A stretch of 64,000 nucleotides of DNA, from NCBI RefSeq assembly GCF_000001735.4, contig NC_003070.9, positions 11,774,001 through 11,838,000 on the forward strand, written 5' to 3'. Below the pieces are notes generated by a model. That model had not been told where the DNA came from, did not search any database, and was given only the letters and a program-made list of their open reading frames with translations. Positions 1 through 64,000 of this stretch are shown here, piece after piece; the first letter of the stretch is position 1; each line of letters begins with the position of its first letter. Both the position numbers and the translations under genes were made by a program. Source of the stretch: Arabidopsis thaliana (lineage: Eukaryota; Streptophyta; Magnoliopsida; Brassicales; Brassicaceae).

Positions 1-300
1 GAACTCACACGTCGCAGTCGTAGCTCCTCGACGGAAATTCGTAATATATCTCCGATTAATCGGAAAATTCTTCTTCTGAAGCGAAGTACAAAATGTACAG
101 GGCAAAATCAGAGCCATAGTTTTGGAGGATTTTGATTTTCGCGGCTTTTACTAGTCGAGAGGTTGAAGAAGATAAGAGAGTGTTTCTGAGAAAAGAGACC
201 AATCAACCATTCCACTGCTAAATCATAAACCGGAAATACAAACCAAAAACTTTTCCGGTTTACAAAATTCGGCCAATTAAACCACCAAAATCCGGTAGAG
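1..300. other. left edge, no gene supported
   Basis: No convincing reading frame is visible. The base composition is less AT-rich than the intergenic DNA further right. It could be the 5' leader or promoter of a gene lying to the left and read leftward, but this cannot be shown from the window. Confidence 0.3.
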
Positions 301-340
301 GCGGTGCGTGGATATCAGATTAGGCCAGCGAAGCATCTCT

Positions 341-460
341 ACGTGGCAACTAGATAGAAAGCTGGGAATTGAAACAAGACACGTGGCGACATTAATAACA
401 CGTGGAATTAATGTGACCCATTTGGACCGACGAAGCCATGCATACATTTCCTTATTTAAA
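341..460 (+). promoter_or_regulatory. LEA4-1 promoter with ABRE and RY elements
   Basis: Three ACGTGG cores occur at 341-346, 381-386 (inside CACGTGGC, 380-387) and 400-405 (inside ACACGTGG, 398-405). They match abscisic-acid response elements. A CATGCA (RY-type) motif lies at about 438-443 and a TATA-like TATTTAAA at 453-460, about 70 bases before the start codon. ABRE plus RY is the usual combination in seed-maturation promoters and fits the LEA gene downstream. The motif positions are seen; the regulation is inferred. Confidence 0.7.
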
Positions 461-527
461 TCGAATAAGAATCATTCAAGAGTAATTAGTTAGAGTTTAG
501 AGAAACAGAAAACTAAAGAAAAAAAAT

Positions 528-1032
528 ATGCAATCGGCGAAACAGAAGATAAGCGATATGGCTAGTACAGCCAAGGAGAAGATGGTGATATGTCAAGCAA
601 AAGCTGATGAGAAGGTTCTAAATTTAGAATTATGCTAATGATTTCGTTTAACATCATTGATATGATTAAATAGTTATGGATTGTTTGATTGATTCAAATA
701 TTAATGACGTGCAGGCAGAGCGGGCGATGGCGAGGACGAAAGAGGAGAAAGAGATAGCGCACCAACGGAGAAAGGCGAAGGAAGCAGAAGCGAATATGGA
801 TATGCACATGGCTAAAGCGGCTCATGCGGAAGACAAGCTTATGGCTAAGCAATCTCACTACCATGTTACTGATCATGGTCCCCACGTGCCTCAACAAGCG
901 CCTGTACCGGCTCCCGCACCGGTTATGGGACACGGTTACGGGCATAATCCTACCGGAGTTACCTCAGTGCCTCCTCAGACCTATCATCCGACTTATCCTC
1001 CGACGGGACATCATAATCATCATCACTACTAA
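528..1032 (+). CDS. LEA4-1: LEA group 1 (LEA_4-type) protein, two exons
   Basis: Exon 1 is 528-614, a GT-AG intron is 615-714, and exon 2 is 715-1032, giving 134 residues. The protein is very hydrophilic. Residues 1 to about 65 are rich in Lys, Glu, Ala and Met with no Pro, as expected for the amphipathic helix of the LEA_1 domain. The C-terminal half is rich in Pro, His, Gly and Tyr and ends in a His cluster. Proteins of this family are disordered in solution, fold on drying, and protect enzymes and membranes in seeds and stressed tissue. I recognise it as AtLEA4-1 (AT1G32560); length and tail agree. The promoter carries ABRE and RY elements. The exon 1 frame stops a few codons into the intron, and splicing restores the reading into an Ala-Glu-Arg-Ala stretch typical of the domain. 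Confidence 0.9.
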
Positions 1033-2880
1033 TCCGACCTACTATCTTTTTAAAATAAAAAAAAATAACCTGATTATACGTGTGGGGCCTTTAGTGGTTT
1101 TCTTAGTTCTTAGGCATGTGCTTAAAATTAAGTGATTAAGCGTTGAGTTGATGTTTGCAACTTTGCGTACACGTTTGTTGATAAATATTTTGGTTATTCC
1201 ATGCACTATCTTGTATGTCAAGAGCGTGCGCGACTCACGACATCACTTCCATTTGACTTTCTGAGTATATCATTCATTTAATAGAAAGTTTGCACTTATA
1301 AACCTGGGAAAACCAGTACAATCCCTTAGCACCGGATCCCATTCTTGACAAGTTTTTCCTCCGGCCAAAATTATTTAGAAAAATGCGTTTTCAGAACCTA
1401 AATACTAAATTGGTGTCAGCTGATTTATATTGTAAAGTTGTGTTGAGTGTTTAAATTAAAGTAATATGATTATACTTTTTGGTTTTTAAGATATAATCCG
1501 TAAAAATATGTTATTTAGTAATTTAATTATACATTTAGAGATTGATTTGTGGAATATTAGTGAAATCAGAATTTTACAAATTTAGTAAAAAATTGGCCAT
1601 TGAGACATTAGTGAAATCAGAATTTAGACTCGTTACATTAACGAAAATTCAGATTTTAGATATAAAATTAGTGAAAACCAAAACATATATAAAAACAAAA
1701 TCAGAAAACATTAAACATTAAACATAAATTTCAAAATATATAAAAATATGGTGTGATTTACTAACAAAATTTAATCATATAAAACCCTGTTATTGATAAA
1801 GCTTAATTGATTTAAAAACAATAATATTAGAATAATGGAAATTACGAATGAGAATCTTATTTTATTTATAAAAAGAAATTATTATTTTTCTTATCTTAAA
1901 GACAGAAGAAGAAAATGAATAAATCTGTTACTCTTAAAAAAAACCATTTCCAAACATTATGATGAAGAAGAAACATGAAAACGTTTGTAAAACAAAACTT
2001 GAAATTTGAAACAAAAATCAAAAGTCAAATGATAAGAAGTACTCCGAAGTCCAAACTAATCTTTTAGTGCAAGGTGGAACATAAAAAAATATTAGGCAAC
2101 CACTGATTATTTAAAAGAACAGCAACATGAAAATGATCATTTTTTGGTTTGGAATGAAAAAAATCAAAGTGTTTGCTTATGGTGATGAATGAGAAACTGC
2201 GTGAAATAAACTATGGTGTTCGTTTCTTCTGATTATGTTGCATACCCATATACTACCTCAAGCTCGGTTCTATATATAAAAGAATCTCATTGTTCAGTTC
2301 AACTATTTGTTTGTCCTACTGTAAGAAAAAAGTACTCAAATATGTTTCTTTGTAAATTGCTTATGGATTTCGTTTCGTATATGCAGTCATCAAATGTTTG
2401 TCGTTTTGGTATTGCAAAAGAGGATTTAACGACACGTTGTTTATAAGATTCTCTGCGAACTTAGAACAAAGGTCAAACCACACTGAACCAGTCTAAAATT
2501 GTTCATGGGATCAACGGTGGTTAAGCTTTAACCAAAAAGATTTCAGGTCTTTACTAAACCAAAATATGAAAATCCTGGATTTATTTGTTACTTAACCAAA
2601 CTTTGTGCACATCACAATTGTGGCGTAACGTAAACAAAGATGGAATTCGAATTAGATGAAGAAAAAAAAAAATGGAATTCGAATTTTCAATTTCGAAATG
2701 GGCGGTCTTTTCTTTCATTTTGAATTTTGAAATTTCTATATAACAGAAATAAAATTGGAATTTAGAGCAAAGGAAATTAAAAAGCCGTTTAAAGAAGAAA
2801 AGCTTCTACTACAAGTTTCTCTCTAATATCTCGTATTTGAAAACCCCAAATTCTCATTTTTGAAAAGTCTGTCGAAGAGT
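1033..2880. other. intergenic, AT-rich
   Basis: The first ~110 bases are probably the LEA4-1 3' UTR. The rest is AT-rich with no supported gene. A short repeated phrase (TTAGTGAAATCAGAATTT) occurs near 1556 and 1608. An open stretch at 2213-2446 has no recognisable protein features. Confidence 0.5.
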
Positions 2881-2889
2881 AACGGTGGT

Positions 2890-3432
2890 TTTGCGGCGGC
2901 GTTTCTTGGGTCACCGGCGATGATGATCTAGGAAGGTTGTTCTCTGAGTTCGGCTAGGCTAATCGATTCTAAGGTCAGTTATAAGCGGTCTCCCAAATTC
3001 CAGATTCAGTCGAGCCGATTCCGATGAATCTGTTTCCGATGTATGTTTCTCTGTTACTTGATTCGATTACGATTACTTTTATTTTTCCCAATTTGGTACG
3101 TTAAATCTTCTTGAATTTTATGAGTCTTGTTCGAGTGATTATGTGGTTTTACGCTTTCAATACATTCTCCGGTAGTTTTTTTTTCTGATTCGTGATTTGG
3201 TTTTGACAGATCATCAACGATCTCGAGACTGGGAAATAGAAATGGATTAGGATTCGTGACTTTCAAAGATGATAAATCTTTGAGGGATGTTAATGAATAG
3301 ATGGATGGAAAAACGCTCGATGGCCTTAGTAGCATCACTGTGAATGAAGAAGCGGCGGTAGAGGAGGCGGTGGTTGATATGAAAAGGCATATACCGGAGG
3401 CCGCTGTGAGGAGCGGTGGTAGTGACTGGTAA
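2890..3432 (+). pseudogene. decayed glycine-rich RNA-binding protein (GRP7-like) gene
   Basis: The first block, about 2890-2973, reads roughly as an RRM first half (G-x-S-W-x-T-x-D-D-D-L then F-S-E-F-G) and ends in Ile-Asp-Ser-Lys at a GT donor (2974). The second block starts after an AG acceptor at 3209 and reads I-I-N-D-x-E-T-G-K, then G-F-V-T-F-K-D-D-K-S, then M-D-G-K-T-L-D-G and I-T-V-N-E. These are the RNP motifs of the GRP7/GRP8 family, with the intron at the family's usual place (after the Asp-Ser-Lys). Stop codons interrupt both blocks (for example after E-F-G, after T-G-K and after D-V-N-E), and the glycine-rich tail is short and frame-shifted. The retained intron argues for a segmental duplication rather than a retrocopy. 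It probably makes no RRM protein. Confidence 0.75.
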
Positions 3433-3912
3433 AGTGGCAATCGGAGATAAACTGGTTTTGTGCATCGCTGTGCCTCCGGTTCAGTGTTCTAATCTTTTGG
3501 TTTAGTTTTTTTTCAAGTATGTTCTCTTCAATCTCTTTCTTATGCTGGTTCTTTTGATTTTTTCTTGGATTTGATGCTCTTTCAGTTTTCTTTTTGCAGC
3601 AGCAAATTTCAGAGAATTCTATATGGGTTGTTCACAATCACTTAACGAACGCATTGATATACATGCACACATACATAACATACATTACATACATGATTCT
3701 TTGTTAACTTATTTGCTTGCTTCCTCATTTTCTTACTCCATTCCTTGGTTAGTCATTTACTTCGTCAGTCCCTTACGTGTGCTTACTTGTCTCCTTATTT
3801 TTCTTCTGTAATTCTTTGCTTATGTACTTGTATGCATTCATATATGCATACATTCATACATGCATATATACATATATTCATCTATGCATACACACATATG
3901 TATTCTTGCATA

Positions 3913-4261
3913 CTTCCTTGTACACATTCATTATTGCTTCTCTGTTTCTTTGATTCGTTGTTTACTTCTTTGCTTCCTTGATTCTTTGTCCGATTCTTTG
4001 CTTACTTGTTTTTCTGCCTTCATGAATTGCTTGCTTTATTTCCAGTGTCCTTGGTTTATCTTTTTACTTCATTGTGTGTTTGCTTCCTTCCTTGTACACA
4101 TTCATTATTGCTTCTCTGTTTCTTTGATTCGTTGTTTACTTCTTTGCTTCCTTGATTCTTTGTCCGATTCTTTGCTTACTTGTTTTTCTGCCTTCATGAA
4201 TTGCTTGCATTATTTCCAGTGTTCCTTGGTTTATCTTTTTACTTCATTGTGTGTTTGCTTC
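3913..4261. repeat. 174-bp direct tandem duplication
   Basis: Copy 1 is about 3913-4086 and copy 2 about 4087-4261. They are nearly identical, with one single-base insertion in copy 2. The start of a third copy follows at 4261 and then diverges. The unit is T/C-rich and contains the phrase TCTTTGTCCGATTCTTTGC. Confidence 0.85.
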
Positions 4262-4539
4262 CTTCCTTGTGTCCTTGCTTGCTTCCTTGATTCCTTGCTT
4301 ACTTGTTTGCTTCTTTATTTTTCTATCCTCAGTAACTGTCTCATTTTATCTTCCATTAAAATATGCATTTTGCTTACATAGTTCATTATTTGGTTCATTG
4401 AGCGTCTGTCAAGAAAAATTCCTTTCGATCGCGAATGTCGCTACCTCATAGAATATCTCTTTAGTGTATGTGGAATAACTGTTATCAAATAACCTTACTA
4501 TCAAGTTCTATGATCATTATTCTCTCCAATTAATTGTTG

Positions 4540-5640
4540 GTTCTAATTGTCAGGGTTTGAGTGAGACCTCGCATTTACTTGCCACCATCTTCTGAACTGC
4601 CTCATGGATTCTCTGGCACAAGGTTTGAATTCCGTGTTTTTTCCCCAAAGTTCAACAGTTTGATGCGATGCCGCAGATATGGATTAATATAAAGTCAGAC
4701 CAACCGACAAAGGTATTCTAGATATGAAACTCGTTTGATATAGATATTCTTTCTTTTGTTCCTCTGAATCATTCAGTTGATTTCTATCATTAATTTTGGT
4801 ATCTAGACAGATGATTTTGTCATTTATTGTCCCAGATGAACAGAAAATCATCCAACGATTGTGACCATATTCTTGCTTTTGTTCCAGAAGAAGATGAAAC
4901 AAACTTCATGGTTCTCGGTAAGTTGAGTTAGTTTTATAGCTGAATCTTACAATCTTGTATATCTTTCTGGCACTGTGTATTGTAGACCAAAATTTTGTCA
5001 TGGGCTAATTTTTGATAGCTTCATCCTTACAAGGTATTCTGACACTGCAAATATGGATCACGTCAGCTCCTTGTACCTTTCTGAAGACTAAAAAGTGACA
5101 TATCAAAAATTAAAGTTATCTACAAGTACCTTTCTCATATCGCTTAGTGTTCTCATACTCTTAAGATCAGTAGTGTGTTTGGTGTCTAATTAAAGTTTTC
5201 TTTCATTTTCTTAATGAAACTAATGAACATGTGTTTCTGCTTGGTCGACACTAATTTAGAGTTTGAGGAGGACATGGAGAGGTCTATATGCGATATGAGA
5301 AGCTAGGTAAGCCAACAATCCCCTAATGAGACTACTGTTAATGAGACGTTCCTTCTTGTAAATTAACATGTAGGGAAAAGGAGAAGACAATGATAGCCAA
5401 ACAGGAGAGATAATATACACAACAACTTGCTCAATTGGAAGAACACTGAAGAAAAAAGAAGCGGGTAAATAATAGCCTTACATTTTTACACCTTCTCTAT
5501 TTCTCTTGTTGTATGACAGAATGTGAAATCTCGGGGTGTAGGATGACAAAATTTCAGCATATTGAAGAAAATTCTCGGGCTATAACCTGGATGAGTAAAA
5601 GATTAACTTCTCTTCATTTGACTCTAAAGGTAAAGAAACC
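4540..5640 (+). pseudogene. possible decayed multi-exon gene, unidentified
   Basis: Several short stretches end in good GT donors (near 4620, 4917, 5308, 5465 and 5631). They read as charged, helix-prone peptide scraps, for example F-E-E-D-M-E-R near 5260 and Q-Q-L-A-Q-L-E-E near 5420, with stops inside. This looks like remnants of a coiled-coil protein gene, but I recognise no family. Chance is a real alternative. Confidence 0.2.
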
Positions 5641-6892
5641 TCTTACGATTTTTTTAAGTTTGTCTGAAAGTATGTAGTCTATGACTTTGCTATCTTACTA
5701 GCTTATCACTTGTCTACATTCTTTTGGAAGCCTATGACTTTGCTATCTTACTAGCTTTTCCCTTTCATCCAGTCGCTTTCATTGTCCTTTATGAATGGTT
5801 GTCTAGGTGTATATCACCATTCACCAAAGTATCTTACATGCTTATTCTGCTTGTTGGTCACTACATATAGTTTATCCTCCTATCGCCTCTTTGGATCAGT
5901 GTTTTTCGTTTCAAAGTAAAGACAAATTGCTAACAAAATAGTGTTAAAATTTCAGCAGACTAGTGGCTCACTTTACAGTGTATATGGCTCAATTGTGGTT
6001 GTTAGCATTCTCACATTGTATATGGCTCAATTGTGGTAGACAGAAATATATAGCACAATTTCAGTGAGAAAGAAATTAAAGTTTGTGATTTACTAAATTT
6101 TGCAAGGAAGAAGAAAGGAGCTGATTATGGCTGCATTCTTGTTTTGTTAGAGCCCTTGTGACTGTACTAGCACCAATCTATTCCGTCTGATAATTGGACA
6201 TGTTACTTATATGGGGTGGTTAAACTGGTAAGTAAGATTGATCATGCATTTGTAGTGTTTAATACCATTTTCACACAAATAGTTTGTCTTCCTTAAAACT
6301 GTAAAAGTGAGAATTTACTTGATTTTCATTTTTGTTTTGTTTGATTGTGAAATAAGATTTTGAAAGGTCCAGTTATCTCCAAGAAAAAATATCTATGAAA
6401 TTGGTTCTGCTTCCTGGCATCCATATTTCTCAAAATTTGTCGTTGTTTCTGAGATAAACATGGTGATGATATTATGTTGTTTCAATTGGATTTCCTTAGT
6501 TAAGTAGGTAGTGGGGAATGGGGATCAATATAGCAGCAGAGAGTGATGTGGTTTTAGTATGAGGAACATGAAGGCATCAAGGTATCTAAATTTAATACTC
6601 TTGTTTCTACTATGATCTTTCATATTTTTGTATATCGGATCTAGTTAATAAATGTGATTTCAACAGGGAAGATGCTTGAAAATTACTTAAAGAGAAGCAA
6701 ATTTTCCATTAAGTTCATGCTCAGAACATATGCAGTTTCAGGTATATTATTCCACTACAGTCACAGAAGTTATCGTCTCTTTTGTTCATAGCTAATAGAC
6801 TTCTCAAAATTCTATAGTGATTGAACATGTTTTCTTCTTTGTTTCTTTGTTTCTTTGATTCTTGGATTCTTTGATCTTTGTTTACTTAGTTG

Positions 6893-7511
6893 CTTCATTG
6901 GTTGCTTAACTTGTTTGTATGTTTCCTTCTTTATCACCTTACTTGTTTCATTGTTTAATTACATGCTAAACTTGTTTTCTCAGTTTTTCCTTCATTGCTA
7001 GCTTCTTTACACAACTTGCTTGCTTCCATGATTTGTTTACTTACACAATTAGAGTAATAGTGATGAAAATTTGTGTTGAACTCGGAAAATTACAACTATT
7101 TGCAACCTAAGAGTTGACAACAAATCCTTCTAAGACTTCCACAAATGAATAATGTTAGATTTCATTACTTCTCTCGCAAATCCATTCGCCTCTAAAACAT
7201 CTCTTCATTGGTTGTTTAACTTATTTGTATGTTTCCTTCTTTATCACCTTACTCGTTTCATTGTTTAATCACATGCTAAACTTGTTTTCTCACTTTTTTC
7301 CTTCATTGCTAGCTTCTTTACACAACTTGCTTGCTTCCATGATTTGTTTACTTACACAATTAGAGTAATAAGTGATGAAAATTTGTGTTGAACTCGGAAA
7401 ATTACAACTACTTGCAACCTAAGAGTTGACAACCAATCCTTCTAAAACTTCCACAAATGAATAATGTTAGATTCCATCGCTTCTCTCGCAAATCCATTCG
7501 CCTCTAAAACA
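6893..7511. repeat. 310-bp direct tandem duplication
   Basis: Copy 1 is about 6893-7202 and copy 2 about 7203-7511. They align along the whole length with a few substitutions and one or two single-base indels. The unit holds T/C-rich DNA followed by an A-rich part with CTCGGAAAATTACAACTA. The high similarity suggests a fairly recent event. Confidence 0.85.
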
Positions 7512-7545
7512 ATTCTGGAAGAACTCAACTTCTCCTCTATATTCT

Positions 7546-7710
7546 TCAGCTCTTGGTTGTAGTTTTCAAAATAAATGGTGGCACACCATTTACGAGAATC
7601 AAAACAATGCGCTCCAAATTCCTGATCCCGTAAGCGAAATGATAGGTAGACACGTTGATCAGCTGAGTGGATTTCCCATCATACCGACAGACTCCATTCT
7701 TAGGTTTGAT
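7546..7710 (+). other. coding-like scrap, unidentified
   Basis: One frame stays open for about 50 codons without an ATG at its head. It has a codon pattern and peptide composition (N-Q-N-N-A-L-Q-I-P-D-P-V-S-E-M-I-G, then G-F-P-I-I-P-T-D-S) unlike the surrounding noncoding DNA. It may be an exon of a lost gene. I do not recognise the family. Confidence 0.25.
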
Positions 7711-8512
7711 ATATGTTTCAAACACGTATAAACATCATAACATTAATCAATATTTTTTTCACTTGTGTTGGATTCTTTCTTTCTTTGTTCCCTGTATACT
7801 TCAATATTATCTTAAGAGTAACATAGAATATATGTCATCAGATAGTAGGAAGATTGCTTCAGCCACTAAAAGCGAGAGCTCAACCCCTAGTCCTTCAGCC
7901 TCATCTTTCTGCTTCTCATTGGTGAGATCAGTCTCTTTAGTGTAAGGAATATTATTGACTGACCTAAAAGGTAAAGAGAATATCTAGATTGTAGTAATCT
8001 CTTATTGTTACGGATAACACCGTGAGCCATTGACATTGATTTCATCTTTTTTGAGATGGTCGAGATGTCTGAAGGATTCATCGAATATGGCTCTAGATGC
8101 AGTTTTTTTTTGGGGGAGATTTCAAATCTATGAATCAACATATAACGAAACAAAAATCAGATTAAATATATCACAAAACGTTCGATTCAATCGGGCAAGT
8201 GAGAGAAGACGAACCCTAGATTAATAGAAAGAAAATAAACGATGCAGTCACCTTGTTGTTGTAGTGTTCTCTGAAAACTTAATCTTAGACGAATAATATC
8301 TATTTGTATATAGGAAAAAGGCTTTAATGCTTTGTGGATTAAAAGGATATATATAGAGGAAAGTAAGGAAATAAATATTTATGAGGAAATTTGGTAGAAG
8401 ATAAGTTTTTATCTTAACTAATGATATTATTTTATATATTTTAAAAACAAACCCCCGCGGGAGTTATAGATTGCTTTAATACTAACATTAGTAATGCAAA
8501 AATACTATACTA

Positions 8513-9342
8513 CTAGGATTTAACCTGTGGTATACCACGGGGCAAATATTTTATTTATATATAGTAATCTTAAATTTTACGGTTTTAAATTTAGTATTAA
8601 AATTATATAATTTTATATTAATATTGTAAAAAAAAATTAGTGATGATAGAATAATAAATAAAGATTTAACCCGTGTTATATCAATGCAAACCCGTCCCAC
8701 TATATAACTCGTCTCATAATATTTTAATATCTTTTTATAAGGATAAATATTAATAATGTTTTATAAAGTTAAAATATATCAATAATAATATACCATTAAT
8801 GCTAATAGATCCCCTTAAAAAAGAATATTAGTGTGTAGTACATTTTAGATTTGAAAAGATTTAAATGATTGTTGTGATATATTTATTTTAATTCTAAATT
8901 TTAGTAACAAAATTGATTTATATTTAGATTTGAGAAGAAATTTGTTAAAATATTAAATGCTAATGGCATTGGATGGTAAATAAATCCCAACTTGAGGATT
9001 TATTTCATAAAAGTGCTGCAAAAATGTATATGTAGATAAATCTATTTTAACATAATTTTTCTTTTATTTATATATTTAGTATTATTAATTTTATTTAAAA
9101 AAATTAAAACATAAGACAAATATGATGTGTTATTTTCCCTTACTTGTATTTTATTGTTCAAATTTTTTCTATTAATAAAGCTATTTAAAAATATTTTGAC
9201 TAATTATTAGAAATAAAACTGCCAAAATATGTACATGTTTAGCATATCTATTAGTAAAAAAGTTTTTCTATTAATCAAACAATTATAGAGAAATATAATT
9301 TGACTAAAAATCCGGGTTGACACTTCCCATTTATACCCTTGA
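8513..9342 (-). mobile_element. non-autonomous Helitron, minus strand
   Basis: The 3' end on the minus strand is CTAG (plus 8513-8516), preceded by an imperfect GC-rich hairpin (plus 8524-8542, around GTGGTATACCAC), as expected for Helitrons. The proposed 5' end on the minus strand is TC at plus 9342-9341. The host bases are A (8512) and T (9343), matching the A/T target preference and the absence of a target duplication. No Rep/helicase is encoded. A relative lies at 29545-30153. The 3' end is firm; the 5' end is a best guess. Confidence 0.7.
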
Positions 9343-9968
9343 TCTGAGTTTTTTGTGATAATTTCATAGATTTGTTGGTTCTGGGAAATAACTTCTAAAA
9401 AGTTGTATGTGTCATATGCTGCAAAAATCTAATCGTGAATGGTGAATTCTAAACAAAGACGTAAAATTTTAAGGAAAACATAAATCTTACCGTGAAACTT
9501 TGAGTCAGTCGAGATACCATATATATTAGAAAAATAAAAGACATATATAAAGAGAATTGTGGTTGTTAATGAGAGACACATTTCTCTTAACTCAAATCCA
9601 TCTATTTCATACTAATGCCAAAATTCCAAACATCTAATCCAACTTCTCTCTCTGATCAATCTCCAAATCTTCATATGCAAATCCCCTAATCGAATGTCTT
9701 ACTCACAATTGTATGTTCACCTCTCCATTATTGATTTTTTTTATTTAACATATATAGAGATTTGTTGTAATTGCACTCGAACCAAAACAATAAAACATTT
9801 GTTATTTCAAAACCCTTTTCCAAGACGAAAAAGAAAACCCATTTCCATAGCTAACCTAGTGTGAATTTTGTTTTCTCAGATTTAACCTCCTCAAACGGTG
9901 AAATGGTAGGATTAATTTATCAAAAACTTACCTATACGGGTTTTATTTCACTTATGATAAAACGATTC
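9343..9968. other. intergenic, AT-rich
   Basis: No gene and no clear repeat seen between the Helitron and the MORF5 promoter. Confidence 0.5.
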
Positions 9969-10069
9969 GGCCCATTAACCCATTTTGTTTTTCTGCTAAC
10001 CCATTGGCCCATTTAGAATTAAAGAATCATCTGATTTAGTCATTTCGATGGTTTTCACTTAAACCCTAG
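9969..10069 (+). promoter_or_regulatory. MORF5 promoter: site II and telo-box elements
   Basis: GGCCCA occurs at 9969-9974 and 10006-10011 (site II elements bound by TCP factors). AAACCCTAG, a telo-box, is at 10061-10069, just before the start codon. This pairing is typical of Arabidopsis nuclear genes for organelle and translation proteins and agrees with the product. No clear TATA box is seen. Confidence 0.65.
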
Positions 10070-10107
10070 TCTAGTCATTTCTCAGACTCTGACCTCACTG
10101 ATCTCCA

Positions 10108-11430
10108 ATGGCGAAAACCCTAGCTCGCTCCACAGCGTCACGCATCACCAAGCGCTTAATCTCCACCTCCGGAGCCACCACTCCTTCCCCTTCTTATATC
10201 CTCTCCCGTCGATCAACCCCGGTGTTCTCCCATGCCGTCGGATTCATCTCTTCCTTGAATCGTTTCACAACGATTCGAACTCGAATGGATAGGTCCGGTG
10301 GATCGTACTCTCCTCTAAAATCCGGTTCGAATTTCAGCGACCGAGCACCCACTGAGATGGCGCCGTTGTTTCCTGGCTGCGATTATGAGCATTGGTTGAT
10401 TGTAATGGACAAACCTGGAGGCGAAAACGCTACTAAGCAGCAAATGATTGATTGTTATGTTCAAACCCTAGCTAAAATTATCGGCAGGTTAGGGTTTCTT
10501 TCAATTTCGTTGATTCATTAGTTAGAAGAAGCATTTAGTTATTGTAATTAATAATCTCTTGTTGTTTGTTTAATCAGTGAGGAAGAAGCTAAGAAGAAGA
10601 TTTATAATGTATCGTGTGAAAGGTATTTTGGATTTGGTTGTGAGATTGATGAAGAGACATCAAACAAACTTGAAGGTATGTCTTGTTGTTGTTGTTGTTG
10701 TTGTTGTAATGTTGGCGATGTAATGGATGGTTGTTGATTATTGTGTGTGTGTTTCAGGACTTCCTGGTGTTCTCTTCATTTTACCAGACTCTTATGTTGA
10801 TCAAGAGAACAAAGATTACGGAGGTGAGTTTTATGTTAATACTGTTGTTAGTGATTGCTTTAACACAGTCTATGTTTCGTAGTTCTCTGTGTGTTCTGTT
10901 TTGTGTCATAATCGATCAAGACTAAGCTTAGAACTAGAATTTTCATATATCTACTCTCAATTAAGCACAAAATCTCAGGCGTTGTTAATGTTAAGACTGT
11001 GGAGTGTGGAAGTAGAATCCGTTTCCTGCACTCAACTAGACATAAGACTCTTCTGTGTCACTTTTGTGTGTTCCATGAGTTGTTCCCTGTAGAGAAGCCA
11101 AAACATTTTGATTCCAGCCTTAAGTGTCATCTTTGACACCGATCTTTAGTCTGTTTGTTTGATAGAGAAGCTGTTTGTTTGATAGCTGAAGCTCGAGGGT
11201 CAAATCTTTAAACTAGCGTCTCTGTTTTGGTTTACTTGTTAAGTTCACTGCGTAATCAAACTCTTCTTCTAACGTATTGTGCAGCTGAGCTGTTTGTGAA
11301 TGGAGAAATAGTTCAACGTCCTCCAGAGAGACAGAGAAAGATCATTGAGTTAACGACCCAGAGAACCAATGATAAACCAAAGTACCACGACAAGACCAGA
11401 TATGTCCGAAGAAGAGAGAACATGCGTTGA
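10108..11430 (+). CDS. MORF5: MORF/RIP/DAG-family organellar RNA editing factor, four exons
   Basis: Exons 10108-10487, 10578-10675, 10758-10823 and 11285-11430 join in frame to 229 residues. Residues 1 to about 60 are rich in Ser, Thr, Arg and Ala with few acids, as in an organelle transit peptide. The conserved MORF box follows: P-G-C-D-Y-E-H-W-L-I-V-M, then Y-V-Q-T-L-A-K-I-I-G, Y-F-G-F-G-C-E-I and L-P-G-V-L-F-I-L-P-D-S-Y. MORF proteins bind PPR proteins and one another in the C-to-U editosomes of mitochondria and plastids. Length and sequence match my memory of AT1G32580 (MORF5). The exon junctions keep the MORF box continuous. Intron 2 holds a short GTT microsatellite. Confidence 0.93.
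10683..10707. repeat. GTT microsatellite in MORF5 intron 2
   Basis: About eight GTT units directly after the exon 2 donor. A likely length polymorphism between accessions. Confidence 0.8.
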
Positions 11431-11885
11431 ATCCAAATCTGATATCAGACCATACAGAAGTTGTTGTTCAATGTTCATGTGTCTGCAAGCAACAGATGTT
11501 TTCTGTTTTGAGGTCTCTCTCTCCTTATGTAATGGCTTTGTAGTTTGGATTTTAGAACTTGGAATTGGCTAAAACTATTATCATTGCATATACATAATTT
11601 GGCCTTTGAACTATGGTTTTCTCGAATTATGAAAATAAAACCAAATCATTGAATTGGTGAGGCCCATTGGTGAGTATATTTAGGTAACACCGGTTATTTC
11701 CAATTATTTGACTAAACCGGGTTGAGAAGTTTAAACCGTGACTTAACCGGTTTCGTTACCTAGACTATAAATAACTCTCTTCTCCTCCACTCAACAAATT
11801 CTATTAGGGCACGCCGTACAGAGTTTACTCACTAAACAGAGGATTTTGATTCCAATCCGAATCAGCTTGAAGCAAAAATCGATCC
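11431..11885. other. MORF5 3' flank and a candidate promoter
   Basis: The first part is probably MORF5 3' UTR. A TATA-like CTATAAATAA stands at about 11764-11773, ahead of a leader-like stretch and an ATG at 11886, so a second transcription unit may start near 11795. Confidence 0.4.
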
Positions 11886-12269
11886 ATGGCGATTCTTTGG
11901 TGTCAACAACAAAAGGGTAAATTCTTTAACTGTTCTGAGGATTGTTTATGAGAGTATTATAAGTCACTACATTTGGTAAGCAAAGTGTTGTTTCTCAAAC
12001 GAAGTGACTTATGATAATCTCATGAATGGATTTTGCAACTCTTAAAGAGAGCATAGTTCTTGTGGTGCGGCTTCTTGATATTAGGATCTAGAGCATTTTG
12101 GTAGATGGTTAATGTGATTATGGTAAGGTAGAGAAAACATTAGTTGATATGCAGCAGCTAAAGCGTGAAATGGATTCTTGGTTTTTAGTATATTATCATC
12201 TTTTTGTGTGTTTGTAATGCAGGAATTCTCAGCCTTATAGTCCCACTGTCTTCTTGTGTCATGGATTAG
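11886..12269 (+). CDS. possible tiny spliced gene, 25 residues
   Basis: An ATG in fair context (CCATGG) at 11886 opens a 31-base exon ending at a good donor (GTAAAT, 11917). An acceptor at 12221-12222 continues the frame for 15 codons to a TAG at 12267-12269. The product would be a 25-residue peptide, hydrophobic in its second half. Without splicing the frame ends after 21 codons. A TATA-like box lies about 115 bases upstream. I know no family. It may be a noncoding transcript whose intron carries a foldback (11950-12021). Confidence 0.3.
11950..12021 (+). ncRNA. miRNA-like foldback
   Basis: The arm 11950-11975 and the reverse complement of 11996-12021 pair over about 22 of 26 positions around a 20-base loop. 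The core is a perfect 10-bp pair (ATAAGTCACT with AGTGACTTAT). It lies inside the intron proposed for the tiny gene. Size and pairing are within the range of a short plant MIRNA or a small MITE. Expression is unknown. Confidence 0.35.
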
Positions 12270-13350
12270 AGAAAGTGAAAGGGAAACAACTAAATAAATC
12301 CCAACATCTTCCACCTTACCGGCCTTGAACATTGATAGCTGTTAAAATGGAAGATGCTTTGGGATTTATTTTGTAGTCTTTCCTTCTAAATAGTGTTGTA
12401 TGGTGATACAGCACACGAAAATGGTTTCAGGTTTGTGTATTACAGATGCAAATGTTTCAAGCTTCTCACATCCTACCTTATATTGGAAGGTGGAACCCTA
12501 TGATTCACTATCCATTTCTATACCAAAACTTGACCAAAGAAGCTGTAACTGTGTTGATACTTGTTACAATTGAGTCTTTACTCCCACTATATGTATCTAT
12601 GAAATAAGATTGCTTTCCACCGTAGATTGATCTTCTTATAGACAAAGTGATCAAACATAGTATAGGTGAGGTGAGGTAGGAAAGATATGTGTGAGACCTT
12701 ATCTTGTTGTAGCTGACTTTGAATTTTCTTTATTCTCTAATGTATTGATAAGTGTGGAAGAAACATTTTTTTGATAATCGAAACAAAGTGATAGAGTACT
12801 AGAGAATCATCATTATCCAAACCAAAGCTTATACATCTCTCTAAACCTTTCTAGTTCTAACAAGCTCTTTTCTTGCTCCACAGTCATTTTTTCTCTTTGG
12901 ACTAGACTTAGACTACTTATTGTATATACTTACGATAAGATTGCTTTGGTTGACTTGTTACTTATCAAAGTGTTATAATTCTCTACTTTTTGTAAGCAAG
13001 GTTGCTTTCCAAATGAAGTGACTTGTGATACTCTCTCATTTGTTGATAGGTCTTATTATGGTTCTGTTTATTTAATTAATGACAACCACTTTTTGTCAGC
13101 TCTTTTTTCAAAACTTTAACAAAATTTTGGTAGTAGTTATGTTTATCTGAATCTCGAGGTAGATAGATTTTGAGATTGAAAAAGGGTATTGGTCCATACC
13201 CTTATGGAAACAGCAGACATGCATGCAATCACAAACTTCCATTTCTTAAGTTTCTTCTCATCTCTCCACCATGCATGTGTATTATACCTCTATAAAAAAC
13301 TCTATATCTACTAGAACAGAGAAGAAGCCTCCACATCTTTTGGCCTGTGC
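12270..13350. other. intergenic with a dispersed relative of the foldback
   Basis: No gene seen. At about 12990-13038 there is a diverged relative of the 11965-12020 sequence (GTAAGCAAGGTTGCTTTCC, then AAATGAAGTGACTTGTGATA). A short TTGCTTTCCA phrase also occurs near 12610. The TPD1-like promoter occupies the right end; a TATA-like CTATAAAAAA is at about 13290-13299. Confidence 0.4.
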
Positions 13351-14103
13351 ATGAGAATGGAACATATCTACAAATTCCAACATTGGCTCTTCTTCATAGG
13401 TCTTGGAGTGTTGCTGTCTCTTTCTCTGTGTAAGTTCTTGTCTAGAATTTCCCTCTTTTTCTCTCTCTTTTTCTTCTTCTTATACTATACACCAATTCCA
13501 TATTTGAATATTGTCAATGTTGCAGCTGTGAAGGCCAATGACTTCGAAGGTTCCAATGATAGAAGAAGCATTGCTCTCAAGGCTAGAAGCTTCGTTTCCA
13601 TAAACGAAAACCGCACCGCTCTTTCCAGAAAGCTACTACTCTCTCCCGGTAATTCATAGACACTGTTAGTGTTTGGCTTCACATGTTCTATTAACACTCT
13701 TTTATGTTTTAGGATCAATCTCTTTGTTTTTTTATGTATTAAGAACCTTAAAGACAAAATTTCAGACATTGGCGATGGGACCAACAGAATCGGACAAGAT
13801 TGCTCAAAAGATGATATTGTTCTCTTTCAAGGCTCAACAAATCCACTTCCTAGTGGAGTTCCTTCATATACAGTTGAGATCTTCAACTCTTGTGTCTCGG
13901 ATTGCAATATAGCAGAGATCCACGTCAGTTGTGGCTGGTTCAGCTCAGTCAGACTGGTTAACCCTCGAGTTTTCAGGCGACTCGACTACGACGATTGTCT
14001 GGTTAACGATGGTCAACCTCTTGGTCCTGGACAGTCACTCTCCTTTCAATATGCTAACAGCTTCTCTTACCCTCTCTCTGTTGCTTCAGTCTCTTGCTTC
14101 TGA
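13351..14103 (+). CDS. TDL1: TPD1-like secreted cysteine-rich protein, three exons
   Basis: Exons 13351-13429, 13526-13648 and 13766-14103 join in frame to 179 residues. The first ~30 residues form a signal peptide (L-F-F-I-G-L-G-V-L-L-S-L-S-L core). The C-terminal domain, from I-G-Q-D-C to the final S-V-S-C-F, has paired cysteines and the motif Y-T-V-E-I-F-N-S-C with I-H-V-S-C-G-W-F-S-S, the hallmark of the TPD1/MAC1 family. TPD1 is the small ligand of the EMS1 receptor kinase that sets tapetal cell fate in anthers. This paralogue (TDL1, AT1G32583 from memory) is expected in the apoplast with a related signalling role. An ATG two codons downstream (13357) is an alternative start. Confidence 0.88.
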
Positions 14104-14514
14104 TTTTAGATACTATACCAAGTTTGGTCATTTCCACAAGACTCAAAAAATGAGAAGTATTTTGGTATTGTACTTCATGTAGTGGATTAGATTCTAACTT
14201 CAGGTAGCAGTTGAACAATGTTGCTAATGTTATTGTCAAGAAAGAGTTATTTAATTTAATGATAAGCCAAAACAAACCTTCATAGTGAGTACCATCCAAA
14301 CAGTACAAGTTTTTTTTTTTTTTTTGGCAACCGATATTAAGTAGAACGTGCCAAATTATCCACTTTAACATTCAAATCATAAGCTTATAAAATCTTTCTA
14401 AACCACTCTTATTATTTTGTTTTAAGAATTAAAATTTATTATGATTTTTATGATATTTGAAATCATGCGAACATTATATTTTAGATTTATTTTTCACGAT
14501 TGAAAAATAAATTA
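14104..14514. other. intergenic between convergent TPD1-like and VQ genes
   Basis: Holds the two 3' UTRs and an 18-base T run near 14309. Nothing else seen. Confidence 0.5.
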
Positions 14515-15177
14515 TCAATTTATTTCGTATGAGAATTCTAAATCCTCATCAGGACCAATACTATCTAGATCCGAACCAAAAACTTCATGTTGAGTCATAG
14601 ACGAAAATGTGAAGTTTGGAGTCAGTGGTAGAGGATATTCATAATCAACTCGTGTTGATTGCAATGAGGAAGCACCATGCATTTCTTGGGTCGAGCCATT
14701 GAACCAGGAAGAGGGAAAAGGTTCAAAACCATTGGACTGTGGCATTGATTGTGTAGGATCTTGAGGTTGCGATTGAGCCATCATATGAGAATGATACTTA
14801 TCAAAAGGTTCTTCGAATTGGTCTCCATTAGATCCTGATGATTCTTCGAGTAAGCTTTGAAGATAAGCCATATACAATGAGACATCAGGATCCTCTTGAA
14901 CCGCCATGGCACTGGGAGGAATCGAAGAGGTCCAATTTATCGGCTCTGGTCTAATATCTTGATGCTTTGGAATGTTTTGAGGTAAACGGTCACATGGTTG
15001 AGGACTCGTTAGTTGTTGAACAAGGCTTTTGAAGTCGTTCTTGTCTATGATGTAGACTTGCACTCGCGGTTGTGTTTGCGCCAGCTGAGGTACGGAGTTA
15101 GAGTCAGCGTTTAGTTGGTCGTAGTTACTCTTCCGCTTATTCACTCTCAAGTAATCATTTTGTGGTCGCTGATACAT
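14515..15177 (-). CDS. VQ5: VQ-motif protein
   Basis: A single-exon frame of 220 residues starting at the ATG complementary to 15175-15177. Residues 49-57 carry the VQ core F-K-S-L-V-Q-Q-L-T followed by Ser, the LTS variant of F-x-x-x-V-Q-x-L-T-G. The rest is disordered and rich in Ser, Gln and Pro, with S-L-Y-M-A-Y-L-Q-S-L-L mid-chain and P-L-T-P-N-F-T-F-S-S-M near the end. VQ proteins bind WRKY factors in the nucleus and are often MAP kinase substrates. The Thr-Pro in the C-terminal motif is a candidate site. Its closest local relative is the VQ gene at 21892-22767. A copia element begins 274 bp upstream of the start codon. Matches AT1G32585 in my memory. Confidence 0.85.
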   Translation of the reverse strand: MYQRPQNDYLRVNKRKSNYDQLNADSNSVPQLAQTQPRVQVYIIDKNDFKSLVQQLTSPQPCDRLPQNIPKHQDIRPEPINWTSSIPPSAMAVQEDPDVSLYMAYLQSLLEESSGSNGDQFEEPFDKYHSHMMAQSQPQDPTQSMPQSNGFEPFPSSWFNGSTQEMHGASSLQSTRVDYEYPLPLTPNFTFSSMTQHEVFGSDLDSIGPDEDLEFSYEIN

Positions 15178-15446
15178 TTTTTAACAACAAGAATGTTTGT
15201 CACTCGTTCGCTAGGAAGAAAGTGTGCCAATCATTAGCTAGGAAGCTTCACGAGATAAGTAAGAATATTACACATATATACAACAGTTCTTTATTCATCA
15301 TAATTCATTTTAAATTCCTGATTTTGCCCACTTTAGTTCTTGATTTATTTCAATAATAAGATGATCCAACTTTAATACAAGGATATTTGTCCTTTTAAAT
15401 TTGTTTTCCATTTTTTCCATAGAAAGTAGAAAATATGTATCTACAG
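15178..15446 (-). promoter_or_regulatory. short VQ5 upstream region truncated by a copia insertion
   Basis: Only 269 bp separate the VQ5 start codon from the target duplication of the copia element, so the proximal promoter now abuts the 5' LTR. AT-rich; no strong TATA box assigned. Confidence 0.5.
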
Positions 15447-15451
15447 GTCAT
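15447..15451. repeat. target-site duplication, left copy
   Basis: GTCAT, matched by GTCAT at 20078-20082, bounding the copia element. Confidence 0.9.
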
Positions 15452-15722
15452 TGAAGAATAAAGCCCAATCGGTTTGGATTTGGGCCTGCATCTTTGTGTT
15501 GGTTCTGCAACTTTATTGGTTTTTCTAGTTTTGAATAAGTCTCCACCTTTGTAGGAGAAAGAATCGTGACATTAGTTTAGTTGCGAGAGTTTCGTAGCTT
15601 CAGTTGCTTTCTTTGTAAAGTCTATTTATTGACTAATCTGAATTCAATGCAAGTAAGAGTTTTTCAGTATCTGTTCTTGCAAATCTTTGTTTTTCCTTAA
15701 AGTGAGATTTGATAAAACAACA
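15452..15722 (+). repeat. 5' LTR of the copia element
   Basis: 271 bp, TG...CA, identical by eye to the 3' LTR. Confidence 0.93.
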
Positions 15723-15723
15723 G

Positions 15724-15735
15724 TGGTATCAGAGC
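15724..15735 (+). other. primer-binding site of the copia element
   Basis: TGGTATCAGAGC, the classic complement of the initiator tRNA-Met 3' end, one base after the LTR. Confidence 0.92.
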
Positions 15736-15767
15736 TTGTCACGAGCTTGGTACAAAAGAGAAACACC

Positions 15768-18700
15768 ATGAGTGAAAAGGAGTCGGTGATCATACCAAAA
15801 TTCGATGGTGATTATGAGCATTGGGCTATGCTCATGGAGAATCTGATAAGATCAAAGGAGTGGTGGGATATCATTGAGACGGGAATTCCAAGGCCGGAGA
15901 GAAACGTGATCCTCACCGGAGCGCAAAGAACAGAGTTGGCGGAGAAGACGGTGAAGGACCACAAAGTGAAGAACTATCTATTTGCATCAATAGATAAGAC
16001 GATTCTCAAGACGATTCTGCAGAAGGAGACGTCGAAGGACTTGTGGGAGTCAATGAAAAGGAAATATCAAGGGAATGATAGGGTTCAAAGCGCTCAACTG
16101 CAGAGGTTACGGAGAAGCTTTGAAGTTCTTGAGATGAAGATTGGAGAAACAATCACGGGTTACTTCTCAAGAGTGATGGAAATCACTAATGATATGCGGA
16201 ATCTGGGAGAAGACATGCCAGACTCCAAAGTAGTGGAGAAAATTCTGAGAACATTGGTCGAAAAATTCACATACGTTGTGTGTGCTATAGAAGAGTCTAA
16301 CAACATCAAGGAGCTTACGGTGGATGGGCTTCAAAGTTCTTTAATGGTGCATGAGCAGAACTTGAGTAGACATGATGTGGAAGAGAGAGTGTTAAAAGCT
16401 GAAACTCAATGGAGACCGGATGGAGGAAGAGGCAGAGGAGGAAGTCCAAGCCGAGGAAGAGGTAGAGGGGGTTACCAAGGAAGAGGGCGTGGCTATGTGA
16501 ACAGAGACACGGTAGAGTGTTTCAAGTGCCACAAGATGGGACATTACAAGGCGGAGTGTCCAAGTTGGGAGAAAGAAGCGAATTATGTTGAGATGGAGGA
16601 AGATCTGCTTCTCATGGCTCATGTAGAACAGATTGGTGATGAAGAGAAACAAATTTGGTTCTTGGACTCGGGATGCAGTAACCACATGTGCGGTACAAGA
16701 GAGTGGTTCCTCGAGTTGGATAGTGGTTTTAAGCAGAACGTGAGACTAGGAGATGATCGAAGAATGGCGGTAGAAGGAAAGGGAAAGCTGAGACTTGAAG
16801 TTGATGGAAGAATTCAAGTGATCTCAGATGTGTACTTTGTGCCAGGGTTGAAGAATAACCTCTTTAGCGTGGGTCAACTACAACAAAAAGGGTTAAGATT
16901 CATCATTGAAGGTGATGTGTGTGAAGTGTGGCACAAAACAGAGAAGAGAATGGTGATGCACTCAACGATGACAAAAAATCGCATGTTTGTGGTTTTTGCA
17001 GCTGTGAAAAAGTCAAAGGAGACTGAAGAAACAAGATGCCTTCAAGTGATCGGCAAAGCTAACAATATGTGGCACAAGAGATTTGGACATCTCAACCATC
17101 AAGGCTTGAGATCGCTAGCTGAAAAAGAGATGGTAAAAGGCTTACCAAAGTTTGATCTTGGAGAAGAAGAAGCAGTTTGCGATATATGCTTAAAGGGTAA
17201 GCAAATCCGAGAGTCAATTCCAAAGGAGAGTGCGTGGAAATCAACTCAGGTTCTGCAGCTTGTTCACACAGACATTTGTGGACCGATAAATCCTGCATCA
17301 ACCAGTGGGAAAAGGTACATTTTGAACTTTATAGATGACTTTAGCCGGAAGTGTTGGACTTATTTGTTGTCGGAGAAGTCAGAAACATTTCAGTTCTTCA
17401 AGGAATTTAAGGCTGAAGTCGAAAGAGAATCAGGAAAAAAATTGGTATGTTTGCGGTCAGACAGAGGAGGAGAATATAATTCGAGGGAGTTTGACGAGTA
17501 CTGCAAGGAATTTGGAATCAAGAGACAACTCACCGCAGCATATACGCCACAACAAAACGGTGTCGCAGAAAGAAAGAATCGGAGCGTGATGAACATGACG
17601 CGGTGTATGTTAATGGAGATGTCAGTGCCAAGAAAGTTCTGGCCTGAAGCTGTTCAGTATGCAGTGTATATACTGAATCGGAGTCCGTCAAAGGCTTTAA
17701 ATGACATAACTCCGGAAGAGAAGTGGAGTAGCTGGAAACCATCAGTTGAGCATCTAAGAATATTTGGCAGCCTAGCATATGCTCTTGTCCCGTACCAGAA
17801 AAGAATCAAGCTTGATGAGAAAAGCATCAAATGTGTGATGTTCGGTGTAAGCAAGGAATCCAAAGCCTATCGTCTCTATGACCCTGCAACAGGAAAAATA
17901 TTGATTAGTCGGGATGTTCAGTTTGACGAAGAAAGAGGCTGGGAATGGGAAGATAAGTCGCTGGAGGAAGAACTTGTGTGGGACAATTCTGATCATGAAC
18001 CTGCAGGAGAAGAGGGTCCAGAAATAAACCACAACGGGCAACAAGATCAAGAGGAAACAGAAGAAGAAGAAGAAACGGTAGCAGAAACGGTTCATCAAAA
18101 TCTCCCGGCTGTTGGAACAGGAGGTGTTAGACAGAGACAACAACCAGTTTGGATGAAAGATTATGTTGTTGGAAACGCCCGGGTGCTCATAACACAAGAT
18201 GAAGAAGATGAAGTTCTTGCGTTGTTCATTGGACCAGATGATCCGGTTTGCTTTGAAGAAGCGGCTCAATTAGAGGTGTGGAGAAAGGCGATGGAAGCAG
18301 AGATAACCTCCATAGAAGAGAATAACACATGGGAGTTAGTTGAATTACCTGAAGAAGCAAAGGTGATTGGGCTGAAGTGGATTTTCAAGACTAAATTCAA
18401 TGAGAAAGGAGAAGTTGATAAGTTTAAAGCAAGACTGGTTGCAAAGGGCTATCATCAGAGATATGGAGTGGATTTCTATGAGGTATTTGCACCAGTAGCT
18501 AAGTGGGATACTATCAGATTGATTCTTGGCTTAGCTGCAGAGAAAGGATGGAGTGTTTTTCAACTAGATGTGAAAAGTGCGTTTTTGCATGGAGACCTAA
18601 AGGAAGATGTGTTTGTTGAGCAGCCTAAGGGATTCGAAGTGGAAGAAGAATCCAGCAAGGTGTACAAATTGAAGAAGGCCTTATATGGCCTAAAACAAGC

Positions 18701-19772
18701 TCCAAGAGCTTGGTACAGCCGTATAGAAGAATTCTTTGGTAAAGAAGGGTTCGAAAAGTGCTACTGTGAACATACACTGTTCGTGAAGAAAGAGAGAAGT
18801 GACTTCTTGGTGGTAAGTGTGTATGTGGATGATCTTATTTACACAGGAAGCTCGATGGAGATGATTGAAGGGTTTAAAAATTCTATGATGGAGGAATTTG
18901 CTATGACTGATCTTGGAAAGATGAAGTACTTCTTGGGAGTTGAGGTCATACAAGATGAAAGAGGTATTTTCATCAACCAAAGAAAGTATGCTGCAGAAAT
19001 CATTAAGAAGTATGGAATGGAGGGATGTAATTCAGTCAAGAATCCAATTGTGCCCGGACAGAAGTTAACAAAAGCTGGAGCTGGTGATGCTGTTGATCCA
19101 ACTGAGTTTAAGCAACTCATTGGGAGCTTAAGGTACCTAACCACCACTCGACCAGACTTGATTTTCTCTGTAAATCTAGTTAGTAGGTACATGGAAAGTC
19201 CAAATGAGCAACACTTGTTGGCTGTGAAGAGAATCTTGAGGTACGTTCAAGGTACGTTGGATCTCGGGATTCAATATGAACGTGGTGGTGCTACAGAGTT
19301 GGTTGGCTTCGTTGATAGTGATTATGCCGGTGACGTCGATGACAGAAAGAGCACCTCTGGTTATGTGTTCATGTTAGGTGGAGGAGCTATAGCTTGGGCA
19401 TCTAAGAAGCAACCAATTGTGACATTATCAACAACGGAAGCAGAGTTTGTGTCAGCTTCTTATGGTGCGTGTCAAGCGGTATGGCTCAGAAACGTTTTGG
19501 AGGAGATTGGCTGCAGACAAGAAGGAGGCACACTTGTGTTCTGTGATAACAGCTCCACCATAAAGTTGTCAAAGAATCCTGTACTACATGGAAGAAGTAA
19601 GCACATTCATGTGAGGTATCATTTTCTCAGAGAGTTGGTGAAGGAAGGAACTATTAGACTTGACTATTGTACTACTACAGACCAAGTTGCAGACATCATG
19701 ACTAAGGCTGTGAAACGTGAAGTGTTTGAAGAGCTTCGGGGAAGAATGGGAGTAAGAAGAAGAGAAGAATAA
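15768..19772 (+). CDS. gag-pol polyprotein of the copia element
   Basis: A single frame of 1334 residues from the ATG at 15768. Parts in order: gag of the UBN2 type, an Arg/Gly-rich stretch and CCHC zinc knuckle near residues 240-265, aspartic protease, a GAG-pre-integrase zinc region, integrase core, reverse transcriptase and RNase H. This order defines Ty1/copia. The frame also extends upstream without an ATG into the LTR. Confidence 0.92.
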   Translation: MSEKESVIIPKFDGDYEHWAMLMENLIRSKEWWDIIETGIPRPERNVILTGAQRTELAEKTVKDHKVKNYLFASIDKTILKTILQKETSKDLWESMKRKYQGNDRVQSAQLQRLRRSFEVLEMKIGETITGYFSRVMEITNDMRNLGEDMPDSKVVEKILRTLVEKFTYVVCAIEESNNIKELTVDGLQSSLMVHEQNLSRHDVEERVLKAETQWRPDGGRGRGGSPSRGRGRGGYQGRGRGYVNRDTVECFKCHKMGHYKAECPSWEKEANYVEMEEDLLLMAHVEQIGDEEKQIWFLDSGCSNHMCGTREWFLELDSGFKQNVRLGDDRRMAVEGKGKLRLEVDGRIQVISDVYFVPGLKNNLFSVGQLQQKGLRFIIEGDVCEVWHKTEKRMVMHSTMTKNRMFVVFAAVKKSKETEETRCLQVIGKANNMWHKRFGHLNHQGLRSLAEKEMVKGLPKFDLGEEEAVCDICLKGKQIRESIPKESAWKSTQVLQLVHTDICGPINPASTSGKRYILNFIDDFSRKCWTYLLSEKSETFQFFKEFKAEVERESGKKLVCLRSDRGGEYNSREFDEYCKEFGIKRQLTAAYTPQQNGVAERKNRSVMNMTRCMLMEMSVPRKFWPEAVQYAVYILNRSPSKALNDITPEEKWSSWKPSVEHLRIFGSLAYALVPYQKRIKLDEKSIKCVMFGVSKESKAYRLYDPATGKILISRDVQFDEERGWEWEDKSLEEELVWDNSDHEPAGEEGPEINHNGQQDQEETEEEEETVAETVHQNLPAVGTGGVRQRQQPVWMKDYVVGNARVLITQDEEDEVLALFIGPDDPVCFEEAAQLEVWRKAMEAEITSIEENNTWELVELPEEAKVIGLKWIFKTKFNEKGEVDKFKARLVAKGYHQRYGVDFYEVFAPVAKWDTIRLILGLAAEKGWSVFQLDVKSAFLHGDLKEDVFVEQPKGFEVEEESSKVYKLKKALYGLKQAPRAWYSRIEEFFGKEGFEKCYCEHTLFVKKERSDFLVVSVYVDDLIYTGSSMEMIEGFKNSMMEEFAMTDLGKMKYFLGVEVIQDERGIFINQRKYAAEIIKKYGMEGCNSVKNPIVPGQKLTKAGAGDAVDPTEFKQLIGSLRYLTTTRPDLIFSVNLVSRYMESPNEQHLLAVKRILRYVQGTLDLGIQYERGGATELVGFVDSDYAGDVDDRKSTSGYVFMLGGGAIAWASKKQPIVTLSTTEAEFVSASYGACQAVWLRNVLEEIGCRQEGGTLVFCDNSSTIKLSKNPVLHGRSKHIHVRYHFLRELVKEGTIRLDYCTTTDQVADIMTKAVKREVFEELRGRMGVRRREE

Positions 19773-19795
19773 ACCGAAAAGTGTGTTTTCGGTTT

Positions 19796-19805
19796 AAGGG
19801 AGGGA
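19796..19805 (+). other. polypurine tract of the copia element
   Basis: AAGGGAGGGA directly before the 3' LTR. Confidence 0.85.
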
Positions 19806-19806
19806 T

Positions 19807-20077
19807 TGAAGAATAAAGCCCAATCGGTTTGGATTTGGGCCTGCATCTTTGTGTTGGTTCTGCAACTTTATTGGTTTTTCTAGTTTTGAATAAGTCTCCA
19901 CCTTTGTAGGAGAAAGAATCGTGACATTAGTTTAGTTGCGAGAGTTTCGTAGCTTCAGTTGCTTTCTTTGTAAAGTCTATTTATTGACTAATCTGAATTC
20001 AATGCAAGTAAGAGTTTTTCAGTATCTGTTCTTGCAAATCTTTGTTTTTCCTTAAAGTGAGATTTGATAAAACAACA
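19807..20077 (+). repeat. 3' LTR of the copia element
   Basis: 271 bp, followed by the second GTCAT at 20078-20082. Confidence 0.93.
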
Positions 20078-20082
20078 GTCAT

Positions 20083-20801
20083 TATGTATGTGTATCTTCC
20101 TATTTTCTATTTTTATTTTAATTCGAATGGAAGGTATTTTCATGGAATATATAGAAATATATGATAGTGCTAAGTATCTATTTGTTTTTAAGAAAATTTT
20201 CTATTTTTCTCTCATTTCTACATGTTCTCCTTTTTATTTTTGTACGAGTTTTTTTCTTCATTACAATCCTAGATATGTTTTAGGTACTATACAAAAAAAA
20301 TTCTTGGTAAAAACATTTTCATACAAAAGAAATAAAATAGATTAAGAGATATCATGTATTATGTAGATTCATTTAACACCTTAAATTCATATTTTGTAAG
20401 ATTTTTCCCATTTAATATGTCTTTTGCGTATGATATCATTGTTTAAGACAAGAATATGTTTCCATCGAACAAACTTTAACTTTCCTTTTAAGGAAATTAT
20501 AACGACATGAGTAATATAATACTGATATCGAAAGTATCTTTGGTAATTGGTGATATGAATTTGTATAACGTTTTGACAAAGTAGATACCACTGACGTTAA
20601 CGGTGCATTGACATACGTATCGTAGGTACAATGAAAAGTGTGGATACGTATTATATGTCGACATTGATGTTATACAGAAAATTATGATGCAATAACTATG
20701 TAATCACGCTCTCAATAAAACTTCGTTGTCCATATATAGTCATAAGACATATCTTTTTCCCGGACAATAACCAAAATATATCTGTTTTGATCAATTTTCT
20801 A
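20083..20801. other. intergenic, AT-rich, upstream of the F-box-associated gene
   Basis: No gene seen. An open frame at 20064-20345 starts inside the LTR and has no protein-like features. Confidence 0.5.
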
Positions 20802-21683
20802 ATGTCGAATAAACAATCATCTCAGCTCATTTCATTGCACAAAGATGGTTTATACCTTCTAGACCTTAATGAAACCACGTCTTTGAAGCTAAACGTGCCC
20901 TTTACATTACCGGCCCAAACTGAACCAGTCTGTATTCTTTCTTGCCGTGGAGTGATATGTCTCACCCGCAAAGACAACAATGAGTTAGCTATTTGGAAAC
21001 CTACTTCAACAAAATTCAAGAGAGTACCGATGATTAAACGGGGTCAAACCCAAAATCTTTTGGGATTCGGTTATGACCGGGTTTTAGATGATTACAAAAT
21101 TGTGACGATTATCGACAAGAAAACCTATATCTTTACGTTCAAAGAAAGTTCTTGGAGAGAAAGCAAACTAATTCCCTCTAGTGATTGCTTCTTCAAAGAG
21201 AGGACCGGTACGGTTGTCGACAATTGTATGTATTGGATAGCAAACCGGTTCAACAAAGAAAAATTCATCTTATGCTTTGATTTCGTTAATGAAGAGTACT
21301 CAAAACTAAACGTTCCGATGATGCTATCAGGATTGGAGTTCAATTCATGGTTAGATGTTTCAAGGGGAGAACTATGTGTTATCAATCACTACCCAAGTGT
21401 AGATGACAATTTATGTGTATGTCGACGAGAAATTAGAAGCGGCAAGAAGATTGCGAGATGGGATAGCGACCCGTGGATGAATGTAGCGGGAAACGATGAC
21501 GAACCCGTTGATATTAGGTTTGTATGCATAGCAAAAAACGATGAAGTCTTTGTAGTGGTGCGATGTCGTAGTAAAGAAGAAGAGGACAATGTTTTTGTGT
21601 ACAATAAGGAACAAAACGAGTTCATTGAAGTTTTATTTTCTAGTCATTTGAAAGTGTTGGGATGTATGACTAAACTTATGTAA
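20802..21683 (+). CDS. F-box-associated (FBA-type) domain protein without an F-box
   Basis: A single exon of 293 residues from the ATG at 20802. It shows the F-box-associated beta-propeller-like pattern: G-V-I-C-L, then I-W-K-P-T-S-T-K-F-K, L-G-F-G-Y-D, D-D-Y-K-I-V and later Y-W-I-A, I-L-C-F-D-F and W-x-D-V-S-R-G-E-L. These are the landmarks of the FBA_1/FBA_3 repeats that bind substrate in plant F-box E3 ligases. The N-terminal F-box that would dock to SKP1 is absent, so it is either a truncated family member or acts without the SCF core. No F-box-like frame lies in the AT-rich 700 bases upstream, so the F-box may have been lost before the copia insertion. Matches AT1G32600 in my memory. Confidence 0.8.
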   Translation: MSNKQSSQLISLHKDGLYLLDLNETTSLKLNVPFTLPAQTEPVCILSCRGVICLTRKDNNELAIWKPTSTKFKRVPMIKRGQTQNLLGFGYDRVLDDYKIVTIIDKKTYIFTFKESSWRESKLIPSSDCFFKERTGTVVDNCMYWIANRFNKEKFILCFDFVNEEYSKLNVPMMLSGLEFNSWLDVSRGELCVINHYPSVDDNLCVCRREIRSGKKIARWDSDPWMNVAGNDDEPVDIRFVCIAKNDEVFVVVRCRSKEEEDNVFVYNKEQNEFIEVLFSSHLKVLGCMTKLM

Positions 21684-21891
21684 CTCCTTATGAAAATATA
21701 TGAAACTACTAAACACTAACTCCTTATTTTATAGCGAATTGCTCAACTTTAAGATCTTTCGTATTCTCAAAGGCACAATAAAGTAGTGTTTTAACAGCTC
21801 TGTACTGCTGTAACCTATAAGCTCCGAAAGATTGCACCTTTGATAGTAGAGAGACACTAACCTAAGAGTCAAGTGAAGAAGATGGAGCATC
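21684..21891. other. short gap between convergent genes
   Basis: 208 bp holding the 3' ends of the F-box-associated gene and VQ6. Nothing else seen. Confidence 0.5.
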
Positions 21892-22767
21892 TTAGTAACC
21901 TCTCCATCTTTGACTAGATATTGGTATAACCCCAAACGGAGATGCATGAGGCAGAGGAATTGTGCCCGGACCGAGAATTCCAGGTTGATCCATTGATGAG
22001 AATGTATAGTTTCTTGGTGTTAGTGGTGGAGGATATTGAACTCCTGTAGACAGCAGCGGAGAAGGTGACCTAGGGGAGAGCAAATTCCGGTAAGCAGTTG
22101 GAGATTGTGGACGATATTGGGACGTTGGAGTAGGTAATATCCCTCGACCGTTGAATCGAGGAGAAGGAAGACTATTATTATGCATCTGTTGTGGCGGACC
22201 GTCGAACTTAGGAGTTGGCAAAATGGGTGTGTTTCGTGCAGAATCATTGAACCGTGGCGAATGATGATTATGCGATTGAGCTTGACCTTCCACCTGTGGC
22301 TGCTGTTGATTGTCATGAGATGGCTGCATTTGGTTTTCATTAGGTCCAGAATCTCCAAGTGAGCTTTGACGATAACGCATATACACCGAGACAGAAGACT
22401 CAGCTGTATTAGACCCAAACTGGTCTCCATGACTGATAATTGGTTGTGAACCATGTGGCAAAGGATGCATTGGAGGTCTAGCAACAAACTCATGAGTAGG
22501 TTGAGCCATTACAGGAGGAGGAACACAGGGCCGGTTTATCTGTATTTGACCCACTGGTCTAATCTTCTGCTGAGGCTTCAACAGATTCCGAGGAAGAGGC
22601 TGAGGTAAACTCTCACGCGACGGAGAATCCGTAAGCTGTTGAACAATACTTGTAAAATCATTGTTGCTCATGCTATAACCTTGTGGTTGTGGTAAAGGAC
22701 TCTTCTTTATGTTCTTCCCAATCTTATTCACACCTAACTGATCATAATACCAACAAGTCCTATCCAT
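21892..22767 (-). CDS. VQ6: VQ-motif protein, paralogue of VQ5
   Basis: A single exon of 291 residues from the ATG complementary to 22765-22767. The VQ core is F-T-S-I-V-Q-Q-L-T followed by Asp (residues 38-46), the LTD variant. The chain is Pro/Gln/Ser-rich and disordered, with S-V-Y-M-R-Y-R-Q-S-S-L mid-chain and P-L-T-P-R-N-Y-T-F-S-S-M near the end, both shared with VQ5. Several Ser-Pro pairs (S-P-R, L-S-P-R-S-P-S-P) are candidate MAP kinase sites. Expected in the nucleus as a WRKY partner. Longer than VQ5 because of an extra Pro/Arg-rich segment. It has also been described as a hydroxyproline-rich-like protein because of its composition. Matches AT1G32610 in my memory. Confidence 0.85.
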   Translation of the reverse strand: MDRTCWYYDQLGVNKIGKNIKKSPLPQPQGYSMSNNDFTSIVQQLTDSPSRESLPQPLPRNLLKPQQKIRPVGQIQINRPCVPPPVMAQPTHEFVARPPMHPLPHGSQPIISHGDQFGSNTAESSVSVYMRYRQSSLGDSGPNENQMQPSHDNQQQPQVEGQAQSHNHHSPRFNDSARNTPILPTPKFDGPPQQMHNNSLPSPRFNGRGILPTPTSQYRPQSPTAYRNLLSPRSPSPLLSTGVQYPPPLTPRNYTFSSMDQPGILGPGTIPLPHASPFGVIPISSQRWRGY

Positions 22768-23200
22768 CTCAAACAAGAGAGACTAAACTCACAAATTCTG
22801 ATCTAAAACCTTAAGCTTCAAAGAGGAACAGAGTAAGTAACAGTTACAGGATCAGATATTGTCCTGTATCAGCCAAAAACTTAATCTTTAACAGCTATGA
22901 AACCTCAATTACTGAATCTAGAATACCCATTATCCACTTATGCATCTAAAACCGAATCAGTCGCATCTGAAATCGAACGCAACAATCACATTACGTCTTT
23001 ATCCACTAAATTGGTCGGAGAAACAATGATAATGAGAAGAAAAGCCTTTCACCTGAAGAAAATCGAATCCACAGGATCCTAAACCCGTGATTTAGGTCAG
23101 GTCTCTCAGCAGAGCGAAAGAAAAATTGAAGACAAAGCCCTAATTTTCATCAATGGATGGAGTTTTAGTGAAATGGTCAAAAACAAAGAAAAATGAGAAA
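22768..23200. other. VQ6 upstream region
   Basis: 433 bp between the VQ6 start codon and the tRNA 3' end, probably the VQ6 promoter and leader. An open frame at 22897-23082 on the plus strand has no support. Confidence 0.45.
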
Positions 23201-23285
23201 TGGGGTGAGAGAGGCTCGAACTCTCGACCTCAGGATCACTCAGTAGCTATGAGACCTACGCGCTAGCCAACTGCGCCACCACCCC
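23201..23285 (-). tRNA. elongator tRNA-Met(CAT) with an 11-nt intron
   Basis: Read on the minus strand it starts GGGGTGGTGGCGCAGTTGGC and ends CTCACCCC plus discriminator A, with the TTCGAGCC T-loop (B box). The anticodon CAT is complementary to 23249-23251. An 11-nt intron (23237-23247) sits one base 3' of the anticodon, as in plant elongator tRNA-Met genes. The mature length is 74 nt before CCA addition. Acceptor, D and T stems pair well. The initiator tRNA-Met of plants lacks an intron, so this is the elongator. Confidence 0.95.
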
Positions 23286-23941
23286 ATTTTGTTAGCTTAA
23301 TTCAGATATAACTAATGAAACCTAAAATGTTCCTACAAGGTCTCGGTCATATGTTCTGTCTGGGAGAAAGGTACCTCCTTTCATCAATCTATAGTCAGAA
23401 CAAAGAACAATCTCTCTCTTTCTCGTTCATAAATCTCCAAAACCACTCGAGCAAGAAGAGAACCGAGTCGGGCAATCGCAAATTTAGTTTCTTTGTTCAC
23501 TGAAGCTTCAAAGGTATGACCTTTATTGATTTTGTTTTTTTTGGATTTCTCTTCTCGTAAATCAATCACTGAGATTGGTAATATATGGGTTTTAGCCTCT
23601 TAACCTAATCATCGAATTAATCATTCAGGTTCTTTGAGTATCGAACTTCTCTGTTTTCTCAACTTGAAAGCAAAGCAAAATAACATTTTTAGTTGTATCG
23701 ATTAGCTAATTTTGATTCTTTGGAAGTCTTACATTTCTGGTTGATTGCTATTAACGAATCTCTAATTTGGTCCTCCTCTAGTTGCAAAATTACATTTGTG
23801 TGTGTTTTGTGTCTTCAGCTTTTGAATTAAGAAGCTTCTAGGGTTTTATAGAGCTTTAGATTCTTTCCTTTAAATGCATTACCTTATAATAGAATTTGGT
23901 TTGTTTTATCAGTGTTTTGAGTAATTGGAATTGAAGGAAAG

Positions 23942-24343
23942 ATGAGCAATGGTGGTTTGAGCATTGATGAGAAAGAAGGGTTGATAGACAAAGATGAAGT
24001 CATGATCCGTCGAATGAAGAACAGAGAAAGACAACGTAGGTATCGAGCCAGGAAACGGATGCGGGAAGAAGAAGCGGGTAACGATGATAATCTTTCGTTT
24101 GAGACAATGGGAAAACAAGAAGAAGAAGAAGAAGAAGACGAGGGACTAGAGTTTAATGGACCTAGTGGTTATGTTGAGAACTTTGTGCGGCGGGTTTATT
24201 GCGATAGAAATTGGAAAAAAGAAGCTAGAAGAGCTCATTTGATTATGAACAAGGCTCAAGATAGTTCTTGTGAGTCGGTTAAACGGAAGATAAGGCCGCA
24301 TCGTCGAGATTGGAAAGCTGAAGCTAGAAAGAAGAAAACTTGA
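23942..24343 (+). CDS. small basic protein with a bZIP-like basic region
   Basis: 133 residues in one coding exon. Residues 24-42 hold N-R-E-R-Q-R-R-Y-R-A-R-K-R, which fits the N-x7-R spacing of a bZIP basic region, but no heptad leucines follow; instead there is an acidic run of Glu. The second half has two similar basic segments, C-D-R-N-W-K-K-E-A-R and R-D-W-K-A-E-A-R-K-K-K. A nuclear location is likely. The leader probably contains an intron (donor 23514, acceptor 23912) just before the ATG. It converges with MYC2. I place it as AT1G32630 and do not know its function; old annotations call it FAM50-like, which I cannot confirm. Confidence 0.75.
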   Translation: MSNGGLSIDEKEGLIDKDEVMIRRMKNRERQRRYRARKRMREEEAGNDDNLSFETMGKQEEEEEEDEGLEFNGPSGYVENFVRRVYCDRNWKKEARRAHLIMNKAQDSSCESVKRKIRPHRRDWKAEARKKKT

Positions 24344-25041
24344 TTCTTGAGGATTGGTCAGGTTGCTAGAGGATCTTGCGAGGTGATCGAGGAAGAGAAT
24401 GCACAAACAAAGCAGATTTCAGATTCAATAATCTCTTCAAGATTTCTATTTTTGTAGATATTGGAAATGATCAAGACAAAAGCAAGTGATTTGCTTTTTC
24501 TTGTCTGTGACTCTGTCTGTGTATTCGAAGATCCATGTAGTATTATACTAAGGTTTATGTGTGTTGTGTCTTATTGATTAGACAAGAGGAAACATTATCA
24601 CACTGACTTAAGAAAACTGTGCATATGGTCTCCCTCTCGACTTAACTTACTTAAGATTTGTCTCTCTTCCTAAGTTTGATGTGTTAGGAGAGACATTTTT
24701 GACCATATGTACAAAATCAGTGATCATGACCATTAGTCTCTTATTTTAGACCATTTATACTCGATTTCTTTTTCTTTTTTATCATATGAAATTGTGTAGA
24801 AATATTAACTTTTTCAGTAACTAACTCATATTACTCATATCAATATATACAAGTTTACTCATTGAGGAGATACAACAATAAAACGATACAGACTCAAACA
24901 TAGAGCAAAAGAAGAAACTTGTCGCTCTATTTTAAGATTTTTTTCTTACAAAACTAAAATCTACAAAATTACTGAAGCCACTAAAACGAATTAATTATGA
25001 TTTGACCCCATAACTTTCTAAACTTCCCAAAACACACCCTT
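24344..25041. other. convergent 3' flanks with nested inverted repeats
   Basis: 3' UTRs of the basic-protein gene and MYC2. Contains the nested inverted repeat at 24619-24712 (listed separately). Otherwise AT-rich. Confidence 0.5.
24619..24712. repeat. nested inverted repeat
   Basis: Outer arms 24619-24630 and 24701-24712 (GTGCATATGGTC with GACCATATGTAC). Inner arms 24659-24673 and 24684-24695 (TGTCTCTC..CCTAA with TTAGGAGAGACA). May be a small MITE or an RNA hairpin in a 3' UTR. Confidence 0.6.
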
Positions 25042-26913
25042 TTAACCGATTTTTGAAATCAAACTTGCTCTGAGCTGTTCTTGCGTATAGATCCTAAAAC
25101 CCATCTTCACCGTCGCTTGTTGAATCATCAAATCGTTAACCACCGACATACTCGCGTGATTCACTTCCAACTCCAAATCCATCAACGCCGACATCAACCT
25201 CGCCGCCGGATGATTCCTCTTACTAGATTCAACTCTAATCATTGCGTCCCAACCAATTATCTTCACTTCAATCTCCATCCCCACCGGTTTAATCGAAGAA
25301 CACGAAGACGACATATCTCCTCCACTAGCACTCGCTTTTCTTCCGGCGAGCTCGAGTTTCACTTCCTCGAGCTGGTTCTTGATTTGGAGTTTCTCTGACT
25401 CTGTTTTGACTACTTTGGATTTAAGCTCGTTGATGTAAGCGATTGCGTCACCGAGTAACGAAGCTTTATCCATTTTTGAAACGTTTGGTACAACCGCTCG
25501 TAACGCGTAGAATCTTTGGTTTAGTTTCTCGCGTCTTTGTCTCTCTGCTTCGACGTGGTTTAGTGGCTCTTCTCTACCGTTTGCTGGCTTTCTTCCTCGT
25601 TTCTTTGGACGTTTCTCTACTGCTACTTCTTTCACGACGGAAGCTTCTAGATCGGAGTGATCTGATTCTCCGGCGGTTTTATCTCCGAATGATAGAACTT
25701 TATCTTCGTTCAAAACCATCGACCTCTTTCTTTTGTTTTCGAATTGTGTTTGACCCGAATAAGAACTTGGATCCGGGTTTCCGGAGCTTCGTTTACCTTC
25801 ATCGCCGAAGTTTAATATCTCGCCGGATCTTGGTTTCACTAAAGTAGAACTTGACGTCGAAAAATTAAGTTCTCGGGAGAAAGTGTTATTGAATTTCGGA
25901 TTCTGGGTCTGAGAATGAACCGGACTCGGAGTCGGATCCAGATTCGGGTTTTCGGTTATTGTGCTTGAGCTACCGTTCTCAAACTGAATAGACTTTGAAA
26001 AAAGCTGGGAGCTAGAACTTGGAGCTCCGTTACCCGGTTCGTTAGATCCAGGTGTTCCAATCGGGTCATTAATCCACATAGACGGGTCGTTCTCACCTTG
26101 ATCCGGGTCAAGATTCCAATTAAGACCCGATAAATCTCCAGCTCCGCCGTCGAAATTGAAAAGAATTCGAACCTTGTTAATAAGGTCCGAACTCTGTCGG
26201 ATCGGCTCCGTTGACCCGACTTCCACAACTCCGTTCGCCGAAGGAATACACGCAATAGTATGCATCCCAAACACTCCTCCTTGCTTAGCCCGTTCACAAC
26301 CCGACCCGGATAATTGATCTGACCCGGAAACCCAAACCGCGTTACCCGTTGCAAACGCTTTACCAGCTAATCCCGCACCGCAAGCGAAGCTCTGCGTCAT
26401 CGAAACCAAGAAAAACCATTCCGTATCCGTCACCTCCTCATCAACAGCGTCATCCGACGGAGCAACACCACCGGAGATCAACGAGTTAAGCTCTCTCAAC
26501 ACTTTTTTCCTGTACTCCTGATCCGCCGGAGTAGAAAACGGCGGCGAACTCGATCTCCGTCTCGGGTTTGCTTTATCTTCTTCACCTTTGTAATAACCAT
26601 CTCCCCATCCGAGCACGGAGGCGCCGGAGAAATCATACGACGGTTGCCAGAATATAGCGTAGGTCCAACCTTCGTGTGTTCCTTCAATCAAAGCTTGTAA
26701 ACGTTGCTGAAGAGTCTCTTGATTAAATCCCGCCTGTGCCGGAATCTCCATCGCCGGCGTCGGAGTTGTTTCAGTCGTCGCCGTCGTGGTTGTCGTCGAC
26801 GCCGGAGGCCATAAAGTTGAGATATCGGAAGAGCTCATGAAAGCTTCCATCATAGAAGCGTTGTCGTCGGTGGTCCAAAGATTCATCGTTGGTTGTAGCC
26901 GGTAATCAGTCAT
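25042..26913 (-). CDS. MYC2: bHLH transcription factor MYC2 (JIN1)
   Basis: An intronless frame of 623 residues that I recognise as AtMYC2 (AT1G32640). The bHLH-MYC_N region spans about residues 65-195 and holds the JAZ-interaction domain, with W-G-D-G-Y-Y around Asp105, and the acidic activation stretch [15 protein letters not shown] (154-168). A Ser/Pro/Gly-rich linker follows. K-K-R-G-R-K-P is the likely nuclear signal. The bHLH lies at about 447-497 with the H-x3-E-x3-R contact residues of G-box binders, then a short zipper and a C-terminal ACT-like dimerisation domain. MYC2 is the central jasmonate regulator. It is held by JAZ repressors and NINJA/TPL until COI1 removes JAZ, then acts with MED25. 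It also affects ABA, light and wound responses. No intron, as known for this gene. I saw no damage. Confidence 0.98.
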
Positions 26914-27065
26914 TCCATAAACCGGTGACCGGTAAAAAAAAACACGTTTTTAATGAGAGAGAGAGAGATAGGAGAAAGTCTTCGTAGTGGAGAAAAATGG
27001 AGAGCGTCTGCGATTATTATATGTGTAACTGATCTTGAGGGTGAATGTGTAAATTTGTTGTTAGG

Positions 27066-27228
27066 GATATTACGTGGCGAGATTTCATTGGGAAACGTGG
27101 ATGGTTGTAAGAGAGAGAGAAGCTTCGATGAACTCACATCCCGATTTAACCCCATCGACTGTTGGATCGACGCGGTAAGAATTAAGACCGGAAGTGAGTG
27201 AGATCGTACGGCTGTTTGGTCGCACGTG
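27066..27228 (-). promoter_or_regulatory. MYC2 promoter G-box elements
   Basis: A perfect G-box CACGTG lies at 27223-27228, 310 bp upstream of the start codon, with ACGTGG cores near 27072 and 27095. MYC2 binds CACGTG and is known to act on its own promoter, so self-regulation is a reasonable reading. Elements seen; regulation inferred. Confidence 0.6.
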
Positions 27229-29544
27229 TATCACACGCTCTTTAATGATTGACTTAGATTTTAACTGATTGTTTCTTTTGTACCAAAGAGTGAACTGTGA
27301 GCTCAGTGGAAAAACACTTTACTATAACTTTTCACCTATTTTTTCGATTTATATTTGTCGTTTTGTCAACTTTTAGAATATATTTTTTATAACAGATTAA
27401 TTACTTATTTTATAATGTTATTTTAAAATATTAAAAATCAAAATTTAAGATTTGTAATCTCAATTATCAAATACTGTGTCTTAGCTTAATTAATTTTGAG
27501 ATTTGCATATCTATATAACGTGAGTCGTTGCTAATAATTCACTAAAGCAAAAATTTGTGTTTGTCTTAATATGTTAAATTGCAAGAGAGTGAAATGCAAG
27601 TGAGAATCTCTATCTCCAAAAACGATTCTTGTCTGCTTAACTAATTAATTTGTTGACGACTAAATAAACTAATAATTTATTAATTTGACCAAACGCTATT
27701 ATTAGCATATGCTTTAAGAAAGGAAGAACTCCTTTATAATATTTTTAGTTACATTCACATTTCACGATAAACACATGCTAACAACGTTATATTGTTTGTT
27801 TAATTTACAATATTAAAATTTTATTTTTAAAGTTCGAACAATAATTCAAGGATTAGGTCATTAGGTGAGTATGAGTGAATAACATAAATCATTTGGCATC
27901 TTTTCCTCCATGCATAAATTTATCACAATAATTTAGCATGCCACCAATATGGTCCCATTACTCCTAACCCTTACCTAAAAACCAAAAATAAAACAAAAAG
28001 AATTAAGATAAAATAGTATATATATATATATATATATATACTTCTAAAATTCTATCTTGCGAAGACAAATTCTTACTAACAAAACACTAAACTTATGTTA
28101 TTGTGTTCTTGTAGATTTACGTTGTCTTGTGATAAACTCAATGATATGTCTTTATACGTTCAGATTAATGATACTCCGGTTGATTTTTCTTATTAAAACC
28201 ATATTAAACTAAAGAGTATTTTACCAACAATAAATAGTAAAATAATTTTGGGATCTAGTATACCATTTTTTGTAAATAACAACCAAAATAACTTTTGAAT
28301 ATAATTTTCTGAGACATCTGTATTGGGTGAACTCGTCAATGAACGATTCAACAAACAGAAAACAACCAAACCATTGTCTGGTGGTTGTGAGTCGACTTTT
28401 GAACATGTTTACTATAAGAAAATTATGAGAAGATGTTACACTAAGTTTTGGCTAGGTGATTCGTGATATCATATTTCATGTCGACTTTGGGGGTGACGCC
28501 ACTAGAAAACAACAATATCCCACTAAGTAATGAATAATTAGTGGGATAAATATAGAGATTTCCCCCCTTACTTCGAGAAATGAGATAACAAAGATGACAG
28601 TTTTCTTGTTATGTTGTTATGTTGAGCTTAGAATGGGGATGATGGAGTGTTCTGACTTCTTAGAGAAAATGGTTGAAATTTTTTAAGTAGAGAGTCGGGT
28701 TGATTAAATGAAGATCTTACTATCACCTTGTTGAAAGAGAGGGACATTAGTCGGGATTCGGGAACAATGTGGAACGTAAGATATAAATTTCCCATATGTT
28801 ATTTCCTAACTGCATGAAATAAAAATATATCTGTTACCTGATCCAAATTTGTATGTGACCAATTCGAGTTATTCTTAGATTTAGAGAAATAGAGAATCAT
28901 CAATTGGTGTACACTTTCGATAGATCGTCGAACATGATATAATGATCTTGATTGATTTGGCATGCTCGAATAGCTTATACAATGTGTTACATATGTTAGG
29001 TTAATAAGTGACTAGGATGACCTTGTAGAAGCGCCTCAATCTATGTATCTTTTGTTGATTGAGTTCCTAAGTAGCAATAATTTATTCATAATTATAATAA
29101 CATATGTTCATATATATACATATGTATATAAATTTACATACAATTTTGGATTCGCTTACTTTTTAGGAAGGGTCTTTTCAATGATTTTGAAACATGCAGA
29201 CACAAATACACGATCATATAGACTTGAAATTTTTCTACATGTGAATGTGTAATAATATATTTTTCCTGATATTAGTTGTATTTTCTTTCTTTTTTCCTTT
29301 TAAAAAATGAATCTGGAAATTAATTACATGGTTAAAGTAATACTAGCTTGAAATGAAGATTAAGTGCAGAAGGAGGAATCCCACTAGTCACGCCAAAAAC
29401 ATATTTAATCCTTTTTTAATTTGTAATGTTTATCTTCAATTAGCTGTCCATCGCATTGTTTATCTTAAAGTTTAGGTTACATCAAAATCAGATACTATAT
29501 ATTTTAATAGTAACTGTTTCTCGTGAGTATTATTATATAGTAAA
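27229..29544. other. intergenic, AT-rich
   Basis: No gene supported. Contains a 24-base TA run at 28017-28040. Small open stretches at 28221-28406 and 29043-29252 are AT-rich and featureless. Confidence 0.5.
28017..28040. repeat. TA microsatellite
   Basis: Twelve TA units. Confidence 0.9.
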
Positions 29545-30153
29545 CTAGATTTTAACCTGCGGTATACCGCGGAAACAATTTATTTTTTAAATTAATATAT
29601 ATATAAGTTTATAAATTGTATCTATGTATAAAATATTTTTATTGTATAGTTTACAATTTTTATTAAGTAACGTTCTGTCAAACCCGTCATGCCAACCCGT
29701 CCTCTAAAAAAAAGTCATTTATTTTATTAATGTTGATCTTATTTATGATATGTTTATGAATTATTGTCTAAATATTTTGTAATTTTGTAGTAATTAAATG
29801 TTATCAAATATCTCTACGGTTTGATAATTATAATCATGCAGAAAAGAAATATCAAAAATGATAATTTTGTAGTAATTAAATGATATTAAATATTTTAGAA
29901 GTTTTATTTTAGTAATTAATCGTGTAGTTAAGGTAGAGAGATTTTGGAAAGATTGTTAAATGTCAAATATTTAATTAGAAAATTTTCTTTCTAATTATCA
30001 AAAACAATTATTAAATATCAGTGGCAGCCGATGTAAATAAATCTCAACTCCACAATTTATTTCACAAAATGGGTGCAAAAATGTATATATAGATGATAAT
30101 AGTAAAATAACAGTGAATCCGTCGTGACATTACCTATTCATAACTTAAAAAGA
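29545..30153 (-). mobile_element. non-autonomous Helitron, minus strand
   Basis: The minus-strand 3' end is CTAG (plus 29545-29548), preceded by a perfect 12-bp palindrome GCGGTATACCGC (29559-29570). Host A at 29544. The interior aligns with the Helitron at 8513-9342: AACCCGTC twice near the 3' end, then AATAAATC.CAACT..., ATTTATTTCA and GTGCAAAAATGTATAT. The proposed 5' TC at plus 30153-30152 is followed by T. The 5' boundary is tentative. Confidence 0.65.
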
Positions 30154-31014
30154 TTTTCTGTTAATCAGTGATTTTGTTTAAGCATCAAATCAAAAGACAC
30201 ATCAATTTGCTTAAATTATAATCGAGATAAAATTGGTGATAATGATATTGAATTATACTAATATAAAAGAAATTAATATAATCAATCATATTGGACGGCA
30301 GGTGGGACACTTCATAAGATTAATTTTAACAATTCACATGGACCACGTGCATTACTATGCTTTCGATCTTCTTTGTTTCCTTTCAAGATTTGATTCCTTT
30401 TAAGTTCTAGAAATAAGAATCTACAGAAATGTCATCTATACATCGTAAACATTATCTCGATAGTAAAAATTCAGCTTAGAAATGTAAATAATTGTTAATG
30501 CATCATTCGTATCAATATCGACGATTACAAAGACATAAGTCAGTGATTCAGTTAGGAATCTTACGATATTACCATGCTTCTCTCTATTCAAGAAATACCA
30601 TCCTATTTGTAACAGATTTATTAATTCTTCTACATATATCTGAGCTTCACTCGTAAGCTCGATCACTCGTTTACATGTCTCATACCGAAGATAACAATTT
30701 ATTAAATATTATACTACCTTTTTTTTTGCAGATTCAACTTTTTCAATATATAATATTACTTTTTCTAGATAAAGAAAACGGTATTAAATATGATCTGATT
30801 TCTAACTTTTATCATTTTAATTTGTCGACAACTTTTACCACTATTGGAAACTACAAAGGAATCCATTCGATTCTAAATCAAGGGTATTTACAAGTAGTTG
30901 CCTACTTGCCTTTAGTATCAGAAGTATAAAAAGGCTTCAAAATGTCTTGTTTCTTGCGCAAATATTTAAATCAAAGATTCTTGGTGCTTCGAGATGGTTT
31001 ATGGAATAGTTTAG
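30154..31014. other. intergenic, AT-rich
   Basis: No gene supported. Open stretches at 30436-30666 (minus) and 30675-30929 (plus) lack protein features. Confidence 0.45.
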
Positions 31015-31017
31015 TTA

Positions 31018-31288
31018 GAGCATCTTCAACACATCCCTATTTTTGGCCTTAAACTTTATTTTTGTCTCTATTTTACTCCAATTCATCTCTATTTTCACCT
31101 CTATTATAGAATTCTCTATTTTTTTCTCTATATATAAAGACAAAAAATAGGGATCTCTATTTTTTCTCCTATTTTTCTTTATAACAAATAGAAATCTTTA
31201 TTTTTGAATAACCATTGGAGTGAAAATAGAGATCCCTATTTTTTTCTATATTTAGAGAAAATAATAGAGACAACCATTAGAGATGGTC
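31018..31288. mobile_element. MITE with TTA target duplication (PIF/Harbinger-like)
   Basis: 271 bp beginning GAGCATCTTCAAC and ending AGAGATGGTC, flanked by TTA on both sides (31015-31017 and 31289-31291). The inside is rich in CTCTATTTTT and its complement and can fold back. The terminal sequence is one I know from many plant MITEs. The superfamily is inferred from the 3-bp TTA duplication. Confidence 0.65.
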
Positions 31289-31291
31289 TTA

Positions 31292-31687
31292 CACATTGTT
31301 TGTAATAAAATCTTGATACTCGATTAAAAAAAAAATTGTTATTAAGTTTGTTTATGTATCTGTTTTATTAGCTCATCATTCAGCTTTTTCTTCTTCTTTT
31401 TTATTTGCTCTATCGCAAAAACCTATTCACTAATAGATTTTAAAACAAAAGATTTCTCGAGACTAGCTCGACTCTCTAATGGAGATTGATGAGTGAACTC
31501 GTAAAGTACAGACTCAAATATTAAAATCATCAATTTCTTTTAGAATTTTGGGGACCATTTATTTTCTTTTATAATGATGGTTTTACTCTTAGTCCAATAC
31601 TAACGACCACCAAATTAGTATATTTTTACTAAAAAATATTAATAAGGTTATATTTTAATAATCTTTTAAATAATTATTTTAAAACAA
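31292..31687. other. intergenic, AT-rich
   Basis: Nothing seen. Confidence 0.45.
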
Positions 31688-32699
31688 TCTCCTTATTATT
31701 AAAAGGAAAGTACAAATTAAAAAATAGACAAATTTGGCTTCAATTTCAATTTTAATTTTGGATTTTGTACATAGACATTAAAGGTAACTAGGATTTAACC
31801 CGCGGTTTACCGCGGGCAATCGGTTTATTTAGTTCTTATACTAAATATTGAAATAAATAATATAAATTTTTTAATCAAACATAACTAAATAATAATTAGG
31901 ATTTTTTTATTGTTATTTAATGATAAGAGGAATGTGTTTAAATTTTTTTTGGTTGTTATTTACTTATTTTTGTTGAACAGTTTAGATTGAAGAGAATTAA
32001 TTTTATTGAACGGTTTAGCTTGAATCGGATCATATAAAGTTTAAGAGATTGTTAAGACCAAATTACCTTTAATAATTTTGAATAGCAAAGAAGAAAATCC
32101 AAAATTGAAATCAAAATTGAGGCCAAATTAGACAAATTTTCAATTTGTACCTCCTTTTTAATAATAAGAGGATGATTTGGTCAACTCAATCTATTTAAGC
32201 TTATAGGATCCACGTTATTAATTTCGGGTGGGTTAAAAGTAATGATCTCTTAATCACGGATTCAAATACATAATCGGGTTTAGCATCCAAAGTAGACAAT
32301 CTTAACCGTTCAACAATATCGATATCTCTACTTCATTTTGGTATCTAAATATGAGTATATTCCATCCCAAAAAGAACTATAATCACAAAAAATATTTCAA
32401 AAGCACTTATAATCGCAAAAAGAATTACACCACTTTTACTATTTTACATTTTTGTTACTACTTTACTTATATTTAAATTACATACACATTTACTAATTAA
32501 TACACATATTTAAACACATTAAAACACATTATTCTAATCACTAAATAACAATCAACCAATAAAAATCTCAATCATTATTTATAAAAATTTAAAATAAAAG
32601 AAATATTTTATAAATTTACAATATAAAAATATAATCAAAATACTTAATTAAAAAACATATAAAACTGAGGCCCCCGGTAAACCGCGGGTTAAATCCTAG
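31688..32699 (+). mobile_element. non-autonomous Helitron, plus strand, host of a nested Helitron
   Basis: Starts TCTCCTTATTATTAAAAGG after host A (31687). Ends in the hairpin CCCCGGTAAACCGCGGG (32672-32688) and then CTAG before host T (32700). It carries an inserted second Helitron at 31788-32172, so its own length is about 627 bp. No coding capacity seen. Confidence 0.75.
31788..32172 (-). mobile_element. 385-bp Helitron nested inside another Helitron
   Basis: On the minus strand it starts TCCTCTTATTATTAAAAAGG (at plus 32172) and ends with the hairpin CCCGCGGTAAACCGCGGG (plus 31799-31816) and CTAG (plus 31791-31788). Host bases A (31787) and T (32173) flank it, as expected. Its two ends match those of the surrounding element, so both belong to one family or to close relatives. 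Confidence 0.72.
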
Positions 32700-33610
32700 T
32701 TATTACAGTAAAAGAGATAACAATTTCTTTTCTAATTCGGATAAATTTTTCATTGTACCAGCATAAGTTTATGTATGTTTTCAAATAGAATTCTATAATT
32801 TTCACTGTTTAAAAATCGTGAGCCAATAGAAAACAAGATTCAATTGGTTTTTGGGTGAAGTTTAGTTTAAAATTTCAATCTCAATACCGTATTTGGAAGT
32901 ATAAGACCTTTATGACACTTTCAATTTGGTAAATAGATAAATTCTGATACACAGATGTTGGGAGATAAGTTATGTTGACCAGTGTCTCACTAGGCTAATA
33001 TATCTCATAATGAGGTTAAGGTCAAATTTGAGTCCATTGGAGAACTTCAGGAGTTGATATACATTTAAAAAGGTGGTTAGATAAAGAAGCACATTATTCA
33101 TGCTGCGATTACAAAAAATAGGTGGTCCACACGTTTATGAGCTTCGTCAGCTAAACTTTTCCCATCAAAAAAAAAAATCATTTTTAGGTCAAAATCAAGC
33201 ACTTTTTTATTTTTTTAAAGCAGAAATTTTAAAAAAAAACAGCAAATTTTCAAAATTATGAAGTTTCAAATTCACTAGTAAAATCAAATAAAAATAAAAT
33301 AATTATGTAACACTTGAGATTAAATTCTTTTATCAATTTGATACTTTGCCATATCATTAAAAAAAAGAAAAAAAAAAGTGTATGGTAAGCAATGTGTTGT
33401 CGTCTACTGAGGGTACTATTACGGCGGCCCATAAAGAAAACGACTGCGAATTTGTTTTTATTGTTTTTGTGTTTATTTGATTTCCACTATGTTTATAGCA
33501 CGTTGTGAAAACTATTTGATCCAATTCTATCTACTCCACACTTCTTAAAGATTTCGATTTTTTAAAAATAAATTTTATTTCTTTTGAGGTCTAGCAATTC
33601 AACCATCAAA
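32700..33610. other. intergenic, AT-rich
   Basis: Nothing but A-runs and AT-rich DNA seen. Confidence 0.45.
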
Positions 33611-33618
33611 TATGATCT

Positions 33619-34271
33619 TAGGGGTGGGCGCAAGGCGAGTACTTGCTATTTTAGGGATATTTGTTACTCGACTTGCCTTGTATGAGTAATCAAAATAAGT
33701 ACTTATATTTGGCTTGTTAAAAACGAGTACTTGCAATTTCAAGTACTTGCTAAAATATGATTGCCTTGCGAGCTACTTGCCTTGTCATGTTACTTGCTAC
33801 TTGCGAGTTACTTACACTTACTTGCGAGTTATTACTTGTTATTTGCGAATTATTTACAAGTATTTACGAGTTATTACTTGCTACTTGCGAGTTACTTACA
33901 AGTTATTTGCAAGTATTTGAGAGTTACTTGCAAGTAACACTTTCGAATTACTTGAAATTACTTAATACTTTATTTATCATATTTTTTACCTGTTTAAAAT
34001 TTACTTTACTTCTAATATAGTTTTTAAATGTGTCTAACACTAAAACAATACAATATATGTATATAAAATGGTAAAATAATAACGAGTAACGAGTCAAACG
34101 AGTCGAGTATTAGTTTTTTTTTCATTACTTGTTACTTGACTTGTACTTACAAGTATCTAAATTATACTACTTGTTACTTGCCTTGTTAACAACGAGTACT
34201 TGTTTTTTCAAGGCGAGTACGAGCCAAGTAGCGAGTATAGGACGAGTAACGAGTACTTGTGCCCAGCCCTA
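33619..34271. mobile_element. non-autonomous hAT-type element
   Basis: 653 bp between perfect 8-bp target duplications TATGATCT (33611-33618 and 34272-34279). Terminal inverted repeats TAGGGGTGGGCGCAAG and TAGGGCTGGGCACAAG match at 14 of 16. The 8-bp duplication and TAGGG-type ends are hAT features. The inside is a degenerate array of ACTTGC, GAGTTACTT and CAAGTA words. No transposase; the frames at 33714-34020 are readings of the array. Confidence 0.88.
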
Positions 34272-34279
34272 TATGATCT

Positions 34280-36899
34280 ATCATAATATTTATTCTATAT
34301 AATTGTTGGAAGATACTTTTATAATTTTAAGATAACTAATCAATTAGAAAATTTTAGTTAACTCTTTTTATCAAAAAAAAAGGTTCCCCTGTGCATTTTT
34401 AATAAAACTTTTGATGTAGTATTAAGAAGAGTTGGGTTGGGTGCAGTGCAACTTTTTTGTTTTTTTCTTATATAACCGAAAAAATGATTATATGCGACCA
34501 CCATAACATGCAAAAAAGTGCACACTGAAAATTTATATTGATGGCCTAAAAAGATTATTAAAAAGGAACAAAAAAATCTTGTGACTACCATAAAACCTTT
34601 GTCCTAGAGATGTGTCCATTTCCTGGTTTCGTCGTCATCAGCTAGTCAAGATCTTATCGTGTTCTACGTTTGGCCAAATATGTTTTCTACTTTATTATAT
34701 TGAGATGTTTGCCTTGGTTTATCATTTTTCTTATTACCCAACTATTTTATTTTGAATAACTCTAAAAAGTCCTAAAACAGTCAAACCATTGCATATAATG
34801 AACAACATCAAATTAAATCATATAATTAACTTTTAAAAATTTATAATTCTTATAATTCTTTTCTTTACTTTACAAGTGTAAAAACATTTTCATCCAAACT
34901 TTCCTTTAATGTCTTATAAAAAAAGCACATGTTAATATCTCTTGAAAATGAATATGCTATGCAATGTTTGTTTCAAAATCGTAACTTTATGTTAGTTAAC
35001 TTGTTAGCGATTAGATGGATTAGTCATTGTAAAAGTTTTCAGTATCTGTTTAGCTTTAGTGAAGTATAGAGAATTATACAAGATTTCAACGTTACGTTTC
35101 TATTACATGATTATCTTTTAAATACTATATATCTTGTAGAGGTATTTTATTCATCTTTATCACTTTTAGTTTTGCAACATTTCAGTTTCGAATTTTGGGT
35201 TGTTTTGATATGGTTTTCGTTTAAATTCGGGTTCTAACTTCATATACAAACGATTGTCAAATAATAGGAGCTTGGACATAATATATAGGTGTTAACTGTT
35301 AAGTTCGTAATTACTTTTGTTAGGATTTATTCAAACAAAATTTCAATACAATTTCGGTTGAGTTTCAGCAAATTTAAACTAGATGGACCATGGATACATC
35401 AATTTTTCTTTAAGAATGAATGATTCTAGGATTTTATGTCATTTTTGAAAACAACACCAAAGCTTTAAACAATAACAATAATAATTCATTTCTTAATAGG
35501 GTTCTCTTTACTATATTCGTCTATGTATTGTTTTCCTTTGATACATAGATTGCCGACAAAAAGAAATTGTTTTGAGGGTTTAACCGACTAACTGTAACAA
35601 TTAGTTGCTAAACTGTATCATTGATTATCAAACCAAACGATCGTTGAACCAATCTACTGATTAGTGGATTAATAATAGAAAACCGTATTAGCCATCTAAA
35701 ATTGTGTCAGTTTAGAATCGACTGACCGAACAACCTCTGCCGATTTTAGTAATAGAAAACCGTATTAGCCATCTCCAAAACCAGATTTATCATACTAGCA
35801 TATAAATGAGTGCTACCTACCAACCAATTCACAAAACCTATAGGATACAAAAGTTGGTCCCAATTTTGGTAAAGAGAAAATACTCGTTTAAATTGTTTCC
35901 ACACAATCTTATGCCCTACCCATTCTCAGGCTTTATTATGATAATGTCTTAACAGTAATCTTAAATCTTTAGATCACATATATAGTGCACGTGACGAAAT
36001 TGTCATCCACATATGGTTGTGTCAGAAAAATTGGCCATTTTTATGTGTGACCTTTCACCTTTAGTGGTAGGTGCCCACTCCTCCCCCTACGTTGACACTT
36101 CTGTATGGAGAAATATCTAGTAGAAACAAACAATATCAAAATAAATGGTGGAAGAAAAAGAAACAAACCTTCTAATTATAATATTTTTATATCCTATATA
36201 TATATATATATATATAAGATCAAGATGTGTATATGAAATACATATGTAGATCGTAGACTAGACACTTTGGTAGGGAACAAATTTATGATTTTATTGAGAC
36301 ACGTTTTTAAAGAACATCTTGTTTTTCTCTTTAAAAGGTTATAGGAAAAGAATAAAATAACTTGCAATTGAAAACTTATGTGGTCCAACTGAACGAAACA
36401 GCTTCTTCCCCTGCCAAAGTGATGCTTATTGGGCCCTAAAGTTTTTAAGACCTAAATGACGTAGTTAAGGCCCAAACCTATCAGATCTTGTGTCAAGCAT
36501 CAAGAGGTGAAAGCAAACTAGCAAAGTTTCTCTTGGGATTTCATCTTGAGATGGATTCAACTCGTTCTTGCTGAATATCTTCTCATCATAGAGTGTTGCA
36601 TGCACGGTCCTTCCTCCAAACTATTGCCCATCTATTGAGGATAAGAACATAAGGAATCGTTTGAGCACAGCAAGACGAGGATAAGACGAGAAATACAAAG
36701 GCGGGATTCAAATGTGGTTTGCTCAGAGACAACATATAGTTTGTTCTGAAAATGTTCTAAAAAGATTGCATTCTTATGTATAAACAGTTTTTTTTTTTTA
36801 ATATAATTTAACATAATATTTTTAAAAAAAAGGATATTTTCCTAATCTTGTAGATATTACTAAATCTCTCTTATGTATATTTACCATTTGTATTAGGGC
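34280..36899. other. intergenic, AT-rich
   Basis: No gene supported. A TA microsatellite lies at about 36195-36216. A phrase AATAGAAAACCGTATTAGCC is repeated near 35677 and 35751. Confidence 0.5.
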
Positions 36900-36902
36900 T
36901 TT

Positions 36903-37039
36903 GTATAAATACTCGACCTTGAGGTCTAAGGAATACAAGTCATTCATTCACATATTATTGAGTTTGACACCATCGAGACTGAGACCGAGAATTAACTCGC
37001 TAGGGTTAACACACATTTAGGGTTCTGTCAGGAGCCGCC
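36903..37039 (+). promoter_or_regulatory. core promoter and leader of the F-box gene
   Basis: A TATA box GTATAAATA at about 36903-36911, followed by a leader of about 100 bases to the ATG at 37040. Confidence 0.55.
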
Positions 37040-38380
37040 ATGAAACGCAAGGACGATGACCAGGAGGACAGATCATGTAGCAGCGCAAGTAAGTTAGATC
37101 CGATCCCTCTTGATCTAAAGATGGCTACAGTGCCTACCAAATCTCATATGAAGAAGAGTCACCAAAATAAACTCGAGGAAGATGAGAAAGAAGACACAAA
37201 CCCTAGTAAGTTAGAGTTAGATTCGCTGCCTCTTGACCTAAAGATGGCGATACTGACTAGAATCCCTGCCAAGTCTCTTATGAAGTTGCGATGCGTGTCA
37301 AAGATGTGGTCTTCCATCATCCGAAGCCGAGGTTTCATTGATTCCTACTACGCTATCTCCTCGAAGCAATCACGGTTTATAGTCGGTTTGAGTAACGCTG
37401 CATTTAACGAGCCTGAGAAGCAGCTTACCTTCCTCTTCTCGTTTTCCCACGAAGACGGAGAGAAGTCTTCTTCTTCTTCTTTGGTACCCAACTTCGAGAT
37501 GGCAGTTCCCTGCAGCTTAGCTGGCCTCTCACACTCTTTGGCTTCTTTCCATGGCATTCTCGCTGTTGAAGGTAAGGTGATGTGTAACCCTAACACGGAG
37601 CAATTCACTACGTTACCCGTTGGCACCATCTTTGTGGGGTACGATCCGATTGACGATCAATACAAAGCGCTCGGCTTTGATTTTGATAAGAGATGTCATG
37701 GTAATGCTATTGGTCACAAGGTTTGGACATTGGGAGGTGGTGAAGGAATGAGACAGATTAGAGGTGACCTTGCACCTTATAGACCGATACTACTACCAAA
37801 TGTATGCATCAACGGTGTTATCTACTATGGTGCTCATACCTTATCCCAAACCAAAGATCCAGTTATTGTGTGTTTTGATGTTAGATCTGAGAAACTAAGT
37901 TTTATCACTGCACCTGCGGTTGTCCTCCAATCGGGGATGAAGTCTATACTCATAGACTACAAAGGGAAGCTAGCTTCTATTGTGAGAAACTCCTGTGGTG
38001 GTTGTATCAGCAGTTTTGTTTTTTGGATACTAGAAGACCCCAAGAAACATGAATGGTCTAGGCAAAGTTGTGATTTTCCCTACTCTCTGTGGGATTATGT
38101 TGGGAATGTCAGAATATGTTTCTTTGGCACCAACAAGGCTGGTGAGATCATTATTGCCCCAATGTTTTTGTCACGCGATGTTCGGTCCTTCTACATTTTC
38201 TACTATAATGTTGAAACAAAAACCATGAGAAGAGTTAGGCTCCGAGGAATTGGAAGCGATATAGAGTTTAGGCGCTCTTATGGATCCGAAAACAAGTTGT
38301 GTAATTGCCATGTCCGTATCGCACATCAACACGTTGAGAGTATTGCCTTTTTAAAGGATCATATAAATTTAAGAACTTGA
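37040..38380 (+). CDS. F-box protein with F-box-associated domain
   Basis: A single exon of 446 residues. The F-box is about residues 61-102: L-P-L-D-L-K-M-A-I-L-T-R-I-P-A-K-S-L-M-K, then R-C-V-S-K-M-W-S-S-I-I-R. An FBA_3-type domain follows, with G-I-L, N-P-N-T-E-Q-F-T-T-L-P, G-Y-D-P-I-D-D-Q-Y-K, V-W-T-L-G-G-G-E and I-N-G-V-I-Y-Y-G. Such proteins are substrate receptors of SCF (SKP1-cullin-F-box) ubiquitin ligases; the substrate is unknown. Residues 17-38 repeat the F-box start in degraded form, so the N-terminus carries a partial internal duplication. The family expands by tandem duplication, and an internally deleted copy lies at 39004-39120. Probably AT1G32660. Confidence 0.85.
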   Translation: MKRKDDDQEDRSCSSASKLDPIPLDLKMATVPTKSHMKKSHQNKLEEDEKEDTNPSKLELDSLPLDLKMAILTRIPAKSLMKLRCVSKMWSSIIRSRGFIDSYYAISSKQSRFIVGLSNAAFNEPEKQLTFLFSFSHEDGEKSSSSSLVPNFEMAVPCSLAGLSHSLASFHGILAVEGKVMCNPNTEQFTTLPVGTIFVGYDPIDDQYKALGFDFDKRCHGNAIGHKVWTLGGGEGMRQIRGDLAPYRPILLPNVCINGVIYYGAHTLSQTKDPVIVCFDVRSEKLSFITAPAVVLQSGMKSILIDYKGKLASIVRNSCGGCISSFVFWILEDPKKHEWSRQSCDFPYSLWDYVGNVRICFFGTNKAGEIIIAPMFLSRDVRSFYIFYYNVETKTMRRVRLRGIGSDIEFRRSYGSENKLCNCHVRIAHQHVESIAFLKDHINLRT

Positions 38381-38788
38381 TTCCACTTATACTAATGTAA
38401 AAGAGCATTGGAAACTCTGTGTTTTTTATCATTACAACGCTTAGTTTGTTGTCTTTGTGGTTTCTTTTGTTTCAAGTGTGTGTTCCTCTCCTCAGTTCTT
38501 TATTTTGTTGTTTTATAATATCACGTATTGAAGAGCCACGGAAAACTGTTGAACTCACACCACTTTCACTCACAAACTCCATCTCTCACAACTCTGTTTC
38601 TTGTTCTTGATAAAGAGAAAAACACAAGAACACGTTTAAGAACTTTCATGTCTTTATTGATAGTAAACTTGGATACTTGGATATAATCCTTACACCACAT
38701 ATAAAATGAAAATGGAGGTATTACATACCTAGACTAGAGTAACCTTGGCAAAAAATAAAATAAAAAACAAGGTCAGAATACATGGAAC
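38381..38788. other. 3' flank of the F-box gene
   Basis: 3' UTR and AT-rich DNA. An open frame at 38419-38610 is featureless. Confidence 0.45.
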
Positions 38789-38996
38789 TCATGAAAAAGA
38801 TATTATCGGATCCAAAGAAGCATTTAGAGGTCTCCAAAGCTTCCTAGAGCGTCTTCCGGTGATTGTGTTGCGGATTTCTCGATAAATCATCTTAAAGAGA
38901 GTAGAAGGATGAATCCTTTGGTCGTTGTGTAACACATTGTTCCTTTGACGCCAAATTTGGTATGAAGATCCACCAATGTGGACTCCTTTGCCGAGT
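38789..38996 (-). mobile_element. LINE (L1-type) 3' fragment
   Basis: On the minus strand an open frame of about 68 codons ends in TGA (plus 38791-38789). It reads S-S-Y-Q-I-W-R-Q-R-N-N-V-L-H-N, then T-L-F-K-M-I-Y-R-E-I-R-N-T-I and R-R-S-R-K-L-W-R-P-L. This is the C-terminal tail (after the reverse transcriptase, near the zinc-binding region) of Arabidopsis L1-like retrotransposons. The rest of the element is missing upstream, as in a 5'-truncated or recombined copy. It directly abuts the F-box fragment at 39004. Confidence 0.7.
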
Positions 38997-39003
38997 CGAA
39001 TCT

Positions 39004-39120
39004 AGTGAGAAAGACACAACAAACCCAAGTAAGTTACATCAACGTCGAGAGTGTTGGCTTTCTTAAGGCTCCTATAATTTTAACTTGATTCCACGGATCA
39101 TGTATGTAAGAGAGCTCTAC
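39004..39120 (+). pseudogene. internally deleted copy of the F-box gene
   Basis: 39005-39036 resembles codons 48-58 of the F-box gene (GAGAAAGA.ACACAA, then CCTAGTAAGTTA with CCAAGTAAGTTA). It jumps straight to a sequence matching the last ~20 codons and the start of the 3' UTR (CATCAACG.CGAGAGT, then AACTTGATTCCAC and GTAA.AGAGC). About 1.1 kb in the middle is missing. Confidence 0.7.
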
Positions 39121-41920
39121 CCTTTCATTACTTCTTAGTTTCAATATTTAATCAACTGTTTGATTTTCAACACCAATCAAGCTAGTTTCAATATGTAAGA
39201 GATGTATGTTTATTATGTTAGAAAGTATTGCTCGCTTGTCATCAACGTTTATGAGTCACACTTTCATTTTGTAGCACTTGGTAGGCTGATGCTAGTAAGG
39301 TACACATGAAGACTCAATAACCAGTTCCGTTCTTGTAGACAGCAGAATCCAACCATGAGAGTTATGGTGTGGTATTGCAAGTTGCCCATCGTTGCAATAG
39401 ATCGTTTTCTTTTTATTTATTGTAATATTGGTTGGTTTTATGTGTAGTTTAATAGCTAGACATATTGAATTGAAACGGGAAAATACAACAAAATGAGAAG
39501 ATTGATATTGTGACCAGGACAGAACAATGTTTGTACCTGTTCTTCTTCACCACTAACAAAATCAGATACAAGGAAGAGTCCTGGGATATTCAGTTCAGAA
39601 TCAGCCAACACAAACATGGTTACATGGAGGTGGGATCGGACACAAAAAGAAAGTTTATGACATTGGTAACTCTTACCAACTTACAAGTTACAACACATAC
39701 ATAAAAGATCAAAACTTTGAGCCGTCAAGAACAGAAAGTTTATGACTTTGGTATTCCCCTTTCCCAGATGTACATTCTATGCCGTCAAGAAGCAACAATA
39801 CCTCTCTAGGTGGCCAAAGCATTTCCAAGCAAGAGGTGATTCCTTTACCTTTAGACTTAAATATTTCTTTTAATCGAGTAGCATAGGGATCTCTTTGTTG
39901 GATTTTGCTGAGAATTCGGTGAGAAGAAACTAGAGGATATCTTGTAAATTGTATCTATGACCACTTTGATGTTTGCTCGATGCAAATCATTATTCTTTAG
40001 AAAAGGAATATAATTATGTTGTCAATGGAGTTTGTTTTTGTTCGTTGTTTGGGTTCCACGGTTTTACATTCCCAGTGTTTATATGATGCTTGGCCCCCTC
40101 AATAGATGTGCTTAGTGTTTAGTATATATTCCTTTTCTTAGGCCATGTTTATGTGTTGGTTTATTGTCTTATAGTCGGTGTGTTCATATTATCTTTGGTT
40201 TTGGTTCCTTTTGCAAACGGTTATTAGGTTTAGTATTTCTTCTTGTAGTCCATGTTTATGTGTTATTGTTGTGTTATTATCATCTTGTAAGTTGTAACAT
40301 GCTCCCATTTGTTGATGTTTCTGATCTTTTAGGATTTTCTTGACTTGGACTTTGTTTGTGGTCACCTAACTTTCTAACTCACTTACTTTTTCAACAAATG
40401 TTAGAAAACAGGTTGGTCTTGTGTCAAAAAAGAAACTTATGATTCGGTGGTGTCTCTATTGGCAGGATTTGAACATGACACACACGAGCTCCTACTGAAT
40501 AAAGGGAATGTTTAGTTGTGGATATAACAAGTATATTTACATAATTTTGGACACAATTTCAAACAGATGTACACATTTTTGTGTATATCTATGTATGACA
40601 TATTTTTTTAGAATCGAAAATCAAATTAGAATTGTATAATGGGAACGGCAATATTGATTTTTTGGTGAACCAAAAAAAGGCAAAAATGGCAAATCCACAA
40701 GTTCAATAAGGAAATCGTATATCCAAAATATTTGGGCTACAAAGTGACATTTTGTATAATAATCCCATAGTTTTAGGATTACACTTTTTCTTATCAGGAG
40801 ATCTCATATTGAAATCTAGATTAATCTGGAAAACATTTAAAATAGTGATCAAATATGATTAAATTTATGATATAAGAAATTATATTTTAGTCTTTCAACT
40901 AACATTGTGAATTTTTGAAATATAAGGCCATAAATTGCTTAGTTAATATATGATATCTCATCTAAGTGATCTTCAATTGCTAGGACGAGAGTACCACTTA
41001 TATCTTTTGAAACTCCACACTTTTTCTACCTTTTAACCAAGCATTTTAATATATAATCAGTCTTTATTTTTAACTCGTATTTACTTAAATACTATACAAC
41101 TGAAAATGACAAATTTATCGTGATGGGCTTCTTTTGGAGGAAACATAAGTAGCACGAATGTTGATAAGGAAAGGCCATTCGTGTGCCACTCTTTGTCGCC
41201 TCTCTTTTTATTTTTGTTTTCCTAACTATTCTTTATAAAATAGAATTTTTCTAAATTGGAAAAGAAATAGAATTTTCATAGTAATGCATTTTAGAATTTG
41301 GATCCTAATCTGATATTCAGAAAAAGGTTTTAAAACAAAAGTTTGGAAGGAAACAACAAACTCTAAAACTTGTCTTCCACGACTTAAGCAAATAAAATCT
41401 CAACATCTACTCTTTATGAACTCAATCCAACTGTCTTCGCTTTTAGATCTAGAAACCGAGTCACGAAGAGAGGTCTAATAAGTTTATAGTAGCTCTAAGC
41501 TATAACTCTAGGTAGTTTGTGTTACGGACAAAACCTATCTCAACGTTATGATATATAGAACAATTAGCAAAGTACATTAATGCTATAAAATCCTAGCAGA
41601 GCTAGGAAGAAAAACACCGTATTAATTGTTTTTGAATCCAACAACATTTACATTGACGAACAAATGAAGAAATTCAGGAAAAAAACCAATGCAACAATGA
41701 GTACTTCGTTTTGTGGCCGGTATTCCTTTGGCTCAACATTTACGATTAAGAAAACGTAACAAAATATATTCTACAAAAAGAAAAATTGAAAAATGAATGT
41801 ACCAAGATTCAACTTTGGAAAAAAGACAAAGAAGATAAAGTTGATATTTATAAAGTGAAGAGCAAAGGGAAGAAGCGGTCGATCACTTGTTCTGTAGGGC
41901 TTCCATGCACATGCTATTGC
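39121..41920. other. intergenic, AT-rich
   Basis: No gene supported. The frame at 39510-39704 has no family resemblance. Confidence 0.45.
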
Positions 41921-41922
41921 CT

Positions 41923-41949
41923 CCCCCCCCCCCCCCCTCCCCCCCCCCC
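41923..41949. repeat. poly-C tract
   Basis: Fifteen C, one T, eleven C. G-rich on the minus strand, so able to form G-quadruplex-like structures. The length may be uncertain, since such runs are prone to sequencing error. Confidence 0.85.
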
Positions 41950-43649
41950 TCAATTTGTTCTTATATTCAATATTAATAATTATGTTAAGATTTTTTTCCT
42001 CAATTATTGAGTTTTTATATAGATTAGTGAAGGAAACTACTAGAAAATTATAATTATAAATTATGTTGAAATATATGCTTGTTGGTTTTTCAATATTTGA
42101 AATATCGTTTAACAATTCATAGTAAAATAAAGTTATTATTTGGCTTTTTAGAACACCATTTTTCTCTAGTATTATTCTAATAAAATTTAGTTTATCTCCT
42201 TATTTTTGTTGCTATTTGAATTTATTTATTTTTTTGAAAAGAAAAGTTTTTTTAATTAATAATGAGTTTACTCCTTAGAAAATATAAGGTCCCTCGAACC
42301 ATGATGTGTTTGTTTCAATCACCACGAAACTAACATATTCTTTTTGCTCGAAATAATTATTCTGTTACGTTGACATTTCCGAGTCATATTTAATTGTAAT
42401 TACACATTGGATCTGCTAATTATTTATTGCTTTAAACGATAATGATTGGTGGTCTATGTAATAGTGGACCAGTACCTAAATAATTAAGCGATATATGTGC
42501 AATTGGATAATGCATGTAATCCGTGATTCTTTGTTTACTCCGAAATCGTTAGGGGTGTAACACATGTCAGCCTAGGATTCACTAACCATTTCCAAATATC
42601 CAGTCTAGTTTTCTTTTTAGCAAATTACTTCCATCACATATCAAGAGTTGTACACACATTCATCATATTACCATTACGAGTCTATCCAAGTCTATTAAAG
42701 ATTGGAGTCGTGAAAGGCTACTTAATTAGGCCATCTATATTATTGTTACAAGATTGATAAAGATTGAAAGTTGTCACACTTTGAGAAAACGCACCTTTGT
42801 CACTTTATTAGCAGAATGAGCAATATTTTTCTTAGATCAAATAGCTTTAGTTTGTAAATTCATTAACATAATGTATAGCCAATGCCCTAGGTTCTTTAAA
42901 GCTTGAAAATCTGGTATTGATTCAAACCGAAGCTCCACATATTGAAAGTGAAGTCTCCACATATATGTAGGTTCTCATAATTTTCAATTTTTCATCCCGT
43001 AGTATTTGACACTCCGACCAATTGTGTTTATCTTTTTATGACGTAAACGATGAAATATCTCCGAAACTATAACACTTTTTTTGTTCTCTCGCACACGGTA
43101 TACTATTCTAACTAGGCATGAAATTTTGATCCGACCCGATTGTACCATCCCAAACCAACCCGAGTCTTTTGGATTTCGATACAAATTAGTTTGACATTCG
43201 GAGAGATTGGAATTTTTGTTTATAAACTGGATTCGATCCGATAATCGATTGGTTATTAATAAGCCAATTTTAGCCGGAGAAACCCACAAAAAATAATATA
43301 ATATTTTTTAAAGAATAGTAATAGTTAGTTGACAAAAAGATGAAATCTTACTACTTATTAGACATAATGATATCAATTGTTATGAATAATTTGATAATAA
43401 TTGTTAGTGACATGTTCTTACAACTATTTTTTTGGGTATGATATGTAAGTTTTAATAAGCTGTCGTTTTATTTTCCATGTGAACCAATATCTCTCATACT
43501 GCTAACATAAGATTCGATCAGTTAGTAGGAATAAATTTACGGTATATAAATTAGTAATCGCCAGATTAATAATAACATATTTCCATCACTCTTACATTCT
43601 TACTTAAATTATTATGATAAAGATATATAGAATCTCTGGGTAGATTTGA
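41950..43649. other. intergenic, AT-rich
   Basis: No gene supported. The segment at about 43110-43270, with GATCCGACCCGA and TTCGATCCGATAATCG phrases, resembles degraded transposon sequence but has no clear ends. Confidence 0.4.
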
Positions 43650-43657
43650 CTAACGAA

Positions 43658-44740
43658 TAGAGATGTCGTGGTGGGTAAAAAAGTCCAGCCCTACCTAAAC
43701 CCAAAATAAACCCGCCCACCAAAAACCCAACTTTAGAAAATCCAGATGGGTTTTTGATTTAATGGATAAAACCCGAAAAAACCTGATTGTTCCGAGACTA
43801 CCCGTGGGTACCCAACTTGGTTTCTGTCAATTTCTTAGAGTTTATTTCAAGTGCTAATATACTATTATATGTATGTTGTATCTATAATTTGCTTATAAAT
43901 ATATTTTAAATTGTATTTATTTTCTGTATTACATATATATTTGATGGGAAAAAGGTTGAATTGCGTTTTTGGCGGAAAAATATTAAATTGCATTTTTTGG
44001 CGGAAAAATGTCAAATCCTTTTCTTGGTCGGAAATGTTGAATGTCGTTTTTGGCGGGAAAATGTTAAATTGCGTTTTCGGCGGAAAAATATTGAATATCA
44101 TTTTTAGCGGGAAAATGTTAAATTGCGTTTTTGACAGAAAAATGTCAACTCCTTTTTGGCGGGAAAATGTTGAATGTCGTTTTTGGCGGGAAAATGTTAA
44201 ATTGTGTTTTTGGCGGAAAAATGTGAAATCATTTTTGGCGGAAAATATTGAATCGCGTTTTTTGGCGAAAAAATTTTGAATTGCGTTTTGGCGGGAAAAT
44301 ATTGAATGTCGTTTTTGGCGGGAAAATGTTGAATTCCGTTTTGGCGGAAAAATATTGAATGTCGTTTTTGGCGGGAAAATGTTGAATTGCGTTTTGGTGG
44401 GAAAATGTTGATTGTCGTTTTTGGCGGGAAAATGTTGAATTGCGTTTTGGCGAGAAAATATTGAATGTCATTTTTGTCGGGAAAATGTTAAATCGCGGTT
44501 TTGGCGGAAAAATGTGAAAAGAAATTTGACGAGAAAATGTTGATTCACTCGAAAAAGGACTTAAAAAAAACTCGTGGATACGCATAACCCAATGAGATAA
44601 ACCCATATGGGTTTTATTTATTTGGGTACCCAAAAACATTTTAAATCTGTGTTTTTTTCCAAAAAAAATAGATCTATGGCTTAAAATTTTATGTGGGTTT
44701 TGGGTATCCAGCGGGTTTTAACCCATCATTAACATCTCTA
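43658..44740. mobile_element. hAT-type element carrying an E2F-like minisatellite
   Basis: 1083 bp. Terminal inverted repeats TAGAGATGTCGTGGTGGGT and TAGAGATGTTAATGATGGGT agree at 9 leading bases and then in patches. They are flanked by 8-bp near-duplications CTAACGAA (43650-43657) and CTAACAAA (44741-44748). Subterminal parts are rich in GGGTTTT and its complement. The centre is the minisatellite at 43943-44540. No transposase; the frames in this area are readings of the repeat. Confidence 0.8.
43943..44540. repeat. ~27-bp minisatellite of E2F-like sites
   Basis: About 22 units of TTTTTGGCGGGAAAAT plus a spacer that alternates between GTTGAATTGCG and ATTGAATGTCG types, giving a ~53-bp dimer in the right half. 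Seven units contain the exact core TTTTGGCGGGAAAA, and about seven more contain GGCGGAAAA without the third G. The core fits the E2F consensus TTTSSCGS. Confidence 0.88.
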
Positions 44741-44748
44741 CTAACAAA

Positions 44749-47078
44749 AGTTTATATATTTAGTATATAGTATGTAATTGACGCCAAAAGTAATGATGTT
44801 CAACGAATCTAACGAATCAATCGGCGGATTCAGTTAATCAATTGAGTATAAAAATCGGCGCATTTGATTTAGCTAATCGATTAAGTGAATATTTAAGTAT
44901 GATTGTTTATTGTACTCAACCATTAGTCCAATTAATCAGAGATATGTAAATGAAATGGAGACTATAAACGTTAATTAAATAATATGGTCAACTGAAAGTC
45001 GAAATTACTAGGTTACAAATATATGAAATAATTATCAATCAACACATTTACATATGACCCACACATTACACGACTTGATACACCTTTTTTTTTTTTGGGT
45101 GAAATGTCGTAAACTTATTCTACATTCTACAACACGATGTTGATATTCTTGTATCAGTTCCAATTCATATAATTTATAAAATAGTTAATTATTTTGGAAT
45201 TCGATTTAAATTCACTATTCTTTTATATTAACCATCTTACGAGATGCGTTTCTGAAAAATAATTTGATGCTAAAATTTAAATTCATAGGAGTCCAAGATA
45301 GTGTTTGCATAATTAAAAGAAATTGTGTTGCCAAAAAAATAAAGAAACAAATGATTGTCTTTCATACAAATTTGCGGATAGGCCAAAAACCGATCTGATT
45401 GATGGTTGGTGAACCGACGCAGCTCTCGTCGTATGATGTACATGCAATGTATATATGCATAGCATAACATATAGTTTGTAAGAAGACATATACTCTCATA
45501 TTTTTGGTCTAATATAATGGGAGCTTTCATAACAATAGAATATGGGACTAAAGAAATGAATGCGTAGACAAAAAGTAACATGTTTGTTTTGTATTGTAGC
45601 TTCCTAGATAACACAAGTTACATAACGATTCTTAATAATATTCAGCTTACATTGGGACATCATCCTCTTCCAACACATGCTTTTAACTTATGAATAAGCT
45701 TTTGGTTATATATTTGTCCAAAAAAAAAAAAAAGCTATATATATACACATTAGAGAAATATATTATATAACTAAAGATACATACTAATTTTATTATTCTT
45801 TATTTAAGCTTTTCATACTAAATTTGTGTAAAGAATATTATTATATGTAAATAAGAGAAAACACTAATGACAATTTATATTTGGTTTATAATAGTGTTAT
45901 CTACACATTCCAAGTTAGTAAAATATATAAATTCCATACGACAGCAAAATAAAGTTAATTGTTTCATGTCAAATCCATAAAAATGACATATGCCCTATAT
46001 TTTCTAATTAATGCATCTATACATTCAATTTTCATCATCCATTTTTTTCTGATTTTTTTTTTTGACGGCAAGCATTTTCTGCAATTAATATGTATGAAAA
46101 TTCATAATTGAACGAGTCTACATTATTTTCTGATTTTTTTCATCTATATGAAAAAAATAAAAATAGAAACTAAAATTCTAGTGTGTAAGTCAAACCAAAG
46201 TACCAAATATTGAGCGAGTCTACCTACATGGGAGGACGTGAAGTAAGAAAAAGTCAGAAGACTTCGCAAAGATGATGAGTTTTTTTTTAGTAGTTTAATT
46301 TCATTAATTATAATAGTCAATCATAGATTAGATATTTTAGCTGGCCAAATCACTTTTTCTTCAAATCAAAATCTCCTTTTAACCCAATCTTTAACAACCA
46401 AAATTGACAAGCTAGCATCAACATACACACATATACATCAACCCTCTGTCAAAATCTCCCTCTAATCACTCATTATGATTTACGAGTATCTCAATAATAC
46501 CTCAATTTAATTACTTTAATTAGCTTTAAAACACAATATGTATATACTAAACAAAAATCCCAAACATGCTCCTGGTTCCTGAATTTCTGCTCAACAACCG
46601 CCGAATATATATTTTATTCTAAAAACTATAATATTTCCAAGCTTTTGCAGTTAGAAAGTTACACAATTTGCAAAAAAACAATTAAGTCAAGACTAAACAA
46701 AAATTACAGTATTGATTAGTTTCTGACTATCAAACACCAAAAACTAATAAGCCAGATTAATTTTATAACTCAAAAACTGATAGAACATTTTAAGGTTTAT
46801 ATTTTTAATTTTGTTGTTGAATTTGTAGAATCACAGAATAACTAAACACCAATTTAAATAATTCCAAAATTCGAAAAGTCTTGTAATTGATAAAACTTTG
46901 CAGAATCTGAATCACATATCTATATTACAAATTATAAACAACAATTAAAAAAGAATTTCAAGAAACTAATATTGTTGTTCCCTTTTCTAATACAAGAACT
47001 TTAAAAAAAACATGTAAATGATCAAACTAATAATTTGCAAAACCAAAAAAAAAAAGCCTTAACAAAAAAATAATAATC
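44749..47078. other. intergenic, AT-rich
   Basis: No gene supported. Several A and T runs. The right end is the 3' flank of the gene at 47079-47681. The minus frame at 45270-45614 lacks protein features. Confidence 0.45.
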
Positions 47079-47681
47079 TCAACCTCTATACAATGGAGAC
47101 CGTTGTTGAAATATCATCTTCGAGACTCGAGATTGCCGGAAAACCTTGATCGGACTCGGAAAATTCCAGCCTTTACCCTTCCCGGTCGCCGGAACCGGAA
47201 CCGGAGAAAATCCAAATTCTCCGGCGACCGCAACGGATCTTGATTTCTTCATAATAGCCGGTTTAGTATCTCCTCTGTTTCCCATAAAAATTCTCCAAAA
47301 CGACGACGTTTTCTTACTCCTACCATGATCCAAACCGGAATCAATAACCGAATCCGGTTTAATCGGGATCGCCATAGATTTCGATCTCCGAAACGCCGGT
47401 TCACATTCAATCAAACTCGCGACTCGGCCCACCGATCCAACGCCGGATATATTAAAACTGATATCTCCGGCGAAGATAGAGAACGACGAGGAAGACGAAG
47501 AAGACGAAGGAGAGAAAGATACGGCGGCGCGTGAGCTACACGAACAAGGAAGATCGTGAGCACAATCTGGACAAAGAGAAGAGAGACGTTCGTGGAGACA
47601 AAATGGACAAACGCCCCCACCGCTAAAATAACCGCGTTTTGAAAAGTGTTTTGAACATTGTGAAAAACCATCTTCGTCCAT
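47079..47681 (-). CDS. small OCTOPUS/DUF740-like protein with N-terminal Cys motif
   Basis: A single exon of 200 residues from the ATG complementary to 47679-47681. The N-terminus has C-S-K-H-F, then G-G-V-C-P-F-C-L-H-E-R-L-S-S-L-C-P-D-C. This resembles the C-x2-H...G-x-C-P-x-C-L-x-E-R-L motif at the head of OCTOPUS/DUF740 proteins, which sit at the plasma membrane in phloem cells. The rest is basic and Ser-rich, with S-F-W-R-I-F-M-G-N and a tail R-V-S-K-M-I-F-Q-Q-R-S-P-L-Y-R-G. It is much shorter than OCTOPUS itself, so membership is by motif only. A TATA-like TTTATAAAAA lies about 90 bp upstream (47769-47778). Probably AT1G32690, function unknown. Confidence 0.75.
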   Translation of the reverse strand: MDEDGFSQCSKHFSKRGYFSGGGVCPFCLHERLSSLCPDCAHDLPCSCSSRAAVSFSPSSSSSSSSFSIFAGDISFNISGVGSVGRVASLIECEPAFRRSKSMAIPIKPDSVIDSGLDHGRSKKTSSFWRIFMGNRGDTKPAIMKKSRSVAVAGEFGFSPVPVPATGKGKGWNFPSPIKVFRQSRVSKMIFQQRSPLYRG

Positions 47682-48261
47682 GTTTTTGCGTTTTGAAGAT
47701 TCAGAGAATTTTCTTCTTTCTTCAGTTTCTCGGAGTTTGAAGAAGTGAAAGAGAGTCGAAAGAGAGAGTTTTTATAAAGGCTCGTGTGTTTTAATTACGG
47801 TTAAATTATTACGGTGCGTTGCACTTAAACACACAGAATTAGCTCATAAGGTTGATGGTTATTTACGTTTGTGCCATCATCAATGGAACCATTCAGTTCA
47901 TTCACGTGTGGCATGACTTTGGAAACGACTTCTCTTTCCTCTAGTTATTTATGAACATATAAATCGAACCAAATTGAATTTGATTCAAAAATTTAAACGA
48001 ATCTGAATTGAATTTTTTCTATACTTTTCATTTTTAAAAAAATATATGAATGCTGTCAAAAAAAAATATACATATATATATATGAATTATTATTATTTAT
48101 TATCTTTTATATAACCAGAAAATCTCAAATCATAACTCATAATAATCTCATAACATGTGGAGAGCAAGAAACTTTTATTTAAAACATCCAGTGTTGAACC
48201 AATGATAGAAATTGAAATGAAATAATTGATACTACAGTGTATATGTGTAATTACACCAAAC
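47682..48261. other. upstream region of the DUF740-like gene
   Basis: Promoter and leader of the minus-strand gene up to about 47900, with an ACGTG core near 47904. Then AT-rich DNA. Confidence 0.45.
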
Positions 48262-48264
48262 TAA

Positions 48265-48510
48265 GGCTTTGAATGGATGTTGTGGTTAGTGCGGACTAAT
48301 CTGTCAGCGGTCCAGTCCATATTATTTGTGGGGCGGACAACAAACTGCTACAGACTTAGTTTAAAGACGGTCCGCAGTTAGTCCGCAGCGATTTTCTTTT
48401 ATTTTTTTTGGGTCCGTATCATAACAGAGTATAGTTTATGAATAGTAAACAAAAAGCGGTCTGGTCTATAGACGGTTTGTCCGCTTGAACCGTTATAACT
48501 ATTCAAAGCC
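48265..48510. mobile_element. PIF/Harbinger-type MITE
   Basis: 246 bp with terminal repeats GGCTTTGAATGGATGTTGTGG and GGCTTTGAATAGTTATAACGG (first 10 bases identical), flanked by TAA at 48262-48264 and 48511-48513. The inside has several GCGGTC/GGTCCGC words in both orientations. Confidence 0.78.
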
Positions 48511-48513
48511 TAA

Positions 48514-51500
48514 CTATTAAATCAGAGAAAAAAATCTAACACAATTAATTCATATATCTGATTAAAATATAGTATCGATATGGCAATATCCCAAAAAAAA
48601 TTTGAACCGGTTAAAATTTTGAATTTAGTCGAACAAAATTGAATAGCCACCTTTGAATTTAAAATTTCAAAATATATATTTGTGGATTGAATGATCTGAA
48701 AATATTGCTAAAATGGAATCCAGGAGTTCATAAATCAAAATATTTGACGTGTAGAAATAAAAGCATGTATGTGCTTAGAAAAAGACAGTTCCGAGTTATG
48801 GAGACAAGCTTACTTACAAAGAAAGTGACCTGACCAACTAATAGATTTAGATCATGGCCACTTGGTTTCTAGGCAAATAATAAAAATAGTTGTTGAATTA
48901 AAATGGAACACGTAAGATTCGACGAAAAGAAATCTAATTTGCTGCTTCAGATTTCTGAACCCTTTTTGATTAAATTTAGTTGTTGACAAAACTCACTACT
49001 TCAATATATTCTCGTTGAACTTCAGAGTTATACAAATCTAAGTCAATGAGTAGATTGTAATTATGTGCTGCTAAATTTGAGTTAAAATTTAGTATGGAAG
49101 AAGACTATAGAGATATATGGAAATCCAATTTTATCACCGGTCTAAAGAGATGTTACATTACATCATCGGTAATGTACATTGATATTATTCTATTCTCGAT
49201 TTACAATTGATGATATGTCGTAACATTGTGATACTTTTATTGAACTTATGTCGTTAAATGCTCTTAAATCTCTATGGTCGAGTTTTTGGTTTTGGCAAAA
49301 AATCTCTTTTTTATCAAAAAAATCTCTATGGTCGAGTTATTTGCCATGTTCCTCTAGAAATTGGTTGTTGAGATGATTCGGTGGGCTTTGTCGCTGGATA
49401 TTTAAATTTAACAATTTCTCACTAACATATAGCTAAGAAATGGGCCTCAAACCTTCTCGATTGTGGGCCAAACGTTCAACAAAAGTAGTTTATTTCTATT
49501 ACAATAAAATTTAGAAAGCTAACAGAGCTTGATTAAAAAACGGTAAAAAATGTGTTTTTTTAGTCAAATCCAAAACAGATTAGGCGCATAATAATTGTTT
49601 TTTTTATAACTTTTTTCTTTCTTTCCAACTCAAATTCTAGAAAAAAATATATCTCATACACTATATATTAATAAAGAAACACATTTAAAAGAATAGCATT
49701 TAACTATCGTGATATATATAAAAAGGATAAATAATGTATCGCAACCAGAGCAATCCTCAACCATCTATCTAGTGAAGTTATTATATAAAAACATCAATAA
49801 AAGTGATGAATTTTTGTCTAAAATACCATCTTTTCGAAAAATCTTACAAAAACAAAAAAAGTTTACGAATTTTTTCATTTATTAACATTTTAAAATGTAC
49901 GTATTTATGATTTTGTTTTGCAAAAATACGTATTTTATATTAAATTCAAGTATGTTTTGCACAAAAAATATATAATTCCTCTTCTTGGATTGATCGAATG
50001 AATTTCAAGTATGTTTTGCAAAAAAAAAGAATTATATACTATAAGTTTTCATTACTGTTTACTTTTAATATATGTTCATGAAAATTATTTTAATAGAAGT
50101 ATTTTTTTCTTTGGACAACATTTAAATGCTATGGTAGTATCAAATTTCATAGAAACACTATACTATATTAAACGATATATTGCACAACACAACTACTATT
50201 ATTCAAAATTTCGCAGGCAATTTTTCAGAGAAAATATAGCGTATATTTTGTAGTTCTGTAACTTCTGTTCATAAAACATACATAGAGCTGTGTCACGAAT
50301 ATTACATCTCATCTATTGGATCAAAATATAATATTACCCAAAATTAGTGGACCTATAGATAAGAGACAAAGAAAATTCTTAACATGTAATATTCTGATTA
50401 GGTATTTTGTCTTCTATTTCCGGCAAGCGACTAAAAAAAGATTTTAAAAAATCCTACTATATAGTACTATATATAAGGATTGACTTAAACCAGACCAGAG
50501 CTCAAATAATTGGAACTGTTTAAAATTAATAATGGAGCTAGTCTACGCTATAAGTCATTATTATTAAAGGATTAGTTGAAAACTTAGCTAACCCAATTAA
50601 TATTTTCTCTGTTGCTTCATCCAAGACTCATCCCTCTCTTGATTCGATACGGCAACACTTTATTTATAAATTTTTCATAAAACATGATGGTAAATCATTT
50701 TCGGGATTCTACAGTTTATATTTATCGTGCAAATAAATTTTATTTATAATTTGTAACAATTTATTGCCTAATTGTATTAGATTGACAATACAAATGTAAT
50801 AACGTGCTCAAATTCTATTTTTGATTAATGACTAACATTCTCTTCTTTTTTTAAGGCTAACTTTCCTACACATATAAATTTAATGAATAGAGCTATGTGA
50901 AAAAATCATATATAATCTATAACCAGAAAAAAGATTTGTGACAAAAATGGATGACATGTACTGTTGCTATACAAGTTGTAGGAAAACAAATTACACTATT
51001 TAAAATTGATTTATTGTGGAATATGGAAATCACTGAATTAAAAATAAGCAAAGGATATGTTTTGTCACTATTAAATAAAGGAGGTTGATGGATAAAATAA
51101 AATACTTAAAACAGAACAGTATTAGAACAGAAATATAGGCAAACAAGAAACAGGTTAAGGATTAAGACAGTACATAAATAAGGATAATTTTTGTAGAACC
51201 ATCGAATAAGATGGTGTCCATTGATTAGGGTTGTCATTATCTTTCTTTTCTTATTGTTCATTCACATCCACTAAATTAAAGAAAACTAATGCATATAATA
51301 GTAACATAAATGGCATCATCGCATTACATAAACTTAATGCCAACTATACAAAATTAGTGACATTTATACACCTACATCAACTTTGATTTTATATTCATAT
51401 ATCTTTTATATGGCTTTTTGTACATAGATATCCATTACTGAGGTGATTATTGTAGCCAGAATTTATTTGGAAAACTATGAGTATTGTTAATTATTGTTAA

Positions 51501-53400
51501 ACACTTTAAGACCTGGATATAATCTGGTTCGGAATTGTTTTGTCCGGTTTAATATTGTGAAAAGAATGTAAAATGAATATTAAGTTAGTCATAGATCGAA
51601 TTCAGTACTTAGTATAAACCATCTATAATGAATAATCAGTAAATCATACATAATCGAAATCATAGTCTATAAAAATCAGACTTTATTTTTACTTAGTAGT
51701 TCAACCACCTATAATGGCTCATGGAACTTGATCCTGCGTTAATCAGTAAACTAATATTCTCGATGGTGTATACATGTAACATACATATTATGTTATTTGA
51801 GCTATTTTCCGATGAAAGGTAAAATTGTGGTGTTTTAGAGAAAGAGAGGGAGAGTGACTTAAACATCTACTTGGATCAAACAACTTTGACCATGACTTAG
51901 CCACTCGATCATCCCATCTAACGGTGGCTAAGCCTCCCACTAGACATTTAGATTTTTACGTACCAATATGGACTTCGATTCGACTTGGTCTGATAATCCT
52001 ACGATCAATACGTGTTTGGAAGGGTAAAACCTGTCCCAATGTCCACTCATGGTTATATAAAAGGTTTGACCCAAAACTCAGCTATACATACCTCCTATAC
52101 TATAGATCCTAAAAGGGAAAATTTTCAACCTTACATTAGAGAATATTCACTCAACAACACACCTTGGCTCAACCAAACTTAGATTTAATATGATTTTTTT
52201 CTACTTCTTAATCATATGTATACATTATTCAGATCAAATTTCATCAAATGGTATGGTTTTGTTAAAAAAACAATAATCAAACGATCTTGTTAAAGATACA
52301 TATCATTAACTCATAGCGGAAGAAAGGTTAGCACCTTTTTTTCCAACCCTCATATGCGTTGTATACTTGTATTATTAGTAAGTTGTCCCGTTATTAGATC
52401 AAAGAACATATCCGAGTATTTGTCTCCACAATTTAACAATGGTAAAATCACATTCGCGAAAGTAATTCAAGATATACTATGTAGTACGTACTCAACTCTT
52501 CAAAATTTAGTGGAATTTTAGCATTGTTTTTCAGAATCAACTACGGATTTACCATTTTTTTTAGATGGCATTGGTGGATTTTGACTTTTATTAATAGTTT
52601 GTGAATTTTGTCTTTTTTTCAAGCTATTAAAATATGATTTAATATGTGTTTTATCCATTATATTTGGGTTTAGTCGGTTATGGTTGTTTTTATGGTTTAA
52701 TATTTTATATAAAATACATATTTTTACTAAAAAAAATCCTAAATATATACATTTTTAAGTATTAAAAAATAGTAATCCGTAAAATTATAGTAAAAATGAT
52801 AATTTAAAATAATTTTTTTTCAAAAATGACAAAATCAACAATAATCTCTTGTTCTCATATTTTAAAATAAACTTTGTTTTGGATATGTAATGTAAAATAT
52901 TTTTATGGAACTATCAATTAATTTATAAACAAAATAGAAAATACCCAATTATTTTTGTGCGTATATTAACTTTAGAAGGAAAACGTGTGAAAATGATATT
53001 TATTATTAAACCAAAGGACTTGAAAAATATAACAAATTAACAGAGTGTAAAGTAGTATTATACGTGTAAAATCATTAATCAAATGAACAATAATTACGTT
53101 ACTCTGTTCATTAATGACGATCCAAAACAGTTCTTCACTTGATTAGATTGGGTGAATTTCTTTTCTGTCTTGAATTGAATCAGATATTTTTGATGTATTT
53201 CCCATTATGTGTATTTTAAAAAGTAATGAAGAATAAAGAAAATTAAAGTTTTGGAGATTAAACATTACTATAAACAAATAATAAATGTGAAAAGGAGAAG
53301 AAGAAAGATGGAAAGTGGGAAGGATGGGTTCGGTTCATTGAACCCTCCTTACCAAAAGCAAGGTCTCTCTCAGCTTCGGAGTCTAGGTTCGGTTTTAGGT
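48514..53400. other. long AT-rich intergenic region
   Basis: About 4.9 kb with no supported gene. Points seen: a TATATAAAAGG box at about 52053-52063 after a W-box-rich stretch near 51890, which might drive an unannotated transcript; and a cluster of AT-rich open stretches without protein features (50011-50253, 51924-52112). Confidence 0.4.
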
Positions 53401-53460
53401 TCGGTATAGTCGACTTTTGTGCGGATAAGAACGACTCTTCGCTCTTCTTTTTACACGAAC

Positions 53461-53587
53461 ACTTCTCTCTCTCTCTCCTCACTCTCTTTCCTCTTTCTCT
53501 CACTAAAGAAAAAACTAGCGATCGAAGAGAATCATCATCAAGAAGCTACTATCAGAGAAATCAAAGCCCTACAACACAAGAATCAAC
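53461..53587 (+). promoter_or_regulatory. CT-rich leader of the PLATZ gene
   Basis: A pyrimidine-rich stretch of CTCTCTCT units at about 53461-53505, typical of Arabidopsis 5' UTRs, followed by a purine-rich stretch to the ATG. Confidence 0.5.
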
Positions 53588-55444
53588 ATGGTAATCACAA
53601 TAGAAGAAAGATTTGAAATTTGTTAAAGTCTCTGTTTTTTCTTTCTTCTTCAAATGCTCTGTTTTTACTTCAAAGATCGATTCAAATTCCGTCAAGAACT
53701 CTTTTTTTCACAGCTCTGATCAATCTTTATTCGTTTTTACCCAAATTGGGTTCTCTCAAAACTCGAATCTTTTTTCTCCCAAATTGATTCTTTTTAAAAT
53801 TCGACTCTGTTTTTCAATAGACTCTGTTTTGTTTCTATGGTTCGTTTGATGCTCATTCGTTTTTGTTACAGGGAGCTGAAGAAGAAACCAATAAGACATA
53901 TCCTCATTGGCTAAAACCTCTGCTACGAGAAAAGTTCTTTGTACAATGCAAATTACACGCAGATTCACATAAGAGTGAATGTAACATGTACTGTTTAGAC
54001 TGTACCAATGGTCCTCTCTGTTCTCTCTGCTTATCTTTCCACAAAGACCATCACGCCATTCAGGTTCGTTTTTCCTTTCTTAAATTCTTTACCTTTTTAC
54101 CGTGAGAGAGAGAGAGAGAGAAAGAACATGTGGTTAAATCCAGATTTTGTTAGTTTGGTTGGTGATCTAACTTTATTTTTTCCATTTATTATTCCGGGAT
54201 TCTCGGGAAAAAAGTACCAGAGAGTGTTTTGATTCTGAACTTTGTTTGTTTGATTAAATTTTTTACAGATAAGAAGATCATCATATCACGATGTTATAAG
54301 AGTGTCGGAGATTCAGAAGTTTCTGGACATAACAGGAGTTCAGACATATGTGATCAACAGTGCTAAGGTTGTGTTCTTGAACGAGAGACCTCAGCCTCGA
54401 CCAGGCAAAGGTGTGATCAATACTTGTGAAGTCTGTTATCGAAGCCTCGTTGATTCCTTCAGATTCTGCTCTCTTGGTTGCAAGGTAACAAAAAAAAAAC
54501 GTTTTATTTGTTGGATTTGAGTGAAAAAACATTAATGTCTTTGATCTTAAATGCTTTAGGAGTTAGTTGTGTGTTGGTTTGGTTGAGAGAATTGAGAAAG
54601 TAAAAGAAATTTTCTATGTTTGGGTGAGAAAATGCGGGAAAATCAAGTATATCCCGGTAAAAAAACTAACATTAGTGTCAAAATTTTTGGTCGGTAAATA
54701 TATATTTACTTGTGGAGAAAGTTAACTCAATAAATATTGTATAGCTATTTTGGGGTTTATGTAATGAACCAAATACTATTTGAAGAAGAAAAGTATAAAC
54801 TTAGTTGAATAGGTAAACTAACTACTATTCAATAATTTTCCTTATTAATGTTGATTTTGTAATTAGACCGTCATTTATTCTTTAATCCTTGTTTGATGGG
54901 GATTGAAAAAAAAGGGATTTTTTCGTGTTGGGTGGGCGAGAAAATGTGGGGCAATGATAGCAACTTCAAGAAATTGTGAAGTAGAAAAATAATAATAGCA
55001 TTTGGGTTGACGAGAAAGTATGGGAGAAAATTCCAAGTCAATTAAAAAAAAGCTTCGTCCTTAAGCAACACTTCGTTTTAAAGGTCTTTTCATTTTCATT
55101 ACTTTTCTAATGGATGGTAACATCTTCCTATTTGTTGTTTATAGGAGGTAATTACTAAGATATCCTTAGCAAGAGCTTGAAACTTACGTTGATCTTGTAA
55201 TGTTTTTGATTAGATCTCTGGAATATCGAAGAAGAAGAGAAAGGAATGGACGAACAATCTTTCGGATTCTGATGATTCGTATAGCAGTACGAGTATCGGA
55301 AGGCTCAAGAAGAATGATGACATTATGAATAATAGTTTCACACCATCAACACCGCCTTTATCAGCCGTGAATCGTCGAATTGCAAAGCGAAGGAAGGGAA
55401 TCCCGCATCGTGCTCCTTTCGGAGGACTAATCATAGAATACTAA
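53588..55444 (+). CDS. PLATZ zinc-binding transcription factor, four coding exons
   Basis: The ATG alone (53588-53590) forms the first coding piece, followed at once by a GT donor. Coding then resumes at 53872-54063, 54269-54484 and 55214-55444, giving 213 residues. The PLATZ zinc signature is complete: C-x2-H-x11-C-x2-C-x5-C-x2-C-x3-H-x2-H (from C-K-L-H to H-K-D-H) and C-x2-C-x10-C-x3-C (from C-E-V-C to C-S-L-G-C). Between them lies [12 protein letters not shown], common to the family. The basic tail has K-K-K-R-K-E-W and [14 protein letters not shown] proteins bind A/T-rich DNA and can repress transcription; some plant members work with RNA polymerase III. Probably AT1G32700. Confidence 0.92.
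54103..54122. repeat. GA microsatellite in a PLATZ intron
   Basis: About nine GA units. Confidence 0.85.
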
Positions 55445-58400
55445 GAAATGGTAATGTATAGTCTTATGCTAATAACCATCACTAGTAGTTTCGGGGTACA
55501 TATATGTATATATATATATATCTATAATGGTATATAAAGCAATGTAAAATAAAAGCTTAACATCATAGTATTGTGTAGATATTAAAGGGGTAAAAAATGT
55601 TGGGAAGATGATAGAATGAGGCATGAAATGAATACTTGTGCCTGTATATTTTGAGCTCAATGGACAAATATGTAAATGTAGAATAGTGTTGTGGACAAGA
55701 CAATAGTGATAAGTATGTGATGAATGTGAATGGAATAAAGGTCATTTTACTTTCGATGTACTTGTTTCTTGTTTTTTTGTTCATTTTTCAGTTTCTACTA
55801 AATATCAACTTGTATTTTTCTGAAAAGTGTGTTCATATAACTAAATCCATTGATGGCAAGGAATCTGAGAATAGAGAGAAAGAAAGAGAGTTATTTCGCT
55901 CAACTTGTATTTGACTATAGAATCGACTTCCTAATTTAAAAGATGTCATTATTAAAAGATCTCACTACTATTTGACATTTACAGGGGAAAAAAAGTAGTA
56001 TATGAGGCAAAATAAACACGTACGTATGAACAATGATTTAATAACATTTATAAGAATTCATCTTAATTACTCTATAGATTCTAAAATTGGTGTGTTACAC
56101 CTTGGATTTTATCTCCAATATATAATTTATTCATGAAATTTTTATTGGAATATATTTCAAATGATTAGATCTACAAGAAACTTGGAAATTTTCTCAGCCT
56201 GAAATACCACTATATATTTTAATGAATTTTAAGAAGTTTTAATTGAATAAACTAAGATTTCCATATATTATATCAATAAAATTTTGTTAAAATTTATTTT
56301 CAGTGCATTATTTACATATATTATAGCAACACTATATATAAGAATCAATGATTTAATAATTAATGGATTGTGCTTAGATTTAAATTTTATTAAAATTCAT
56401 GATTGCATAACAATAACACACAACACTTCCCTCTTCTATACACTCGACTAGTTCCAAAGATATCCTATAATATCGTCTTCAATCCCTAAACTCTTAAAGA
56501 TGTATCAATCTCATCATCAACAATAAAGATAACATTCACAGCTAATCTAAACTCTAATAATCTAAACATGTAACAACTAATTGTATAAATGTGTTTTTAA
56601 TGAGAAGATTCATCTTAATTCCTTAGTAGGACAAGGCCATGCTCATCAACTCGTTAGATGATCAGCAAAATTTGTGGAATGGATCTGAAAAGTGAATCAC
56701 CGGCTACAAACTAAGGTATATATGATTGCCAAGAGTGTAGTTAACGATTTTCAACGAGTATCTCAAAAGGGTAACCGGCATGAATTCATGATCTAATGAT
56801 CATGATCGCTCTTCTATCATGGTGTAGAAGAGAAAGCTCCATTTGGTTTCAGTTTATTCTAGTTCTTTATATATGTTGGCGTGACTAAACCCTTGCTCCT
56901 GTGGCTTTTGTGTTTCCTTTGAACTATCTTCCTTTTCTTAATAAATCTAGGCCCGGTGGACCTAGAAAAACAAATGTTCACATGAGTTGTGCACGTGAGG
57001 TAACTTAACATGCCAAATGTTGTGCTACTATTGGCAGACCATAATGGCTCGAGAGGGACGAAGCCAATGATGCGTTTTGGAGGAATAAAGAAAAAGGAAA
57101 GACAGAGTCCAACGGCATCTACTTGTACTGAGAGTGGGCTTTTAAAGCTTTTTTATGTGCATTTTTATTTGTGGGACTCATTATCGTCATCTCTTCTTTT
57201 TGCCCATCCGATTGTCCCAAACGGCATATAATTGCTGCTGATGATGTAATCTTGGCCGTTGGATTCTCTCGAACTTGTTAGAAACGTGACACAAAATTTT
57301 AAAATCCACATTGTTCGTCATGTTGTCATTTTGTTATTGTAATCATGTAACAGTACTATAAAATGAATAGAAAAAGGAACAATTCTGGAACAAGCATGTG
57401 TCATGATGTTGCCAAACCCACTCACACCACGCAAATTGTTTCGTCCGATTGTCCAACAATTTTTCTAATATATTAATAATGTACTATTTTAATTGATTCT
57501 TAACTTATAGTGATAATCGTAAGCTAAGTGGAAAGTGAGATGTGATTAATCCATAAAACAATTCGTTTGTTTTCGTTTATGAACAGGTGACCAATATTCA
57601 CCTACCTTTTATACACTGATCGGTTGATTATAAATATAACAAATCCACATAATAGTGCTCTAAGCTATCTAATTAATCTATTGAGGATAGGTTCGATGTG
57701 CTGTTTAAATATTATGGAAGCAAAAAAAAAAAAACTTTTAACATGGATCATGGATATAGCCTATGAAAGTGAAATACGTCATACACAGTTCAAAAATATT
57801 ATCTTTTTTAATTAGAGGAAATTCGTTCAAAATTTTCATTGTAATTTTTATCGACCATTGTTGATGTTTTGAATGACAAGAATACATTATGCCTAACAAG
57901 TTTAATTTATGAATGAATGCAAATTTATCAAAATAATTAATATATTTTAAAGTAATATATAAGATTAAAGAAAAACTAAAACTAAAGTACATTGAGTTCT
58001 TTTCTAGTTTACCGCATATATTAAATTAAATATTTAGGATATTAGGGATATTATTTCACATCAAAAGTTGAGTATAATTTTAAGTGATATATATAAAATA
58101 TAAGTTTCTCCACCTATAACCAGTGTCGTGCCTAAGGTTATCGGAGATTAAGGCGAAGTTGAAATCGGAAACCAAATTTTTTTTTTGTAATATAAATTTT
58201 AAATAAAATAAAAGTAAAAAAATTTCAAACGATATAAAGTATTAAAAATAAAAGAAATAAGAAACAAATAAAACACTAAGACACGATCTTCCTTTGATCT
58301 CAATAAATTCTTTCACGAATTTAAGAATTTAAAACCTAAATCAAAAATTTTATTTATAAATTTACAACCTTTACTCAATTCCGATTTTGATTTCTTTTTT

Positions 58401-58995
58401 GGTTTGAGATACGTTTCCTTACGGGTTTAGAAATCTCGATTTTTTTTTTTCTTTATTTATTCTCAATTTCCTTATTCTAAGCCTAATTGTGTATAAATAA
58501 AAAAAAAAGGTATATGCCGGATTCAAATTTGGGTTGTTTTCCATTAAAGAGTTTTCTAAAACCATTCTAATACACTACATTTATGATAATTAGGGGCCCT
58601 AAAATTTTTTAATATTTTCGTTATCTGAAATAAATATCTTTTTTTTGCTAAATAACTAATTAGTTTTAAGTTGGAATCTCATAATCTAATATATTGGAAT
58701 GTTACCACTCTGACAACATTAATTAGTTCTAATATATATATACATGCTAAACTTTTCTATTGAAATAAACAACGTGAGATCAAAGAGTGGAAAACAAAAC
58801 TAAGACGAGATAAATAGAGTTTTTTAAAAATTTGTCCGTAAGGATATTTGGGCCAAACATACACCTGAAAGAGTAGATTAACAGGCTTTATTTCGGTCCA
58901 TAGTATCACTTGAAACGTTTACTTATGCAAGCACCGAAGCACCCAAATTTTGACCATACCAAAAGAGAACACACATGCAAGTCTCTCGATCAATT
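55445..58995. other. intergenic, AT-rich
   Basis: No gene supported. A TATATA run lies near 55505-55520. The stretch 58120-58600, starting near CAGTGTCGTGCCTAAGG and ending near GGGGCCCTAAAATTTTTT, looks like a degraded transposon, but no target duplication was found. The frame at 57010-57231 has no family resemblance. Confidence 0.4.
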
Positions 58996-59025
58996 CACGT
59001 GTCTCTCAACCGCTATGACGTGGCC
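58996..59025 (+). promoter_or_regulatory. G-box and ACGTGG elements before the COX6b-like gene
   Basis: CACGTG at 58996-59001 and TGACGTGG at about 59017-59024, some 90-120 bp ahead of the ATG. Confidence 0.5.
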
Positions 59026-59112
59026 TCTATCCTCTGTTCTTATACCTTGCTCTTGAAGGCAAAGATGAAATAATTCAAGAACAAACCAAAAATCCCCAAA
59101 TTGGAGATCAAG

Positions 59113-59699
59113 ATGTCATCGGCGCAAATGGATCCACACGACAAGATGAGATCGCGTGACATAAGTAAAGTCGCGAGAGGCCAGCAAGCACCAAGACCAG
59201 CTCACACTCCCGGTACGGTGTCACCCCCACCGGAAAATGAGGCAACGTTTCGAGCAAAGAGAGGAGATAGTGGAAGAGAGACGGATGCCGCGGTGGAAGA
59301 ACGTTTTCCAGTGACTAATGAAACGCGACATTGTTTCAATCGGTTCATGCAATACCATAAGTAAGTTTTAAAATTGAGTTCCACTAAATAAATGATTAAA
59401 GTGCATGATTAACGTAGTCACGATTTTTTTTTTTAATACGTACATAGGTGTATTGAGAAAAATGGAAGAGATGCGAATGATTGCAACAACTTGAGAGATT
59501 ACGTACGTTCAATTTGTCCCGAAGAATTGGTGAGCAAAATTTGGTAGATTTTTTTTTTAATAAGAAGCTTAAGATTGAAGAATAATATATGATCACTCCG
59601 ATAATATTCTTTGATTCTATTTTTCGATGTTTTTTATTTGTGAAGGTTGAAAAGTGGGAGGAACAAAGAAAGTCAGGGACATTACCAGCGTCAATATGA
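59113..59699 (+). CDS. cytochrome c oxidase subunit 6b-like protein, three exons
   Basis: Exons 59113-59360, 59448-59529 and 59646-59699 give 127 residues. The COX6B signature is intact: Cys74-x9-Cys84 and Cys95-x10-Cys106, within R-H-C-F-N-R-F-M-Q-Y-H-K-C and D-C-N-N-L-R-D-Y-V-R-S-I-C-P. These twin Cys pairs form the disulfide-linked helical hairpin imported into the mitochondrial intermembrane space, where COX6B contacts subunit II and cytochrome c. Residues 1-65 are a hydrophilic, Pro/Arg-rich extension, as in several plant isoforms. The first ATG of the frame is at 59113. The tail after V-E-K-W-E-E-Q-R is short. Exon 2 is repeated twice downstream as fragments. Probably AT1G32710. Confidence 0.88.
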
Positions 59700-60480
59700 A
59701 GATTAGATTATCGCATGTCGTTGTGGCCTTGTGGGGACTGTCCATATAGTAGTATTACTATAACCAAACCAATGATCAATTGAATAATTAATTGATGAAA
59801 TCATGTCTTTAAAAGTTCTACTGTTCTTTCTGCAAGTTCATCCAAATCTGAATCTAAATATATTTAAGTTGCAAAATCAGCCGAGGTTAAGCAATATAGT
59901 CATTGAGCTATAGATATACATCGTAGAACAATAACTTGAAAATGAAAACGACATCAACTGAAATCTATCTACAAAAGAGTCATATCAAAACGAATAACAT
60001 TATGTAGTTGAATACATCAAAATCAAGATGGTAAACTCGAAGTGCTTTTTCTTTTCTCTGCCAAGATGACTACTACCTTGAAGCTTTAATTTGATTCCAT
60101 CATTTGGTATCAGAGCTTCAAAGATTTAGAAGCTTTGATACCAATTGACAGGTTCAAATCAAAGCTTCAAAGTACAAGTCAATTGGTAGAATGATTCATT
60201 GACTTTTTGTTAATCAATTTTGACGTTCTAATGAATAATTGAGGAAGAAAGAAAGTTGCCAGCAACCCTAAACTACTTCAGTTGATGTTCATAACATGTC
60301 TATATATATATGTGAATGAATGTATTTTCTAGAGTAACCCTAATTACATGGGCTAAGAAACATAGATTTGTGGGTTTGTATTGGACTTGTCATGTGTCAC
60401 ATTGTTGGGCTTTAACAATTAGTAATCAAGTTTTAAATTTGGTCACATACCACTAAATATATAATTAAAGTGCGTCATTA
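59700..60480. other. COX6b 3' flank, first duplication unit
   Basis: No gene. Holds the foldback at 60074-60174 and the start of the second unit. Confidence 0.5.
60074..60174. repeat. double-nested foldback, copy 1
   Basis: Inner arms TTGGTATCAGAGCTTC (60104-60119) and GAAGCTTTGATACCAA (60129-60144). Outer arms TACCTTGAAGCTTTA (from 60074) and the complementary ATCAAAGCTTCAAAGTA (60158-60174). Confidence 0.75.
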
Positions 60481-60518
60481 GTATATTAACGAAAATACTT
60501 TTTTTGTTTAAGACGAAG

Positions 60519-60622
60519 GTGTATTGAGAAAAAACGGAAGAGATGCGAATAATTGCAATTGCAAGTTGCAACAACTTAAGAGATCATTAGATCAAGTACG
60601 TCCAATGTGCCCCGAAGATTTG
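60519..60622 (+). pseudogene. COX6b exon 2 copy, second unit
   Basis: Resembles 59448-59529, with an AG acceptor at 60518 and a GT donor at 60623. It carries an extra ~20 bases (a repeated CAATTGCAAGTTGC-type insertion), which disturbs the frame. The sequence then runs into the Mutator-like insertion at 60650. No first exon is present. Confidence 0.75.
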
Positions 60623-60640
60623 GTGAGAAAAAGCTTTCAT

Positions 60641-60649
60641 AATATTTTA
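60641..60649. repeat. 9-bp target duplication, left
   Basis: AATATTTTA, repeated at 62893-62901. Confidence 0.88.
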
Positions 60650-60901
60650 GGGAATTGGACATGTTTAGGCACTTTTACAAACTTTTATTCCTTTTGAAAC
60701 ACTTCTCACCTACAAGGCACTTTTCCTTGTTTTTGAAAAATAAATGGACAATTATATCCCCACCCATCTAAACCAAAAATTTACTTAACCGGTTAAAAAG
60801 GTTTTGTTTTGATTTGGTTCCCTTCTAATAAATCGACAGTTGATATTTACAGATGAGAAAAGGAAGTTACCTTCGCCGACTGAAATTATCTCACAATATC
60901 A

Positions 60902-61099
60902 ATGTCGATGGTTGTTAATTCTTCCGACCAAGCAATTACTATGGAAAGTCTCGGAATCTCCAGGTCACTGTTTCTTGAATTGGTTAATATTACTGTGCAA
61001 CGATCTCTCTCCCTTCAAACAAAACCTCTGGAACAATTTAAATTGAGTTGCCTCCGGCTTAACCAAGGCATTGTGACGATGTTTTTTGCAGCGAATTAA
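60902..61099 (+). CDS. open frame of 65 residues inside the MULE, unidentified
   Basis: Begins M-S-M-V-V-N-S-S-D-Q and ends T-M-F-F-A-A-N. No recognised domain. It lies just upstream of the PP2C-like fragment and may be a fused 5' exon or a chance frame. Confidence 0.25.
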   Translation: MSMVVNSSDQAITMESLGISRSLFLELVNITVQRSLSLQTKPLEQFKLSCLRLNQGIVTMFFAAN

Positions 61100-61146
61100 C
61101 CGCCACTGTGATTGGAGAGATGACGTAGAAGTCGATTAGGAATCTC

Positions 61147-61400
61147 CCCCTGATTCGGGTTATCGTTTGGATCTGACTCTGTTTCTGCATCGTCTCCTCC
61201 GGAAGAAGTTTTAAAAAGGAAACGACCTACAAGGCTTGATATACCGATTGGTGTTGATGGATTTGTAACTCCGATTTTTTCATCGGCTGATGTAACTGTG
61301 ACGTCGAGGGAGGAATGTAGAGAGGTTGAAAGAGAAGATAATGATTATTCTGTTTATTGTAAGAGAGGAAGAAGAGAAGCTAGAGAGGTTGTGTCAAGTT
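61147..61400 (+). pseudogene. captured fragment of an AP2C-type protein phosphatase 2C gene
   Basis: One frame reads L-S-F-G-S-D-S-V-S-A-S-S, L-K-R-K-R-P-T-R-L-D-I-P-I-G, R-E-E-C-R-E-V-E-R-E and Y-S-V-Y-C-K-R-G-R-R-E-A. This is the region from the linker to the start of the catalytic domain in clade-B PP2Cs (AP2C1/At1g07160 type), where the next residues should be M-E-D-R-F. The match stops exactly there, so the catalytic core is absent and no phosphatase can be made. Capture of such partial host exons is the mark of a Pack-MULE. Family call from memory of the protein. Confidence 0.7.
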
Positions 61401-61440
61401 GGGCTCCAGTGATAATGTTAGATGAGCAAACAAAAAAGTG

Positions 61441-62085
61441 CTAATTTTATCGATCTATAAACACATTCGCAGCAAATCAAAGACATACTTGTCCATTAAT
61501 GATTGTCCAAGTAGTCCAGTCCATATGGTCATCAAATGACTCACATGGTAGTTTCATACTAATACATAAGTTTATACATAAACAATAAACGTCAATCCAA
61601 AGTACATTATCCATGTCTATTTGACCATTTATCCACATGTGTATAGACATGTTGAGACAATTTTATCGAGTTATAAACACATTCACAGCAAATCAAAGAC
61701 AGACTTGTCCATTAATGATTGTCCAAGCAGTCCAGTACATATGGTCATCTAATAAGTCATATGGTAGTTTCATACTAATACATAAGTTTATACATGAACA
61801 ATAAACATCAATCCAAAGTACATTATCCATGTTTCTTTGACCATTTATCCACATGTATATAGACATGTTGATACAATTTTATCGAGATATAAACACATTC
61901 GCAGCAAATCAAAGACATACTTATCCATTAATGATTGTCCAAGCAGTCCAGTCCATGATCATCTAAAGACTCACATGATAGTTTCATACTAATACATAAG
62001 TTTATACATGAACAATAAACGTCAATCCAAAGTATATTATCCATGTTTCTTTGACCATTTATCCACATGTGTATAGACAGTCAGT
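61441..62085. repeat. three tandem 216-bp repeats inside the MULE
   Basis: Units begin near 61441, 61657 and 61873 (marker ACACATTC at 61461, 61677 and 61893) and are nearly identical; unit 3 has a small deletion. They contain AATCAAAGACATACTTGTCC and TACATAAGTTTATACAT phrases. No coding capacity. Confidence 0.88.
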
Positions 62086-62901
62086 TATGTAGACCTCAGT
62101 CAGTTAAGGAACTTCTCCAAATCTGCCAACATCTCTACATATTTTAATGTAGACGTAATAGGTTGGTTTGAGGATATGAGGACACCGTCAACAATGAGGA
62201 GATAAGCAAGCCGAAGTCTATGGTAAGAAGATAAGGTCTTGTGATTAACATTTTTGAAATATCACCTAACGTAGCATTTATGTCTTCACCTATTAGCTCT
62301 TCACAATGTTGGATATTATAAATAAAATTAGCACACGATTGAATAATTGGAGCAAATAAAATGATTGGAGAAGATTAATACCTTACATTTGAGGACCGAG
62401 TAGAAGTTACTAGCACACGCCGGAGACGACGAATCGATTGAGAGACAAGAAAATGAAGACGATGACGGGAGAACAACTGTTGACGACGACGACGGGAGAG
62501 GACGAATTAATGTCAGCCGATTGAAAGCTTTGTTGACGATAACGACGGGAGAGGGACGAGGAAATGACTTTGCCGGTAGAAAACTCGTCGGGATGATCGC
62601 CGGAGTCGAGATGATGTTATCGGCGTTGTGATGATTTTAACTGCCCAGATAAATGAAACTGTAAAATCGTCGTGAAGAATTGGGTGAGAAAGAGAAGTTT
62701 CTCACAAATTGGTTTTAGTTTAGAGATTGAGATTAAAAAATTAAACCGAAAACCGGCTAAATTTGTTAGGTTTTGTTAAACAAACGATTTCAGGGTAAAA
62801 GGGTAATTCTACTGAGTTAAAGTGACTAATGCTTTTAAAGTGCCTATTTGTGGCCAAAGTTTCGAAATAGTGTCTTTACGTGTAATATTCTCAATATTTT
62901 A

Positions 62902-63870
62902 TTATTTCTTATAAGAACTAAAGATCGAACAATTATTTTGACTCCAAAAAAATTCTTCTCTCGTAAAGTACTTGTTTTTCATCGTCAGTTTGAAGATTAG
63001 ATTAATTACATCATAAGAGTTTCTGATATAATTACGAGATAAAATCTCAATTCTCAAAAGTGACCAGACATATTTAGTTTGGTCGTTGTGTCTTGTGTGG
63101 AACTGGCCATAGTACCAAAAATAATGACAAATAACTTAATCATGTCTATAAATCCATATTTTGGTGTTAATCTAGATTCTGTCCGGACAAATTCTGCTGT
63201 TATGCAAGTCTCTGTTGAATCGTCAAAGTTTATTCTTCAACCCCAACACGCAAAGAGCAGGATTGATGTCCAGAGAATTGAATAAATAAGATTTCAGACA
63301 TGGTGTTATAAGTTAAAAGGATATCAATTGAAACCTATAAAAAACTCCTAGCATAAGTTGAATGCACCAAAATCAAGATGGCAAACCCTATTTTTTTCTC
63401 TACCAAATTGACTACTACCTTGAAGCTTTGATATGACTCTCACAATTGGTATCAGAGCTTCTATTTAGAAGCTTTGATACCAATTGTTAGGTTTAGGTTC
63501 AAATCAAAGCTTCAAGGTACAAGTCAATAAACAAAATGATTTCTTCTTTTTATTTTCTAAAGAAGAGAAACTTTAGCAAAGACAATATGAAGAAGAATTG
63601 AGGAAGAAAGAGAACTGCAGGTAACCCTAAACTAATTTTATTGATCTTCATAACATGTCTATATATATGAGTCTACATCTTAGAATAAACCTAATTACTT
63701 GGAAAGGAAACATGGATTAATGGGCTTGTATTGACTTGTCATGTGTCACATAGTTGGGTTTCAACACTTTACATACACAACACACATGCAAAGCGGATCC
63801 ACAAAAGATTATACATAAAACGGAACTCAAAGATATTTGGAAAAAATCTAGTCCTACTTGACAAGGACCG
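62902..63870. other. remainder of the second COX6b duplication unit
   Basis: Degraded counterpart of 59640-60480: an exon-3-like remnant near 62985 and TTGTGTGGAACTGGCCATAGTA near 63095, matching 59730-59750. The open frame at 63079-63285 lies within it and has no family resemblance. Confidence 0.55.
63416..63519. repeat. double-nested foldback, copy 2
   Basis: Inner arms CAATTGGTATCAGAGCTTCT (63443-63462) and AGAAGCTTTGATACCAATTG (63467-63486) pair with one mismatch around a 4-base loop. Outer arms TACCTTGAAGCTTTGAT (63416-63432) and ATCAAAGCTTCAAGGTA (63503-63519) pair perfectly. Confidence 0.85.
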
Positions 63871-63904
63871 ATTCTTACTCCTTTGCCAAAACAGGGAAAA
63901 AACA

Positions 63905-63955
63905 CTTTTGGAAGAGATGGGAACGATTGCAACAACTTGAGAGATTATGTATGTT
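63905..63955 (+). pseudogene. COX6b exon 2 copy, third unit
   Basis: GAAGAGATGGGAACGATTGC and CAACAACTTGAGAGATTATG match exon 2 of the COX6b-like gene. The part with the last Cys pair is missing before a TTTCATAATATTTTATTG stretch. The window ends soon after. Confidence 0.7.
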
Positions 63956-64000
63956 TACGGTCACCACTAAATCTTTCATAATATTTTATTGTTTCTCACT

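Follow-up and report, generated by a model that had tools for sequence, protein, structure and literature searches.

What is a dense array of E2F-like sites doing inside a transposon, and is it kept for the host or for the element? E2F controls entry into S phase, and the 64,000-nucleotide stretch of Arabidopsis thaliana DNA analysed here (the window) holds such an array on its plus strand at 43943-44540, where repeat finding, core scans and segmentation delimit 22 to 23 tandem units, each some 26-27 bp long and centered on TTTTGGCGGGAAAAT. Tandem Repeats Finder (TRF) places a period of 27 with 21.3 copies at 43950-44515, a scan allowing up to 3 mismatches in the 15-base core counts 22 copies, and wraparound segmentation, in which edge units are counted, gives 23 units. 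Cores within 2 mismatches of TTTTGGCGGGAAAA number 20 in the 64-kb window, 19 of them within the array and seven exact, against a shuffle expectation of 0.78 and a maximum of 5 (100 shuffles). Strict TTTSSCGS sites number 13 on the plus and 8 on the minus strand inside the array, and 3 and 2 in the remaining window. Because seven of the eight minus-strand sites fall in units that also have a plus-strand site, 14 of the 23 units carry a strict site, seven of them on both strands. The first-pass annotation had described about 22 E2F-like sites, seven with the exact core, inside a hAT-type element; TRF, the core scans and the element's ends and duplication agree with that description, exactly seven exact cores are counted, and the array is confirmed as real.

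The same annotation had proposed that the array grew as a dimer of about 53 bp. Two main spacer types are indeed present, but they alternate over a short stretch only and leave no clear signal at lag 2. TRF scores the array at 592 for a period of 27, 549 for 53 and 623 for 106, and spacer identity within it is 0.614, 0.685, 0.672, 0.675 and 0.697 at lags 1 to 5. Over family A as a whole, to which the element belongs, lag 3 gives the top spacer identity (0.711); with lag 2 not prominent and lag 3 highest, dimer growth is a weak account of the array. A 200-aa open frame crosses the array on the minus strand at 43865-44467, and further frames hold others. These are taken as repeat artefacts, the unit seeming simply to be free of stop codons there.

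The array occupies positions 309-881 (0-based) of a non-autonomous hAT element of 1,083 bp on the plus strand at 43658-44740, delimited by its ends, its target-site duplication and related places genome-wide. Its hAT hallmarks are an 8-bp duplication that is 7/8 identical between CTAACGAA on the left (43650-43657) and CTAACAAA on the right (44741-44748), together with imperfect terminal inverted repeats at 43658-43677 (plus strand) and 44721-44740 (minus strand). Both termini carry TAGAGATGT and are called short because they agree at only 22 of their first 40 positions; short terminal inverted repeats are the norm among hAT elements. Being short, non-coding and present in many copies, the element is also MITE-like. 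With its left part as query, 32 matches were obtained from 28 scored candidates, the window copy counted. Among the 19 family A loci, 14 are flanked by duplications that agree at 7 or 8 positions, nine of them perfect; one of the other five has a 6/8 duplication and four lack a clear left end. In L009, L010, L019 and L023 the left end of the array copy is lost or replaced, and in L009, L010 and L023 the block immediately left of the array is retained, as would follow from an exchange or deletion of parts.

A view of what the element looks like without its array is provided by nine places that match its left part and are not among the array matches. The exact 12-base core is absent from all nine. 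Both ends were found in five, four of which have perfect 8-bp duplications; a clear right end was not found in L048, L051, L055 and L056. These five two-ended relatives match the window element over the left 157-238 and right 65-107 bases, and neither the core at up to 3 mismatches nor a TTTSSCGS site occurs in any of them. The left part common to L048, L049, L050 and L052 lies at 43662-43899 (plus strand, query positions 1-238), and the right part common to L049, L050 and L052 at 44649-44740 (plus strand, query positions 988-1079). A domain search covering three of the nine relatives (L048, L050 and L052) returned matches far above the cut-off in two, Dimer_Tnp_hAT (E 1.5e-27) with hAT-like_RNase-H (E 1.4e-29) in L050 and Dimer_Tnp_hAT (E 6.4e-28) in L048, whose right end was not found, and a single hAT domain match below the cut-off in L052. 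Since these relatives lack the core and two of them encode hAT domains, the array is dispensable for mobility, and the non-autonomous lineage probably acquired it.

Searching the genome (119.66 Mb, seven contigs) with the array region as query gives at least 49 matches, with the best 40 of 168 candidates scored; as the best 40 candidates were scored in each similarity search, copy totals per family are lower bounds. The 60 array loci read comprise 19 of family A, 35 of family B, five of family C and one further locus. The families presumably correspond to those named SIMPLEHAT1, SIMPLEHAT2 and SIMPLEGUY1. Units are mostly 26-27 bp long in A, 28 bp in B and 27 bp in C, with the consensus sequences TTTTGGCGGGAAAATGTTGAATTGCGT, TTTTGGCGGGAAAATCACGGGTTTACGT and TTTTGGCGGGAAAATATGATTTTACGG, respectively. 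The core and a 27-28 bp period are common to the three consensus units, and the spacers differ, matching at 6 of 12 letters between A and B, 5 of 12 between A and C and 8 of 12 between B and C. Family B has hAT-type ends, TAGGGGTGTCAAAATGGG, unlike those of A, and in 18 of its 20 checked loci the two copies of the duplication agree at 7 or 8 positions (14 perfect). Family C looks Harbinger-like from its GGCCCTGTTTGTTTG-type ends and a CTA duplication seen by eye on both sides in two of its five loci; set against the PIF/Harbinger pattern of a 3-bp duplication with GGCCCTGTTTG-type ends, the CTA pairs are seen in L036 and L039, L031 and L044 show no clear pair, and L045 has no right end. The further locus, L027, is another kind of element with an A-like array at 76% identity, whose right end reads TAGGGATGTCAAAATGGAT on the other strand and which shows no clear left end. 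Thus, the array is not peculiar to one element, as had been supposed at first, nor is its unit confined to one element family: the window element is one family copy, and arrays of this kind were read in two hAT families, a Harbinger-like family and one further locus.

The abundance of the site itself is in keeping with this spread. Genome-wide, TTTSSCGSSAAA occurs at 1,811 sites (49 in the reversed control), 86% of which (1,561; reversed control 3) are TTTGGCGGGAAA, and the exact 14-mer occurs 1,184 times (control 0). The 60 array loci, flanks included, contain 498 of the 1,561 TTTGGCGGGAAA sites, and clusters of three or more contain 88 of the first 100 listed C1 sites. Exact cores in both orientations are found in none of the 19 family A loci and in three of the 35 family B loci (flanks included). 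Two opposed TTTGGCGGGAAA sites 90 bp apart at C1:6236734-6236835 form an arrangement unlike the head-to-tail arrays.

The core and the spacer record different histories depending on which copies are compared. Units were segmented with equal weight at all positions (381 in A, 614 in B and 109 in C); incomplete units and those less than 55% identical to the consensus were left out of the divergence test, which was run on the three families, C comprising five loci only. Between random pairs from different copies the core/spacer divergence is 0.56 (95% interval 0.50-0.62) in A, 0.45 (0.38-0.50) in B and 0.75 (0.58-1.02) in C, a contrast that spacer indels could inflate by raising spacer divergence. 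Between nearest pairs, which serve as a proxy for post-insertion change and are selected for few differences, the ratio is 1.08 (0.93-1.83, n=325) in A, 0.90 (0.75-1.04, n=536) in B and 1.29 (0.46-1.76, n=93) in C, and all three intervals span 1. Random drift of the core had been named in advance as a result that would speak against the E2F reading; it is seen between nearest copies, where core and spacer drift at the same pace, but not between random copies, where the core diverges less. Mismatches between the consensus units cluster in the spacer, clearly so for A-B (101 of 20,000 shuffles) and A-C (279 of 20,000) and not clearly for B-C (3,767 of 20,000).

Resolved by base class, nearest pairs of family B have a somewhat better conserved core at A/T positions (core/spacer 0.57, 0.31-0.97) and a core that differs more than the spacer at CpG (1.69, 1.15-2.10); random pairs of B show little core-spacer difference at CpG (0.92, 0.72-1.07), and in random pairs of C the core is less conserved than the spacer at G/C positions outside CpG (1.46). 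Departures from consensus at the five core G positions, counting all units, are mostly changes from G to A (A, 242 of 319; B, 241 of 306; C, 85 of 92); the exceptions are position 7 of the A core and position 4 of the B core (0-based), where these changes fall short of a majority. Deamination of methylated C on the opposite strand would give an excess of this kind. Our reading of these patterns is that selection may have acted on the site while the transposons spread, with no upkeep by the host after insertion.

The sequence of events that we favor, and consider to have about an even chance of being correct, begins with a non-autonomous hAT element that would have acquired an array of tandemly repeated TTTGGCGGGAAA, a good E2F/DP site that reads on both strands. 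The array would occupy the interval that holds transposase remnants in relatives with matching ends, and at least two further transposon families have what appear to be similar arrays. The units, those of the window copy included, are most likely bound in dividing cells by E2F-DP, alone or together with RBR, and such binding may once have aided the spread of the element, for example through chromatin opening or S-phase timing of mobility. After insertion the sites would no longer be maintained by the host, and the copy, silenced and presumably methylated, would decay by C-to-T change, leaving a locus that today is probably a mainly passive, partly decayed E2F/RBR docking patch. A wider proposal can be advanced more tentatively: E2F-site arrays may be a selfish component that unrelated transposon families have in common, with a core selected on the spreading transposon, perhaps via mobility tied to S phase, and decaying neutrally once inserted.

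Common ancestry of the arrays could explain part of the shared core free of any selection, and in its full form this idea makes the array a minisatellite with a chance E2F-like core, of one origin, passed between families and bound only incidentally. That nearest copies differ as much in the core as in the spacer speaks for passive hitchhiking, the 8 of 12 spacer letters at which B and C units match fit common descent, and the genome-wide abundance of a single E2F variant fits hitchhiking as well as it fits the other readings. However, the divergence of random copies is concentrated in the spacer in families A and B, as are the consensus mismatches for A-B and A-C, and we regard passive hitchhiking as a rather doubtful account.

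Alternatively, the arrays could persist because array-bound E2F-RBR helps the host to repress the elements. In a review, RBR is reported at transposons, most of them with E2F motifs, with misexpression of some transposons when it is lost (PMC7956360), and siRNAs of SIMPLEHAT2, presumed above to be among the array-bearing families, are Pol IV-dependent (PMC6753494). Against such a role in silencing, nearest copies keep the core no better than the spacer and repression would not favor the spread of an element, making it an unlikely reason for the arrays. A separate candidate link to host methylation was set aside. The REM/siren methylation motif TTTTGCTTATNTTTTGCTTAT, as given in PMC12270911, has three matches in the 69 loci scanned, at 3 mismatches, against a shuffle mean of 0.2 that is a lower bound, as it counts windows starting with TT only. 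One of these matches adjoins the array in L011, around 1500. An exact half-site, TTTTGCTTAT, lies shortly before the array in five of the seven family A loci checked, L001 and L009 being the exceptions.

A third possibility is that the host has domesticated this particular locus as an S-phase enhancer or a replication origin, as the density of the sites and the role of E2F as an S-phase regulator might suggest. The surroundings, as far as open frames describe them, offer little encouragement. The nearest gene-like open frame on the left, of 456 aa and F-box-like by its letters (37010-38380, plus strand), stops about 5.3 kb short of the element; that on the right, of 230 aa (47079-47771, minus strand), stops about 2.3 kb from it. 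Both point towards the element, which is therefore on the 3' side of each and outside their promoters. As nearest copies of the family also keep the core no better than the spacer, domestication seems very improbable. Shorter open frames lie between these two neighbors, and elsewhere in the window tandem repeats are found at 3906-4270 (174 bp x 2.1, 97%), 6893-7511 (312 bp x 2.0, 95%) and 61443-62079 (216 bp x 3.0, 92%).

Finally, other hAT elements carry subterminal repeats bound by their transposase, and the fixed orientation of the arrays (both orientations in none of the A loci, though in three of the B loci) would suit such a role, but it can be set aside as extremely unlikely because the core is absent at up to 3 mismatches from the five two-ended array-less relatives, four with perfect 8-bp duplications, and present in a Harbinger-like family that is expected to use another transposase.

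Deep constraint on the core set against neutral-like recent divergence makes it possible to tell, from sequence, whether a site serves the transposon or the host. If most consensus sites lie in transposon arrays, these may draw E2F and RBR off genes, or transposons may use them to time their activity. That transposons belonging to several superfamilies have multiplied E2F sites in Brassicaceae is reported in PMC12595863, and the E2F-type sites inside the hAT element described here agree with the published reviews on this point, which the first-pass annotation had noted for Brassica. According to further papers, transposon sites are bound in vivo by E2Fa (PMC4110626), the share of Arabidopsis E2F sites in transposons is up to 85% (PMC4110626) or 73% (PMC7956360), transposons hold about a third of chromatin-bound RBR (PMC7956360), and SIMPLEHAT1, SIMPLEHAT2 and SIMPLEGUY1 are listed together as over-represented among methylation-variable transposons (PMC4413256). 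That Arabidopsis transposons have spread E2F sites, and that E2Fa and RBR are found at them in vivo, is already on record in reviews.

In the Brassicaceae system of Henaff et al. (2014, Plant J 77:852), as reviews present it, E2F consensus sites are multiplied inside MITEs much as they are here; the MITEs belong to hAT, PIF/Harbinger and other groups, Arabidopsis is included, and E2Fa binding is reported. Dense tandem arrays of 27-28 bp and a core-versus-spacer decay test are, in contrast, absent from these review accounts. The RBR-bound Arabidopsis transposons of PMC7956360 likewise carry E2F motifs, and no array is named in section 8 of that review, which describes them; nor was a description of these tandem arrays found among the open-licence papers searched. 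The array in the window is real but an instance of an already known phenomenon, to which the present analysis adds the anatomy of tandem arrays across families, their array-less coding relatives and the contrast in decay between core and spacer.
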